DNA from: Pseudomonadota bacterium
GTDB lineage: Bacteria > Pseudomonadota > Gammaproteobacteria > Burkholderiales > Rhodocyclaceae
Direction: 5' to 3'
Length of the DNA stretch: 47,542 bases
Assembly: GCA_018241665.1 (NCBI GenBank)
Contig: JAFEDK010000011.1
Coordinates: 1-47,542, forward strand
Shown here: positions 1-47,542 of the stretch, one piece after another
Numbering within the stretch: the stretch's first letter is position 1
How the letters are laid out: each line of letters begins with the position of its first letter
Program-made: the position numbers and the translations under genes
Notes under the pieces: generated by a model
Told to the model about the DNA's origin: nothing
The model's database searches: none
The model's input: only the letters and a program-made list of their open reading frames with translations

Positions 1-166
1 AAAAACAGAACAAAGTCATGACCAGGCAGGCGGAAATTGATCCCTTTTTTTGTACATTTTCAGTCCGAGGCGTCGGGGGCTAGCTAGCCCCCGACGACTC
101 AGACTGAAAATGTGCCAAAAAAAGGAGCAATTTCCGCATGCCTGGTCCTGACTTTGTTGTATTTTT
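1..166. repeat. 166-bp near-perfect palindrome (inverted repeat)
   Basis: Bases 1-83 and 84-166 are reverse complements of each other with about ten mismatches and no indel. The central 26 bp (71-96, around CTAGCTAG) are perfect. Because base 1 pairs with base 166, the left arm may continue outside the window. The arms hold A/T runs and no coding potential. It lies in the eukaryotic part and could be a foldback or MITE-like element, or an inverted-duplication artefact. Confidence 0.85.
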
Positions 167-463
167 AGCCGCTTCAGCTGCCCTGCAAAAATGCACCTTT
201 ATTACCCATCTCAGGCAAATAATCTTCCAAAGACCTGATCTTTGCAGGGTTGGGCAGGGAAGGAGTGCAAGAGTTGGGACAGGGACAAGGGATAAATTTG
301 GACCGTCCCGCCATTGGTTACTTCTGCTCTTGGCCCTTCCTTGGCACAGCATTCCCTCCTGCCAGACTCTACTGAGCATCCAATATGTGAGAGCTGCTCA
401 GTTTGCCCCCACATGGTATATGTTTTGACTATATTCAAATGTATGTCACAGGCGAAGGACATC
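167..463. other. Non-coding 3' flank of the NOX gene
   Basis: About 300 bases between the palindrome and the stop codon of the NADPH oxidase fragment. Short reading frames occur on both strands but none resembles a known protein or joins the NOX reading frame. It presumably contains the 3' UTR. I see no clear polyadenylation signal. Confidence 0.5.
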
Positions 464-1848
464 CTACAGGCCAAAGTGCTCCTTGCGGAAAAGGAAGGAA
501 CGGCTCCGCTGATGGTTATGGCACTTGCAGAGCTCTTGTAGCTCTTTTGCTAAAACTGGTGGGCCGCAGAAAAACATGCCCACAGCTGCAGGGCGTGATG
601 AGCAAATACGAAACTATGCAACCTCCAGATGTTGGACGCACTTGGGATAGCAGGATGCTTATCGCGGATGAGCTGGAACACTTTTTGCCACTGTGGCCGG
701 CCCCAGTGGGTAAGGGAGCGCAAGTTGGTCAGGACGTCCTTCCCATGGCGGTGGAAATACAGGTCCATGGCCATTCGAAGGAAAAAGTTGCGGATGTCAT
801 GCTTCTGATAGGCACTTGTGATGTAAGTGTTGTTGTTGAACACCCCTTCTTTGTCGCCCGATTCAATGTCTGTCAAATGCCAGAGAACAAAAGTCAGCCC
901 CGTTCTCAGTTCGCACAGGGATGTATCATACCATGCAGCTGTTTCGAAAACCACTCAAACGCTTCCTGTTCCCGATTCAGCCAAAACAGATACACATGTT
1001 TCAGCTTCATCGAAGTCCCCTGTCCATCACAGTGAATCGCAATGGACATGTTCGGGTATGAACACACCATTTGCCGCTTTAAGTAGAGATCCTTGGTGAT
1101 GGCAGCGAATGGCGTGATCCCAATCCCTGCGCCAACAAGCATGACCACTTCGAAATCCTCCACGTGTTCACTCGGTGCTCCGAAGCCACCATCGACAATG
1201 AACTTGAGCTCTCTCATTGGCGGATTCTACGGTTGAGAGGTGAGAGACTGTCAGCATTTGGCACAGTTGAGAGGCGTACCTGATTCGAGATTGACTTTCC
1301 CACCAGCTCGTGCAGTGCGCCAGTCCAGTTGCCAAGGTTACGTATGTGGACCTCCAGGGTGTCCTCCAGCGGGGATGTCGTTATGGTAAAAGGATGCCAC
1401 TCGAATGTGGCAATCTGAGGGCAGTTCAAGAAGAGGTACTGCCCGGGGCGGTACGAAAAGTCCTTCGGCTTGCGCAGTCTAAGGTGCACCACGCTGGCTG
1501 CCTCCTCAGTTACGGATATCACTTCCGCGGGGTACTTTCGCTTCCACTCGCGCTGAAAACGCTCAGAGGCATATAGGACTCCAGGGATAAGCCAAAAGAT
1601 CCAAAACATCGGAATCGGTGCAAAGTGCCGGCGAATCCTACGTTGATGAGACAGTTGACAGCTGTCACAAGCCCGTACCCATGAATGAGGAGCGAGATGT
1701 AGAAGAGGACGAATGCGTGATGCACGATCCACCAGGCTTCAAAACTGCGACCTCTCAGGCGTTTTGTCACAGAGGTTCCGACGATGAGGGCCAGTAGGAG
1801 CAGCTGAAAGAGGCCCGTGACACCTGAAGATACGCGATAAGCAGGCAA
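464..1848 (-). CDS. NADPH oxidase (NOX/RBOH family), eukaryotic, 3' exons only
   Basis: Five exons join in frame: 1848-1679, 1637-1280, 1226-932, 869-642 and 585-464 (TAG at 464-466). All four introns are GT-AG, 41, 53, 62 and 56 nt long, and every phase agrees, giving about 390 residues. In order one sees a membrane helix with the haem-binding histidines (HHAFVLFYISLLIHG), a second hydrophobic segment, the FAD site (RPGQYLFLNCP, HPFTITTSP, GNWTGAL), the NADPH site (VGAGIGITPFAAI), the NOX-typical GRPQWQKVF and FFCGPP motifs, and a C-terminus FRKEHFGL resembling the ENF end of NOX2. The family makes superoxide from NADPH across a membrane. The N-terminal helices are missing because the sequence runs into a poly-G tract at 1850. 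The pyridine-nucleotide and FAD motifs fit NOX better than ferric reductase. Confidence 0.85.
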
Positions 1849-1849
1849 G

Positions 1850-1926
1850 CGGGGGGGGGGGGGGGGGTGGGGGGGGGGGGTTTTGGGGGGGGGGGTTGGG
1901 GGGGGGGGGTTTGGGGGGTGGGGCTT
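1850..1926. repeat. Poly-G tract at the eukaryote/bacterium boundary
   Basis: About 77 bases that are nearly all G with a few T, directly after a NOX exon and directly before a bacterial REPIN. The reading frames across it give only proline or glycine runs. It is most likely a sequencing or assembly artefact that bridged two unrelated sequences. Confidence 0.75.
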
Positions 1927-2032
1927 GTGGGGGCGAATTCATTCGCCCGCGGTGTTCGAGCCACGCGCGGAGGGCGAATGAATTCGCCCCCACAGTGAAA
2001 GTGGTGCAGAGGGCAAATCAATTTGCCCCCAC
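1927..2032. repeat. REPIN (two inverted REP units) plus a third half unit
   Basis: GTGGGGGCGAATTCATTCGC at 1927 is met by its inverted partner ending at 1993. A third variant unit (GGGCAAATCAATTTGCCCCC) occupies 2011-2030. In the third unit CGAAT/ATTCG has become CAAAT/ATTTG, so the stem pairing is kept. The repeat lies between the poly-G and the stop of prfC. It belongs to the same family as copies near 18.4, 20.0, 21.7, 23.6 and 27.9 kb. Confidence 0.8.
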
Positions 2033-2044
2033 AACGACACGATC

Positions 2045-3616
<1,572 letters not shown>

Positions 3617-3640
3617 GATGCGGTGCGGTAAGACGGAAAG

Positions 3641-3675
3641 GCCGCGATTATACAGGGAGCCGGTGGCTGCCCCAG
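3641..3675 (-). promoter_or_regulatory. Candidate promoter of prfC
   Basis: On the minus strand a perfect TATAAT (3652-3647) lies about 30 bases upstream of the prfC ATG at 3616. The -35 region (CTGGGG at 3675-3670) is poor, so the assignment rests on the -10 and position. Confidence 0.4.
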
Positions 3676-3688
3676 GGGCGACCACCGG
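3660..3688 (-). terminator. Strong hairpin after metY
   Basis: A 14-bp stem with two central mismatches (CCGGTGG..GCCCC pairing with GGGGC..CCACCGG) starts about 45 bases past the metY stop. There is no U-run, so it could be a terminator-like or mRNA-protecting structure. Confidence 0.4.
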
Positions 3689-3733
3689 TCGGTGCACAGA
3701 CTCTTCTGACGCCGCTGATCTGGAGCCGGGCTG

Positions 3734-5014
3734 TCAGCTCTTGGCCAGGGCCTGGTCGATGTCCCACAGGATGTCGTCCAGGGTTTCCAGGCCGACCGAA
3801 AGACGGATCAGGTCCGGCGGTACCCCAGCGGCAACCTGCTGCTCTTCCGACAGTTGACGGTGAGTCGTCGACGCCGGGTGGATGACCAGGGATTTGGCAT
3901 CGCCGATGTTGGCCAGGTGGGAGAGGAACTCGACGGCGTTGATGAACCTCTGCCCCGCCGCGGCGCCGCCTTTGATGCCGAAGGTGAGCACCGCACCGGC
4001 GCCCTTGGGCAGGTATTTTTTGGCGAGCGCATGGTAGCGGCTGCTCTCCAGCCCGGGGTAATTGACCCATTCGACCTTCGGGTGAGCCTCCAGGAAGCGC
4101 GCCACGGCCAGGGCGTTCGAACAGTGGCGGTCCATGCGCAGCGGCAGCGTTTCGATGCCTTGCAGCAACTGGAAGGCGCTGAAGGGTGACAGCACCGGCC
4201 CGAAGGTGCGCATCCCTTCCATGCGGCACTTCATCGTGAAGCCGAAATCGCCGAAGGTTTCGTAGAAGCGCACGCCGTGGTAGCCCGGCGAGGGATCGGT
4301 CATGGTCGCGAACTTGCCGTTGTCCCACGGAAATTTACCGGACTCGACGATGACGCCGCCCATGGTCGTGCCGTGGCCGCCGATGAACTTGGTCGCCGAA
4401 TGGACGCTGATCGCCGCACCCCACTCGAAGGGACGGCACAGGTAAGGGCTGGCGAAGGTGTTGTCGATGAAAAGCGGCAGGCCGGCGGCGTTGGCAACCT
4501 TGGCGACTGCCTCGATGTCGAGCACGTTGAGCGATGGGTTGCCGAGGGTTTCGGCATAGAGCGCCTTGGTTTTGGGCGTGATCGCCCGGGCAAAGCTCTC
4601 CGGGTCGTCGGCGTCGACGAAGACCGTGTTGATGCCCAGCTTGCGGAAATTGACGTCGAGCTGGGTGTAGGTGCCGCCGTACAGGGTGCGGGCGGCCACG
4701 ATTTCATCACCGGCTTCGCAGATGTTGAGCAGGGCGATCATCTGTGCCGCCATGCCGCTGCCGGTGGCGACGGCCGCCCGGCCGTTCTCAAGGGCGGCGA
4801 TGCGTTCCTCAAAGACCGCGACGGTGGGGTTGGAGAGCCGCGAATAGACGTTGCCGAAGGTCTGCAGGTTGAACAGGCTGGCGGCCTGTTCCGGGCTGTC
4901 GAAGACGTAGGACGAAGTCTGGTAGATCGGGACTGCGCGGCTGCCGGTCGCCGCGTCGGGAATTTGGCCTGCGTGCAGGCACAGGGTGTCGAAGCCGTAA
5001 TTACGGTCAGCCAT
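3734..5014 (-). CDS. metY: O-acetylhomoserine sulfhydrylase (Cys/Met metabolism PLP enzyme)
   Basis: Makes homocysteine from O-acetylhomoserine and sulfide for methionine synthesis, in the cytoplasm. The 426-residue protein covers the whole fold-type I family: the PLP-contacting YSRLSNPT (57-64), GSGMAA (85-90), and the Schiff-base lysine in SVHSATKFIGGHG (K209). The length and the insert before FGFTMKCRMEGMR match MetY-type enzymes better than the shorter cystathionine synthases. The start follows the upstream CoA-binding gene by 15 bases, so the two are probably co-transcribed. A MetZ (O-succinylhomoserine) specificity cannot be excluded from sequence alone. Confidence 0.9.
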   Translation of the reverse strand: MADRNYGFDTLCLHAGQIPDAATGSRAVPIYQTSSYVFDSPEQAASLFNLQTFGNVYSRLSNPTVAVFEERIAALENGRAAVATGSGMAAQMIALLNICEAGDEIVAARTLYGGTYTQLDVNFRKLGINTVFVDADDPESFARAITPKTKALYAETLGNPSLNVLDIEAVAKVANAAGLPLFIDNTFASPYLCRPFEWGAAISVHSATKFIGGHGTTMGGVIVESGKFPWDNGKFATMTDPSPGYHGVRFYETFGDFGFTMKCRMEGMRTFGPVLSPFSAFQLLQGIETLPLRMDRHCSNALAVARFLEAHPKVEWVNYPGLESSRYHALAKKYLPKGAGAVLTFGIKGGAAAGQRFINAVEFLSHLANIGDAKSLVIHPASTTHRQLSEEQQVAAGVPPDLIRLSVGLETLDDILWDIDQALAKS

Positions 5015-5029
5015 GTCGATGATCCTGGA

Positions 5030-5497
5030 TCAGGGGAGGCAGAGGGGACGGCGGGCGGAAATGACCTTGGTGTTCACGCCGAACCAGTTGAGTCCGCCAA
5101 AAAGGCGCGCATATTCGATCTTGACGCAGCGGTCCATCACGACCGTGAGGCCGGCGTCCTCCGCCTTCTGCCGGGCCGCTTCGTTGATCACGCCGATCTG
5201 CAGCCACAGGGTCTTGGCGCCAATCGCAATGGCCTGTTCGGCAATCGGCAGGGCGTCGGCGGGTTTGCGGAACACGTCCACGATGTCTACCGGCTCGGGA
5301 ATCGAGGCCAGATCCGGGTAGCACTTTTCGCCCAGGATCTCGGGGTATTTCGGGTTGACCGGGATCACCTTGTAGCCATGCTCCTGCATGTACTTGGCGG
5401 CAAAGTAGGACGGCCGGAACCAGTCGGCCGACAGGCCGACGACGGCAATGGTCTTGGACTCCCGAAGGACCCGGCGCAGGGTGTTGATGTCGCTCAT
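5030..5497 (-). CDS. CoA-binding domain protein (YccU-like)
   Basis: A 155-residue single Rossmann-like CoA_binding domain. It opens with TIAVVGLSADWFRPSYFAAKYMQ, then VIPVNPKYPEILGEKCYPDL and DIVDVFRKP, typical of stand-alone CoA-binding proteins related to succinyl-CoA synthetase. The ATG at 5497 is chosen because GGGAGGAC precedes it and the family starts here; a 20-residue upstream extension lacks similarity. It sits 16 bases after the enoyl-CoA hydratase stop and 15 before metY. The cellular role of the family is not established. Confidence 0.85.
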   Translation of the reverse strand: MSDINTLRRVLRESKTIAVVGLSADWFRPSYFAAKYMQEHGYKVIPVNPKYPEILGEKCYPDLASIPEPVDIVDVFRKPADALPIAEQAIAIGAKTLWLQIGVINEAARQKAEDAGLTVVMDRCVKIEYARLFGGLNWFGVNTKVISARRPLCLP

Positions 5498-5513
5498 GCT
5501 GTGTCCTCCCGCG

Positions 5514-6302
5514 TCACCGGCCGCACCAGGTCGGCGTGCGCTTGTCGATGAAGGCATCGATGCCTTCCCGGGCGTCGAGGGCCTGCAGGTTGCCCACCAT
5601 CACCTGCCGGGTGTAGGCATAAGCCTCATCGAGGGGCAGGGCCGCCTGGCGGTAGAAGGCTTCCTTGCCGATGGCCAGGGTCAGCGGCGACTTGGAGGCG
5701 ATCTGCCGGGCCAGCTGGAGGGTCCGGTCTTCGAGCTTGGCGACCGGCACCAGTTCGTTGACGAGGCCGAAGCGCAGCGCCGTCGCCGCGTCGATCATGT
5801 CGCCGGTGAGGAGCATCTGCATGGCGTGCTTGGGTGCCACGTTACGCGACAGGGCCACCATCGGCGTCGAGCAGAACAGCCCGATGTTGACGCCGGGCGT
5901 CGCAAAGCGGGCGTCGTCGGTGGCAACAGCCAGGTCGCAGCTGGCCACCAGCTGACAGCCGGCCGCCGTGGCGATGCCATGCACGCGGGCGATGACCGGC
6001 TTGGGCAGATTGACGATGGCCTGCATCAGCTCGGCACAATCGGCAAACAGGCCCTCGGCGTAATCCGGCGCATAGTCGGCGGCGCGCATCTCCTTGAGGT
6101 CGTGGCCGGCGCAGAAGGCCGGCCCGGCCCCGGCCAGGATGACGACGCGCACGCTGTCGTCGCGGGCGATCTCCTGGAAGGCCGCGAGCAGTTCGCGGAT
6201 GGCGGGCTGGGACAGGCTGTTGCGGGCCTGCGGGCGGTTGAGGGTCAGCGTGCGGACGCCGGTGTCTGCGTCATCGACGCTGAGCAAGGTCTTTTCAGTC
6301 AT
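5514..6302 (-). CDS. Enoyl-CoA hydratase/isomerase family protein
   Basis: A 262-residue crotonase-fold enzyme that hydrates or isomerises acyl-CoA thioesters in the cytoplasm. Seen are the oxyanion-hole segments AFCAGHDLKEM and VHGIATAAGCQLVASCDLAVA and the C-terminal KSPLTLAIGKEAFYRQ region. Glutamates usual at the hydratase active site are not obvious at both positions, so the exact reaction is open. It follows the CoA-transferase beta gene by 14 bases in the same direction, which suggests an acyl-CoA degradation step linked to that transferase. Confidence 0.85.
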   Translation of the reverse strand: MTEKTLLSVDDADTGVRTLTLNRPQARNSLSQPAIRELLAAFQEIARDDSVRVVILAGAGPAFCAGHDLKEMRAADYAPDYAEGLFADCAELMQAIVNLPKPVIARVHGIATAAGCQLVASCDLAVATDDARFATPGVNIGLFCSTPMVALSRNVAPKHAMQMLLTGDMIDAATALRFGLVNELVPVAKLEDRTLQLARQIASKSPLTLAIGKEAFYRQAALPLDEAYAYTRQVMVGNLQALDAREGIDAFIDKRTPTWCGR

Positions 6303-6316
6303 GTTTTCCTCGTTGC

Positions 6317-7117
6317 TTATTTCTTGCGGAGCATGCCGGTTTCGTCCACCCGGCGCAGTGCTGCCAGTTCCTCGGCGGTGGGTTCGGGCACGACGTGGGC
6401 GTTGGACGACACTTTGAGGTCCCAGCCGGTATTGGCACGGATTTCTTCGATACTGGAGAACGGATACCAGGCGTCGAGGACGAATTCCTTCGTCTGGGGA
6501 TCCGGCCGCATGATGCCGAGGGTCGTGACGATGGCGGACGGGCCACCGCCGACGAAGCCGTGACGCTCCCGCGCGTTGCCGCCGTCGAGGTAGCCGGGAG
6601 AACTGATGTAGCTCACCTTGTCGGCAAAACGCTTGGCTTCGTGAGTGACCATGATGATCACCCGGCCGGCGCCGCAGGCGATGTCGTTGGCGCCACCGGC
6701 ACCTGTCAGACGGGTTTTGGGCAGGCGGTAGGTGTCGCCAACGGTGCCGTCACCGTCCCAGATGCCGGTCGTGTTGACGTTGCCGAACTTGTCCACCTGG
6801 GCGGCGCCGATGATGCCGACGTCGCAGCGGCCCGACGCGACGAGAAAGCCGAGGGCATCGATGGCGTTGGTGAAGCTGGTGGCGTTGGACGAGATGCGGT
6901 TGCATTCGATGCCCCACGGCAGGCCGCCGACGGGCGTGGCGCCGTAGACGCCGCCTTCCGTCATGGTGCGGATGTTGGGGGCGTGGCAGGCCTGGGCGAA
7001 GTAGCCGGCAAGCATCGACAGGCCGACCCCGAAGATGGCCAGATCGTCGTCACGGAGTTCGCGGCCTGTAGCGATGGCCATCATCTCCTGGCGGGTGTAG
7101 TCGAGACTTGTGCTCAT
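6317..7117 (-). CDS. CoA-transferase, beta subunit (GctB/IpdB-like)
   Basis: A 266-residue class I CoA-transferase small subunit. Diagnostic features are the N-terminal MMAIATGRELRDDDLAIFGVG, the glycine-rich GAAQVDKFGNVNTTG and GGGANDIA-type loop (GAGGANDIACGAGRV), and a C-terminal helix. It overlaps the alpha-subunit stop by four bases (ATGA), so translation is coupled and the two subunits are presumably made in equal amounts. The best guess for substrate is a dicarboxylic or keto-acid CoA ester as in glutaconate CoA-transferase or IpdAB, but this cannot be decided here. Confidence 0.85.
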   Translation of the reverse strand: MSTSLDYTRQEMMAIATGRELRDDDLAIFGVGLSMLAGYFAQACHAPNIRTMTEGGVYGATPVGGLPWGIECNRISSNATSFTNAIDALGFLVASGRCDVGIIGAAQVDKFGNVNTTGIWDGDGTVGDTYRLPKTRLTGAGGANDIACGAGRVIIMVTHEAKRFADKVSYISSPGYLDGGNARERHGFVGGGPSAIVTTLGIMRPDPQTKEFVLDAWYPFSSIEEIRANTGWDLKVSSNAHVVPEPTAEELAALRRVDETGMLRKK

Positions 7118-8106
7118 GGGTTCTCTCCCGCACTGAGGGCGGCGATTTCATCCGGGGTCTTGATCCATTGGCGGAATGGATCGAGCAGGAAGGCGGTTTC
7201 GGTTTGCGACAGCTGCTCTACGGTGTCGCGGCCGATCATGTCGAGGTAGCTGTCGATGTCGCTGTAGCCCTCGACGTAGCGCTTGATGTACTCGGCCGTG
7301 CCTTCGGCGCTTGCCAGGGCCTTGTTCATTGCCTTCATGTGCGCTTCGTCCACGTCGTAGAAGCCGGGCGAGGATTGCGGCCAGGCGGCGAGCGGCCAGT
7401 AAACAACCGCCTCGACGATGATGTCGGGAATGCGGACCAGGTTCGGAAACTGGCGCATGCAGGCCGTATCGACGATGGCATCGGCGATCAGCACGACCTT
7501 CTTGGCGGCGCGGGACAGCTCGAAACGGCTCCATTCAGTCCCGAGCATGATCGCGTTGCCGAGCGGGTCGGCCAGGGACACATGGATGGCGGCCACGTCC
7601 GGCTGCAGGGGGCTGAGGGCGCCCACTTCGCGACCGCTGAAGGGGTCGGTGACGGTGGGGATCTTGTGCTTTGCGGGCTGTTCGTCGGGCGCGAAGGCGC
7701 TGCGCCACTGAATGTCCGAGCCGATATTGACCGTCGCCGGGGCGAAGGGCCAGTTCATCGCGCCGGCCAGCAGGCGCAGGTTGAACGACAGGTTGGAATA
7801 GTCTTCCAGCGCCAGCTGCCCGGATTCCACGGCGCGCCGCAGGCCATTGGCGAAGCCGAACACTTCCAGTCCGGAAAAGCCGCATTCCGCCTTGTCGACC
7901 GCGCCGGCGGCCGCCAGCAGGTTCAATTGCTGGGTGTTGCAGTGGAACAGGGCGTGCAGATTGCGGCGCTGTTGGCGCAGCAGTTCCCGCCCGAAGACGA
8001 CGGCGTCAGAGCCGACCGGCAGGGCCGCGCCGCTGGCGTATTGCATGCCGTCCCAGCTGTAGCGTTTAACGGCCTCGGCCAGCGACAGTATCTTGTTGCG
8101 TGACAT
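7114..8106 (-). CDS. CoA-transferase, alpha subunit (GctA/IpdA-like)
   Basis: A 330-residue partner of the downstream beta subunit. It has the class I fold with KILSLAEAVKRYSWDGMQYASG at the start and EVGALSPLQPDVAAIHVSLADPLGN in the middle. The ATG at 8106 (MSRNKILSL) is preferred because homologous alpha subunits begin at this helix; an upstream frame reaching 8223 overlaps the thioredoxin gene. Only 13 bases separate it from that gene, so it may be expressed from the ABC-transporter operon. The ribosome site is weak, which fits reinitiation. Confidence 0.85.
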   Translation of the reverse strand: MSRNKILSLAEAVKRYSWDGMQYASGAALPVGSDAVVFGRELLRQQRRNLHALFHCNTQQLNLLAAAGAVDKAECGFSGLEVFGFANGLRRAVESGQLALEDYSNLSFNLRLLAGAMNWPFAPATVNIGSDIQWRSAFAPDEQPAKHKIPTVTDPFSGREVGALSPLQPDVAAIHVSLADPLGNAIMLGTEWSRFELSRAAKKVVLIADAIVDTACMRQFPNLVRIPDIIVEAVVYWPLAAWPQSSPGFYDVDEAHMKAMNKALASAEGTAEYIKRYVEGYSDIDSYLDMIGRDTVEQLSQTETAFLLDPFRQWIKTPDEIAALSAGENP

Positions 8107-8119
8107 TTGCTTGATCCGG

Positions 8120-8674
8120 TTAGTGTTGATGGGCTGATCCAGCATGGAGTTCACTGGTCTGCGCAGCGGGGGAGGCTCGCCCGGAAGCGGAGGGCTGGAA
8201 CGGATGGTGTTCGTAGTGCCCACCGGCGACGTACTTGGTCAGCTGGCGGAAATCCTTGGCGGTGAGCGCGCCGGTGTAGCGATACAAGACCTGCCCTTGT
8301 CCATCGAGAAAGACAAAGGACGGCGTGCCGACGGCGTGCAGGCGGGTGGCCCACTGGGCGGGGGACGATGTCTTGCCGGACGGTTCGATCAGGCTGCTTT
8401 CCTGGGTGATGTCCACACGGGCACTGGCGAATTGCGCTGCGAAGGTTTTCTCGAGCGCTGCGTCGTGAAAGACTTTTTTCTCCATTTCCCGGCAGCCAGG
8501 GCAGTCAGGCATGGTTAGCAGGACGGCGAGTTGGCGCCCCTTTTCCGCAGCGGAGCGGACTTCCGTTTGCAGGTCGTTGGTGGAGCGTTCGAACAGGGCC
8601 GCACTGGCCGTGCCGCTTGCTGCCAGGCCGGCCAGGAGCAGGGCGGCCATCGAGGAGGGAAGGTGGAATCTCAT
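8120..8674 (-). CDS. Periplasmic thioredoxin-like protein (SoxW-type)
   Basis: About 184 residues with a signal peptide (MRFHLPSSMAALLLAGLAASGTASA) and a thioredoxin fold carrying a CPGC active site in the context MPDCPGCREMEKKVF, with the cis-Pro loop VGTPSFVFLDGQG. It is therefore an exported disulfide reductase or oxidase. The ATG at 8674 has GGAG nine bases upstream; an alternative ATG lies 12 bases earlier. It follows the permease stop by 12 bases and is thus the fourth gene of the importer operon. The last 40 residues are low-complexity and His/Ser-rich. Confidence 0.85.
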   Translation of the reverse strand: MRFHLPSSMAALLLAGLAASGTASAALFERSTNDLQTEVRSAAEKGRQLAVLLTMPDCPGCREMEKKVFHDAALEKTFAAQFASARVDITQESSLIEPSGKTSSPAQWATRLHAVGTPSFVFLDGQGQVLYRYTGALTAKDFRQLTKYVAGGHYEHHPFQPSASGRASPAAQTSELHAGSAHQH

Positions 8675-8686
8675 GGGGTTCTCCAT

Positions 8687-9544
8687 TCAGCGGTGCCAGA
8701 ACAGTGCCCGGCGCTTGATGGCCTCGAGGCCGCTCATCGCGAGGTAGGTAACGACGCCGGTGTAGAGGATGCCGGCGACCATCTTCGGGTAGTCGGCGAA
8801 GTCGGCGTAATACTGGACGAAGCGTCCGAGACCGGCGTTGGCGCCGAACAGCTCGGCGACGGTGAGCAGGATGAAAGCGAATCCCAAGCCCACGGCCATG
8901 CCGGAGAAGATATGTGGCAGCGCCGCGGGGAAGACGACCTTCCAGTGGAACTCGTGGCTGTTCAAGCCAAGGATCCTGGCGTTGTCCCGATAGCGGCTTT
9001 CGAGCGCGTGGGCACCGGCGGCCGTGTTCTGGAAGATCGGCCAGAAGGCTCCGATGAACACGACGAAGATCGCCGATAGCTTGAAGGTGGGCAGCACGGC
9101 AATCGCATAGGGCACATAGACGGTCGGCGGCACCGGTGCGGCAACACGCGCGAACGGAAAGAAGATCCGCTGCAGGAGGGGGGACGAGCCGACGTAAATG
9201 CCGGAAACGATGCCCAGCAAGGTGGCAAGCAGCAGGCCGGGGATCAGGATCGACAAGGACGACAGCGTGCCTTCCCACAACTCTGGAAGAGATTCCTGCA
9301 GCGCCAGGGCGGTACGCTGAGGGCTGGGAATCAAGGGGTTGTCGCCGAGTGGGAAGTACTTGGCGGCGATAAACCACAGGGCCAGCAGGACGATCCACAC
9401 GATGGAGCCTTGCAGGATGGCCAGCAGTGCAGACGGCACGAACGCGGCCTGACGTGGCGCGGATGCCGTGCGTTCGGGCTGGCGATCACCGGGAACGCCG
9501 GCAACAGGCGTCCCCCGCGGCGGGGCGGTGAGCGTTTCTGACAT
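8687..9544 (-). CDS. ABC transporter permease, NitT/TauT (SsuC/TauC) family
   Basis: A 285-residue inner-membrane protein with six predicted membrane helices. It carries the EAA loop (ESRYRDNARILGLNSHEFHWKVVFPAALPHI region) that contacts the ATPase. The N-terminal 30 residues are a cytoplasmic extension before the first helix (SIVWIVLLALWFIAA). It lies 12 bases after the ATPase stop. The transported ligand is unknown; the family moves nitrate, taurine, sulfonates or pyrimidine precursors. Confidence 0.92.
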   Translation of the reverse strand: MSETLTAPPRGTPVAGVPGDRQPERTASAPRQAAFVPSALLAILQGSIVWIVLLALWFIAAKYFPLGDNPLIPSPQRTALALQESLPELWEGTLSSLSILIPGLLLATLLGIVSGIYVGSSPLLQRIFFPFARVAAPVPPTVYVPYAIAVLPTFKLSAIFVVFIGAFWPIFQNTAAGAHALESRYRDNARILGLNSHEFHWKVVFPAALPHIFSGMAVGLGFAFILLTVAELFGANAGLGRFVQYYADFADYPKMVAGILYTGVVTYLAMSGLEAIKRRALFWHR

Positions 9545-9556
9545 GTGTTGATTCCT

Positions 9557-10345
9557 TTAGGCGGCGACCAGCTGGCGCAGCGTGTCTGCGGCGAGGGTCT
9601 CGGCAATGGATTCGCGCAGGGCGTGGAACTCCGCGCTGTCGAACAGGGCTCGTCGCTCGCGGTGGCGCGGAAAGCCGACTGGCAGATCGGCAATCAAGCG
9701 GCCGGGCGTGGAGCCGAGAACGACGATGCGGTCGCCGAGGTAGAGCGCCTCGTCGATGTCGTGGGTGACGAAGACGATGGTTTTCCGCGGCACCTCCGTT
9801 TCCCAGATTTCGAGCAACAGATCCTGCAGGCGGGCCCGATTGGTGGGATCGAGTGCCCCGAAGGGCTCGTCCATCAGCAGCACCGGCGAGCGCAAGGCCA
9901 GTGCGCGGGCAATGGCGGCGCGCTGGCGCATGCCGCCGGACAGCTCGAAGGGATACTGCCCGATGGCGTTCTCCAGCCCGACCTTCACGAGGCACGCTTC
10001 GGCCTGTTCCCGCCGTTCGGCCTTGCGGGCCTTGGGCTGGGCCTTGCCGATGGCGATGGCGATGTTGTCCACCACCGACATCCACGGAAACAGGGCGTAG
10101 TCCTGAAACACGACGCCGCGATCAAGGCTCGGGCCGGTGATGGGCTGGCCGTTCCAGCTCAGCCGGCCGTGGCGGGGAAACTGCAGCCCGGCCAGCAGCC
10201 GCAAGAGCGTGGATTTGCCGGAGCCGCTGGAGCCCAGCAGGCAGACGAACTGCCCTGCTGGGACCGTGAGGTCGATTTTTTCGAGGATCGGCGTCGCATC
10301 CTCGTAGGAAAAGTCGACGCCTTCCAGCCGTAGCTCAGCGGCCAT
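9557..10345 (-). CDS. ABC transporter ATP-binding protein, NitT/TauT family
   Basis: A 262-residue nucleotide-binding subunit with Walker A GSSGSGKST (about 38-46), signature LSGGMRQRAAIARAL, Walker B VLLMDEPFGALD and the switch histidine in VFVTHDIDEAL. Its ATG shares one base with the stop of the binding-protein gene (TGATG). It energises import by the adjacent permease. Confidence 0.95.
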   Translation of the reverse strand: MAAELRLEGVDFSYEDATPILEKIDLTVPAGQFVCLLGSSGSGKSTLLRLLAGLQFPRHGRLSWNGQPITGPSLDRGVVFQDYALFPWMSVVDNIAIAIGKAQPKARKAERREQAEACLVKVGLENAIGQYPFELSGGMRQRAAIARALALRSPVLLMDEPFGALDPTNRARLQDLLLEIWETEVPRKTIVFVTHDIDEALYLGDRIVVLGSTPGRLIADLPVGFPRHRERRALFDSAEFHALRESIAETLAADTLRQLVAA

Positions 10346-11367
10346 CAGACATTCTTCCGCTTGAAGTCTTTCTGCAGTTTCTTCCAGTAGGCGTCGTTGG
10401 GGTTCTCCTTGACGAGCTGGTTGAGCACCTTTTCGTACAGGCTGGCATCGATACCAGCGGAGAGGTCCGGCGCCTTGGTGATGAACTCACTGTTTGTCAT
10501 GACCTCGGCAAAGTGCTTGACGCCCTTGGCATCCGGATCGGTGGACTGGTCGAGGTACTCGGAGTAATAGCCACGCCACAGCAGTTGCTGGTCAAGCTTG
10601 ACGTACTTGGCGATCGACTCGATCGTCTCCTTCTTGTTCTCCGCCGCGAAGCGCTCGGCCTTCAGCATGGCGCGCAGGAACTTCTCCCAGGTCGCCGGGT
10701 TCTTCGCGCTGGCCTCGGTGATCACCAGGCGGCAGCAGGGATGGCCGCGTTGCAGGTCGGTGGAATGGATGACGACTTTGAGCCCCTGGTCTTCGGCACG
10801 CAGGTCGTGAGGGCCCCACACGAGGCCTACATCAACCTGGCCGGACTTCACGGCCTCGATCACCGCGGACGGGTTCTTCAGTTCGAAGATCTGCAGGTCG
10901 GTCTTCCAGTTGAGACCCTTGTCCTTCAGCGCGCCGCGCAGCACCGCGTCGCCGGACGCCATGCGGACTGTTGCAACCTTCTTGCCCTTCAGGTCGGCGA
11001 TGCCCTTGATCTTGCCGGCATTGGCCGCGCTGGCGACGAGGGCGGCGTCGCCACCCATGACGCCGCCGATGATCTTGAGCTTGGTGCCTTTCGACAGGTG
11101 GGCAATCGGCCCGGTGGTGCCAAAGGCGCCGGTGTCCAGCTTGCCTGCGATGATGGCGTTGAGGCCGTCGGCGGAATTCTGGAACTCGACCAGTTCGACA
11201 TCCAGCCCTTCCTTGGCGAACAGGCCTTGCTCCTTGGCGACGAAGAATTTGGCGTGCCCGGTGGCCGGCAGATAGCCGACCTTGAGCTGTTCAGCGAAGG
11301 CCGCGCCCACGGTTCCGGCGAGCGCGATGGCTGCGATGACAGTCTTGAGGGCAAAACGAACTTTCAT
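10345..11367 (-). CDS. ABC transporter substrate-binding protein, NitT/TauT family
   Basis: About 340 residues with a signal peptide (FALKTVIAAIALAGTVGAAFA) and a periplasmic-binding fold beginning EQLKVGYLPATGHAKFFVAKEQG and containing AFGTTGPIAHLSKGTKLKII. The ATG at 11367 places the signal peptide correctly; an upstream in-frame extension to 11421 would spoil it. It is first in the operon binding protein-ATPase-permease-thioredoxin. The CC pair in GHPCCRLVITEA is typical of a subset of this family and might interact with the operon thioredoxin, but that is speculation. Confidence 0.92.
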   Translation of the reverse strand: MKVRFALKTVIAAIALAGTVGAAFAEQLKVGYLPATGHAKFFVAKEQGLFAKEGLDVELVEFQNSADGLNAIIAGKLDTGAFGTTGPIAHLSKGTKLKIIGGVMGGDAALVASAANAGKIKGIADLKGKKVATVRMASGDAVLRGALKDKGLNWKTDLQIFELKNPSAVIEAVKSGQVDVGLVWGPHDLRAEDQGLKVVIHSTDLQRGHPCCRLVITEASAKNPATWEKFLRAMLKAERFAAENKKETIESIAKYVKLDQQLLWRGYYSEYLDQSTDPDAKGVKHFAEVMTNSEFITKAPDLSAGIDASLYEKVLNQLVKENPNDAYWKKLQKDFKRKNV

Positions 11368-11438
11368 GGCGAACTTTCTGTGCAATTTGAAGCAGAAAGT
11401 TTGCCAAATGCGCATATCCAAGCAGAACGATTATTTTC

Positions 11439-11468
11439 TTTGAATCTTATTCAAAAAACCTTATTCAA
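11439..11468 (-). promoter_or_regulatory. Candidate operator upstream of the ABC importer operon
   Basis: A perfect inverted repeat TTTGAAT-N3-ATTCAAA (11439-11455) is followed by a second half-site copy, so that CTTATTCAA occurs at 11446 and again at 11460 (14-base period). It lies about 70 bases upstream of the binding-protein start in an AT-rich pocket. This is a plausible regulator or promoter site; the regulator is unknown. Confidence 0.4.
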
Positions 11469-11484
11469 AATTGATCTTAGGACA

Positions 11485-11520
11485 GGCGGGTTCCCGAGGC
11501 CGGGCCCCTGGGCACCCGCC
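11485..11520 (-). terminator. Hairpin downstream of the CHAT gene
   Basis: GGCGGGT.CCC pairs with GGG.ACCCGCC across a GC-rich loop, 12 bases past the CHAT gene stop. It is not followed by a good U-run, so termination efficiency is uncertain. Confidence 0.45.
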
Positions 11521-11531
11521 GTGATGAGAAT

Positions 11532-17084
<5,553 letters not shown>

Positions 17085-17209
17085 GGCCTGTCTCCTCTTG
17101 TTGTTGTCGTGGCGAACGACAGCCCGCCCACCGCAGCGCGCGTCTGTCTCCGGGAAAGGATAGCCCGCGCGGGCGTGGAATCAAGATTCGGATTGCATTT
17201 TTTCGGCGT

Positions 17210-17716
17210 TCAGCCGCGCCCGAACTCCATCATCATCAGGCGGCGGCCGTCGGATTCATGCTTGCCGACGACGCGGAAGCCAAGCCGGTTGAAGCGGCGT
17301 GTGCGGGCGGTGGATACCAGCAGGCGGCCGCTCGGGAAACTTTCCATCACCCAGGCGATGCGTGCGGCGATCAAGCTCCGGGCGATGCCCTGGCCGCGCA
17401 CGTGCTCGGCGACCGCCGACATGTACAGGATGTGGGTGTCGATGGCCCAGTCGGCAGCCTTGATGCCGCCAGCGCCGACGATCTCTCCACCGCAGCGGGC
17501 GACGAAGAAGTGGCGGTAGAAGGGCGGCTCGGCGGCAACCAGCTGGGCCTCGATGCGGGCCCGGTCGTAGCGCTGCGGGTTGTCGAAGGACGCCAGTACT
17601 ACCAAGGCGGCGGCTTCACGGCCCGCATGGTCGTCGGGCAGCAGCAGGTCGATGGTGATCGGTTCCGTGGCACATCCTCCCGATGGGCGGCACCGGGGAG
17701 GTGCCGTGGCCGCCAT
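17210..17716 (-). CDS. GNAT family N-acetyltransferase
   Basis: About 168 residues. The acetyl-CoA site is in VRGQGIARSLIAARIAWV (R/QxxGxG/A motif), and the C-terminal half RRFNRLGFRVVG is typical of GNAT folds. The true start is uncertain: the first ~18 residues are Cys/Pro-rich and unlike the family, and no strong ribosome site is seen. Same strand as the CHAT gene, 125 bases upstream of it, so co-transcription is possible. The substrate is unknown. Confidence 0.75.
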   Translation of the reverse strand: MAATAPPRCRPSGGCATEPITIDLLLPDDHAGREAAALVVLASFDNPQRYDRARIEAQLVAAEPPFYRHFFVARCGGEIVGAGGIKAADWAIDTHILYMSAVAEHVRGQGIARSLIAARIAWVMESFPSGRLLVSTARTRRFNRLGFRVVGKHESDGRRLMMMEFGRG

Positions 17717-17780
17717 TCAACCTGCGCTGTGTTGCAGGCGTGTTGCGGCCGGGAGAAGGGCTGCGCCGGGGCGGGAAAGC

Positions 17781-18263
17781 CTAGGGAACGACGAAGAAGC
17801 GGTATTTGCTGGGCAGGCCCTTGCGCAGCTGGATGCCGCGCCCGACGGCGGCCGGATCCCGCGTGAAAATCTTGACCTGGGCGGAGGGGCGGACCAGCAG
17901 TTCGTCCGCGTCGCAGCGGATGATGCCGGCCTCGGCCTGGCGCTGCTTGCACAGGGTCAGCCACAGGGGGCCGTTGAGGGGGGCTTCCGCTGCGGGGGGC
18001 GGCGCAGGTGTTTCTTCTGCGGGAGCTTCGTTCTTCGGGGCGAGACGTTCCGTCTTGTCCGGGCGGGTGGGCTTGTCGCTGCGCGGCGGCCGCGGGCGCG
18101 GTGCTGGCGCGGGCTTGCTGCTCCCCGCACCGTCCTCGCTCGTCTCATGTCGGGGCGGAGCACTTTTCTCCGCCGGTGCATCGGGTTTCAGGGTCGAGCA
18201 CGCGCCCAGGGCAAGGGCAGCCAGCACGGCGAACAGGGACGGGCGAAGGTGGGAGAAATGCAT
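17781..18263 (-). CDS. Hypothetical lipoprotein
   Basis: A 160-residue protein with a lipoprotein signal (SLFAVLAALALGACS; lipobox LGAC), a long Pro/Ala/Lys/Glu-rich linker (about 25-95), and a compact C-terminal domain with two cysteines (LTLCKQRQAEAGIIRCDADE). It is probably anchored in the outer membrane with the C-terminal domain in the periplasm. No known function recognised. Confidence 0.7.
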   Translation of the reverse strand: MHFSHLRPSLFAVLAALALGACSTLKPDAPAEKSAPPRHETSEDGAGSSKPAPAPRPRPPRSDKPTRPDKTERLAPKNEAPAEETPAPPPAAEAPLNGPLWLTLCKQRQAEAGIIRCDADELLVRPSAQVKIFTRDPAAVGRGIQLRKGLPSKYRFFVVP

Positions 18264-18390
18264 GATGAATCGGCGACCGGAATCGGCAGGATTCTAGCAT
18301 GGGGGCCGGGTGGGAAAGGCCGAGCCGAGGCCGTGAGGCAGGCTGGATCCGGGCCTGCGGGGCCAGCTCGGTGGCATTTTGGGGAGGCGG

Positions 18391-18461
18391 CCGTGGGGGC
18401 GAATTCATTCGTCCCCAGTCGGTTCACCGAAGTCCGTGGGCGAATGAATTCGCCCCCACGG
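18391..18461. repeat. REPIN downstream of pqqE
   Basis: CCGTGGGGGCGAATTCATTCG and its inverted partner ending CCCCCACGG flank a 27-base centre. The centre (AGTCGGTTCACCGAAGTCCG) is nearly the reverse complement of the centre of the copy at 21.7 kb, so these two are the same element in opposite orientations. It lies 25 bases past the pqqE stop and may stabilise or end the pqq transcript. Confidence 0.85.
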
Positions 18462-18485
18462 TACAGATCGATAAAGGAGAGGGGG

Positions 18486-19622
18486 TCAGAAGGCGCGATC
18501 GAGGGCGCGGGAGTTCTTTGGGTCGCGGAAGACCAGCGGCTTGACGGTGGCGGCCTGCTCGGCCTTGGCCAATGCGGCGTCGATGAGGCCATGGTCCGGC
18601 GATTTGGGGCACACCGGGTCGGTGGCGTCGACGTTGCCGGTCAGCATGAAGGCCTGGCAGCGGCAGCCGCCGTGGTCCTTCTCCTTGTCCTCGCAGCTCT
18701 GGCAGGTTTCCGGCAGCCAGGCGGTGCCGCGGAAGCGGTTGAACAGCGGTGACTCGTGCCAGATCCAGTCCAGCGCGTGCTCGCGCACGTCCGGGAATTC
18801 GAGGCCCGGCAGCATGCGGGCGGTGTGGCAGGGCAGGGCGAGGCCGTCCGGGGTGACGGACAGGAAGACTTCGCCCCAGCCGTTCATGCACTTTTTGGGT
18901 TTCTTCGACTGGTAGTCCGGCGTCACGAAGAGGATGCGCATCTTCTTGCCGAGCTTGGCCTTCCAGCGTTCGGTGACGGCCTCGGCTTCGGCCAGCTGGG
19001 CGGCGGTGGGCATCAGCGCCTCGCGGTTGAGGAAGGCCCAGCCGTGGTACTGGGTGTTGGCCAGCTCCAGGTATTCGGCGCCAATCTCCACGGCCATCTC
19101 GATGATGCGGTCGAGGTGGTCGATGTTGGTCCGGTGCAGCACGCAGTTGATCACCGTCGGGTAGCCGGCGGCCTTGGTCATCGTCGCCACCTTGCGCTTC
19201 AGTTCGAAGGTGCGGGTGTTGGTGATGAGGTCGTTGGCTTCGCGGGTGGCATCCTGGAAGGACAGCTGGATGTGGTCCAGGCCGGCTTCCTTGAGGGCCG
19301 CCAGGCGCGCTTCGGTGAGGCCCACGCCGGAGGTGATCAGATTGGTGTAGAAGCCGAGCTTGCGGGCTTCGCCGACGAGGATCTCGATGTCGTTGCGGAG
19401 CAGCGGCTCGCCGCCCGAAATGCCGAACTGGGCGGCGCCCATCTCCCGCGCCTCACGGATCACCTTCAGCCAGTCCTCCGTCGCCAGCTCCGGCCCGGCC
19501 TGGGCGAAGTCCACCGGGTTGTAGCAGAAGGCGCAGTGCAGCGGACAGCGGTAGGTGACCTCGGCCAGCAGCCACAGGGGGCCGGGGCGGCGGGGGACGA
19601 GCAGCGAAGTCGTTGTAGTCAT
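18486..19622 (-). CDS. pqqE: PQQ biosynthesis radical SAM enzyme PqqE
   Basis: Forms the Glu-Tyr carbon bond in PqqA, the first committed step of PQQ synthesis. 378 residues: radical-SAM cluster CPLHCAFC (CxxxCxxC), [16 protein letters not shown], and a C-terminal SPASM region with auxiliary-cluster cysteines ([18 protein letters not shown]). The ATG at 19622 overlaps the pqqD stop by four bases (ATGA); a longer in-frame reading reaching into pqqD is rejected. Last gene of pqqABCDE. Confidence 0.97.
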
Positions 19623-19972
19623 TGCAGGTCTTCCGCCGGGCAGTCCCAAGGAAGACCTGCACCCCCTTGGGGGGCAGCGACCGAAGGGCGCGTGGGGGCC
19701 GTGGGACTCCATTCGATCCAGTTCTGTTCGTCAGCCATTTTGAGGAAGGCTTCCACATCGGCGCTCAGGTTGCTGGCGTTGAACGCAGCTTCCAGGTCGG
19801 CGACGATCTCCGCCACGCTGCGCTCACCGTCGCAGCGTTTGAGGATTTCGCCTGCGCTCTGGTTGAGCTTGACCATGCCTTCCGGGTACAGCAGCACGTG
19901 GGCCTGCTGGGCCGGTTCCCACTGGAAGCGGAACAGCCGGTTGATGGCGGGGCGGGCGGTAGCGGTCGTCAT
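19619..19972 (-). CDS. pqqD: PQQ biosynthesis chaperone PqqD, C-terminally extended
   Basis: Binds the PqqA peptide and presents it to PqqE. The core ([34 protein letters not shown]... to DEQNWIEW) matches PqqD of about 90 residues. The frame then continues for about 25 residues ([18 protein letters not shown]) through palindromic, GC-rich DNA that also forms the pqqE-masking hairpin. The tail looks acquired and not part of the fold. It starts after the REPIN that separates it from pqqC. Confidence 0.93.
19624..19660 (-). promoter_or_regulatory. Hairpin covering the pqqE ribosome-binding site
   Basis: An 11-bp perfect stem (GCAGGTCTTCC / GGAAGACCTGC, 15-base loop) ends two bases before the pqqE ATG. 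Its 3' arm holds the only SD-like GGAAG. Ribosomes finishing pqqD would melt it, so pqqE translation should depend on pqqD translation. Confidence 0.6.
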
Positions 19973-20007
19973 GGCTGGCGTGCCTTTTTCTTAACTGTGT
20001 TTTCCCT

Positions 20008-20074
20008 GTGGGGTCGAATTCATTCGACCTCAGCGCTTTATCGACGAGATCTGGTCGAATGAATTCGACCCCAC
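20008..20074. repeat. REPIN between pqqC and pqqD (variant stem)
   Basis: GTGGGGTCGAATTCATTCGAC is met by its inverted partner ending GACCCCAC. Compared with the other copies, the G.C pair inside the stem has become T.A on both sides (GTCGAAT/ATTCGAC), a compensatory change. The centre differs from the other copies. Confidence 0.85.
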
Positions 20075-20085
20075 GGTTTGAGTCG

Positions 20086-20802
20086 CTACTGGGGGCCGCC
20101 TTCCAGGCCGTACTTGACCATCATCGCGTCGTTCATCGACCACAGGATGTCGAGCTTGAACTTGAGGATGTCGAGCGCGCGGAGCTGGGCAGCACGGGTG
20201 TCGAAGTAGCCGAGGGTGATCGCCAGGCCTTGTTCCACGTCGCGGCGGGCCTGGGTGACCCGGTTGCGGAAGTACTGCAGGCCGTCGGACTCGATCCACG
20301 GGTAGTGCTCGGGCCAGTTGGCCAGGCGCTGCTTGTGGATGGTGGGGGCGAACAGTTCGGTGAGGCTGGAGCACACGGACTCCTGCCACGGGCGCTGGCG
20401 GCAGAAGTTGAGGTAGGCGTCGCAGGCGAAGCGCACTGCAGGAATCACGTGGCGCTGGTCGACGATCTCCTCGCGGCTGAGGCCGACCGCCTGGCCGAGG
20501 CGCAGCCAGGCTTCGATGCCGCCGGCGTCGTCGCCGTGGCCATCATGGTCGAGGATGCGCTGGATCCACTCCCGGCGTACTTCCCGGTCCGGACAGTTGG
20601 ACATCACTGCGGCGTCCTTCTGCGGGATGATGATCTGGTAGTAGTAGCGGTTGGCCACCCAGCCCTGGATCTGCTCACGCGTCGCCTTGCCGGTGTTGAG
20701 CATGACGTTGAAGGGATGGTGGATGTGGTACGCGGCGCCCTTGTCGCGTAGCTGCGCTTCGAACTCTTCGGGCGTCCAGGGGCGAAGTGGGTCTTGGCTC
20801 AC
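20086..20802 (-). CDS. pqqC: Pyrroloquinoline-quinone synthase PqqC
   Basis: Cofactor-free oxidase catalysing the final ring closure and eight-electron oxidation to PQQ. 238 residues: [32 protein letters not shown], then the active-site helices including [19 protein letters not shown] and the C-terminal [11 protein letters not shown]. The start is a GTG (20802) overlapping the pqqB stop (GTGA); no ATG fits, and an open frame continuing upstream inside pqqB is a shadow. Confidence 0.97.
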
Positions 20803-21716
20803 AGTGCGATCTCCATGCCGTCGTAGGCCACCTCGATGCCGGCGGCGGTCAGGGCCGCGCGTTCTGCCGAGCTTTCGTCGAGGATCGGGTTGGTGTTGTT
20901 GATGTGGATGAGGACGCGGCGCACGTGGCGCGGCAGGCGGCTGAGCTGTTCGATCATGCCGCCGGGGCCGCTCTGGGCCAGGTGGCCGATGTCGCGGGCG
21001 CGCTTCTTCGACAGGCCCAGGCTGATCATCTCGTCGTCGGTCCAGAAGGTGCCGTCCACCATCACGCAGTCGGCGCTGCTCATCGCGTCGAAGACGGCGT
21101 CGTCCACTTCGGCGAGGCCGGGCGCGTAGAACACCCGCTTGCCGCTGGCCGGGTCGATGACGGTGAGGCCGATGTTGTCGCCAGGCACCGGGTTGCCGCG
21201 GTGCGGCGAGTAGGGGGGCGCCGCCGACAGCAGCGGCATGGCGCGCCAGTCCAGGCTGGCGGAGCCTTGCGGGTGGAAACTGCGGCCGTCGAGCGGAACC
21301 GGCTGGCGGTTCACGCCGCAATAGTGTTCGAGCAGATGCAGGATGGGGTTGCCGCGGGTCAGATCCTCGAACACCGGGTCGGTGGTCCAGATCGGCCACG
21401 GGCTGCCCTTTTCGCGCAGCATGTAGAGGCCGGTGGTGTGGTCGATCTGGGCGTCCACCAGGACGACCGATTCGATACCGCAGCCGCGCAGGCCTTCAGT
21501 GGGCCAGGTGCCGGCAAATTGCTGGAATTGCTGCAGGATGTCCGGCGAGGCATTGACGAGGGTCCACCGGGCGCCGTCGGCGCTCACTGCGATGGACGAC
21601 TGGGTGCGGCGCTGCAAGCCCGCCTGGCCGGCACGTACGCCCCGGCAGTTGGCACAGTTGCAGTTCCACTGGGGAAAGCCGCCGCCGGCGGCGGAGCCGA
21701 GAACGCGGATCTTCAT
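20799..21716 (-). CDS. pqqB: PQQ biosynthesis protein PqqB
   Basis: 305-residue metallo-beta-lactamase-fold hydroxylase that matures the PqqA-derived intermediate. The N-terminus [19 protein letters not shown] has the family CxCxxC (CNCANC); [13 protein letters not shown] and [11 protein letters not shown] hold the metal-fold ligands. It follows a REPIN that separates it from pqqA. Confidence 0.97.
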
Positions 21717-21733
21717 GATCGGGAAGCTCCCCC

Positions 21734-21799
21734 GTGGGGGCGAATTGATTCGCCCGCGGACTTCGTGAACCGGTCTTGGGCGAATGAATTCGCCCCCAC
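21734..21799. repeat. REPIN between pqqA and pqqB
   Basis: GTGGGGGCGAATTGATTCGCC with its inverted partner ending GCCCCCAC; the left unit carries GATTC where others have CATTC. It begins 14 bases past the pqqA stop and ends 17 bases before the pqqB start. It is well placed to protect or cleave off the short pqqA message. Confidence 0.85.
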
Positions 21800-21812
21800 A
21801 GGGAACGCAGCC

Positions 21813-21887
21813 TTACTTGGCGGCGATGTACATGGTGATTTCGAAGCCGAAACGCAGATCGCAAGCTTGGGGGGTGGTCCAGGTCAT
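21813..21887 (-). CDS. pqqA: PQQ precursor peptide PqqA
   Basis: A 24-residue peptide that is the substrate for PQQ. It contains the crosslinked Glu and Tyr in the E-x3-Y motif (FEITMYIAAK; E16, Y20) and a Thr/Pro-rich front. GGAGA lies eight bases upstream of the ATG. First gene of the operon, transcribed away from proline iminopeptidase. Confidence 0.95.
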   Translation of the reverse strand: MTWTTPQACDLRFGFEITMYIAAK

Positions 21888-22006
21888 GATGAGTCTCCAA
21901 TTTTTTGATTGATGGTTACGGTCCGCCGGAAGGCGAATCCGTGGAATGCATTGTTGCGGGGGCGGCATACTTGCGCCTCACGAAAATCATTATTTCGAGG
22001 TTGGGG

Positions 22007-22906
22007 ATGGCGAATGGACTGCTCGACGTGGGCGACGGTCACCGGCTGTATTTCGAGACCTGGGGCAACCCGGCTGGTACGCCGGTGGTGGTGCTCCATG
22101 GCGGGCCGGGCAGCGGTTGCAGCCCGCGCCTGCGCGAGCTCTACGACGCGCGGCGCCATCACGTGGTGTTCTTCGATCAGCGGGGCTGCGGGCGCTCGCT
22201 GCCGTTTGGCGAGATCCGCGCCAACACGACGGCGCATCTCATCGACGACATCGAGCGTCTGCGCCGCCATCTCGGCATTGCGCGCTGGTGGGTGAGCGGC
22301 GGCTCGTGGGGGGCGACGCTGGCACTGGCCTATGCGGCGGCCCATCCGCAGGTGGTGGACGGCCTGGTGGTGCGCAGCGCCTTCCTGCCGGGCGACGGCA
22401 ATGTGCGCTGGTTCTTCGAGGGGCTGGCGGCGCTGCGGCCGGAGGCCTGGCGGGCTTTGTCCGCGGCGCTGGGCGGTGCGCCGGATCTGCTGGCCGAACT
22501 GGCTTTTCGTCTCAGTGGGGACGACCGGGAGCTTGCACGGGACGCGGCGCTGGCCTGGCTTACTTATGAGCAGGCGGTGAACGATCCGGCCGCGCCGCTT
22601 CCGTCACCGACTACGGAAGAGCTCGACCGGCTGGTGGGCAAGTACCGGCTGCAGGCTCATTACCTGAAGTCGGGTTGTTTCCTCGATGAAGCGGCTTTCC
22701 TGGATGCCTGCGCGGGGCTGTCCGGTGTGCCGGTCTGGCTGATCCACGGTCGCGACGACGTGGTCTGCCCGCCGCCCAATGCCGAGCGTATCCACGCCCG
22801 CATCGCCGGCAGCCGGCTGGTGTGGATCGACGGCTGTGTCCACGACCCCTTCCATCCTGGCATGGCGGCGGCGTGGCGGGTGGCGCTGGGGAACGAGCAG
22901 GGTTGA
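22007..22906 (+). CDS. pip: Proline iminopeptidase (alpha/beta-hydrolase, S33)
   Basis: Releases N-terminal proline from peptides, in the cytoplasm. 299 residues with the oxyanion motif HGGPGSGCSP (31-40), DQRGCGRS (57-64), nucleophile elbow GGSWGATLAL (S100), Asp in HGRDDVVCPP and His in GCVHDPFHPGM. The ATG at 22007 is preferred (GAGG upstream, family N-terminus); a TTG-initiated extension to 21905 is unlikely. The protein is slightly shorter than typical Pip (about 315). Divergent from pqqA, sharing a ~120-base intergenic region. Confidence 0.88.
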   Translation: MANGLLDVGDGHRLYFETWGNPAGTPVVVLHGGPGSGCSPRLRELYDARRHHVVFFDQRGCGRSLPFGEIRANTTAHLIDDIERLRRHLGIARWWVSGGSWGATLALAYAAAHPQVVDGLVVRSAFLPGDGNVRWFFEGLAALRPEAWRALSAALGGAPDLLAELAFRLSGDDRELARDAALAWLTYEQAVNDPAAPLPSPTTEELDRLVGKYRLQAHYLKSGCFLDEAAFLDACAGLSGVPVWLIHGRDDVVCPPPNAERIHARIAGSRLVWIDGCVHDPFHPGMAAAWRVALGNEQG

Positions 22907-23045
22907 AAATGGCCAGGTGGCGCATTGGCCGGTGCCAATTGATGCGGGTCAATGAGACGGGCGGGGGCGGAGGGCTAGCATCGCGCCGTGTTCCTGAAGT
23001 GTTCCGTGGAACCCCCAATCCCCCATCAGATTACCGAGACCGTTC

Positions 23046-23453
23046 ATGCGTACAACAAAACTCCTCCCCCTGCTGCTCGTTGCCCTGCTGGCAGCCTGCG
23101 GCAAGTCCGAAGCCCCCAAGTCCGAGGCACCGAAGGCTGAAGCGCCCGCTGCTGCGCCCGCCGCGGCACCGGCGCCGGTTGCCGACGCGGCAGCCGATGG
23201 CGGCAAGGGCCTCGATGTGTTCAAGAAGACCTGTGTGATGTGTCACCAGACCGGCGTGGCCGGCGCGCCCAAGCTCGGCGACAAGGCCGACTGGGGCCCG
23301 CGCATCGCCCAGGGCAAAGACGTCCTGTACAAGCACGCCATCGAGGGCTTCAATGGAAGCAAGGGTGCCATGCCGGCCAAGGGCGGCAATCCGTCCCTGT
23401 CCGATGAAGAGATGAAGGCCGCTGTCGACTATATCGTTGGCAAGTCTCAGTAA
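23046..23453 (+). CDS. c-type cytochrome lipoprotein (cytochrome c5-like)
   Basis: 135 residues: lipoprotein signal (LLPLLLVALLAACGKS), an Ala/Pro/Lys-rich linker with repeated SEAPK/KAEAP units (about 21-50), then one haem domain with CVMCH (63-67) and the likely sixth ligand Met109 in GAMPAKGG. The spacing fits the c5 family. It is probably membrane-anchored in the periplasm, carrying electrons between membrane complexes or to dehydrogenases; a link to PQQ enzymes is only suggested by proximity. A terminator follows. Confidence 0.88.
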   Translation: MRTTKLLPLLLVALLAACGKSEAPKSEAPKAEAPAAAPAAAPAPVADAAADGGKGLDVFKKTCVMCHQTGVAGAPKLGDKADWGPRIAQGKDVLYKHAIEGFNGSKGAMPAKGGNPSLSDEEMKAAVDYIVGKSQ

Positions 23454-23476
23454 GCGTTCGATTCTCCTTTGACCTC

Positions 23477-23534
23477 AGCGCGCACCCCCCGCGCGCTAAA
23501 GCCCGGCCGGGCAATCTGCGGCCGGGTTTTTTTT
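23477..23534 (+). terminator. Tandem hairpins with U8 tract after the cytochrome gene
   Basis: A GCGC-rich hairpin (23477-23497) is followed by CCCGGCC/GGCCGGG (23502-23526) and TTTTTTTT, a strong rho-independent terminator. Confidence 0.88.
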
Positions 23535-23558
23535 GCCTGCTGAAGCAGAGGGGGGCAG

Positions 23559-23576
23559 GGGCGAATTCATTCGCCC
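23559..23576. repeat. Single REP unit
   Basis: GGGCGAATTCATTCGCCC, one half of the REPIN family, without a partner nearby. Intergenic between the cytochrome terminator and the DUF2249 gene. Confidence 0.7.
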
Positions 23577-23703
23577 GGCTGCTGCCAAGCCCTCGCGGCG
23601 TAGCCGGCAAACCCGATGCAGATCAAGGAAAGCCCGCTTGCCCGACGGCACACTGACGATACCCGACAGATTCAGTCGGATTTATCGATACCTTGGAGCC
23701 AGC

Positions 23704-23970
23704 ATGCAAACCATTCACGTCTGCAACCACACCACCCCTGAAGCCATCTACCCGTTCGATGCCCGCGGCATCGCCAAGCGCTTCCGCCACGCGGCCATCT
23801 TCGGTGCGCTGGATGCACTGGTGCCGGGCGAGACGATGCGCTTCTGCAATGACCATGATCCGCTGCCGCTGCTGGCCCAACTGCAGCAGCGCTATGGCGA
23901 GACCGTGTCCATCACCTACCAGCAGCGCGAGCCCGGCGCGATCGTCATCGATTTCGCCAAGCTCGGCTGA
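23704..23970 (+). CDS. DUF2249 domain protein
   Basis: 88 residues with the DUF2249 pattern: GIAKRFRHAAIFGALDAL, GETMRFCNDHDPLPLLAQLQQRYGE and a C-terminal beta strand. The family resembles TusA-type folds and is often found with nitric-oxide or anaerobic respiration genes in proteobacteria; its reaction is unknown. TTGGAG precedes the ATG by six bases. It converges on the HPP-CBS gene with five bases between stops, and an NnrS-like gene lies 1.3 kb away, a context suggesting an NO-related role. Confidence 0.82.
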   Translation: MQTIHVCNHTTPEAIYPFDARGIAKRFRHAAIFGALDALVPGETMRFCNDHDPLPLLAQLQQRYGETVSITYQQREPGAIVIDFAKLG

Positions 23971-23975
23971 ACACG

Positions 23976-25160
23976 TCAGGTCTGGTCGCCCCGCACGTAG
24001 TCGAGGGCCTCGTGCTGGAACAGTACGGCGGTCATCGTCATCGGGGTGATCAGGCCGGCCAGCTTGCCGGCCTCGTCCACCACCGGCAGCGCCCCTTGTC
24101 CGTTCTGGCCGAGGATGTCGGCGGCGACGGCGATGCCGTCGCTGAGGCTGGCGGTGCGCAGGCCGCTACGCGGCGTGTGCATGATCTGCCCGACGACCTC
24201 CGGCTTGTCGGTGTGCGGGCCGGGTGTCGGACGCAGCAGGCGGCGTACGTTGTCACCGATGCGCTGGCCGTTGTCCGGTTCCACGTGGTGCAGGAAGTCC
24301 TTCAACGTCAACAGGCCGATGACCCGCTCGGCGCGATCCACCACCGGCAGCACTGAAAGGGCGTGGCGGCTCATCAGGCGCCAGGCCTCGTTCAACTCGG
24401 TGGCGAAGTCCACGCGCTGCGTTGCCTGCCCCATCACATCGCCACAGGTCAGCAGCACATGGCGGTGGAAAGCGTGGCGGGCTGCCCGCTGGAAGACCTG
24501 GGTCAGGTCTTCCTCGCTGATGTCCAGGTAGGCGTCGATCTCTTCCAGTGCCGCGGCCAGGTCCGGCTGGCGGATGCCGGCGGGGCTGCGCTCCGGCGCC
24601 TTGGGTGTGGAGACCGCAGGTGAGCACAGCGGATAGCGCCGGCCGGGAATCAGGTTATTGACCGTGGTGGCGGCCAGCAGCATGGCGATCACATTCCAGG
24701 CAACCGCCGTCAGGCTGGTCGGGATGTCGAGGCCCTGGGAGGCAGCGCCGACCATCACCAGTGCCATCGCACCGCCGGGTGGGTGGATGCAGCGCAGCTG
24801 ACCCATGAACCATACAGAGATGGCCACTGCCAGCGCCCCGGCGAGGAAGGGGGAGGCGATCCAGTGCCCGCAGGCGAGGCCGGTCAGCGCCGGCAGCAGC
24901 AGGCCGCCGGCGACCGACCACGGCTGGGCCAGCGGCGAGTGGGGTAAGGTGAACAGGATTACCGAGGTGGCGCCGAGGGGCGCAAGCTGTCGCTTGGCTT
25001 CGGTCGCTACGGGTAATACAAACAGCACGCTTTCGTAGATCAGCACGCCGATGATTGCCGCCAGGGCACTGCGCCAGCGTTCGGTGCGGGACAGGGGGGC
25101 GGCGTCGGCGAAGAGATAGCGGCGGGAAAAACGGAGCAGGGCGAGACGAATGGTTTCCAT
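23976..25160 (-). CDS. HPP family membrane protein with C-terminal CBS pair
   Basis: 394 residues. The N-terminal ~170 residues hold four to five membrane helices with the HPP signature (CIHPPGGAMALVMV). The C-terminal half is a tandem CBS domain (DVMGQATQRVDF..., QIMHTPRSGLRTASL..., ending GALPVVDEAGKLAGLIT), which usually senses adenine nucleotides. HPP proteins are inner-membrane; some transport nitrite in plants and cyanobacteria, others are uncharacterised. Divergent from the NnrS-like gene over a 100-base gap with an inverted-repeat candidate operator. Confidence 0.88.
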   Translation of the reverse strand: METIRLALLRFSRRYLFADAAPLSRTERWRSALAAIIGVLIYESVLFVLPVATEAKRQLAPLGATSVILFTLPHSPLAQPWSVAGGLLLPALTGLACGHWIASPFLAGALAVAISVWFMGQLRCIHPPGGAMALVMVGAASQGLDIPTSLTAVAWNVIAMLLAATTVNNLIPGRRYPLCSPAVSTPKAPERSPAGIRQPDLAAALEEIDAYLDISEEDLTQVFQRAARHAFHRHVLLTCGDVMGQATQRVDFATELNEAWRLMSRHALSVLPVVDRAERVIGLLTLKDFLHHVEPDNGQRIGDNVRRLLRPTPGPHTDKPEVVGQIMHTPRSGLRTASLSDGIAVAADILGQNGQGALPVVDEAGKLAGLITPMTMTAVLFQHEALDYVRGDQT

Positions 25161-25200
25161 GGGGGTGAATCTTGTTTTCTTGTTCTGGCATGCCGGTGGG

Positions 25201-25229
25201 CATGCAGCCTAAGGACGATTCCTTGCATG
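25201..25229. promoter_or_regulatory. Candidate operator between HPP and NnrS-like genes
   Basis: Nested inverted repeats, AAGGA-CGAT-TCCTT (25211-25224) inside CATGCA...TGCATG (25201-25206, 25224-25229), centred between the divergent genes. GCATGC-type half-sites recall NsrR/NO-sensor sites but do not match a consensus well. Confidence 0.35.
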
Positions 25230-25260
25230 GACCTTGATCTGTGATTGCTTGGAGGGAAAA

Positions 25261-26373
25261 GTGCTGCTGATCTATCTCGGGGTGAGCGTCGTGGCGGCCT
25301 TCGGACTGGCCGTCGGGCTGGCAGTGACGGGTGCCTCGCCGGCCGCGGCGGCCCACGCGGCCTTCGCGCTGGGGGCGATGCCGCTGATCTTCGCGGCGAT
25401 GGGGCATTTCGTGCCGGTGCTGACGCGCAGCGGTGCGGCGGAAAAGGGCGTCCATTTCCTGCCGCTGGCGCTGCAACTGGCCGGCCTGCTGGTGGTGGCT
25501 GCGCTGGCCGGCGTGCTGCCGGGCTGGAACCTGCATCTGGCGGCGAGCATCGGCATCGTGGCGGCCCTGGGCTTCCTGGCCTGGCAGTGGCGGCGCGGAC
25601 GGGCCGCGCTGGGGCGGCCGCACCCGGGGCTGGCCTGGTACAAGGCGGCGTTGGGCTGTCTGGCCGTGGCGCTGGTGGCGATCCTCGCCGGGCTGCTGTG
25701 GCCGGCGGCGTATGCCGTGCTGCGCCTGGCCCATCTGCATCTCAATACCCTGGGCTTCATCGGCCTGGCTGCCATCGGGACCCTGCATGTGTTGATGCCG
25801 ACCGCTCTCGGCCAGCCGGACCCGCAGGCTGCCGTACGGCTGCGGCGCCAGCTGCCATGGGCACTCGGCGGTGTGGCGGCCAGTGCTGCAGCGGGGCTCA
25901 TCCCGTTGCTTGCCGTGCTGGGCGGGCTGGCGATCGGCGGCGTACTGATCCACATGCTGCATGGCTGGTGGCGGACCTATGGCCTGGCGCGGCTGCTCGG
26001 TGATGGCGCAGCCGTGGCGCTGAGCGGGGCGACCTGTGGCCTGCTGCTGGTCATCGCTGCCGGCGCCTTGCACGGCATGGGCGGCATGCTTGCCCGTCCG
26101 GCGATTGTCGGTTTCTTCGCGCTGTTCCTGCTGCCGCTGGTGACTGGGGCGCTGTCCCAGCTGTTGCCGGTGTGGCGCCATCCCGGACCGTTGACGCCTC
26201 AGCGTACGGCCATGCGGGCACGGCTGGTGCGCTTCGGCGGCTTGCGAACTGCGCTGTTTCTGGCTGGCGGTGGTCTGCTGCTGGGCGGTGTGGCGGCGGG
26301 GGCGGCGCTGCTGGCGGCGGGGATCGCGCTGTTCGCCGGCGTCCTCTTGCATGCCCTGCTGCAGCGGGCCTGA
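25261..26373 (+). CDS. Multi-helix membrane protein, NnrS-like
   Basis: 370 residues, strongly hydrophobic with about eleven to twelve membrane helices. A histidine motif LAHLHLNTLGFIGLAAIGTLH and further His in MGHFVPV and IHMLHGWW resemble haem/copper-binding NnrS-type proteins, which relieve nitric-oxide stress. The GTG at 25261 is chosen because GGAGG lies eight bases before it; a TTG frame from 25234 has no such site. The context (HPP, DUF2249) supports an NO or nitrite role, but this stays an inference. Confidence 0.7.
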   Translation: MLLIYLGVSVVAAFGLAVGLAVTGASPAAAAHAAFALGAMPLIFAAMGHFVPVLTRSGAAEKGVHFLPLALQLAGLLVVAALAGVLPGWNLHLAASIGIVAALGFLAWQWRRGRAALGRPHPGLAWYKAALGCLAVALVAILAGLLWPAAYAVLRLAHLHLNTLGFIGLAAIGTLHVLMPTALGQPDPQAAVRLRRQLPWALGGVAASAAAGLIPLLAVLGGLAIGGVLIHMLHGWWRTYGLARLLGDGAAVALSGATCGLLLVIAAGALHGMGGMLARPAIVGFFALFLLPLVTGALSQLLPVWRHPGPLTPQRTAMRARLVRFGGLRTALFLAGGGLLLGGVAAGAALLAAGIALFAGVLLHALLQRA

Positions 26374-26429
26374 AAGGGCCCGCGGGTGTGCTATCTTCCG
26401 GGGTTTTCGTTTTCAACTCGGCGAGAACC

Positions 26430-27869
26430 ATGCGCTACATCTCCACCCGCGGCCAGTCTGCTCCCCAATCCTTCTGCGACATCCTTCTTGGCGGCCTGGC
26501 GCCGGACGGCGGCCTGTACCTGCCGGAGACCTACCCGCAGGTGACCCGTGCCGACCTGGACGCGTGGCGCAAGCTGTCCTACGCCGAGCTGGCTTTTGCG
26601 ATCCTGTCGCGTTTCATCGACGACATCCCCGCTGCCGACCTGAAGGCGATCTGCGACAAGACCTACACCGCCGAGGTGTACGGCTACGTGCGCGACGACG
26701 CCAAGGCCGCCGAGATCACTCCCGTGCATTGGCTGGAAGCCGGCAAGCTGGGTTTGCTGGAGCTGTCCAATGGCCCGACGCTGGCCTTCAAGGACATGGC
26801 CATGCAGCTCCTCGGCAACCTGTTCGAGTACGTGCTCGACAAGCGCGGCGAGCAGATCAACATCCTCGGTGCCACTTCCGGCGACACTGGCTCCGCCGCT
26901 GAATACGCAATGCGCGGCAAGCACGGCGTGCGCGTCTTCATGCTGTCGCCCCACGGCCGCATGAGCGCCTTCCAGCGCGCCCAGATGTACTCCCTGCAGG
27001 ACGACAACATTTACAACATCGCCGTGCGCGGCATGTTCGACGACGCCCAGGACGTGGTGAAGGCGGTCTCCAACGACCACGCCTACAAAGCCAAGTACAA
27101 GATCGGTGCGGTCAATTCGATCAACTGGGCGCGCGTTGCAGCGCAGGTGGTGTACTACTTCAAGGGCTACTTCGCGGCTACCGAGAACAACGACCAGCAG
27201 GTCGCCTTCGTGGTGCCGTCCGGCAACTTCGGCAACATCTGCGCCGGCCACATCGCCCGCCAGATGGGCCTGCCGGTGGCCAAGCTGATCCTCGCCACCA
27301 ACGAGAACGACGTGCTCGACGAGTTCTTCCGCACTGGTGTCTATCGCCCCCGCAGCACCGCCGAGACCCACGCTACCTCCAGCCCGTCGATGGACATCTC
27401 GAAGGCTTCCAACTTCGAGCGCTTCGTCTTCGACCTGGTCGGCCGCAATGGCGAGACGGTGCGCGAGCTGTGGAGCAAGGTGGATGCGGGCGGCGCCTTC
27501 GATCTGTCCGGCACGCCGGAATTCGCCGCCATCGGCCAGTACGGCTTCGCCTCCGGCAGCAGCAACCACGCCGAGCGCCTGGCGACGATCCGCCGCGCCG
27601 ACAAGGACTACGCCACGGTCATCGACACCCACACCGCCGACGGCCTGAAGGTGGCGCTGGAGCTGCGCGATCCGTCCGTGCCGACCCTGGTGCTGGAAAC
27701 CGCCCAGCCGGCCAAGTTCGAAGAGACCATCGTCGAAGCCCTGGGCCGCAAGCCCGTGCGCCCGGCCGGCCTGGACAACATCGAGGCGCTGCCGCAGCGC
27801 GTCGAGGTGATGGATGTGGACGCCGATGCGATCAAGGCGCTGATCGCCCGCACGGTCGAAGCCGGCTGA
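26430..27869 (+). CDS. thrC: Threonine synthase
   Basis: Converts O-phosphohomoserine to threonine (PLP, fold type II). 479 residues, the long form: MRYISTRGQSAPQSFCDILLGGLAPDGGLYLPE, PLP lysine K121 in GPTLAFKDMAMQ, phosphate loop GATSGDTGSAA, and VVPSGNFGNICAG. The ATG at 26430 matches the family start; the frame is open further upstream only as a shadow of the previous gene. A bidirectional terminator follows. Confidence 0.97.
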   Translation: MRYISTRGQSAPQSFCDILLGGLAPDGGLYLPETYPQVTRADLDAWRKLSYAELAFAILSRFIDDIPAADLKAICDKTYTAEVYGYVRDDAKAAEITPVHWLEAGKLGLLELSNGPTLAFKDMAMQLLGNLFEYVLDKRGEQINILGATSGDTGSAAEYAMRGKHGVRVFMLSPHGRMSAFQRAQMYSLQDDNIYNIAVRGMFDDAQDVVKAVSNDHAYKAKYKIGAVNSINWARVAAQVVYYFKGYFAATENNDQQVAFVVPSGNFGNICAGHIARQMGLPVAKLILATNENDVLDEFFRTGVYRPRSTAETHATSSPSMDISKASNFERFVFDLVGRNGETVRELWSKVDAGGAFDLSGTPEFAAIGQYGFASGSSNHAERLATIRRADKDYATVIDTHTADGLKVALELRDPSVPTLVLETAQPAKFEETIVEALGRKPVRPAGLDNIEALPQRVEVMDVDADAIKALIARTVEAG

Positions 27870-27887
27870 CCTGCGTTCTGCTCCATG

Positions 27888-27917
27888 AAAAATGGCCCGG
27901 ATGTCCGGGCCATTTTT
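27888..27917. terminator. Bidirectional terminator between thrC and the TonB receptor
   Basis: A 14-bp perfect stem AAAAATGGCCCGGA/TCCGGGCCATTTTT gives a U-run in either direction. It serves thrC on the plus strand and the convergent TonB receptor gene. Confidence 0.92.
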
Positions 27918-27943
27918 CTTTGTGGCAGGGCTGGGCCTTTACT

Positions 27944-27969
27944 GTGGGGGCGAATTCGTTCGCCCCCAC
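27944..27969. repeat. Single REP palindrome
   Basis: GTGGGGGCGAATTCGTTCGC followed by CCCCAC is a self-contained 26-bp palindrome from the same family as the REPINs, here with GTTCG in place of ATTCG. It lies between the thrC terminator and the TonB receptor stop. Confidence 0.8.
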
Positions 27970-27985
27970 GGGGTGTGGCGGTGGT

Positions 27986-30106
27986 TTACCAGGTGTAGCG
28001 GGCGTTCACGCCGACCAGACCGTTGCGCCCCGGTGCGGATTCATAATAGCGGCTGTTGGTGTCGCCGACCACCACCGAACCCACGTAGTTGCGGTCGAAG
28101 AGATTGTCGAGACGGGCGAACTCGCTGAAGCGCCAGTGGCCAAGGCGCTGCTCGGCAGTGACGCGGATGTTGGCGATGGCGTAGGACGGCGCGGGCGTGG
28201 CAGTGTTGCTGTCTTCGACGTAGACCTTGCTGCGATACACACCCTCGACGGCGGTGGTGATGGCCGGCGTGATCTTCCAGGCCAGGTCGCCGAACACCGT
28301 GCTGCGCGGGATGCCCGGGATGGACTTGCCGTCGGCGATGGTCTTCAGGCTGGCACCGGTGCCGGTGGTGAAGCTCTCGTCGTAGATAGCCCGCAGGTGG
28401 GACAGGGCCAGGCGGCTCGTGAGGTCGCGGCGCCAGGCGGTATCGAAGGACACCTCGATGCCCTGGCGCAGGGTCTTGCCGGCGTTCTTGTAGCTGGTGC
28501 GGCCGCCGGTAGAGGCATCCACCACCAGTTCGTCCTCGGTGTTGATCTGGAACGCGGCCACGTTGAGGCGACTGCTGTCGCCGATCAGGGCCTTGGCGCC
28601 GATTTCGTAGTGCTGGCTGCGGGCGGCACCGAGACCGAAGTTGAAGCCGGCGGCACTGCCCGAGTAGAACATTTCGTTGAGTGTCGGCGTCTCGAAGCCC
28701 TTGGCGGCGCTCGCATACAGATTCACGGCCGGGTTCAGCTTGTAGACGACGCCCAGAATGGGGGTGGTCTTGTCGTAGTCGCGACCACCACTGTCGTTGC
28801 CGTTCACGCCGACGATGTACTTGTCGTCCACCTTGAACTTGACCTGGCTATGGCGCAGGCCCACCGTGACCGCCCAGTCGCCGCGAGCCCACTCGGTCTG
28901 CACGTAGGGATCGAGGCTTTCGACCGAATCGGTTTCCTTGCGGCGCAGCTTGCCCTTCACGCCGAGCGTCGTGCCGACGAAGTTTTCGTAGCCGTTACGC
29001 TGGTCGGTGCTGTTGTCGTAATCGATGCCGAAGGTGGTGGTGAGCTTGCCGCCGGCCGCTTCACGGACGGCGATGTAGCGGGCGCCGAAGCCATAGAAGT
29101 TGCGGTCGAAGTCGATGATGCCACCGGAGTGGCGCGGGTTGGCCTGGGCGGAGATCGGGATGGCCTGGTACTGGATCACGCTGCGCTGGCCGCTGTAGGC
29201 CGACAGTTGCATCAGGTCGCGGCCGAAGCGGCGCTCGTAGGCGACACCGCCCTGCAGGTGGTCGATGCTCTTGCGGGTGTTGAAGTCGTTGGCGGCGCTA
29301 TCCACGCCGCGCGGGTTGCTCTTGTAGGCAGCCCAGCTGAGGCCCAGTGGATCCTGCGTGTTGTGCTGCCACAGGCCGTTGATGGTGAAGGTGAGCTTGC
29401 TGTCCTCGTCCGGTTTGCCGGTGATCTTGGCGAAAGCCTGTTCGCGGGTCGCGGCGCTGTGGTCGCGGTAGCCGTCGGTGCTGAAGCGGGAGGTGTTGAG
29501 CACGTAGCCGAGGCCGTCGAGCTTGCCTTGGGCAGTGATGTCGGCCTTGGTAGTGCCGTAGCTGCCGGCGGCGAAGCCTGCTTCCAGGCTGGCGTTGTCA
29601 CGGGGTTCGATGGTGAACAGCTGGATCACGCCGCCGGAGTGGTTGCCGTAGATGGCGGAATAGGGGCCGCGCAGCACTTCCATGCGCTCGGCCACGTCGA
29701 GGTTGAACGTCGCAGCCTGGCCCTGGCCGTCCGGCATGCTGGCCGGGATGCCGTCGGCGATCAGCTTGACGCCGCGCACACCGAAGGCCGAGCGGGCACC
29801 GAAGCCGCGGGTGGAGATCTGCAGATCCTGGGCGTAGTTCTGGCGGTTGTTGGCCACCACGCCGGGGACGGCAATCAGCGCTTCGGAGGCGTTAACGCGG
29901 GGTTGGCCGGAGGTGATCTCTTCGCGGTTGAGGACATCGATGGCGGCCGGCAGGTCGAAGCTGGCGGCTTCCGCCCGGCTGCCGGTGACGACGACCGGGT
30001 TGAGGGTCAGCGTGGCATTGTCGGCCGCAAAGGCCGGAGCGTAGGTGGCCGCGAGGGCGGTGGTCAGGGCGGCGCACAGCGGGGTGCGGGTGAAGCGGGC
30101 GGGCAT
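27986..30106 (-). CDS. TonB-dependent outer-membrane receptor
   Basis: 706 residues: signal peptide (ALTTALAATYAPAFA), TonB-box region LTLNPVVVTGSR, plug domain (EALIAVPGVVANN, STRGFGARSAFGVRGVKLIADGIP, EVLRGPYSAIYGNHSGGVIQLF), then a 22-strand barrel ending in aromatic YTW. The plug resembles siderophore/FecA- or metal-type receptors, but the ligand cannot be named. The ATG at 30106 places the signal peptide correctly; the frame continues upstream to 30283 but without similarity. It is monocistronic, and a palindrome AAATCATGATTT lies about 90 bases upstream. Confidence 0.93.
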   Translation of the reverse strand: MPARFTRTPLCAALTTALAATYAPAFAADNATLTLNPVVVTGSRAEAASFDLPAAIDVLNREEITSGQPRVNASEALIAVPGVVANNRQNYAQDLQISTRGFGARSAFGVRGVKLIADGIPASMPDGQGQAATFNLDVAERMEVLRGPYSAIYGNHSGGVIQLFTIEPRDNASLEAGFAAGSYGTTKADITAQGKLDGLGYVLNTSRFSTDGYRDHSAATREQAFAKITGKPDEDSKLTFTINGLWQHNTQDPLGLSWAAYKSNPRGVDSAANDFNTRKSIDHLQGGVAYERRFGRDLMQLSAYSGQRSVIQYQAIPISAQANPRHSGGIIDFDRNFYGFGARYIAVREAAGGKLTTTFGIDYDNSTDQRNGYENFVGTTLGVKGKLRRKETDSVESLDPYVQTEWARGDWAVTVGLRHSQVKFKVDDKYIVGVNGNDSGGRDYDKTTPILGVVYKLNPAVNLYASAAKGFETPTLNEMFYSGSAAGFNFGLGAARSQHYEIGAKALIGDSSRLNVAAFQINTEDELVVDASTGGRTSYKNAGKTLRQGIEVSFDTAWRRDLTSRLALSHLRAIYDESFTTGTGASLKTIADGKSIPGIPRSTVFGDLAWKITPAITTAVEGVYRSKVYVEDSNTATPAPSYAIANIRVTAEQRLGHWRFSEFARLDNLFDRNYVGSVVVGDTNSRYYESAPGRNGLVGVNARYTW

Positions 30107-30195
30107 TTGTTGTTTGTCTCCGATGTTCTTTTTGATCCGGGAGGTGGCCGGAAGCTGGCCGAAGATACCTGTTTGTATGGTCTGCCGCCTCAAGA

Positions 30196-30207
30196 AAATC
30201 ATGATTT
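30196..30207 (-). promoter_or_regulatory. Palindrome AAATCATGATTT upstream of the TonB receptor
   Basis: A perfect 12-bp palindrome 90 bases before the receptor start. It could be an operator; it is a poor match to a Fur box. Confidence 0.3.
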
Positions 30208-30414
30208 GGTCGCGATATCCAGGATGGGCTGCAGATGTCTGGCACGGTCGCGAGACTTGTCGGACGGCGTCGCGCTGTGTCATTTATGCATGCGATGCAT
30301 GCCGCAATCCGGCGGGCCGTGCGGTTTTCCAGCCCGAAGCTTCGTCGTATTGGCTTACAGTCGCTTACAGGCCGCGTGCGGCGTTTCCCGTAGAGTCGAG
30401 AAGGAGGACATTAA

Positions 30415-30927
30415 ATGAAACGAATTCTTGTTGCAGCTGCGCTGGGGGCATTGGCCCATGGTGCGATGGCGGCCGATGTAGGGGTATCCATCAGCATTGG
30501 CGATCCGAATTTCTATGGTCGCCTCGACATTGGCAATTTTCCCCGTCCGGCCCTGCTCTATCCGCAGCCGATGGTGATCCAGCAGGTTCCTCGTGGCGTA
30601 GTACGGGAGCCCTTATATCTGCGTGTGCCGCCTGGCCATGCGAAGAACTGGGGTAAGCACTGCGCGCGCTACAACGCCTGTGGTTACCCGGTCTATTTCG
30701 TACAGGACCGGTGGTACAACGATGTCTATGCGCCGCGTTACAGATCTGCTCCCGACTACCGTCGCGAGCCGGAATATCGTCCAAGGGAGCGCTACGACGA
30801 TCGTCATGAACGCCGCGATGAGCGTGGGGACCGGCATGAACGTGGCGGTGGCTGGCAGGATCGCGGCGATGGCGAGCGGGGTGGTGGTCATGGGCGGGGT
30901 CATGGCCGCGGTGGGCGCGACGACTGA
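30415..30927 (+). CDS. Secreted protein with RGG/Arg-rich tail, unknown function
   Basis: 170 residues with a strong SD (GGAGG) and a signal peptide (ILVAAALGALAHGAMAA). The middle (about 45-100) has GVSISIGDPNFYGRLDIGNFP and a Cys pair (HCARYNACGYPVYFVQDRWYNDVY); the last 60 residues are Arg/Asp/Gly/His-rich with HERGGG and GRGHGRGGRDD. Small exported proteins of this pattern are common in Betaproteobacteria and uncharacterised. The tail might bind nucleic acid or metal; that is a guess. Confidence 0.8.
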   Translation: MKRILVAAALGALAHGAMAADVGVSISIGDPNFYGRLDIGNFPRPALLYPQPMVIQQVPRGVVREPLYLRVPPGHAKNWGKHCARYNACGYPVYFVQDRWYNDVYAPRYRSAPDYRREPEYRPRERYDDRHERRDERGDRHERGGGWQDRGDGERGGGHGRGHGRGGRDD

Positions 30928-30946
30928 GGTCGCTGCGATTTCCTCC

Positions 30947-30974
30947 AAAAAAAAACGGCGCCCCGAAGGGCGCC
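30947..30974 (-). terminator. Terminator of the porin gene
   Basis: On the minus strand, stem GGCGCCC-tetraloop-GGGCGCC is followed by nine U, 80 bases past the porin stop. Confidence 0.92.
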
Positions 30975-31053
30975 TGAAGGAGGGAGAAACACAACAGGTT
31001 GGATGGTGGGCATCTTCTCCGATGCCCACCGAAACTGCTTCGCCTGGATTGGC

Positions 31054-32277
31054 TTAGAAGAAGAGGATCGCGCCGGCAGAGACGGTGTTGTTCTTGGTCT
31101 CGAAGGCGGAGCTGGTGATCTTCTCGTGGTTGAATTCGCCGACCAGGGTCACGAACTTGTTCAGGCCGTGGTACACGCCGAGGGTGTAGGCGTTGTTCTT
31201 GTTCTCGGGACCACCGAAGACGGAAGCGGTGGCGCCGTCCTTGTCCTTGTTCTGGCCCCAGTTGATGCCGAACTTGGTCTTGTTCAGCTGGTAGGTGCCC
31301 TGCAGGAAGTAGCCCTGGGAGTCGGTCTTGTTGCCGAAGCCGTCGCTGCCGCCGAGGAATTGGGCACCGATGGTGGAGAGGCCGAGGCCCTTGCCCTTGA
31401 AGCCGTAAGCCACGACTTCAAAGCCGTTCATGCCAGCCTTGATACCTGCTTCATAGCCGGTGGCGGTGAAGCTCTTCGGGTTGCTGACGCCGTCACAGAC
31501 TGCGCCGGTGGAGCAGCTGGTGCTCTGGGTGACGAGGCCGCCCCAGATCTTGCCGGGGGCTGCACCCTTCCAGTCGTAATCAACCTTGGCCTGGAAGCCG
31601 GGGGTCTTGGTCTGGTCGCCGGCGAAGCGGCTCGGCTGGAAGATGCCGGCGGAAGCCTGCAGACCGTTGTAGTTCGGCGTGCTGTAGGTGATCTGCGCCT
31701 GGAAGCCGGTGTACATGTAACCGTGGGCGATCATGCCGAACGTGGTGTTGAACGGGATGCCGGCGTTGGAGGTGCCGCCGACGCCCAGCAGGGTCATGTC
31801 GGACAGGATGATGTTCTGGCCGAACAGGCCGATGTCACGACCGAACTTCAGGGTGCCCCAGTCGTTGTTGCCGAACTGGAAGTACACGTTACGGGTGTCG
31901 ATCTGGCTGTACGGATTGGTGATGCCAGCGCCGCCGGCATTGTTGCCGATCGGCAGGCCAACGACGGTGGAGTTGTTGTTGATGCCGGGGGCGAAGCTGA
32001 AGTGGGCCTTGATGTCCTGGTCGCCGGCCTTGGAGGTGACAACGAAGTTGATCCAGCCCGGCAGCAGGCCGTTGGTCAGTTCGCTGTTCTGGCTCTTGGT
32101 GGTGACGCCCGTGGCCTTGTTTTCCGTCTTGGAATCACGGTTCACGTAGAAGCCGTTGATCGTACCGTTGATATCGACGGTCACGTCGTTCTGGGTGAAG
32201 CTGACGGCTTGGGCGCCGCCGGCGGCAGCGGCCAGGCAAGCGAGGGCAACGGATTGGGCCAGAAGGGTTTTCTTCAT
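31054..32277 (-). CDS. Gram-negative porin (porin_4/OmpC-like)
   Basis: 407 residues: signal peptide (LLAQSVALACLAAAAGGAQA), VTVDINGTINGFYVNRDSK at the mature start, amphipathic strands throughout, LKFGRDIGLFGQN (channel constriction region), and the C-terminal phenylalanine (AGAILFF) needed for outer-membrane insertion. A trimeric general diffusion channel of the betaproteobacterial type. GGAGAC lies upstream of the ATG; a sigma-54-like site lies further upstream and a strong terminator follows, so it is transcribed alone. Confidence 0.93.
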   Translation of the reverse strand: MKKTLLAQSVALACLAAAAGGAQAVSFTQNDVTVDINGTINGFYVNRDSKTENKATGVTTKSQNSELTNGLLPGWINFVVTSKAGDQDIKAHFSFAPGINNNSTVVGLPIGNNAGGAGITNPYSQIDTRNVYFQFGNNDWGTLKFGRDIGLFGQNIILSDMTLLGVGGTSNAGIPFNTTFGMIAHGYMYTGFQAQITYSTPNYNGLQASAGIFQPSRFAGDQTKTPGFQAKVDYDWKGAAPGKIWGGLVTQSTSCSTGAVCDGVSNPKSFTATGYEAGIKAGMNGFEVVAYGFKGKGLGLSTIGAQFLGGSDGFGNKTDSQGYFLQGTYQLNKTKFGINWGQNKDKDGATASVFGGPENKNNAYTLGVYHGLNKFVTLVGEFNHEKITSSAFETKNNTVSAGAILFF

Positions 32278-32405
32278 AACGATTGTCTCCGGAATTTTGT
32301 CGTTGATGTCACCAGCGAAGCGCGGGCTATGGAGCGCCGCTACTTCGTTCCTCCCGAGGTCGGGTTTCCGTTAAGAAACTCGCCGTGACGGAGCAGCATT
32401 CCCTG

Positions 32406-32421
32406 TGCGAGTGCTGTGCCA
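32406..32421 (-). promoter_or_regulatory. Candidate sigma-54 promoter for the porin
   Basis: TGGCACAGCACTCGCA on the minus strand keeps the GG-N10-GC spacing and most of the TGGCAC-N5-TTGCA consensus. It would give a leader of about 115 nt before the porin ATG. A match this short can arise by chance. Confidence 0.35.
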
Positions 32422-32667
32422 GAATCCTTTCGGATGCGCTTTCAGGCCCCGATTTGTTATTCAAGCCACTGTTTTGAATAGAGATAAATTTTATGATGCG
32501 GTGTCTCCCTCATCCGGGGCGAGACAGTTGTGCTGTTCAATAAATGAACAGGCGGTTGTGACGTAACGGAAGCTCTGGTGCAGTTCGTGACAGCGTGTGG
32601 AGCATGCTGTAACGCAACAAGTGAATCGAGCAGGGCCTGCAATGGGCGCAGAAAATCCGGGTTGCAC

Positions 32668-32676
32668 TGGTAAAAT
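32668..32676 (+). promoter_or_regulatory. Candidate extended -10 promoter for pyrF
   Basis: TGGTAAAAT (TGn plus TAAAAT) lies about 45 bases upstream of the pyrF ATG; no good -35 is seen, as is usual for extended -10 promoters. Confidence 0.4.
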
Positions 32677-32721
32677 TGAGTCCAGACTTCACTCTTTCGG
32701 GCTGTTCAGGCCCCGGCTCCC

Positions 32722-33540
32722 ATGGATTTCCGTTCAAAACTGACTGCCGTCTGGCAGCGTCATGATTCTTTGCTTTGTGTCGGTCTCGATCCGGATCTGA
32801 AGCGCCTCCCGGCGCATCTGCAGGGGCGCCCCGACGCAGTTCTCGCGTTCTGCAAGGGAATCGTTGATGCGACGGCGGATCTGGCCTGTGCCTTCAAGCC
32901 TCAGATCGCCTATTTTGCAGCGGCTCGCGCCGAGGACCAGTTGCAGGAGCTGATTGCCTATATTCATGAGAGGTATCCGGCGGTGCCGGTGGTCCTTGAT
33001 GCGAAGCGTGGCGATATCGGTGCCACTGCGCAGCAGTACGCGCGGGAGGCCTTCGAGCGCTATGACGCGGATGCGCTGACGGTGAATCCGTATATGGGGT
33101 TCGATTCGGTCGAGCCCTACCTCGAGTATTCCGATCGTGGCTTGATCGTTCTTTGTCGCACTTCCAATCCTGGCGGGTCGGATCTGCAAAACCTTACGGT
33201 GGAAGGTGGTGCCAGGCTCTATCAGCACGTCGCCGAGCTGGTTGCAGGCAAGTGGAATGTGCACGGGCAGAACGCGCTGGTTGTTGGTGCGACCTTCCCC
33301 CAGGAGTTGGCCGACGTCCGCCGCATCGTTGGTGATCTACCTCTGTTGGTGCCGGGAATCGGTGCCCAGGGCGGGGATGTGGAGGCAACGGTCAAGGCGG
33401 GGCGGAGTGCTGCGGGTACGGGGCTGATGATCTCCTCGTCGCGGGCTATCCTCTATGCGGGAAGTGGCGAGGATTATGCCGGGCAGGCCCGCAAGGTCGC
33501 GCTGGCGACCCGGGACGAGGTTAACCAGTTCCGTTCCTGA
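32722..33540 (+). CDS. pyrF: Orotidine 5'-phosphate decarboxylase (type 2)
   Basis: Makes UMP from OMP in pyrimidine synthesis. 272 residues, the longer subfamily 2 form: [14 protein letters not shown] (18-31), catalytic [11 protein letters not shown] (D93, K95, D98), and C-terminal PGIGAQGGD plus SSRAILYA for phosphate binding. ATG at 32722. Confidence 0.95.
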
Positions 33541-33615
33541 GCGGGGAGTGCCGCTGCGACAGACGCCATTGTCCGGGCTGTCCTGCCTCGGCGGTCCTTG
33601 CGTGTGGCTATGGTA

Positions 33616-34218
33616 TTAGCGCTGCTGCCAGCTCAGGCAGCGGTTGTTGGCGGGCATGGCGTCATCGGCGACAAGCTCAAAGCCGATTTCCCTGGCAAGT
33701 GCGTCAACTGCTTCAAAGTCCCGGATGCCCCGTTCGGGGTGGGTGGCCTTCAGGCTGACGTCGAATTCAGCGTTGCTGGGACTGGTGAAGCGACCTCCAT
33801 AGTTGAAAGGGCCATACACGGTCAGCCGGGCATTGGGCGCGAGTACTTGGGGCAGGGCTTGAAAAAGGGCGACGACGCTGTCCCAACTCATGATGTGCAG
33901 GGTGTTGGCGGTGAAGATGGCGTCGAAGCGGGCTGTGGGCCAGACTCCGCCGACATCGAGCTCCAGTGGCGGCGGGGTATTGGGCAGGCAGGCCTCAGCC
34001 AGCCATTGCCGGATGCCCGCCAAGTTCTCTCGCCGATCGCTGGTCTGCCAGGTCAATTGCGGCAGGGCCGCCGCAAAATGGATCGCATGCTGGCCTGTTC
34101 CCGAGCCGATTTCCAGCACCTGGCGACAGCCGGCGAAACGGATGCGCAGGATGTTCAGAATCGGCGCCTGGTTACGGTCGCAGGCGGGGGCGTAGGGTTT
34201 GTCGGCAGGCATGGTCAT
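33616..34218 (-). CDS. DUF938 SAM-dependent methyltransferase-like protein
   Basis: 200 residues. The N-terminal AYAPACDRNQAPIL-type opening (PYAPACDRNQAPILNIL) and the SAM site VLEIGSGTGQHAIHFA are diagnostic of DUF938; ANTLHIMSW and the C-terminal LSWQQR also fit. Its substrate is unknown. Convergent with pyrF (75-base gap) and divergent from the glycosyltransferase. Confidence 0.88.
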   Translation of the reverse strand: MTMPADKPYAPACDRNQAPILNILRIRFAGCRQVLEIGSGTGQHAIHFAAALPQLTWQTSDRRENLAGIRQWLAEACLPNTPPPLELDVGGVWPTARFDAIFTANTLHIMSWDSVVALFQALPQVLAPNARLTVYGPFNYGGRFTSPSNAEFDVSLKATHPERGIRDFEAVDALAREIGFELVADDAMPANNRCLSWQQR

Positions 34219-34363
34219 GGTGTCTGGTGGTCGTGAGAGGCTGGAGCCAGCCTGCGGGCTGGTGACGCTAAATGCGCTGTTTCAGGAAATCCGTCCGGAA
34301 TAGGCTGAGGGGAGACCTGCTATAGTCCTCGGCTGATTCCGAGAGTCTCTCAGGCCTTGAACG

Positions 34364-35512
34364 ATGAACGACAGTCGCCCCCTGATTATTCACATTGTCT
34401 ATAGCTTCGATGTTGGCGGTCTTGAGAACGGTATCGTAAACCTGATCAACCGGATGCCCGTCGAGCGCTTCCGGCACATGATCATTGCGCTGGCTTACTG
34501 TTCGCCATCTTTTTGCCAGCGCATCCAGCGCAGCGATGTCGAGTTCGTGTCGATCAACAAGGGGGCGGGCCACGGTTTCAAGTTGTACCCGAAGATCTAC
34601 CGGATGCTTCGGCAACTGAAGCCGGCAGTCGTCCATACGCGCAACCTTGCCGCGCTCGAGATGGTCGTGCCGGCCTGGCTGGCTGGCGTGCCGCTACGGC
34701 TGCATGGGGAACACGGCTGGGATAATTCTGATCCGGATGGACGGAGCCGCAAGTACCAGTTCGTGCGGAGGCTTTACTCGCCGTTCGTCAGCAAATACAT
34801 CGCGCTGTCGCGAACGATCGAATCCTACCTCGTGGATCGGGTCGGTATCGAAGCGGCGCGGATCCGGCGCATCTGTAATGGCGTCAATGCAGATCGATTT
34901 GTGCCTGCCGCGACCCGACGTGATATCGCCGGCTCGCCTTTCAATGACCCTGAGCTGTTTGTGATCGGAACCGTAGGCCGGCAGCAGGCGGTCAAGGACC
35001 AGGCAACGTTGGTGCGCGCATTTGCGGCATTCGTGCGAGGAAACCCGGAGGCCGCCCGGCGCGCCCGCCTGATTCTCGTCGGTGATGGGCCGCTGGCGAC
35101 GAGCCTTGCCGATCTGGTGCAGGGCGAAAGTCTGGACGGTTCGGTCTGGATGGCCGGAGAGCGTTCCGACGTGCCCGAGATCATGCGCGGTCTCGATGTG
35201 TTTGTGTTGCCATCCCAGGCGGAAGGTATTTCCAATACCTTGCTGGAGGCCATGGCTTCCGGTCTGCCTGTCGTCGCGACAGCGGTGGGAGGAAATCCGG
35301 AACTTGTGGTTGATCACCAGACCGGCCTGCTGGTTCCGCCACGGGATCCAGAGCGGATGGCGCAGGCATTTGATGCGCTGTTCAGCGATGGCGCTGCAGC
35401 CCGAGCGATGGGGCAGGCCGGGCGCGAACGCGTCCTGGCCAATTTCAGCATGGATGCGATGATGGGGAACTATCTGGCGCTTTACGAAGAAAAGCTCAAC
35501 GGCGCGATGTGA
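34364..35512 (+). CDS. Glycosyltransferase family 4, XrtA/PEP-CTERM-associated type
   Basis: 382 residues with a GT-B fold: an N-terminal domain starting IIHIVYSFDVGGLENGIVNLIN (acceptor side), HTRNLAALEMVVPAWLAGVPLRLHGEHG, and a C-terminal donor-binding domain with VFVLPSQAEGISNTLLEAMASGLPVVAT (E-x7-E). The sequence matches the sugar transferases found with exosortase/EPS loci. Here it stands alone just before a tRNA att site, so it may be the end of an EPS cluster or an isolated copy. Cytoplasmic, peripheral to the inner membrane. Confidence 0.9.
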   Translation: MNDSRPLIIHIVYSFDVGGLENGIVNLINRMPVERFRHMIIALAYCSPSFCQRIQRSDVEFVSINKGAGHGFKLYPKIYRMLRQLKPAVVHTRNLAALEMVVPAWLAGVPLRLHGEHGWDNSDPDGRSRKYQFVRRLYSPFVSKYIALSRTIESYLVDRVGIEAARIRRICNGVNADRFVPAATRRDIAGSPFNDPELFVIGTVGRQQAVKDQATLVRAFAAFVRGNPEAARRARLILVGDGPLATSLADLVQGESLDGSVWMAGERSDVPEIMRGLDVFVLPSQAEGISNTLLEAMASGLPVVATAVGGNPELVVDHQTGLLVPPRDPERMAQAFDALFSDGAAARAMGQAGRERVLANFSMDAMMGNYLALYEEKLNGAM

Positions 35513-35551
35513 CTTTCGGGCCCGGCTTGCGCCGGGCGTTCGGACTCAGAA

Positions 35552-35590
35552 AAGCAAAAAGCCAACCCGTTAAGGATTGGCTTTTTGCTT
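35552..35590. terminator. Bidirectional terminator, originally downstream of tRNA-Pro
   Basis: A 14-bp perfect stem AAGCAAAAAGCCAA/TTGGCTTTTTGCTT ends the glycosyltransferase and, before the element inserted, presumably ended the tRNA-Pro transcript arriving from the right. Confidence 0.88.
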
Positions 35591-35597
35591 GAAACAT

Positions 35598-35642
35598 TGG
35601 TCGGGGCGGCGGGATTCGAACTCGCTACCCCTTGCACCCCAT
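35598..35642. repeat. attL: duplicated 3' part of tRNA-Pro(GGG)
   Basis: 45 bases identical to 44011-44055 except one (T for G at the 29th position). It contains the CCA end, the T-arm and the start of the anticodon arm of the tRNA, and then diverges. It marks the left boundary of the integrated element. Confidence 0.95.
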
Positions 35643-35765
35643 AATGGTTTTATGATGTTTCCTGATACGACCTGATATGAATGGGTGTGTTTTAAGTAGT
35701 TGATTTTCAATGATTGATCGGCTTGTGGCGGTTCATCGCAAGTCATACAATCTCACTGTGTCTCA

Positions 35766-35793
35766 CGCCAAGGTGTCACCAAAAGTGTCACCA
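35766..35793 (+). repeat. Integrase arm-type sites, left copy
   Basis: 28 bases identical to 43926-43953, holding the direct repeat GTGTCACC-AAAA-GTGTCACC. One copy lies near each att site, as expected for lambda-integrase arm binding. Confidence 0.65.
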
Positions 35794-35810
35794 GTCACAG
35801 GGGGTTGATG

Positions 35811-37142
35811 ATGGGCAAGCTGAACGACAAGGCAATCAAGGCCGCAAAGGCTGATGATGCCGACGCATTTCTGAGCGACGGCGGCGGGCTCTACCTGCGG
35901 GTGCGAGTGTCTGGTTCCAAGGTTTGGCTGTACCGGTACAAGACCGGATCCAAAACCCGGTGGCTTGAAATTGGAACCTACCCGGAACTTCCCCTTGCCG
36001 ATGCGCGCGGGCTGGCAGTTCAAATTACGGCCAAGCGGAAGCAGGGCATCGACCCCATAGAAGAACGTGAGAACGAGGAAGCGCGGAGGCGCGCAGAGGC
36101 GGAAGCGCAAGCCGCTGAGCGGGCCAAGATCGATGCCCGAATCACGGTCCACAATCTGTTCGAGCGCTGGGCATCTGTCGATCTGATCCGCCGCAAGGAT
36201 GGCGGCGCGGAAGTCCGGCGCATGTTTGAAAAGGACGTGCTGCCGATCATCGGCACTCTGGCTGTCGAGGACGTGCGAAAAGGCCACATTACCGGCGTGA
36301 CGGATGCCCTCCTGGCGCGCGGCGTACCGCGGATGGCAAAGCTCATATTCGGCCTGATTCGGCAGATGTTCCGCTTCGCGGTGGATCGCGACATGATCGA
36401 ATTTGAGCCGTCCGCCAGCATCCGAAAGGCGAAGATCGGCGGCAAGGACACCGAGCGCGACCGGGTGCTATCCGAGGATGAAGTCAGGGCGCTGACACGG
36501 CAGCTTCCGCAGTCTGGATTGTCGGAGTCGGCGCAGCGGGCCGTCTGGATCGCGTTTTCGACGTGCTGCCGGATTGGGGAACTGATGGCCGCACGCTGGG
36601 AGCACGTGGATTTCGAGCGCGGCACATGGTGGATTCCGCCGGAGCACAGCAAGAACGGAAAGGCCCACACCGTGGCGCTTTCCGACTTTGCCCTGGCCCA
36701 CTTCCGGGCCTTGAATGACACAGCCCGGCATCGAGGCGCGGAGACTTGGATTTTCCCCAACCGCTATGGCACTGGTTCGGTGTGCCCCAAGACCGTGACC
36801 AAACAACTCGGCGACCGCCAACGCCCGGGCCTGCCGCCGATGAAGGGCAGGGCAAAGGCCGAGCTGTCCGATACCCTGGTGCTCGCCGGAGGGAAGTGGG
36901 GGCCGCATGACCTGCGCCGCACTGGTGCAACGATGATGGTGGAGCTTGGCGTCCTGCCGGAAGTGGCAGAACGCTGCCTAAACCATACCGAGCAAAACCG
37001 CGTGAAACGAACCTACCAGCGGCACAGCTACGCGAACGAGATGCGAGAGGCTTGGCGTCTGCTGGGCGAACGCCTGGATCTGCTGACTCGTACCGATGCT
37101 GCCAACGTGGTGCCCTTGCACACGGCCAAGAATGCGGCCTGA
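35811..37142 (+). CDS. int: Tyrosine-recombinase integrase (P4 type, DUF4102 N-terminus)
   Basis: 443 residues. The N-terminal arm-binding DUF4102 domain (FLSDGGGLYLRVRVSGSKVWLYRY, LEIGTYPELPLADAR) is followed by a core-binding domain and a catalytic domain: R in STCCRIGELMAARWEHVD, K in PEHSKNGKAH, GPHDLRRTGATMM (HxxR), H in LNHTEQ and nucleophile Y in RTYQRHSY. Three start codons lie together (TTG, ATG, ATG); the ATG at 35811 has the best spacing from AGGGGG. It integrates the element into tRNA-Pro. Confidence 0.95.
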   Translation: MGKLNDKAIKAAKADDADAFLSDGGGLYLRVRVSGSKVWLYRYKTGSKTRWLEIGTYPELPLADARGLAVQITAKRKQGIDPIEERENEEARRRAEAEAQAAERAKIDARITVHNLFERWASVDLIRRKDGGAEVRRMFEKDVLPIIGTLAVEDVRKGHITGVTDALLARGVPRMAKLIFGLIRQMFRFAVDRDMIEFEPSASIRKAKIGGKDTERDRVLSEDEVRALTRQLPQSGLSESAQRAVWIAFSTCCRIGELMAARWEHVDFERGTWWIPPEHSKNGKAHTVALSDFALAHFRALNDTARHRGAETWIFPNRYGTGSVCPKTVTKQLGDRQRPGLPPMKGRAKAELSDTLVLAGGKWGPHDLRRTGATMMVELGVLPEVAERCLNHTEQNRVKRTYQRHSYANEMREAWRLLGERLDLLTRTDAANVVPLHTAKNAA

Positions 37143-37280
37143 TGAACGCGCAAAACTTTGCGCGTTCGTGTTGTCCCCTGTCCCCGCAAGAAGTGAGAAA
37201 AGTAGACTTCCCTAAAATTTAATGGCAATGGAATAATTCGGTTGCCCTCAAAATCGGCTGGCTGGCCGAGATTTCACCAT

Positions 37281-37387
37281 CCTAGTGTTTTTTCGTGGGG
37301 ACAAGCGGGGACACGGGGACAACCAGTAATGACGCGGGTTTCGGCGTCCCCACTACCTGTCCCCGCACTGGGGACTGTGGGGACAAA
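37281..37387. repeat. 107-bp inverted repeat, left arm, with GGGGACA iterons
   Basis: Reverse complement of 43713-43819 at 104/107 positions, no indel. It holds GGGGACA four times in one direction and TGTCCCC in the other, plus an AT patch (TTTTTT). The 299-base region after int (37143-37441) holds no gene; an extra TGTCCCC cluster lies at 37170-37187. Confidence 0.93.
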
Positions 37388-37441
37388 TCGGCGGGGACGG
37401 GGGCAATCAGGAGTGAATCCGCAAGAAAATGCAGATGATGT

Positions 37442-38128
37442 TCAATTGTGGTTCAGCGTTTGAGCCAATTTCTCGGCAGTCTCGTTTATCCTGAGCTGAG
37501 CCTGTTTCATGGCGGCTAGGAGTTCGCTATAAGCGCTCATGTGTGCCTCTGTTGGAGTCGGCATGGGCGATCCAGCAATGGAATGCTGTTTATATTGCTC
37601 CACTCTTTCTGTCATTCCTTTGGACATCCATAGCTGAAATTCCGAAATTGCCTTCATGAGCGATTGGTGGTCAGTTTTCAGTTCAGGAAGGTAAAGCGAC
37701 ATATACATAGAAGCGCTGTAGATCGGATCTCCACCAGATGGAGGATCTGCATCGAAAAAGCTGTGGCTCATTTCTGCGGTTTGATAATCGATCGCTGCGG
37801 CAATGGCCACTATGTAGCTTTCTAGCTTCTCTCTCTTCTGCCACTGGAGCTTTTCTGAACGCTCTGCGAGTCGTTGAATATCGACCTTCACTGTTTCCGC
37901 AAGTGTCGTGGTTTCCTTTAGTTGTCTCTTGATCTCATCGAAATCTGCGGTCAGAGCAAGGCGCTCAGCTCGTTTTGAGAAGTAGGCGGCCAAGAATGAA
38001 CCCGCAGCGGACAGGATCACGCTGAGGCAGGCCAGGACGATATAAAACAACCAGTTGTTGAGTATGGTTTGATTCGCGATTTCCGCAGCGAGCAGGCGAA
38101 TTGTGTCAGGGGTGAGAGCAGTCATCAT
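37442..38128 (-). CDS. Membrane-anchored coiled-coil protein, satellite cargo, unknown
   Basis: About 228 residues on the strand opposite to all other element genes and visibly richer in A/T than its neighbours. One membrane helix (WLFYIVLACLSVILSAAGSFLAA) near the N-terminus is followed by a long predicted coiled coil (about 50-100: KRAERLALTADFDEIKRQLKETT...) and a helical C-terminal domain. The start at 38128 or 38125 (MMTALTP) is uncertain, as the ribosome site is weak. In satellites this position often carries anti-phage or host-modifying genes, but no known family is recognised. Confidence 0.78.
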   Translation of the reverse strand: MMTALTPDTIRLLAAEIANQTILNNWLFYIVLACLSVILSAAGSFLAAYFSKRAERLALTADFDEIKRQLKETTTLAETVKVDIQRLAERSEKLQWQKREKLESYIVAIAAAIDYQTAEMSHSFFDADPPSGGDPIYSASMYMSLYLPELKTDHQSLMKAISEFQLWMSKGMTERVEQYKQHSIAGSPMPTPTEAHMSAYSELLAAMKQAQLRINETAEKLAQTLNHN

Positions 38129-38206
38129 ATGCAAAGGGGAATTTAAAGTTGTACTTCGATATCCTAACTGGATCACGATCAAGTGCTGCACCACTTGACG
38201 CCCTTG

Positions 38207-38465
38207 CACCGCACGTCTGATACTTTCCCCGCCCCTGAAACAGAAGGGGCCTGGGCGTCGCGGCCCGGCAATCTACAGGCCGACAGGCCGCGCAAGCGGT
38301 TTTTTCACGTCGGTTGCATGGCTACGCCTGTTCAATGGTGGGGCCGTGTGGGAGGGCGCAAGCCCTGCCGGTTTCCTGTAGGCCGGTCCGCGAACCCGCA
38401 CGGTTCCGCCACCCCCTCGTCGCGGAGGGGAGCGGAGAATCAGACCGCACTACGGGAGTTTCACC
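38207..38465 (+). promoter_or_regulatory. Ash/P4-immunity-like structured leader
   Basis: One open frame carries a segment resembling the P4 Ash/Icd small-protein family (RFFHVGCMATPVQWWGRVGG..., then NPHGSATPSSRRGAEN). The DNA is full of hairpins (GGGCGCAAGCCC, GGCCT...AGGCC). In P4 this region encodes the CI immunity RNA and transcription terminators ahead of the replication operon. Whether the Ash-like peptide is translated, and from which start, is not clear. Bases 38129-38206 hold only the upstream region of the reverse-strand gene. Confidence 0.45.
38288..38305 (+). terminator. Intrinsic terminator inside the leader
   Basis: CCGC-GCAA-GCGG followed by TTTTTT, extendable upstream. Its place ahead of the replication genes fits an immunity-type attenuator. 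Confidence 0.6.
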
Positions 38466-38549
38466 ATGCACAACATCACTACAGGCATCTTCGCCCGCTT
38501 CGCTCTCTACCTCAGCCTGCGCCAGATCGACGGGAGGGCCGCAGCATGA
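38466..38549 (+). CDS. 27-residue small ORF coupled to the next gene
   Basis: MHNITTGIFARFALYLSLRQ and seven more residues. GGGAG precedes the ATG by seven bases, and the TGA overlaps the ATG of the next gene (ATGA). It contains a hydrophobic patch. It may be a leader peptide or a real small protein; no family recognised. Confidence 0.5.
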   Translation: MHNITTGIFARFALYLSLRQIDGRAAA

Positions 38550-38851
38550 GCACGCCCCAGAACGCCTTCAAGCCTTTTTCCTGGCTCTCCCCCGACGCCG
38601 AATATCTGCCCGGTGCCCAGCACGCCGCGGACACCTACGACGCAGCCAAAGGCATCGCCTTGCTTCTTGAAATGGTGGAGGAATCAGACCTCGCAATCGA
38701 AGGGGGAGGCGTGCCGAACTTCAACCCCGTACAGCGTTCGGCGCTACTCCGCATGGCTATGGCTTCGGCCCGCATGCTTGAGAACGAAGCCTGGAAGCAC
38801 ATCGGGTGGCTTAATACCCATGGTGTAGCACGGGCCAAAGCCGCAGCTTGA
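38546..38851 (+). CDS. Small satellite protein, unknown
   Basis: 101 residues beginning MSTPQNAFKPFSWLSP, mostly helical (GIALLLEMVEESDLA, RSALLRMAMASARMLENEA). Similar small acidic proteins follow the Ash-like leader in other proteobacterial satellites and prophages. GGGAGG lies eight bases before the ATG. The frame is open upstream through the Ash-like segment, so an N-terminally longer product is conceivable. Confidence 0.65.
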   Translation: MSTPQNAFKPFSWLSPDAEYLPGAQHAADTYDAAKGIALLLEMVEESDLAIEGGGVPNFNPVQRSALLRMAMASARMLENEAWKHIGWLNTHGVARAKAAA

Positions 38852-38986
38852 TACAACTTGACCGCCCTGCGAAACGTCGTGTAACTTCGTTTCCATACCC
38901 TGTAGCAAGTGCCGGCGCGACCGGTCGGGGCGGTCATCCGGCAACTGGCGAACCAAGCAACACGCCAGACAAGATCGCAAAAAATA

Positions 38987-39088
38987 GGCACCGCAACGGT
39001 GCCGACTGAATAGGCGGCAGTCCGTATCTAGCCAGACGGATAACTTATTCAGGGGCGGTAATGGGGGTTATGGCGGCAACTTGCCGCC
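38987..39088 (+). promoter_or_regulatory. Hairpins and palindromes upstream of the AlpA-like gene
   Basis: GGCACCG-CAA-CGGTGCC (38987-39003) without a U-run, and a 17-bp palindrome GGCGGCAACTTGCCGCC (39072-39088) 40 bases before the AlpA-like start. These are candidate operator or RNA-structure sites; the 277-base gap holds no gene. Confidence 0.4.
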
Positions 39089-39128
39089 CACACTCCAAAC
39101 CGCGGGCGGCTCAACAGGAGTCCGCCGA

Positions 39129-39383
39129 ATGGCTACCCCTCGCACCCCCGAAACATCCGCGTCGTCCATCGTCCTGCTGGGCCAGCTCCCAGCTGAAGGC
39201 TACGTCCGGCAATCGCAGCTCATCCCCGCCATCGTTCCGTTTTCGCCACCGACGCTCTGGCGGAAGGTGAAGGCCGGCACGTTCCCCAAGCCGGTGAAGC
39301 TCTCGCCCCGCATCACTGCGTGGCGTGTGGAGGATGTGCGCGCCTGGCTCGCAAACCCCAACGTCAGCGGGGGTGCTGCATGA
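39129..39383 (+). CDS. AlpA-like transcriptional regulator
   Basis: 84 residues with the AlpA/MerR-like winged helix: QLIPAIVPFSPPTLWRKVKAGTFPKPVKLSPRITAWRVEDVRAWLA. AlpA proteins activate excision and satellite genes in P4 and PICI elements. AGGAG lies eight bases before the ATG. Its stop overlaps the next start (ATGA). Confidence 0.9.
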   Translation: MATPRTPETSASSIVLLGQLPAEGYVRQSQLIPAIVPFSPPTLWRKVKAGTFPKPVKLSPRITAWRVEDVRAWLANPNVSGGAA

Positions 39384-39910
39384 CGACGAAGAACGACAAA
39401 AAAGCCGCTCGGGGGATGACGCCCCCGGCGGCTTTGGATACTGCATTCGGTCCCTCAAATCATACCGGAAACGCTGCTACTCACAACAAAGCCAAACGTC
39501 GCCGCGAGCTCAAGCGCGCTGACCATCAAGCCCTTCGTGCTCAAACCCACCTTCTTTGCCTTGAGGATGCACCTTGGAAGGACGATGATCGGGCGTGGTT
39601 TGCCGCGCATCCCACCCGTTCATTCCGCCTTCGTCGTCTGTACCCTGGCGAGTTCCCCGCGGCGACTCTGGGCAATGCGACTCATGTAATCGTCCGACAG
39701 CTTCGCCCAGGGTTCCGCGACAAGCATCTGGCCGGCGACGCACGCGGAGGGGCTGACCTCGACGCTTTGCCCGACAGCGATGCTATCGCAATGGTCCTGC
39801 GTGACGAGTTCGCACAAGCCGCAGCGAGCGGAGATCCATTCCCGTTGCGGCGCGCGGTTGATCGTGCGGCCCTCATGGTCAACGCGGCAGGGAAAGGGGG
39901 CGTGCAATGA
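39380..39910 (+). CDS. Hypothetical satellite protein
   Basis: 176 residues, basic at the N-terminus (KAKRRRELKRADHQALRAQ) and with a central DDRAWFAAHPTRSFRLRRLYPGEF motif that recurs in phage-borne proteins of unknown role; the C-terminus is helical. It overlaps alpA upstream and the primase-helicase downstream by four bases each, so it is translated as part of that operon and may help replication. Confidence 0.75.
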   Translation: MTTKNDKKAARGMTPPAALDTAFGPSNHTGNAATHNKAKRRRELKRADHQALRAQTHLLCLEDAPWKDDDRAWFAAHPTRSFRLRRLYPGEFPAATLGNATHVIVRQLRPGFRDKHLAGDARGGADLDALPDSDAIAMVLRDEFAQAAASGDPFPLRRAVDRAALMVNAAGKGGVQ

Positions 39911-42900
39911 ACGCCCTTCTGAATTTGCCACCCCCACCGGCCGATGTGCTCACGATCATCCGTGATCCGCTGCGCCCTCTGGGCAAGCGATTTACCCGTC
40001 AGCCCGATGGCCGCGTGGAGAAGTGCCAGCAGGTTGCGCCGTCGGTCTGCTATGCCCGGATGGAGCGTGTTCCCGATATCAACGCGTTGGCCGCGCTGCT
40101 TGAGCGTGTCGGTGGCGATGAGCACTCGGCGATCATCAACAGCCGTTTCGTTGGCCCTGATGTTGGCGAGCAGTTCGTCATCCTGTCCGAAGGCGAGATC
40201 GAGCGGCGGTATGGCATCGAAGGCCGTGGGCAAACAGCCGGCGTGCATCCGGTGGAAAACGACCCGGAAGGCTGCACGAAGGCAATGGGCCGTTTCGCCG
40301 AAAACGTGGAGCCCTCGGCTTGGCAGATCCTCGACCGTGACACGGACGAGCACACACCGCCCGAGCTGGCGGCCCTCGACTTCAGCGAATGGCTGGAGCG
40401 GGTCGGCGAGCTGCTGCCAGGAGTGGGGCTGTTCGACTGGGCACACGCGGCCTCTACCTCGAGCCGGGTGCTACTCGACGACAAGCCGGTCGGCCGCGGT
40501 AATGGGCACACCTGGATCAAGCTGCGGGATCCACAGGACGTCGAGCGCATGCGCGGCCTGCTGCCGTTCCGAGCAATGGCTGCAGGCCTGTCATGGATGA
40601 AGCCCAGGCACAGCCGAAGCACGGGCGAAGTGATCGGGCAGAGCCCGGCGACGATCATCGATCCGTCCGTCTGGTCCCGCGGGCGCGTGATCTTCGTCGG
40701 TAAGCCCGTCGTCGAAGGCAAAGGGCTCACTGTGGCCCCGCAGTCCGTCGAGATCGCCGCGGGATTGCTGGGGGCGGAGTTCCCCACGGAGGCAATCGAA
40801 ACCCCGCCGCCCGAGCGGGTGCGGGAGATTGCCCAGTCCGTGGGATGGGACGTGCAGATCCGCAGCAGCGCGGCGGGCCTTGCCGCCGATGCCTACGATC
40901 TGGCCCTGGACACGGAAATCGATGTCAAAGGGCATGGCCTGATGACGGTGCGCGAGGCGGCTGAACTGCTCCCCGCCGGCGGGAAGCTGCGATGCCAGGC
41001 GCCGTTCCGGGCGTCCGAATCGTGGGCCGGCGTCCTGCGGCGCGGCATGGATGACCGGCTCTGCGTGTTCGACTCGGGCACCCACACCACGCACTGGCTC
41101 AACGCCGCGGATACCTTCGGGGACGACTTCGACGCGCTGCCGCCGCCATCGGCCGATGATGCCGCCCAGCAGGCGGCAATCCGCCAGCGCAACGCGGAGA
41201 AGGCTCCCGCGTCATTCGATTATGCGGGTGGTCGTTTCAAGGCCACGCAGGGCGGGGTGTTTTTCATCGGCACCGACAAGGACGGCGAGGCGATGCCGCC
41301 TATTTGGCTCTGCCCGCGCCTGGACGTTCTGGCAATGACCCGCGATGCCAAGTCGGGCGAGTGGGGGCGTTTGCTGGGGTGGCAGGACGCCGACGGCGTT
41401 GCCCACCGCTGGGCCATGCCGATGGAACTGCTGCAGGGGGACGGATCTGATGTGCGGCGTGAGCTTGCCCGCCTCGGCCTCAACATTGCTCCGGGCAAGC
41501 GGGCGCGGGAACTTCTGACCGCATATCTGCAGGTGTGCCCAATCAAAGCCCGCGCTCGGTGTGTGGATCGGCTGGGTTGGCATGGTGGTGTCTTTGTCAC
41601 GCCTGCGGAGTCAGTCGGGCAGGCCGGCGAAATCGTGGTCTTCCAGAATCAGCATGCCGTTGAACCTGCGCTCTCTGTTGCGGGGACGGTGGGCGAGTGG
41701 CGCGAACACGTCGCTGCTCTGGCTGCCGGCAATTCCCGGCTTGCGTTTGCGATCTGCACGGCGCTGGCCGCCCCTCTGGCCGAGCTGGCGGGCGAAGACT
41801 CCGGCGGATTTCACCTGCGCGGTGCTTCGTCTTCTGGAAAGACCACTGCACTCAAGGTGGCTGCATCGGTGTGGGGCGACCCCGCCAGCTACCCGCGCCT
41901 GTGGCGTGCGACGGCCAACGGCTTGGAAGGGTTGGCGGCGCTGCACAACGACGGTCTGTTGATCCTCGATGAACTGAGCCAAATCGACCCGCGAGAGGCG
42001 GGCGAAGCCGCATACCTGCTGGCAAACGGCCAAGGCAAAGCCCGTGCATCGCGTACCGGCGCGGCGCGCCAGTCCGCACGCTGGCGGCTGCTGTTTCTGT
42101 CCGCAGGGGAGGAGTCACTATCTGCGCTGATGGCGCGCACTGGAAGGAAGGCTAACGCAGGGCAAGAAATCCGCTTGGCCGATATAGAGGCGGACGCAGG
42201 GGCGGGTATGGGGGCGTTCGAAGTGCTGCACACCCAGCCTAGTCCGGAGGCGCTGGCCTTGGCCGTGAAGGACGCAGCAACCCGCTATCACGGTGCTGCA
42301 GGCTTGGCATGGTTGCGCTGCATCGTGCGTGATCGTGCAGAACTGGCGAGCAGCCTGCCGGGGATTGTTCGGCGCTTCGTTGGGGATGCGGTCCCTGCCG
42401 ACGCCGCCGGGCAAGTGGGGCGTGTCGCTCGGCGTTTCGCTCTGGTCGCCGCGGCTGGGGAATTGGCGACCGGTTACGGTCTCACAGGCTGGACAGAGGG
42501 CGAGGCCACCCGCGGTGTGCGTGCCTGCTTCGACGCTTGGCTTGCCGGCTTTGGCGGCACTGGTAACCGCGAGGAGCGTGCCATGTTGGCTCAGGTGCGG
42601 GCCTTCTTCGAAGCGCACGGCGCAAGCCGCTTCCAGCCTTGGGACGATCTGGATAACCCCGCCTTTGAGCCTCGCACAATCAACCGGGCGGGCTTTGTGC
42701 GGCTCAGGGACGACGGGGGACGTGACTTCTTCGTGTTACCGGAGGCCTACAGGCGCGAGGTCTGTGCTGGATTTGACGTGAAGGCCGTTACCCGTGCGCT
42801 ACTCGCCGCCGGCTGGCTGGTGCCAGCAAAGGATCGCCGCTCTACACACAAGCCTCGCTTGCCTGGGCTGGGTTCGACTCGCTGCTATCTCTTCAGCGCC

Positions 42901-42945
42901 AGTATGTGGGCTGACGATGATGACCGCCTGTCGGTGATCGAATGA
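39907..42945 (+). CDS. Satellite primase-helicase (AEP primase + DUF927 helicase)
   Basis: 1012 residues. The N-terminal ~300 residues look like an archaeo-eukaryotic primase domain: metal motif DRDTD (143-147), then TSSRVLL and GHTWIKLRD. Residues ~460-830 are a DUF927/P4-alpha-like SF3-type helicase: Walker A GASSSGKTT (639-647), Walker B LLILDELSQ (~684-692), then GEAAYLLANGQGKARAS. A C-terminal region of ~180 residues may bind the origin. It probably starts replication of the excised element from the iteron blocks. ATGA overlap with the gene before. Confidence 0.9.
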   Translation: MNALLNLPPPPADVLTIIRDPLRPLGKRFTRQPDGRVEKCQQVAPSVCYARMERVPDINALAALLERVGGDEHSAIINSRFVGPDVGEQFVILSEGEIERRYGIEGRGQTAGVHPVENDPEGCTKAMGRFAENVEPSAWQILDRDTDEHTPPELAALDFSEWLERVGELLPGVGLFDWAHAASTSSRVLLDDKPVGRGNGHTWIKLRDPQDVERMRGLLPFRAMAAGLSWMKPRHSRSTGEVIGQSPATIIDPSVWSRGRVIFVGKPVVEGKGLTVAPQSVEIAAGLLGAEFPTEAIETPPPERVREIAQSVGWDVQIRSSAAGLAADAYDLALDTEIDVKGHGLMTVREAAELLPAGGKLRCQAPFRASESWAGVLRRGMDDRLCVFDSGTHTTHWLNAADTFGDDFDALPPPSADDAAQQAAIRQRNAEKAPASFDYAGGRFKATQGGVFFIGTDKDGEAMPPIWLCPRLDVLAMTRDAKSGEWGRLLGWQDADGVAHRWAMPMELLQGDGSDVRRELARLGLNIAPGKRARELLTAYLQVCPIKARARCVDRLGWHGGVFVTPAESVGQAGEIVVFQNQHAVEPALSVAGTVGEWREHVAALAAGNSRLAFAICTALAAPLAELAGEDSGGFHLRGASSSGKTTALKVAASVWGDPASYPRLWRATANGLEGLAALHNDGLLILDELSQIDPREAGEAAYLLANGQGKARASRTGAARQSARWRLLFLSAGEESLSALMARTGRKANAGQEIRLADIEADAGAGMGAFEVLHTQPSPEALALAVKDAATRYHGAAGLAWLRCIVRDRAELASSLPGIVRRFVGDAVPADAAGQVGRVARRFALVAAAGELATGYGLTGWTEGEATRGVRACFDAWLAGFGGTGNREERAMLAQVRAFFEAHGASRFQPWDDLDNPAFEPRTINRAGFVRLRDDGGRDFFVLPEAYRREVCAGFDVKAVTRALLAAGWLVPAKDRRSTHKPRLPGLGSTRCYLFSASMWADDDDRLSVIE

Positions 42946-43164
42946 AGGTGCAAAAAACTGCGTGCAACTTGCACCGTCTTTTGCAACACGGTGCAAGTGT
43001 TGCAGGTGCAGTTCCGTCCGGTTGCAAATGCCCGCACGCATCGCGCATGCGAGGGTTTGCGCAAAGGTACTCCCGGAGCACCTGCACGCACGGGGACGGA
43101 GAGCCGCGAGTTTCGACAGTTTTTCAGGCCCCTCGGGGTTGTTGGTGGTGCCTAGGAGTTTGTC
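42946..43164 (+). promoter_or_regulatory. Iteron-like TGCAA repeats and hairpin after the primase
   Basis: Between the primase and terS lie GTGCAACTTGCAC (42962-42974), a 10-bp hairpin CTTGCACCGT/ACGGTGCAAG (42968-42997) and further TTGCA and GGTGCA copies. A 79-codon frame crosses the region from an ATGA at the primase stop, but its Cys/Arg-rich product and the repeat content argue against a gene. Confidence 0.5.
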
Positions 43165-43683
43165 ATGATGAGCAAGATTGATCGTTCTACCGCCGGGGCT
43201 GCACGGGAAACGAACAAGGCCGGCCTGGCTGAGTTCTTCGGGGTGTCGCTGCCGACCATTGACGCTTGGATTCGCAAGGGGTGCCCGGCCGTCCAGCGCG
43301 GCAACCTATCGACGCCCTGGGTGTTTGACCTGCTGGCTGTCGCCGAGTGGCGCTTCTCTGGAAGTGCCGACAACGATGGCGAGCTCGATCCCGAGCGTCT
43401 TTCTCCTGCAGACCGCAAGGCCTGGTACGAGGGTGAGAGCCGCCGGCGCGACCTGCGCGAGCGTGACCGGGAGTTAATTCCCGCGGCAGAGGTGGAGCAG
43501 GCCGCGGCGACGGCCGTGGCCGCGATCGATGAGTCCATGCGGCACTTGCAGAGCAGGCTTGTGACGATGATCGATCTACCGCCGGACGCCATTACTTTGG
43601 TCGGAGGCTTGTTGCGGTCAGAACTTGAGGCATTGGAAGAACAGTTGTCTTCGATAACCAGCCGCCCCGCGTCGGGGGGCTGA
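43165..43683 (+). CDS. Small terminase-like protein (Nu1/DUF1441 family)
   Basis: 172 residues with a winged-helix DNA-binding start (NKAGLAEFFGVSLPTIDAWIRKGCP) and a C-terminal helix, matching Nu1-type small terminase subunits of phages. The element has no large terminase. In PICIs a lone small terminase redirects helper-phage packaging to the island genome; that role is inferred here. AGGAG lies seven bases before the ATG. Confidence 0.8.
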   Translation: MMSKIDRSTAGAARETNKAGLAEFFGVSLPTIDAWIRKGCPAVQRGNLSTPWVFDLLAVAEWRFSGSADNDGELDPERLSPADRKAWYEGESRRRDLRERDRELIPAAEVEQAAATAVAAIDESMRHLQSRLVTMIDLPPDAITLVGGLLRSELEALEEQLSSITSRPASGG

Positions 43684-43712
43684 ATGCGGCCAATTTAGAA
43701 CCGCTTCCGGGT

Positions 43713-43819
43713 TTTGTCCCCACAGTCCCCAGTGCGGGGGCAGGTAGTGGGGACGCCGAAACCCGCGTCATTACTGGTTGTCCCCGTGTCCCCGCTTGTC
43801 CCCGCGAAAAAACGCTAGG
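43713..43819. repeat. 107-bp inverted repeat, right arm
   Basis: Reverse complement of 37281-37387 with three mismatches. Between here and attR (43684-44010) there is no gene: only this arm, a short motif GAATCCGCAAG (also near the left arm, same direction), the integrase arm repeat and the terminator. Confidence 0.93.
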
Positions 43820-43925
43820 GTGGAGCGTTGATCGAAAACGGTGGCGGGGGAGGTTGGCAGGGAATCCGCAAGGAATGCAGATTGCAGGAAACCCCCAGAC
43901 AAAAGGGGGGCTCGAGTGTCACCAG

Positions 43926-43953
43926 CGCCAAGGTGTCACCAAAAGTGTCACCA
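43926..43953 (+). repeat. Integrase arm-type sites, right copy
   Basis: Identical 28 bases to 35766-35793, same orientation, with the GTGTCACC pair, 57 bases from attR. Confidence 0.65.
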
Positions 43954-43962
43954 CTGGCGCAC

Positions 43963-43993
43963 AAAAGCAAAAAGGCCAATCCGAAGATTGGCC
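43963..43993 (-). terminator. Element-borne terminator for tRNA-Pro
   Basis: On the minus strand, 18 bases past the tRNA CCA, GGCCAATC-tetraloop-GATTGGCC is followed by TTTTTGCTTTT. It replaces the original terminator now at 35552-35590, to which it is similar. Confidence 0.88.
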
Positions 43994-44010
43994 TAACTGC
44001 TTGATTCTTT

Positions 44011-44088
<78 letters not shown>

Positions 44089-44141
44089 CAAGCTGCGCAT
44101 TATAGACATCAATTCAGGCTTTGCCAAGCCCTGAATGCATT

Positions 44142-45092
44142 TCATGCACATGCAGGGATGAGGAAGTCATCGGAAATGCGGCAGCCGAGGTCGAAGATGC
44201 GATCGCGGAAGTCTTCCAGGTAATTGCGGAAGCCTACTTCGAAGATGCGCTCGATACGGCCGAATCGAAGATGGGACTCCAGTTCGCCGGCAAGTCTCTC
44301 CGTCTCTGCCGAGCGGGCGTTCGAGACCCGTGTAAGGTTCGAGTAGACCTCCTTCATGCTGCGGGCCAGCGAGCGGGGCATGTCGGCACGCAGAATCAGA
44401 AGCTCGGCGACCCGTAGCGGGGTGATCTGATCCCGATATACCTTTCGGTAGACCTCGAAGGCCGAAACGGACTGGAGTAGTGCGCTCCATTGGTAGTAGT
44501 CGTTTGCCTGCGTAGCATCCTCATCAGAGCCGGGTAGCAGGTTGAGGTACTTGACCTCCAGGATGCGGGCGGTGTTGTCCGCACGTTCGAGAAAGGTGCC
44601 GAGACGGATGAAGCGCAGCGATTCGTCCTGCAGCATCGTTCCGATGGTCACGCCACGCGACAGGTGTGAGCGGTACTTGACCCATTCGAAGAAGGCGCCG
44701 GGGCCGTTCTCCCAGAGTTTGGCCGGCGTGAGGTCCCTTATCTTCAGCCAGGTCTCGTTTGAGGTCTCCCAAAGTTCGGATGTCAGCGTGCCGCGAACGG
44801 CATGCGCATTTTCGCGGGTTGCACGCAGGCAGCGGTAGATGCTGCCAGGGTTGTCCTTGTCGAAGATCATGAACTCAAGGACGGCCTCCGTGGTGTGGCG
44901 TGGATGCTTGGCCAGGAAGGTGTCCTGGAGTTCCATGATCTTGAGCATGCCAGCCCACATTGGTTCCACGTCTTCGCCATTTTGGGGGAGGAGGGAAAGT
45001 CGGTAGGTCACGTCCAGAATGCGGGCGGTGTTTTCGGCGCGCTCCATGTAGCGCGCCATCCAGAACAGGTGATCAGCGGTGCGGCTCAGCAT
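44142..45092 (-). CDS. Alpha-E domain protein (DUF403)
   Basis: 316 residues, all-alpha: [28 protein letters not shown]..., with a second related repeat [23 protein letters not shown]. The family occurs with circularly permuted ATP-grasp proteins, as here two bases downstream of one. The pair is thought to form peptide bonds or modify peptides; the substrate is unknown. Cytoplasmic. Confidence 0.92.
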
Positions 45093-45094
45093 TT

Positions 45095-46513
45095 TCAGGC
45101 CTCCAGTACCCAGGTGTCCTTGGTGCCCCCGCCTTGCGACGAATTCACCACCAGCGATCCTTCGCGCAGGGCTACACGTGTGAGCCCGCCCGGGACCATC
45201 TGGATCTCGGTGCCGGACAGCACGAAGGGGCGCAGGTCAAGATGCCTCGGTGCGATGCCGTTTTCCACGAAGGTTGGGCAGTTCGAGAGCGCCAGGGTGG
45301 GCTGGGAGATGTATTTTTCGGGGTTGGCTTCGAGGTGTTTGCGGAAGGACTCGATCTGTTCCTTTGTGGAGGCGGGGCCGACGAGCATCCCATAGCCACC
45401 TGCGCCATGTACCTCCTTGACGACAAGCTCAGGCAAGTGGGCAAGGGTGTAGGCCAGATCTTCCGGCTTGCGGCACATATAGGTTGGTACGTTATTGAGG
45501 ATGGGTTCCTCGCCAAGATAGAAGCGAATCATCTCGGGCACGTACGGGTAGATGGACTTGTCGTCAGCGACGCCGGTGCCAATCGCATTCGAGAGGGTGA
45601 CGCGACCAGCACGATAGGCCTTGAGTAGGCCGGGAACGCCGATCATGGAATCCTTGCGGAAGGCTTGGGGATCAAGGAAGTCGTCGTCCACGCGGCGGTA
45701 GATGACGTCGACCCTCCGCGGTCCTTGTGTTGTGCGCATGAAAACCTGATCGTCCTCGACGAAGAGGTCCTGGCCTTCCACCAGTTCCACGCCCATCTGC
45801 TGCGCGAGGAAGGCGTGTTCGAAATATGCGCTGTTGTACGCACCTGGCGTCATCACTACTACCGTCGGATCGGCAACACCAACCGGAGCAACGCTGCGCA
45901 GCGTGTGCAGCAGCATGTCGGGATAATGTTCGACCGGCGCTACGCGGTGCCGGGCAAACAATTCAGGGAAGAGGCGCATCATCATGCGGCGGTCTTCGAG
46001 CATGTAGGACACGCCTGACGGAACGCGCAGGTTGTCCTCCAGAACATAGAATTCGCCGGCCCCAGCCCGGACAACGTCTACGCCGGCAATGTGCGCATAG
46101 ATGTCGCAAGGAACATTCACGCCCTGCATCTCTGGGCGGTACTGTGCATTCTTGAGCACCTGGTCAGCAGGAATACGTCCAGCCTTTAGGATTTCCTGAT
46201 CATGGTAAATATCGTGGATGAAGGTATTCAGGGCTTTGACCCGCTGGCGCAGGCCTGCCTCAAGGCTCTTCCACTCCTTTGCCGGGATGATGCGGGGAAT
46301 GATGTCGAACGGGATCAGGCGCTCGGTGCCTGACTCCTCGCCATAGACAGCAAAGGTGATGCCATAGCGGTGAAAGAGTGCGTCCGCTTCTGCCCTCTTG
46401 CGTTCAATGCGGTCTGCCGGAGTATCGTTCAACCACGCGGCATAGCCAGCGTAATGCGCGCGGACACTCCCGTCATCCGCTGTCATTTCATTGAAGAATT
46501 TTGTGATGGCCAT
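45095..46513 (-). CDS. Circularly permuted ATP-grasp protein (DUF404/DUF407)
   Basis: 472 residues: N-terminal FGMSYM-like core replaced by the family's GVNVPCDIYAHIAGVDVVRAGAGEFYVLEDNLRVPSG region, VVMTPGAYNSAYFEHAFLAQQMGVELVEG, and the ATP site VVKEVHGAGGYGMLVGP. Predicted to ligate carboxylates to amines. It overlaps neither neighbour but ends two bases before the alpha-E start, so the two are one operon. Confidence 0.92.
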   Translation of the reverse strand: MAITKFFNEMTADDGSVRAHYAGYAAWLNDTPADRIERKRAEADALFHRYGITFAVYGEESGTERLIPFDIIPRIIPAKEWKSLEAGLRQRVKALNTFIHDIYHDQEILKAGRIPADQVLKNAQYRPEMQGVNVPCDIYAHIAGVDVVRAGAGEFYVLEDNLRVPSGVSYMLEDRRMMMRLFPELFARHRVAPVEHYPDMLLHTLRSVAPVGVADPTVVVMTPGAYNSAYFEHAFLAQQMGVELVEGQDLFVEDDQVFMRTTQGPRRVDVIYRRVDDDFLDPQAFRKDSMIGVPGLLKAYRAGRVTLSNAIGTGVADDKSIYPYVPEMIRFYLGEEPILNNVPTYMCRKPEDLAYTLAHLPELVVKEVHGAGGYGMLVGPASTKEQIESFRKHLEANPEKYISQPTLALSNCPTFVENGIAPRHLDLRPFVLSGTEIQMVPGGLTRVALREGSLVVNSSQGGGTKDTWVLEA

Positions 46514-46789
46514 TCGCGCTCGCCTATTGTGTTGTGAAGCAGAGATACCACTTTTGGCTTAGCTAGAAGCATGCCAAACAAAAAACCATAGTAAACAAAA
46601 GGATTTACGTCGTGGTTTGCGTGATGCGCACCGCTTCGGTGCGTTAGCACTGACATGGTGATTTGTCGGCGCCACAATTCGGTGCGCATGTTCCAGATAG
46701 ATTTTTTGCGCGCGATCGAGTTTCGCTTGAGCCGGCAATAATGTCGGGTGTGCCAGAATGCGTGTCGTGATCGCAAAGGCCGGGTTTCG
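46514..46789. other. Intergenic region
   Basis: 276 bases between the ATP-grasp gene and the pseudouridine synthase, relatively A/T-rich. It holds a hairpin CGCACCG-CTT-CGGTGCG (46627-46643) without a U-run. It presumably contains the divergent promoters; no clear boxes are seen. Confidence 0.5.
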
Positions 46790-47470
46790 ATGTCCAGTGT
46801 TTCGTTGCCGCTCCCAGTTATCAACTATGCACCTCCATCAGGGGCGCCGAGGGTCGTCTTCAGGGACGATAGCCTTCTGGTGCTCGACAAGCCGGCTGGT
46901 TTGCTGACTGTGCCAGGGCGAGGGGCTGAACATGCGGATTGCCTTGCTTCGCGCGTGCAGGCTGACTATCCCGATGCGCGAATTGTTCATCGGCTCGATA
47001 TGGCGACGTCTGGACTTGTTGTTATGGCGCTCGGGCGTGAGATGGAGCGCCGTTTGAGTATTGCCTTCCAGCAGCGGCTTGTCGGTAAGCGTTATGTGGC
47101 TGTTGTTGCAGGGGCGTTGGAAAAATGTACTGGGGTTGTCGACTTCCCGCTTGTTGTGGATTGGCCAAACCGTCCTCGGCAGAAGATTGACTGGGTGTCC
47201 GGCAAGGCCGCGCTGACGCGCTATGAGGCCCTGTCTTATGACGCCGAGTCTGATTCGACGCGAGTGGAACTTTGCCCCGTCACGGGGAGGTCGCATCAGT
47301 TGCGTGTTCATATGATGGCGATCGGGCATCCTATCCTTGGCGACGATTTGTATGCGAACGTGGAGATTCGGAGTGCCGCTCGGAGGTTGCTGCTGCACGC
47401 TGCTGACCTCACTCTTCCGCATCCTCTGAGCGGTAGCCTGTTGAGCTTATCCAGCGAGCTGCCCTTTTAA
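46790..47470 (+). CDS. RluA-family pseudouridine synthase
   Basis: 226 residues, without an S4 domain: VVFRDDSLLVLDKPAGLLTVPG, catalytic Asp70 in RIVHRLDMATSGLVVMA, and RSHQLRVHMMAIGHPILGDDLY. It isomerises uridine in rRNA or tRNA; the short form resembles RluA/TruC-type enzymes. The ATG at 46790 is preferred over an upstream frame start at 46748. Confidence 0.9.
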   Translation: MSSVSLPLPVINYAPPSGAPRVVFRDDSLLVLDKPAGLLTVPGRGAEHADCLASRVQADYPDARIVHRLDMATSGLVVMALGREMERRLSIAFQQRLVGKRYVAVVAGALEKCTGVVDFPLVVDWPNRPRQKIDWVSGKAALTRYEALSYDAESDSTRVELCPVTGRSHQLRVHMMAIGHPILGDDLYANVEIRSAARRLLLHAADLTLPHPLSGSLLSLSSELPF

Positions 47471-47514
47471 GCCAGAAGGGCTGAGTCTCCCATGTTGGGA
47501 GGAGGGGACGTGTG

Positions 47515-47542
47515 ATGGGGCGTTCGAGAATTATTTTTCAGA
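47515..47542 (+). CDS. Possible start of a further gene (partial)
   Basis: GGAGGAGGGG is followed by ATG (47515) and a frame MGRSRIIFQ that runs off the window. The strong SD is the only support. Confidence 0.3.

Follow-up and report, generated by a model that had tools for sequence, protein, structure and literature searches.

The satellite P4 carries two iteron regions, ori and crr, with the same iteron (GGTGAACA) in both. It also carries a C4 RNA. PICI origins are described in the excerpted text of PMC6092414 as an AT-rich region with a set of iterons on either side, and the same excerpt reports that a rep-ori replicon of the PICI type sustains plasmid maintenance. According to the excerpted text of PMC7581432, the SCCmec protein Cch contains a DUF927 domain and is related to SaPIbov1 Rep.

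The window analyzed here, a stretch of DNA of 47,542 nucleotides, contains an element that, like P4, has two iteron regions sharing one iteron, in this case GGGGACA. Judged by their sequence, each of the two regions is very probably one half of the origin from which this integrated P4/PICI-like satellite replicates. The design is most likely shared with P4 and appears here in a split form, with one half behind the integrase gene (int) and the other behind the replication operon.

The island and its inverted repeat

The repeat sits inside an 8.4-kb P4-like island integrated in a tRNA-Pro gene (Table 1). The left att copy and its counterpart in the tRNA gene lie 8413 bp apart. The island contains an integrase, a C4 RNA, which we take to be an immunity RNA of the P4 type, AlpA, a DUF927 primase-helicase and a small-terminase-like gene. 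All but the last of these, together with the tRNA attachment site, are marks of a P4-like satellite, and the AlpA-type gene is itself a likeness to P4. Among the family matches obtained for seven ORFs of the element, none was to psu, delta or sid, the small-terminase-like gene being present instead. The 255-aa ORF, if it is truly a gene, converges with int, so that block 1 lies between two gene 3' ends.

Table 1. Features of the satellite island, in window positions.
Feature	Position	Strand	Remarks
att repeat, element left end, partial copy of tRNA-Pro 3' end	35597-35642	.	46-nt direct repeat, 98% identical
Tyrosine integrase	35805-37142	+	PF00589, PF13356, PF22022
Two extra GGGGACA words, inverted, directly 3' of integrase stop, outside repeat	37173-37185	-	
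Candidate origin block 1	37277-37387	+	T6 tract 37288-37293; core CCAGTAATGACGCGGGTTTC
255-aa ORF	37442-38209	-	no family match
C4 antisense RNA	38331-38416	+	RF01695, 75.4 bits (gathering 45)
101-aa ORF	38546-38851	+	no family match
AlpA-like regulator/excisionase	39129-39383	+	PF05930
176-aa ORF, overlaps primase start	39380-39910	+	no family match
1012-aa primase-helicase	39907-42945	+	DUF927 at residues 444-724
DUF1441/small terminase subunit homologue, Nu1-like	43165-43683	+	Nu1 itself under Pfam's cut-off
Candidate origin block 2, inverted copy of block 1	43713-43823	-	A6 tract on + strand, 43807-43812
att repeat, element right end, overlaps tRNA-Pro(ggg)	44010-44055	.	
tRNA-Pro(ggg)	44011-44087	-	

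Positions 37281-37387 were compared with the reverse complement of 43713-43819. Exactly 104/107 positions are identical and GGGGAC occurs in both directions, which bears out the inverted match claimed in the first-pass annotation. Fully extended to the limits in Table 1, the repeat is identical at 107/111 positions, and at each of the four mismatches block 1 has T where block 2 has C (block 1 orientation). The self-match gave a BLAST E value of 1.4e-46, and in the 5.4-Mb assembly the block was found only at the two known places at E ≤ 0.001. With block 1 as query, blastn against plasmids produced partial matches only (E 0.008). The arms are 6325 bp apart, with the replication genes between them and the integrase outside.

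Each block carries an A/T tract, a core and both iteron runs, in the order A/T tract, three iterons, core, opposed iteron, two iterons. In block 1 GGGGAC is found in the forward direction at 37297, 37307 and 37315 and later at 37370 and 37379, and in the opposed direction at 37346 and 37359; one of the two opposed iterons is changed in block 2. Another GGGGAC, at 37393, is outside the repeat. Strand skew of the region was uninformative.

Since each block stands at the 3' end of a gene and includes opposed runs of G and C, transcription terminators or operators were considered. Either role is highly improbable. The RNA fold of block 1 had a z-score of -1.3 and 22/200 shuffles folded equally well, while the direct iterons, spaced 9-10 bp, do not form hairpin arms. 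No gene start was seen beside the blocks, and their position at gene 3' ends also disfavors an operator. An origin in the form of an RNA hairpin was likewise unsupported by the fold of block 1.

The block layout in other DUF927 elements

The block layout of the window was found again in many DUF927 elements. A strict block scan of 721 kb from 61 loci identified 66 blocks; three Markov shuffles of that length averaged 0.33 blocks, and positions 1-35590 of the window had none. When the iteron word was left free, 780 kb from 66 loci yielded 100 matches, compared with 2 in one shuffle of each, and the scan recovered P4 ori without being given its iteron. A first-pass k-mer scan returned many GC-rich words and was superseded by pattern, layout and dynamic-programming scans. 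In viral contigs the GGGGACA-array pattern occurred in three contigs, with DUF927 and integrase matches absent from the DNA examined, and a viral-contig search using a single protein as query found no relative.

The iteron word varies from element to element and is common to both blocks within one element. The first-pass annotation had named unrelated iterons in related satellites as grounds against its comparison with P4. The words do differ between elements; we did not count this as a refutation because the blocks retain their layout, pairing and inversion, and because the word changes together with the tail of the primase-helicase (see below).

Ten elements were found to have a block behind int, and in these the distance from the int stop to the start of block 1 is 18-154 bp. 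Adjacent block pairs lie behind the replication gene in three relatives (L034, L043 and L048). A third block copy is present in L069, and two pairs occur in each of L033 and L048. These extra copies, together with the near identity of the window blocks and the complete set of parts in each, would suit a model in which every block is a complete origin that works independently, the second being a spare copy and not an obligate partner. We consider this rather unlikely, as pairs recur in very different elements, are almost always inverted (see below), and in most members of the window's own genus consist of two blocks unlike in layout, as are crr and ori of P4.

Pairing and orientation of the blocks

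Pairs were flagged by the final scan in 40 of the 75 loci examined, and the blocks were inverted in 39/40; no pair was flagged in shuffles (3 per locus). All flagged long-range pairs were inverted, as were the adjacent pairs with the sole exception of L099, which is direct. The 35/75 loci without a flag include some with pairs seen by other scans, some truncated by contig ends and some with one or no block. An earlier scan of the 75 loci gave 25 inverted and 0 direct pairs above threshold, but adjacent direct pairs could escape it. The final scan was therefore adopted, and it found the L099 exception. In a plain alignment of 40 block pairs with hand-listed coordinates, inverted beat direct in only 31/40. 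When gaps are allowed, iterons align either way round, so orientation was judged by iteron strands.

Inverted repeats cannot delete their interior, whereas direct near-identical repeats would delete the replication genes. The inverted orientation might then be a by-product of survival, as the uniform inversion of the flagged long-range pairs would suggest. That explanation is doubtful, because adjacent pairs other than L099 are inverted as well, although deletion there costs one block only. Additionally, P4 crr is a tandem direct pair.

The first-pass annotation had also proposed that the interior could flip. Recombination could act on an inverted repeat of 111 bp with 96% identity, and the within-element identity (0.99) exceeds the best cross-element value (0.87). 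Even so, we regard the blocks as very unlikely to be sites for inverting the 6.3-kb interior, whether as a flip switch or by frequent homologous recombination. The int and replication genes are on the same strand in 10/10 elements found to have a block behind int, which leaves the flip unsupported, and no recombinase besides the integrase was recognized in the element, three of whose ORFs have no family match. The high identity within the element does point to some homogenization between the two blocks, which is likely. Near identity is apparently not needed for a pair, as 33/40 measured pairs are only 64-85% alike.

The candidate initiator and its C-terminal tail

DUF927 is the sole Pfam domain of the 1012-aa protein, and this core matches PDB entries 8tch and 5dgk by sequence. 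Residues 966-991, which fall within the predicted C-terminal domain, covary with iteron identity (0.217, the highest of 1000 within-clade permutations being 0.144), the signal coming from pairs of close relatives. An all-pairs partial Mantel analysis of 42 proteins did not single out the tail: segments inside 967-990 gave r of 0.11-0.12, while the top segment was 695-710 (r 0.36, permutation 95% 0.29). A natural pair, 89% identical, is provided by L046, with the iteron GTGGGAACA, and L047, with GGGGACA.

The predicted model of the C-terminal domain has a pLDDT of 83; an earlier fold prediction with a pLDDT of 52 was set aside. The best PDB match of the model was SaPIbov1 Rep, followed by entries of a pCW3 relaxosome protein with oriT DNA. 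The best Foldseek match had an E value of 0.0026 and none reached 0.001. We read the predicted domain as a winged helix. Together the covariation and the model give indirect support to the C-terminal part as the candidate iteron binder, a role suggested for it in the first-pass annotation.

Discussion

In the mechanism we propose, excision would generate a circle of ∼8.4 kb. The C-terminal domain of the DUF927 primase-helicase would bind the GGGGACA iterons of both blocks, with the variable four bases of the 4+ACA iteron read by the end of the last helix and the strands that follow (the wing). The protein would then load as helicase rings and the DNA would melt at or beside the A/T tract. A need for both blocks, and looping or two-ring loading, would be parts of this scheme.

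If this is right, a single origin design is common to P4, PICI and DUF927 satellites despite different helicase families. Such a design would be recognizable from raw sequence without knowing the iteron, and would help to detect satellite replicons and sort them into groups. The split arrangement raises the questions of how an initiator uses half-origins kilobases apart and why they are inverted. Covariation with one short protein segment would make initiator-origin specificity and satellite compatibility directly testable.

A broader proposal, to which we give somewhat less than an even chance, is that one conserved origin module is used throughout a large satellite class whose helicases (DUF927, P4 alpha and PICI primase) are unrelated. 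The module would be a block of 4+ACA iterons present twice in inverted orientation, with the copies adjacent or kilobases apart, and the initiator would have to join them to load opposing helicases. The four variable bases, read by residues 966-991, would then be a specificity code that travels with the origin. The layout shared by P4, PICI and DUF927 blocks could also be convergence, since P4 alpha and the PICI primase belong to another family than the window protein.

The helicase core is related to those of SaPIbov1 Rep and SCCmec Cch. The 1012-aa protein exceeds both in length and resembles them only distantly (profile E about 1e-18 and 1e-16), and it scored 49.6 bits with the NCBIfam Cch1 model, against a cut-off of 700.

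The PICI of E. coli CFT073 has two inverted blocks behind its primase, with gaps of 9/46/22/11/9 and 11/22/46/9, a region that fits the window block layout. Its primase is a D5_N/DUF5906/Pox_D5 protein, and BLASTP found no similarity between it and the 1012-aa protein. The PICI halves adjoin, whereas in the window one half is behind int and the replication genes part the two by 6.3 kb, so that the window element lacks two iteron sets directly behind rep around an AT-rich region. On the other side of the proposed circle, att and the integrase would separate the halves by 1.9 kb. This division of the halves on both sides is much like that of P4 ori and crr.

The analogy with P4 ori and crr, drawn in the first-pass annotation, fails at the level of protein family and stands for layout, spacing, crr position and mutual inversion. 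P4 alpha belongs to D5_N/DUF5906/Pox_D5 rather than DUF927, and BLASTP found no similarity between alpha and the 1012-aa protein. P4 crr consists of two direct 120-bp units of another layout, without the full block layout, compared with a single copy per side in the window. P4 ori is upstream of cI/epsilon while window block 1 is behind int, and the window blocks, unlike the P4 regions, are near-identical copies. In most members of the window's genus the two block layouts differ in a manner resembling crr and ori. The window block has the type-1 repeat layout (two iterons, ∼43 bp, opposed iteron, ∼22 bp, three iterons), and the strand string of P4 ori is of the same kind, with very similar spacing (gaps 10/43/22/11/10), although the window block has its run of three iterons on the long-gap side and P4 ori on the short-gap side. 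The sequence CAGTAATGAC is common to the P4 ori core and the window block. Finally, P4 crr begins 45 bp past the alpha stop, and the iterons of P4 ori and crr are, like those of the two window blocks, mutually inverted.

The split iteron blocks and their element

The two iteron blocks are read here as a two-block origin of the P4/PICI type whose halves are split apart; the part of the element's protein set that most likely recognizes it is the C-terminal domain of the DUF927 primase-helicase. The inverted repeat in the first-pass annotation was confirmed as described (104/107 bases), and the match is 107/111 across the full blocks. A search with the block as query found no third copy in the 5.4-Mb assembly. 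In a genus set of 23 genomes, including the window's own, one other genome had a partial match of 51 bases.

The repeat lies inside an integrated element whose ends are a 46-bp att repeat, one copy of which is within tRNA-Pro(ggg). The element, a satellite resembling P4 or the PICIs, carries a tyrosine integrase (int), a convergent ORF without a known family, a C4 antisense RNA, the AlpA-like and DUF1441/small-terminase-like proteins and the DUF927 primase-helicase. The seven element ORFs that were searched gave no match to psu, delta or sid. In the circular form that excision would produce, the blocks separate an arc of 6325 bp with the replication genes from one of 1866 bp with att and the integrase. 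Block 1 is flanked by the 3' ends of two convergent ORFs and block 2 follows the last gene, so neither is at the place expected for an operator. A perfect 28-bp direct repeat with internal GTGTCACCA copies occurs near both element ends, and its two copies are candidate integrase arm sites.

Features of the integrated element in the window
Feature	Position	Strand	Remarks
28-bp direct repeat, copy 1	35766-35793		candidate integrase arm site
Tyrosine integrase (int)	35805-37142	+	
Iteron block 1	37277-37387	+	GGGGACA iterons
ORF, 255 aa	37442-38209	-	no family match; between integrase and C4 RNA
C4 antisense RNA	38331-38416		P4-type immunity RNA; RF01695, 75.4 bits
DUF927 primase-helicase	39907-42945	+	1012 aa
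Iteron block 2	43713-43823	-	GGGGACA iterons
28-bp direct repeat, copy 2	43926-43953		candidate integrase arm site

Block layout and pairing among relatives

A set of 199 genomes of relatives was searched, and 49, counting the window's own, contained a match to the window protein at E <= 0.001. Further loci came from one genome collection (13) and viral contigs (4); 20 phage records and 67 plasmid records also contained matches, a few of which were retrieved. The loci (handles L0xx and L1xx) numbered 61 in the strict scan, 66 in the free-iteron layout scan and 75 in the pair scans, counts that may include duplicate genomes. Most of the blocks inspected in full had the order A/T tract, three iterons spaced by 9-10 bp, core, one opposed iteron and two iterons, with GCGGGTTTC frequent in the core. 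The strict scan yielded 66 blocks across 721 kb, compared with 0.33 per equal length of Markov shuffles. With the iteron word free, 100 matches, some of them weak single hits, were found vs 2 in shuffles. In three viral contigs (L109, L110 and L111) GGGGACA is directly repeated three times in succession, but neither DUF927 nor an integrase was matched in the DNA examined.

The final scan flagged pairs in 40/75 loci and in none of three shuffled controls per locus. Of these pairs 39 were inverted, those of the window and P4 among them. Among the 35 unflagged loci, some have pairs found by other scans (e.g. L036, L047), some are truncated by contig ends, and some show a single block or no block, so an unflagged locus does not mean that a pair is absent. 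The sole direct pair, in L099, lies +60 to +281 after the gene. Pairs may be adjacent behind the DUF927 gene (e.g. L034, L043, L048), separated by 0.4-1 kb (L046 and most elements of the window's own genus), placed with the gene between them (L068, L069, L071, L072), or split between int and the replication gene, one block behind each. Ten loci were found to have a block behind int. The start of this block is 18-154 bp past the int stop, int and rep share a strand in all ten, and the second block is poorly defined in two (L037, L057). In L059 a block lies upstream of int, and a second was not found.

With hand-listed coordinates, identity was 0.86-0.99 in six of the eight pairs separated by >4 kb and in 1/32 closer pairs (L048a). 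Long perfect palindromes are unstable, which may be what holds close pairs imperfect. The window pair is 0.99 identical over an 88-bp block. Because this exceeds the best cross-element match (0.87, L047), homogenization such as gene conversion is suggested rather than base-by-base constraint.

Iteron word and the C-terminal domain

In most elements the iteron word is four variable bases followed by ACA; the exceptions among the 42 used end in GCA (L038, L052, L055, L084), GAG (L056) or ACG (L068, L072, L076). Words were assigned by hand, with the last base of L037 assumed, L033 omitted for having two words, and L048 given its near-gene word. Covariation was examined in 28/42 proteins, from three clades having pairs at <30% divergence. 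The excess divergence that accompanies an iteron difference peaks at residues 966-991 of the window protein, with a score of 0.217; the highest value reached in 1000 permutations within clades, over 188 windows, was 0.144. An all-pairs test showed no effect at these residues, so support for covariation is limited to close range. The L046 and L047 proteins are 89% identical, yet both tail and iteron differ.

At +301 to +673 past the DUF927 stop, L048 has an orphan tail from the C-terminus of a different DUF927 allele and, after it, a second palindromic pair of origin blocks whose iteron differs, a trace of tail and origin having been exchanged together. The N-terminal and helicase halves also seem to be swapped as modules. 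The best segment matching the window protein in L042 (Aromatoleum toluolicum) covers residues 4-433 at 62%; in the other 12 loci of that genome collection the match begins at about residue 400.

The C-terminal domain was predicted with pLDDT 83, and we read the model as a winged helix in which residues 966-991 form the end of a helix and the strands after it. Its best PDB match was SaPIbov1 Rep (E 0.0026, 9% identity), followed by a relaxosome protein of pCW3 in a structure with oriT DNA (E 0.02, 12-13% identity). By sequence, the DUF927 core matched 5dgk, a deposit titled 'Active helicase', as well as that SaPIbov1 entry. The sequence evidence that the blocks are an origin is strong. Both blocks would be required, with looping between them and loading of two rings. 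A literature search recognized no description of a split origin in DUF927 elements; older P4 papers were mostly outside its scope, and absence from print is not claimed.

Comparison with P4 and PICI origins

The first-pass comparison with P4 ori and crr holds for layout. The annotated P4 ori repeats have gaps of 10/43/22/11/10, the layout of the blocks, and crr starts 45 bp past the alpha stop. Behind the primase of the E. coli CFT073 PICI, recognized by gene content, eleven GGTAGA words form two inverted blocks with gaps of 9/46/22/11/9 and 11/22/46/9. In published accounts, an EcCICFT073 rep-ori segment yields colonies and a rep-deleted plasmid does not, the origin has an AT-rich region between two iteron sets (PMC6092414), and the origin of Gram-negative PICIs is placed downstream of pri (PMC10111431). 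An E. coli P4-like satellite with psu and ogr/delta genes (L106) encodes a TOPRIM-DUF927 protein and adjoins a retron; opposed iterons behind the gene were judged by eye, and the final pair scan did not flag this locus. D5_N, DUF5906 and Pox_D5 occur in P4 alpha and also in the CFT073 primase, neither of which had BLASTP similarity to the window protein. Therefore two helicase families use one origin layout, which may reflect shared descent or convergence.
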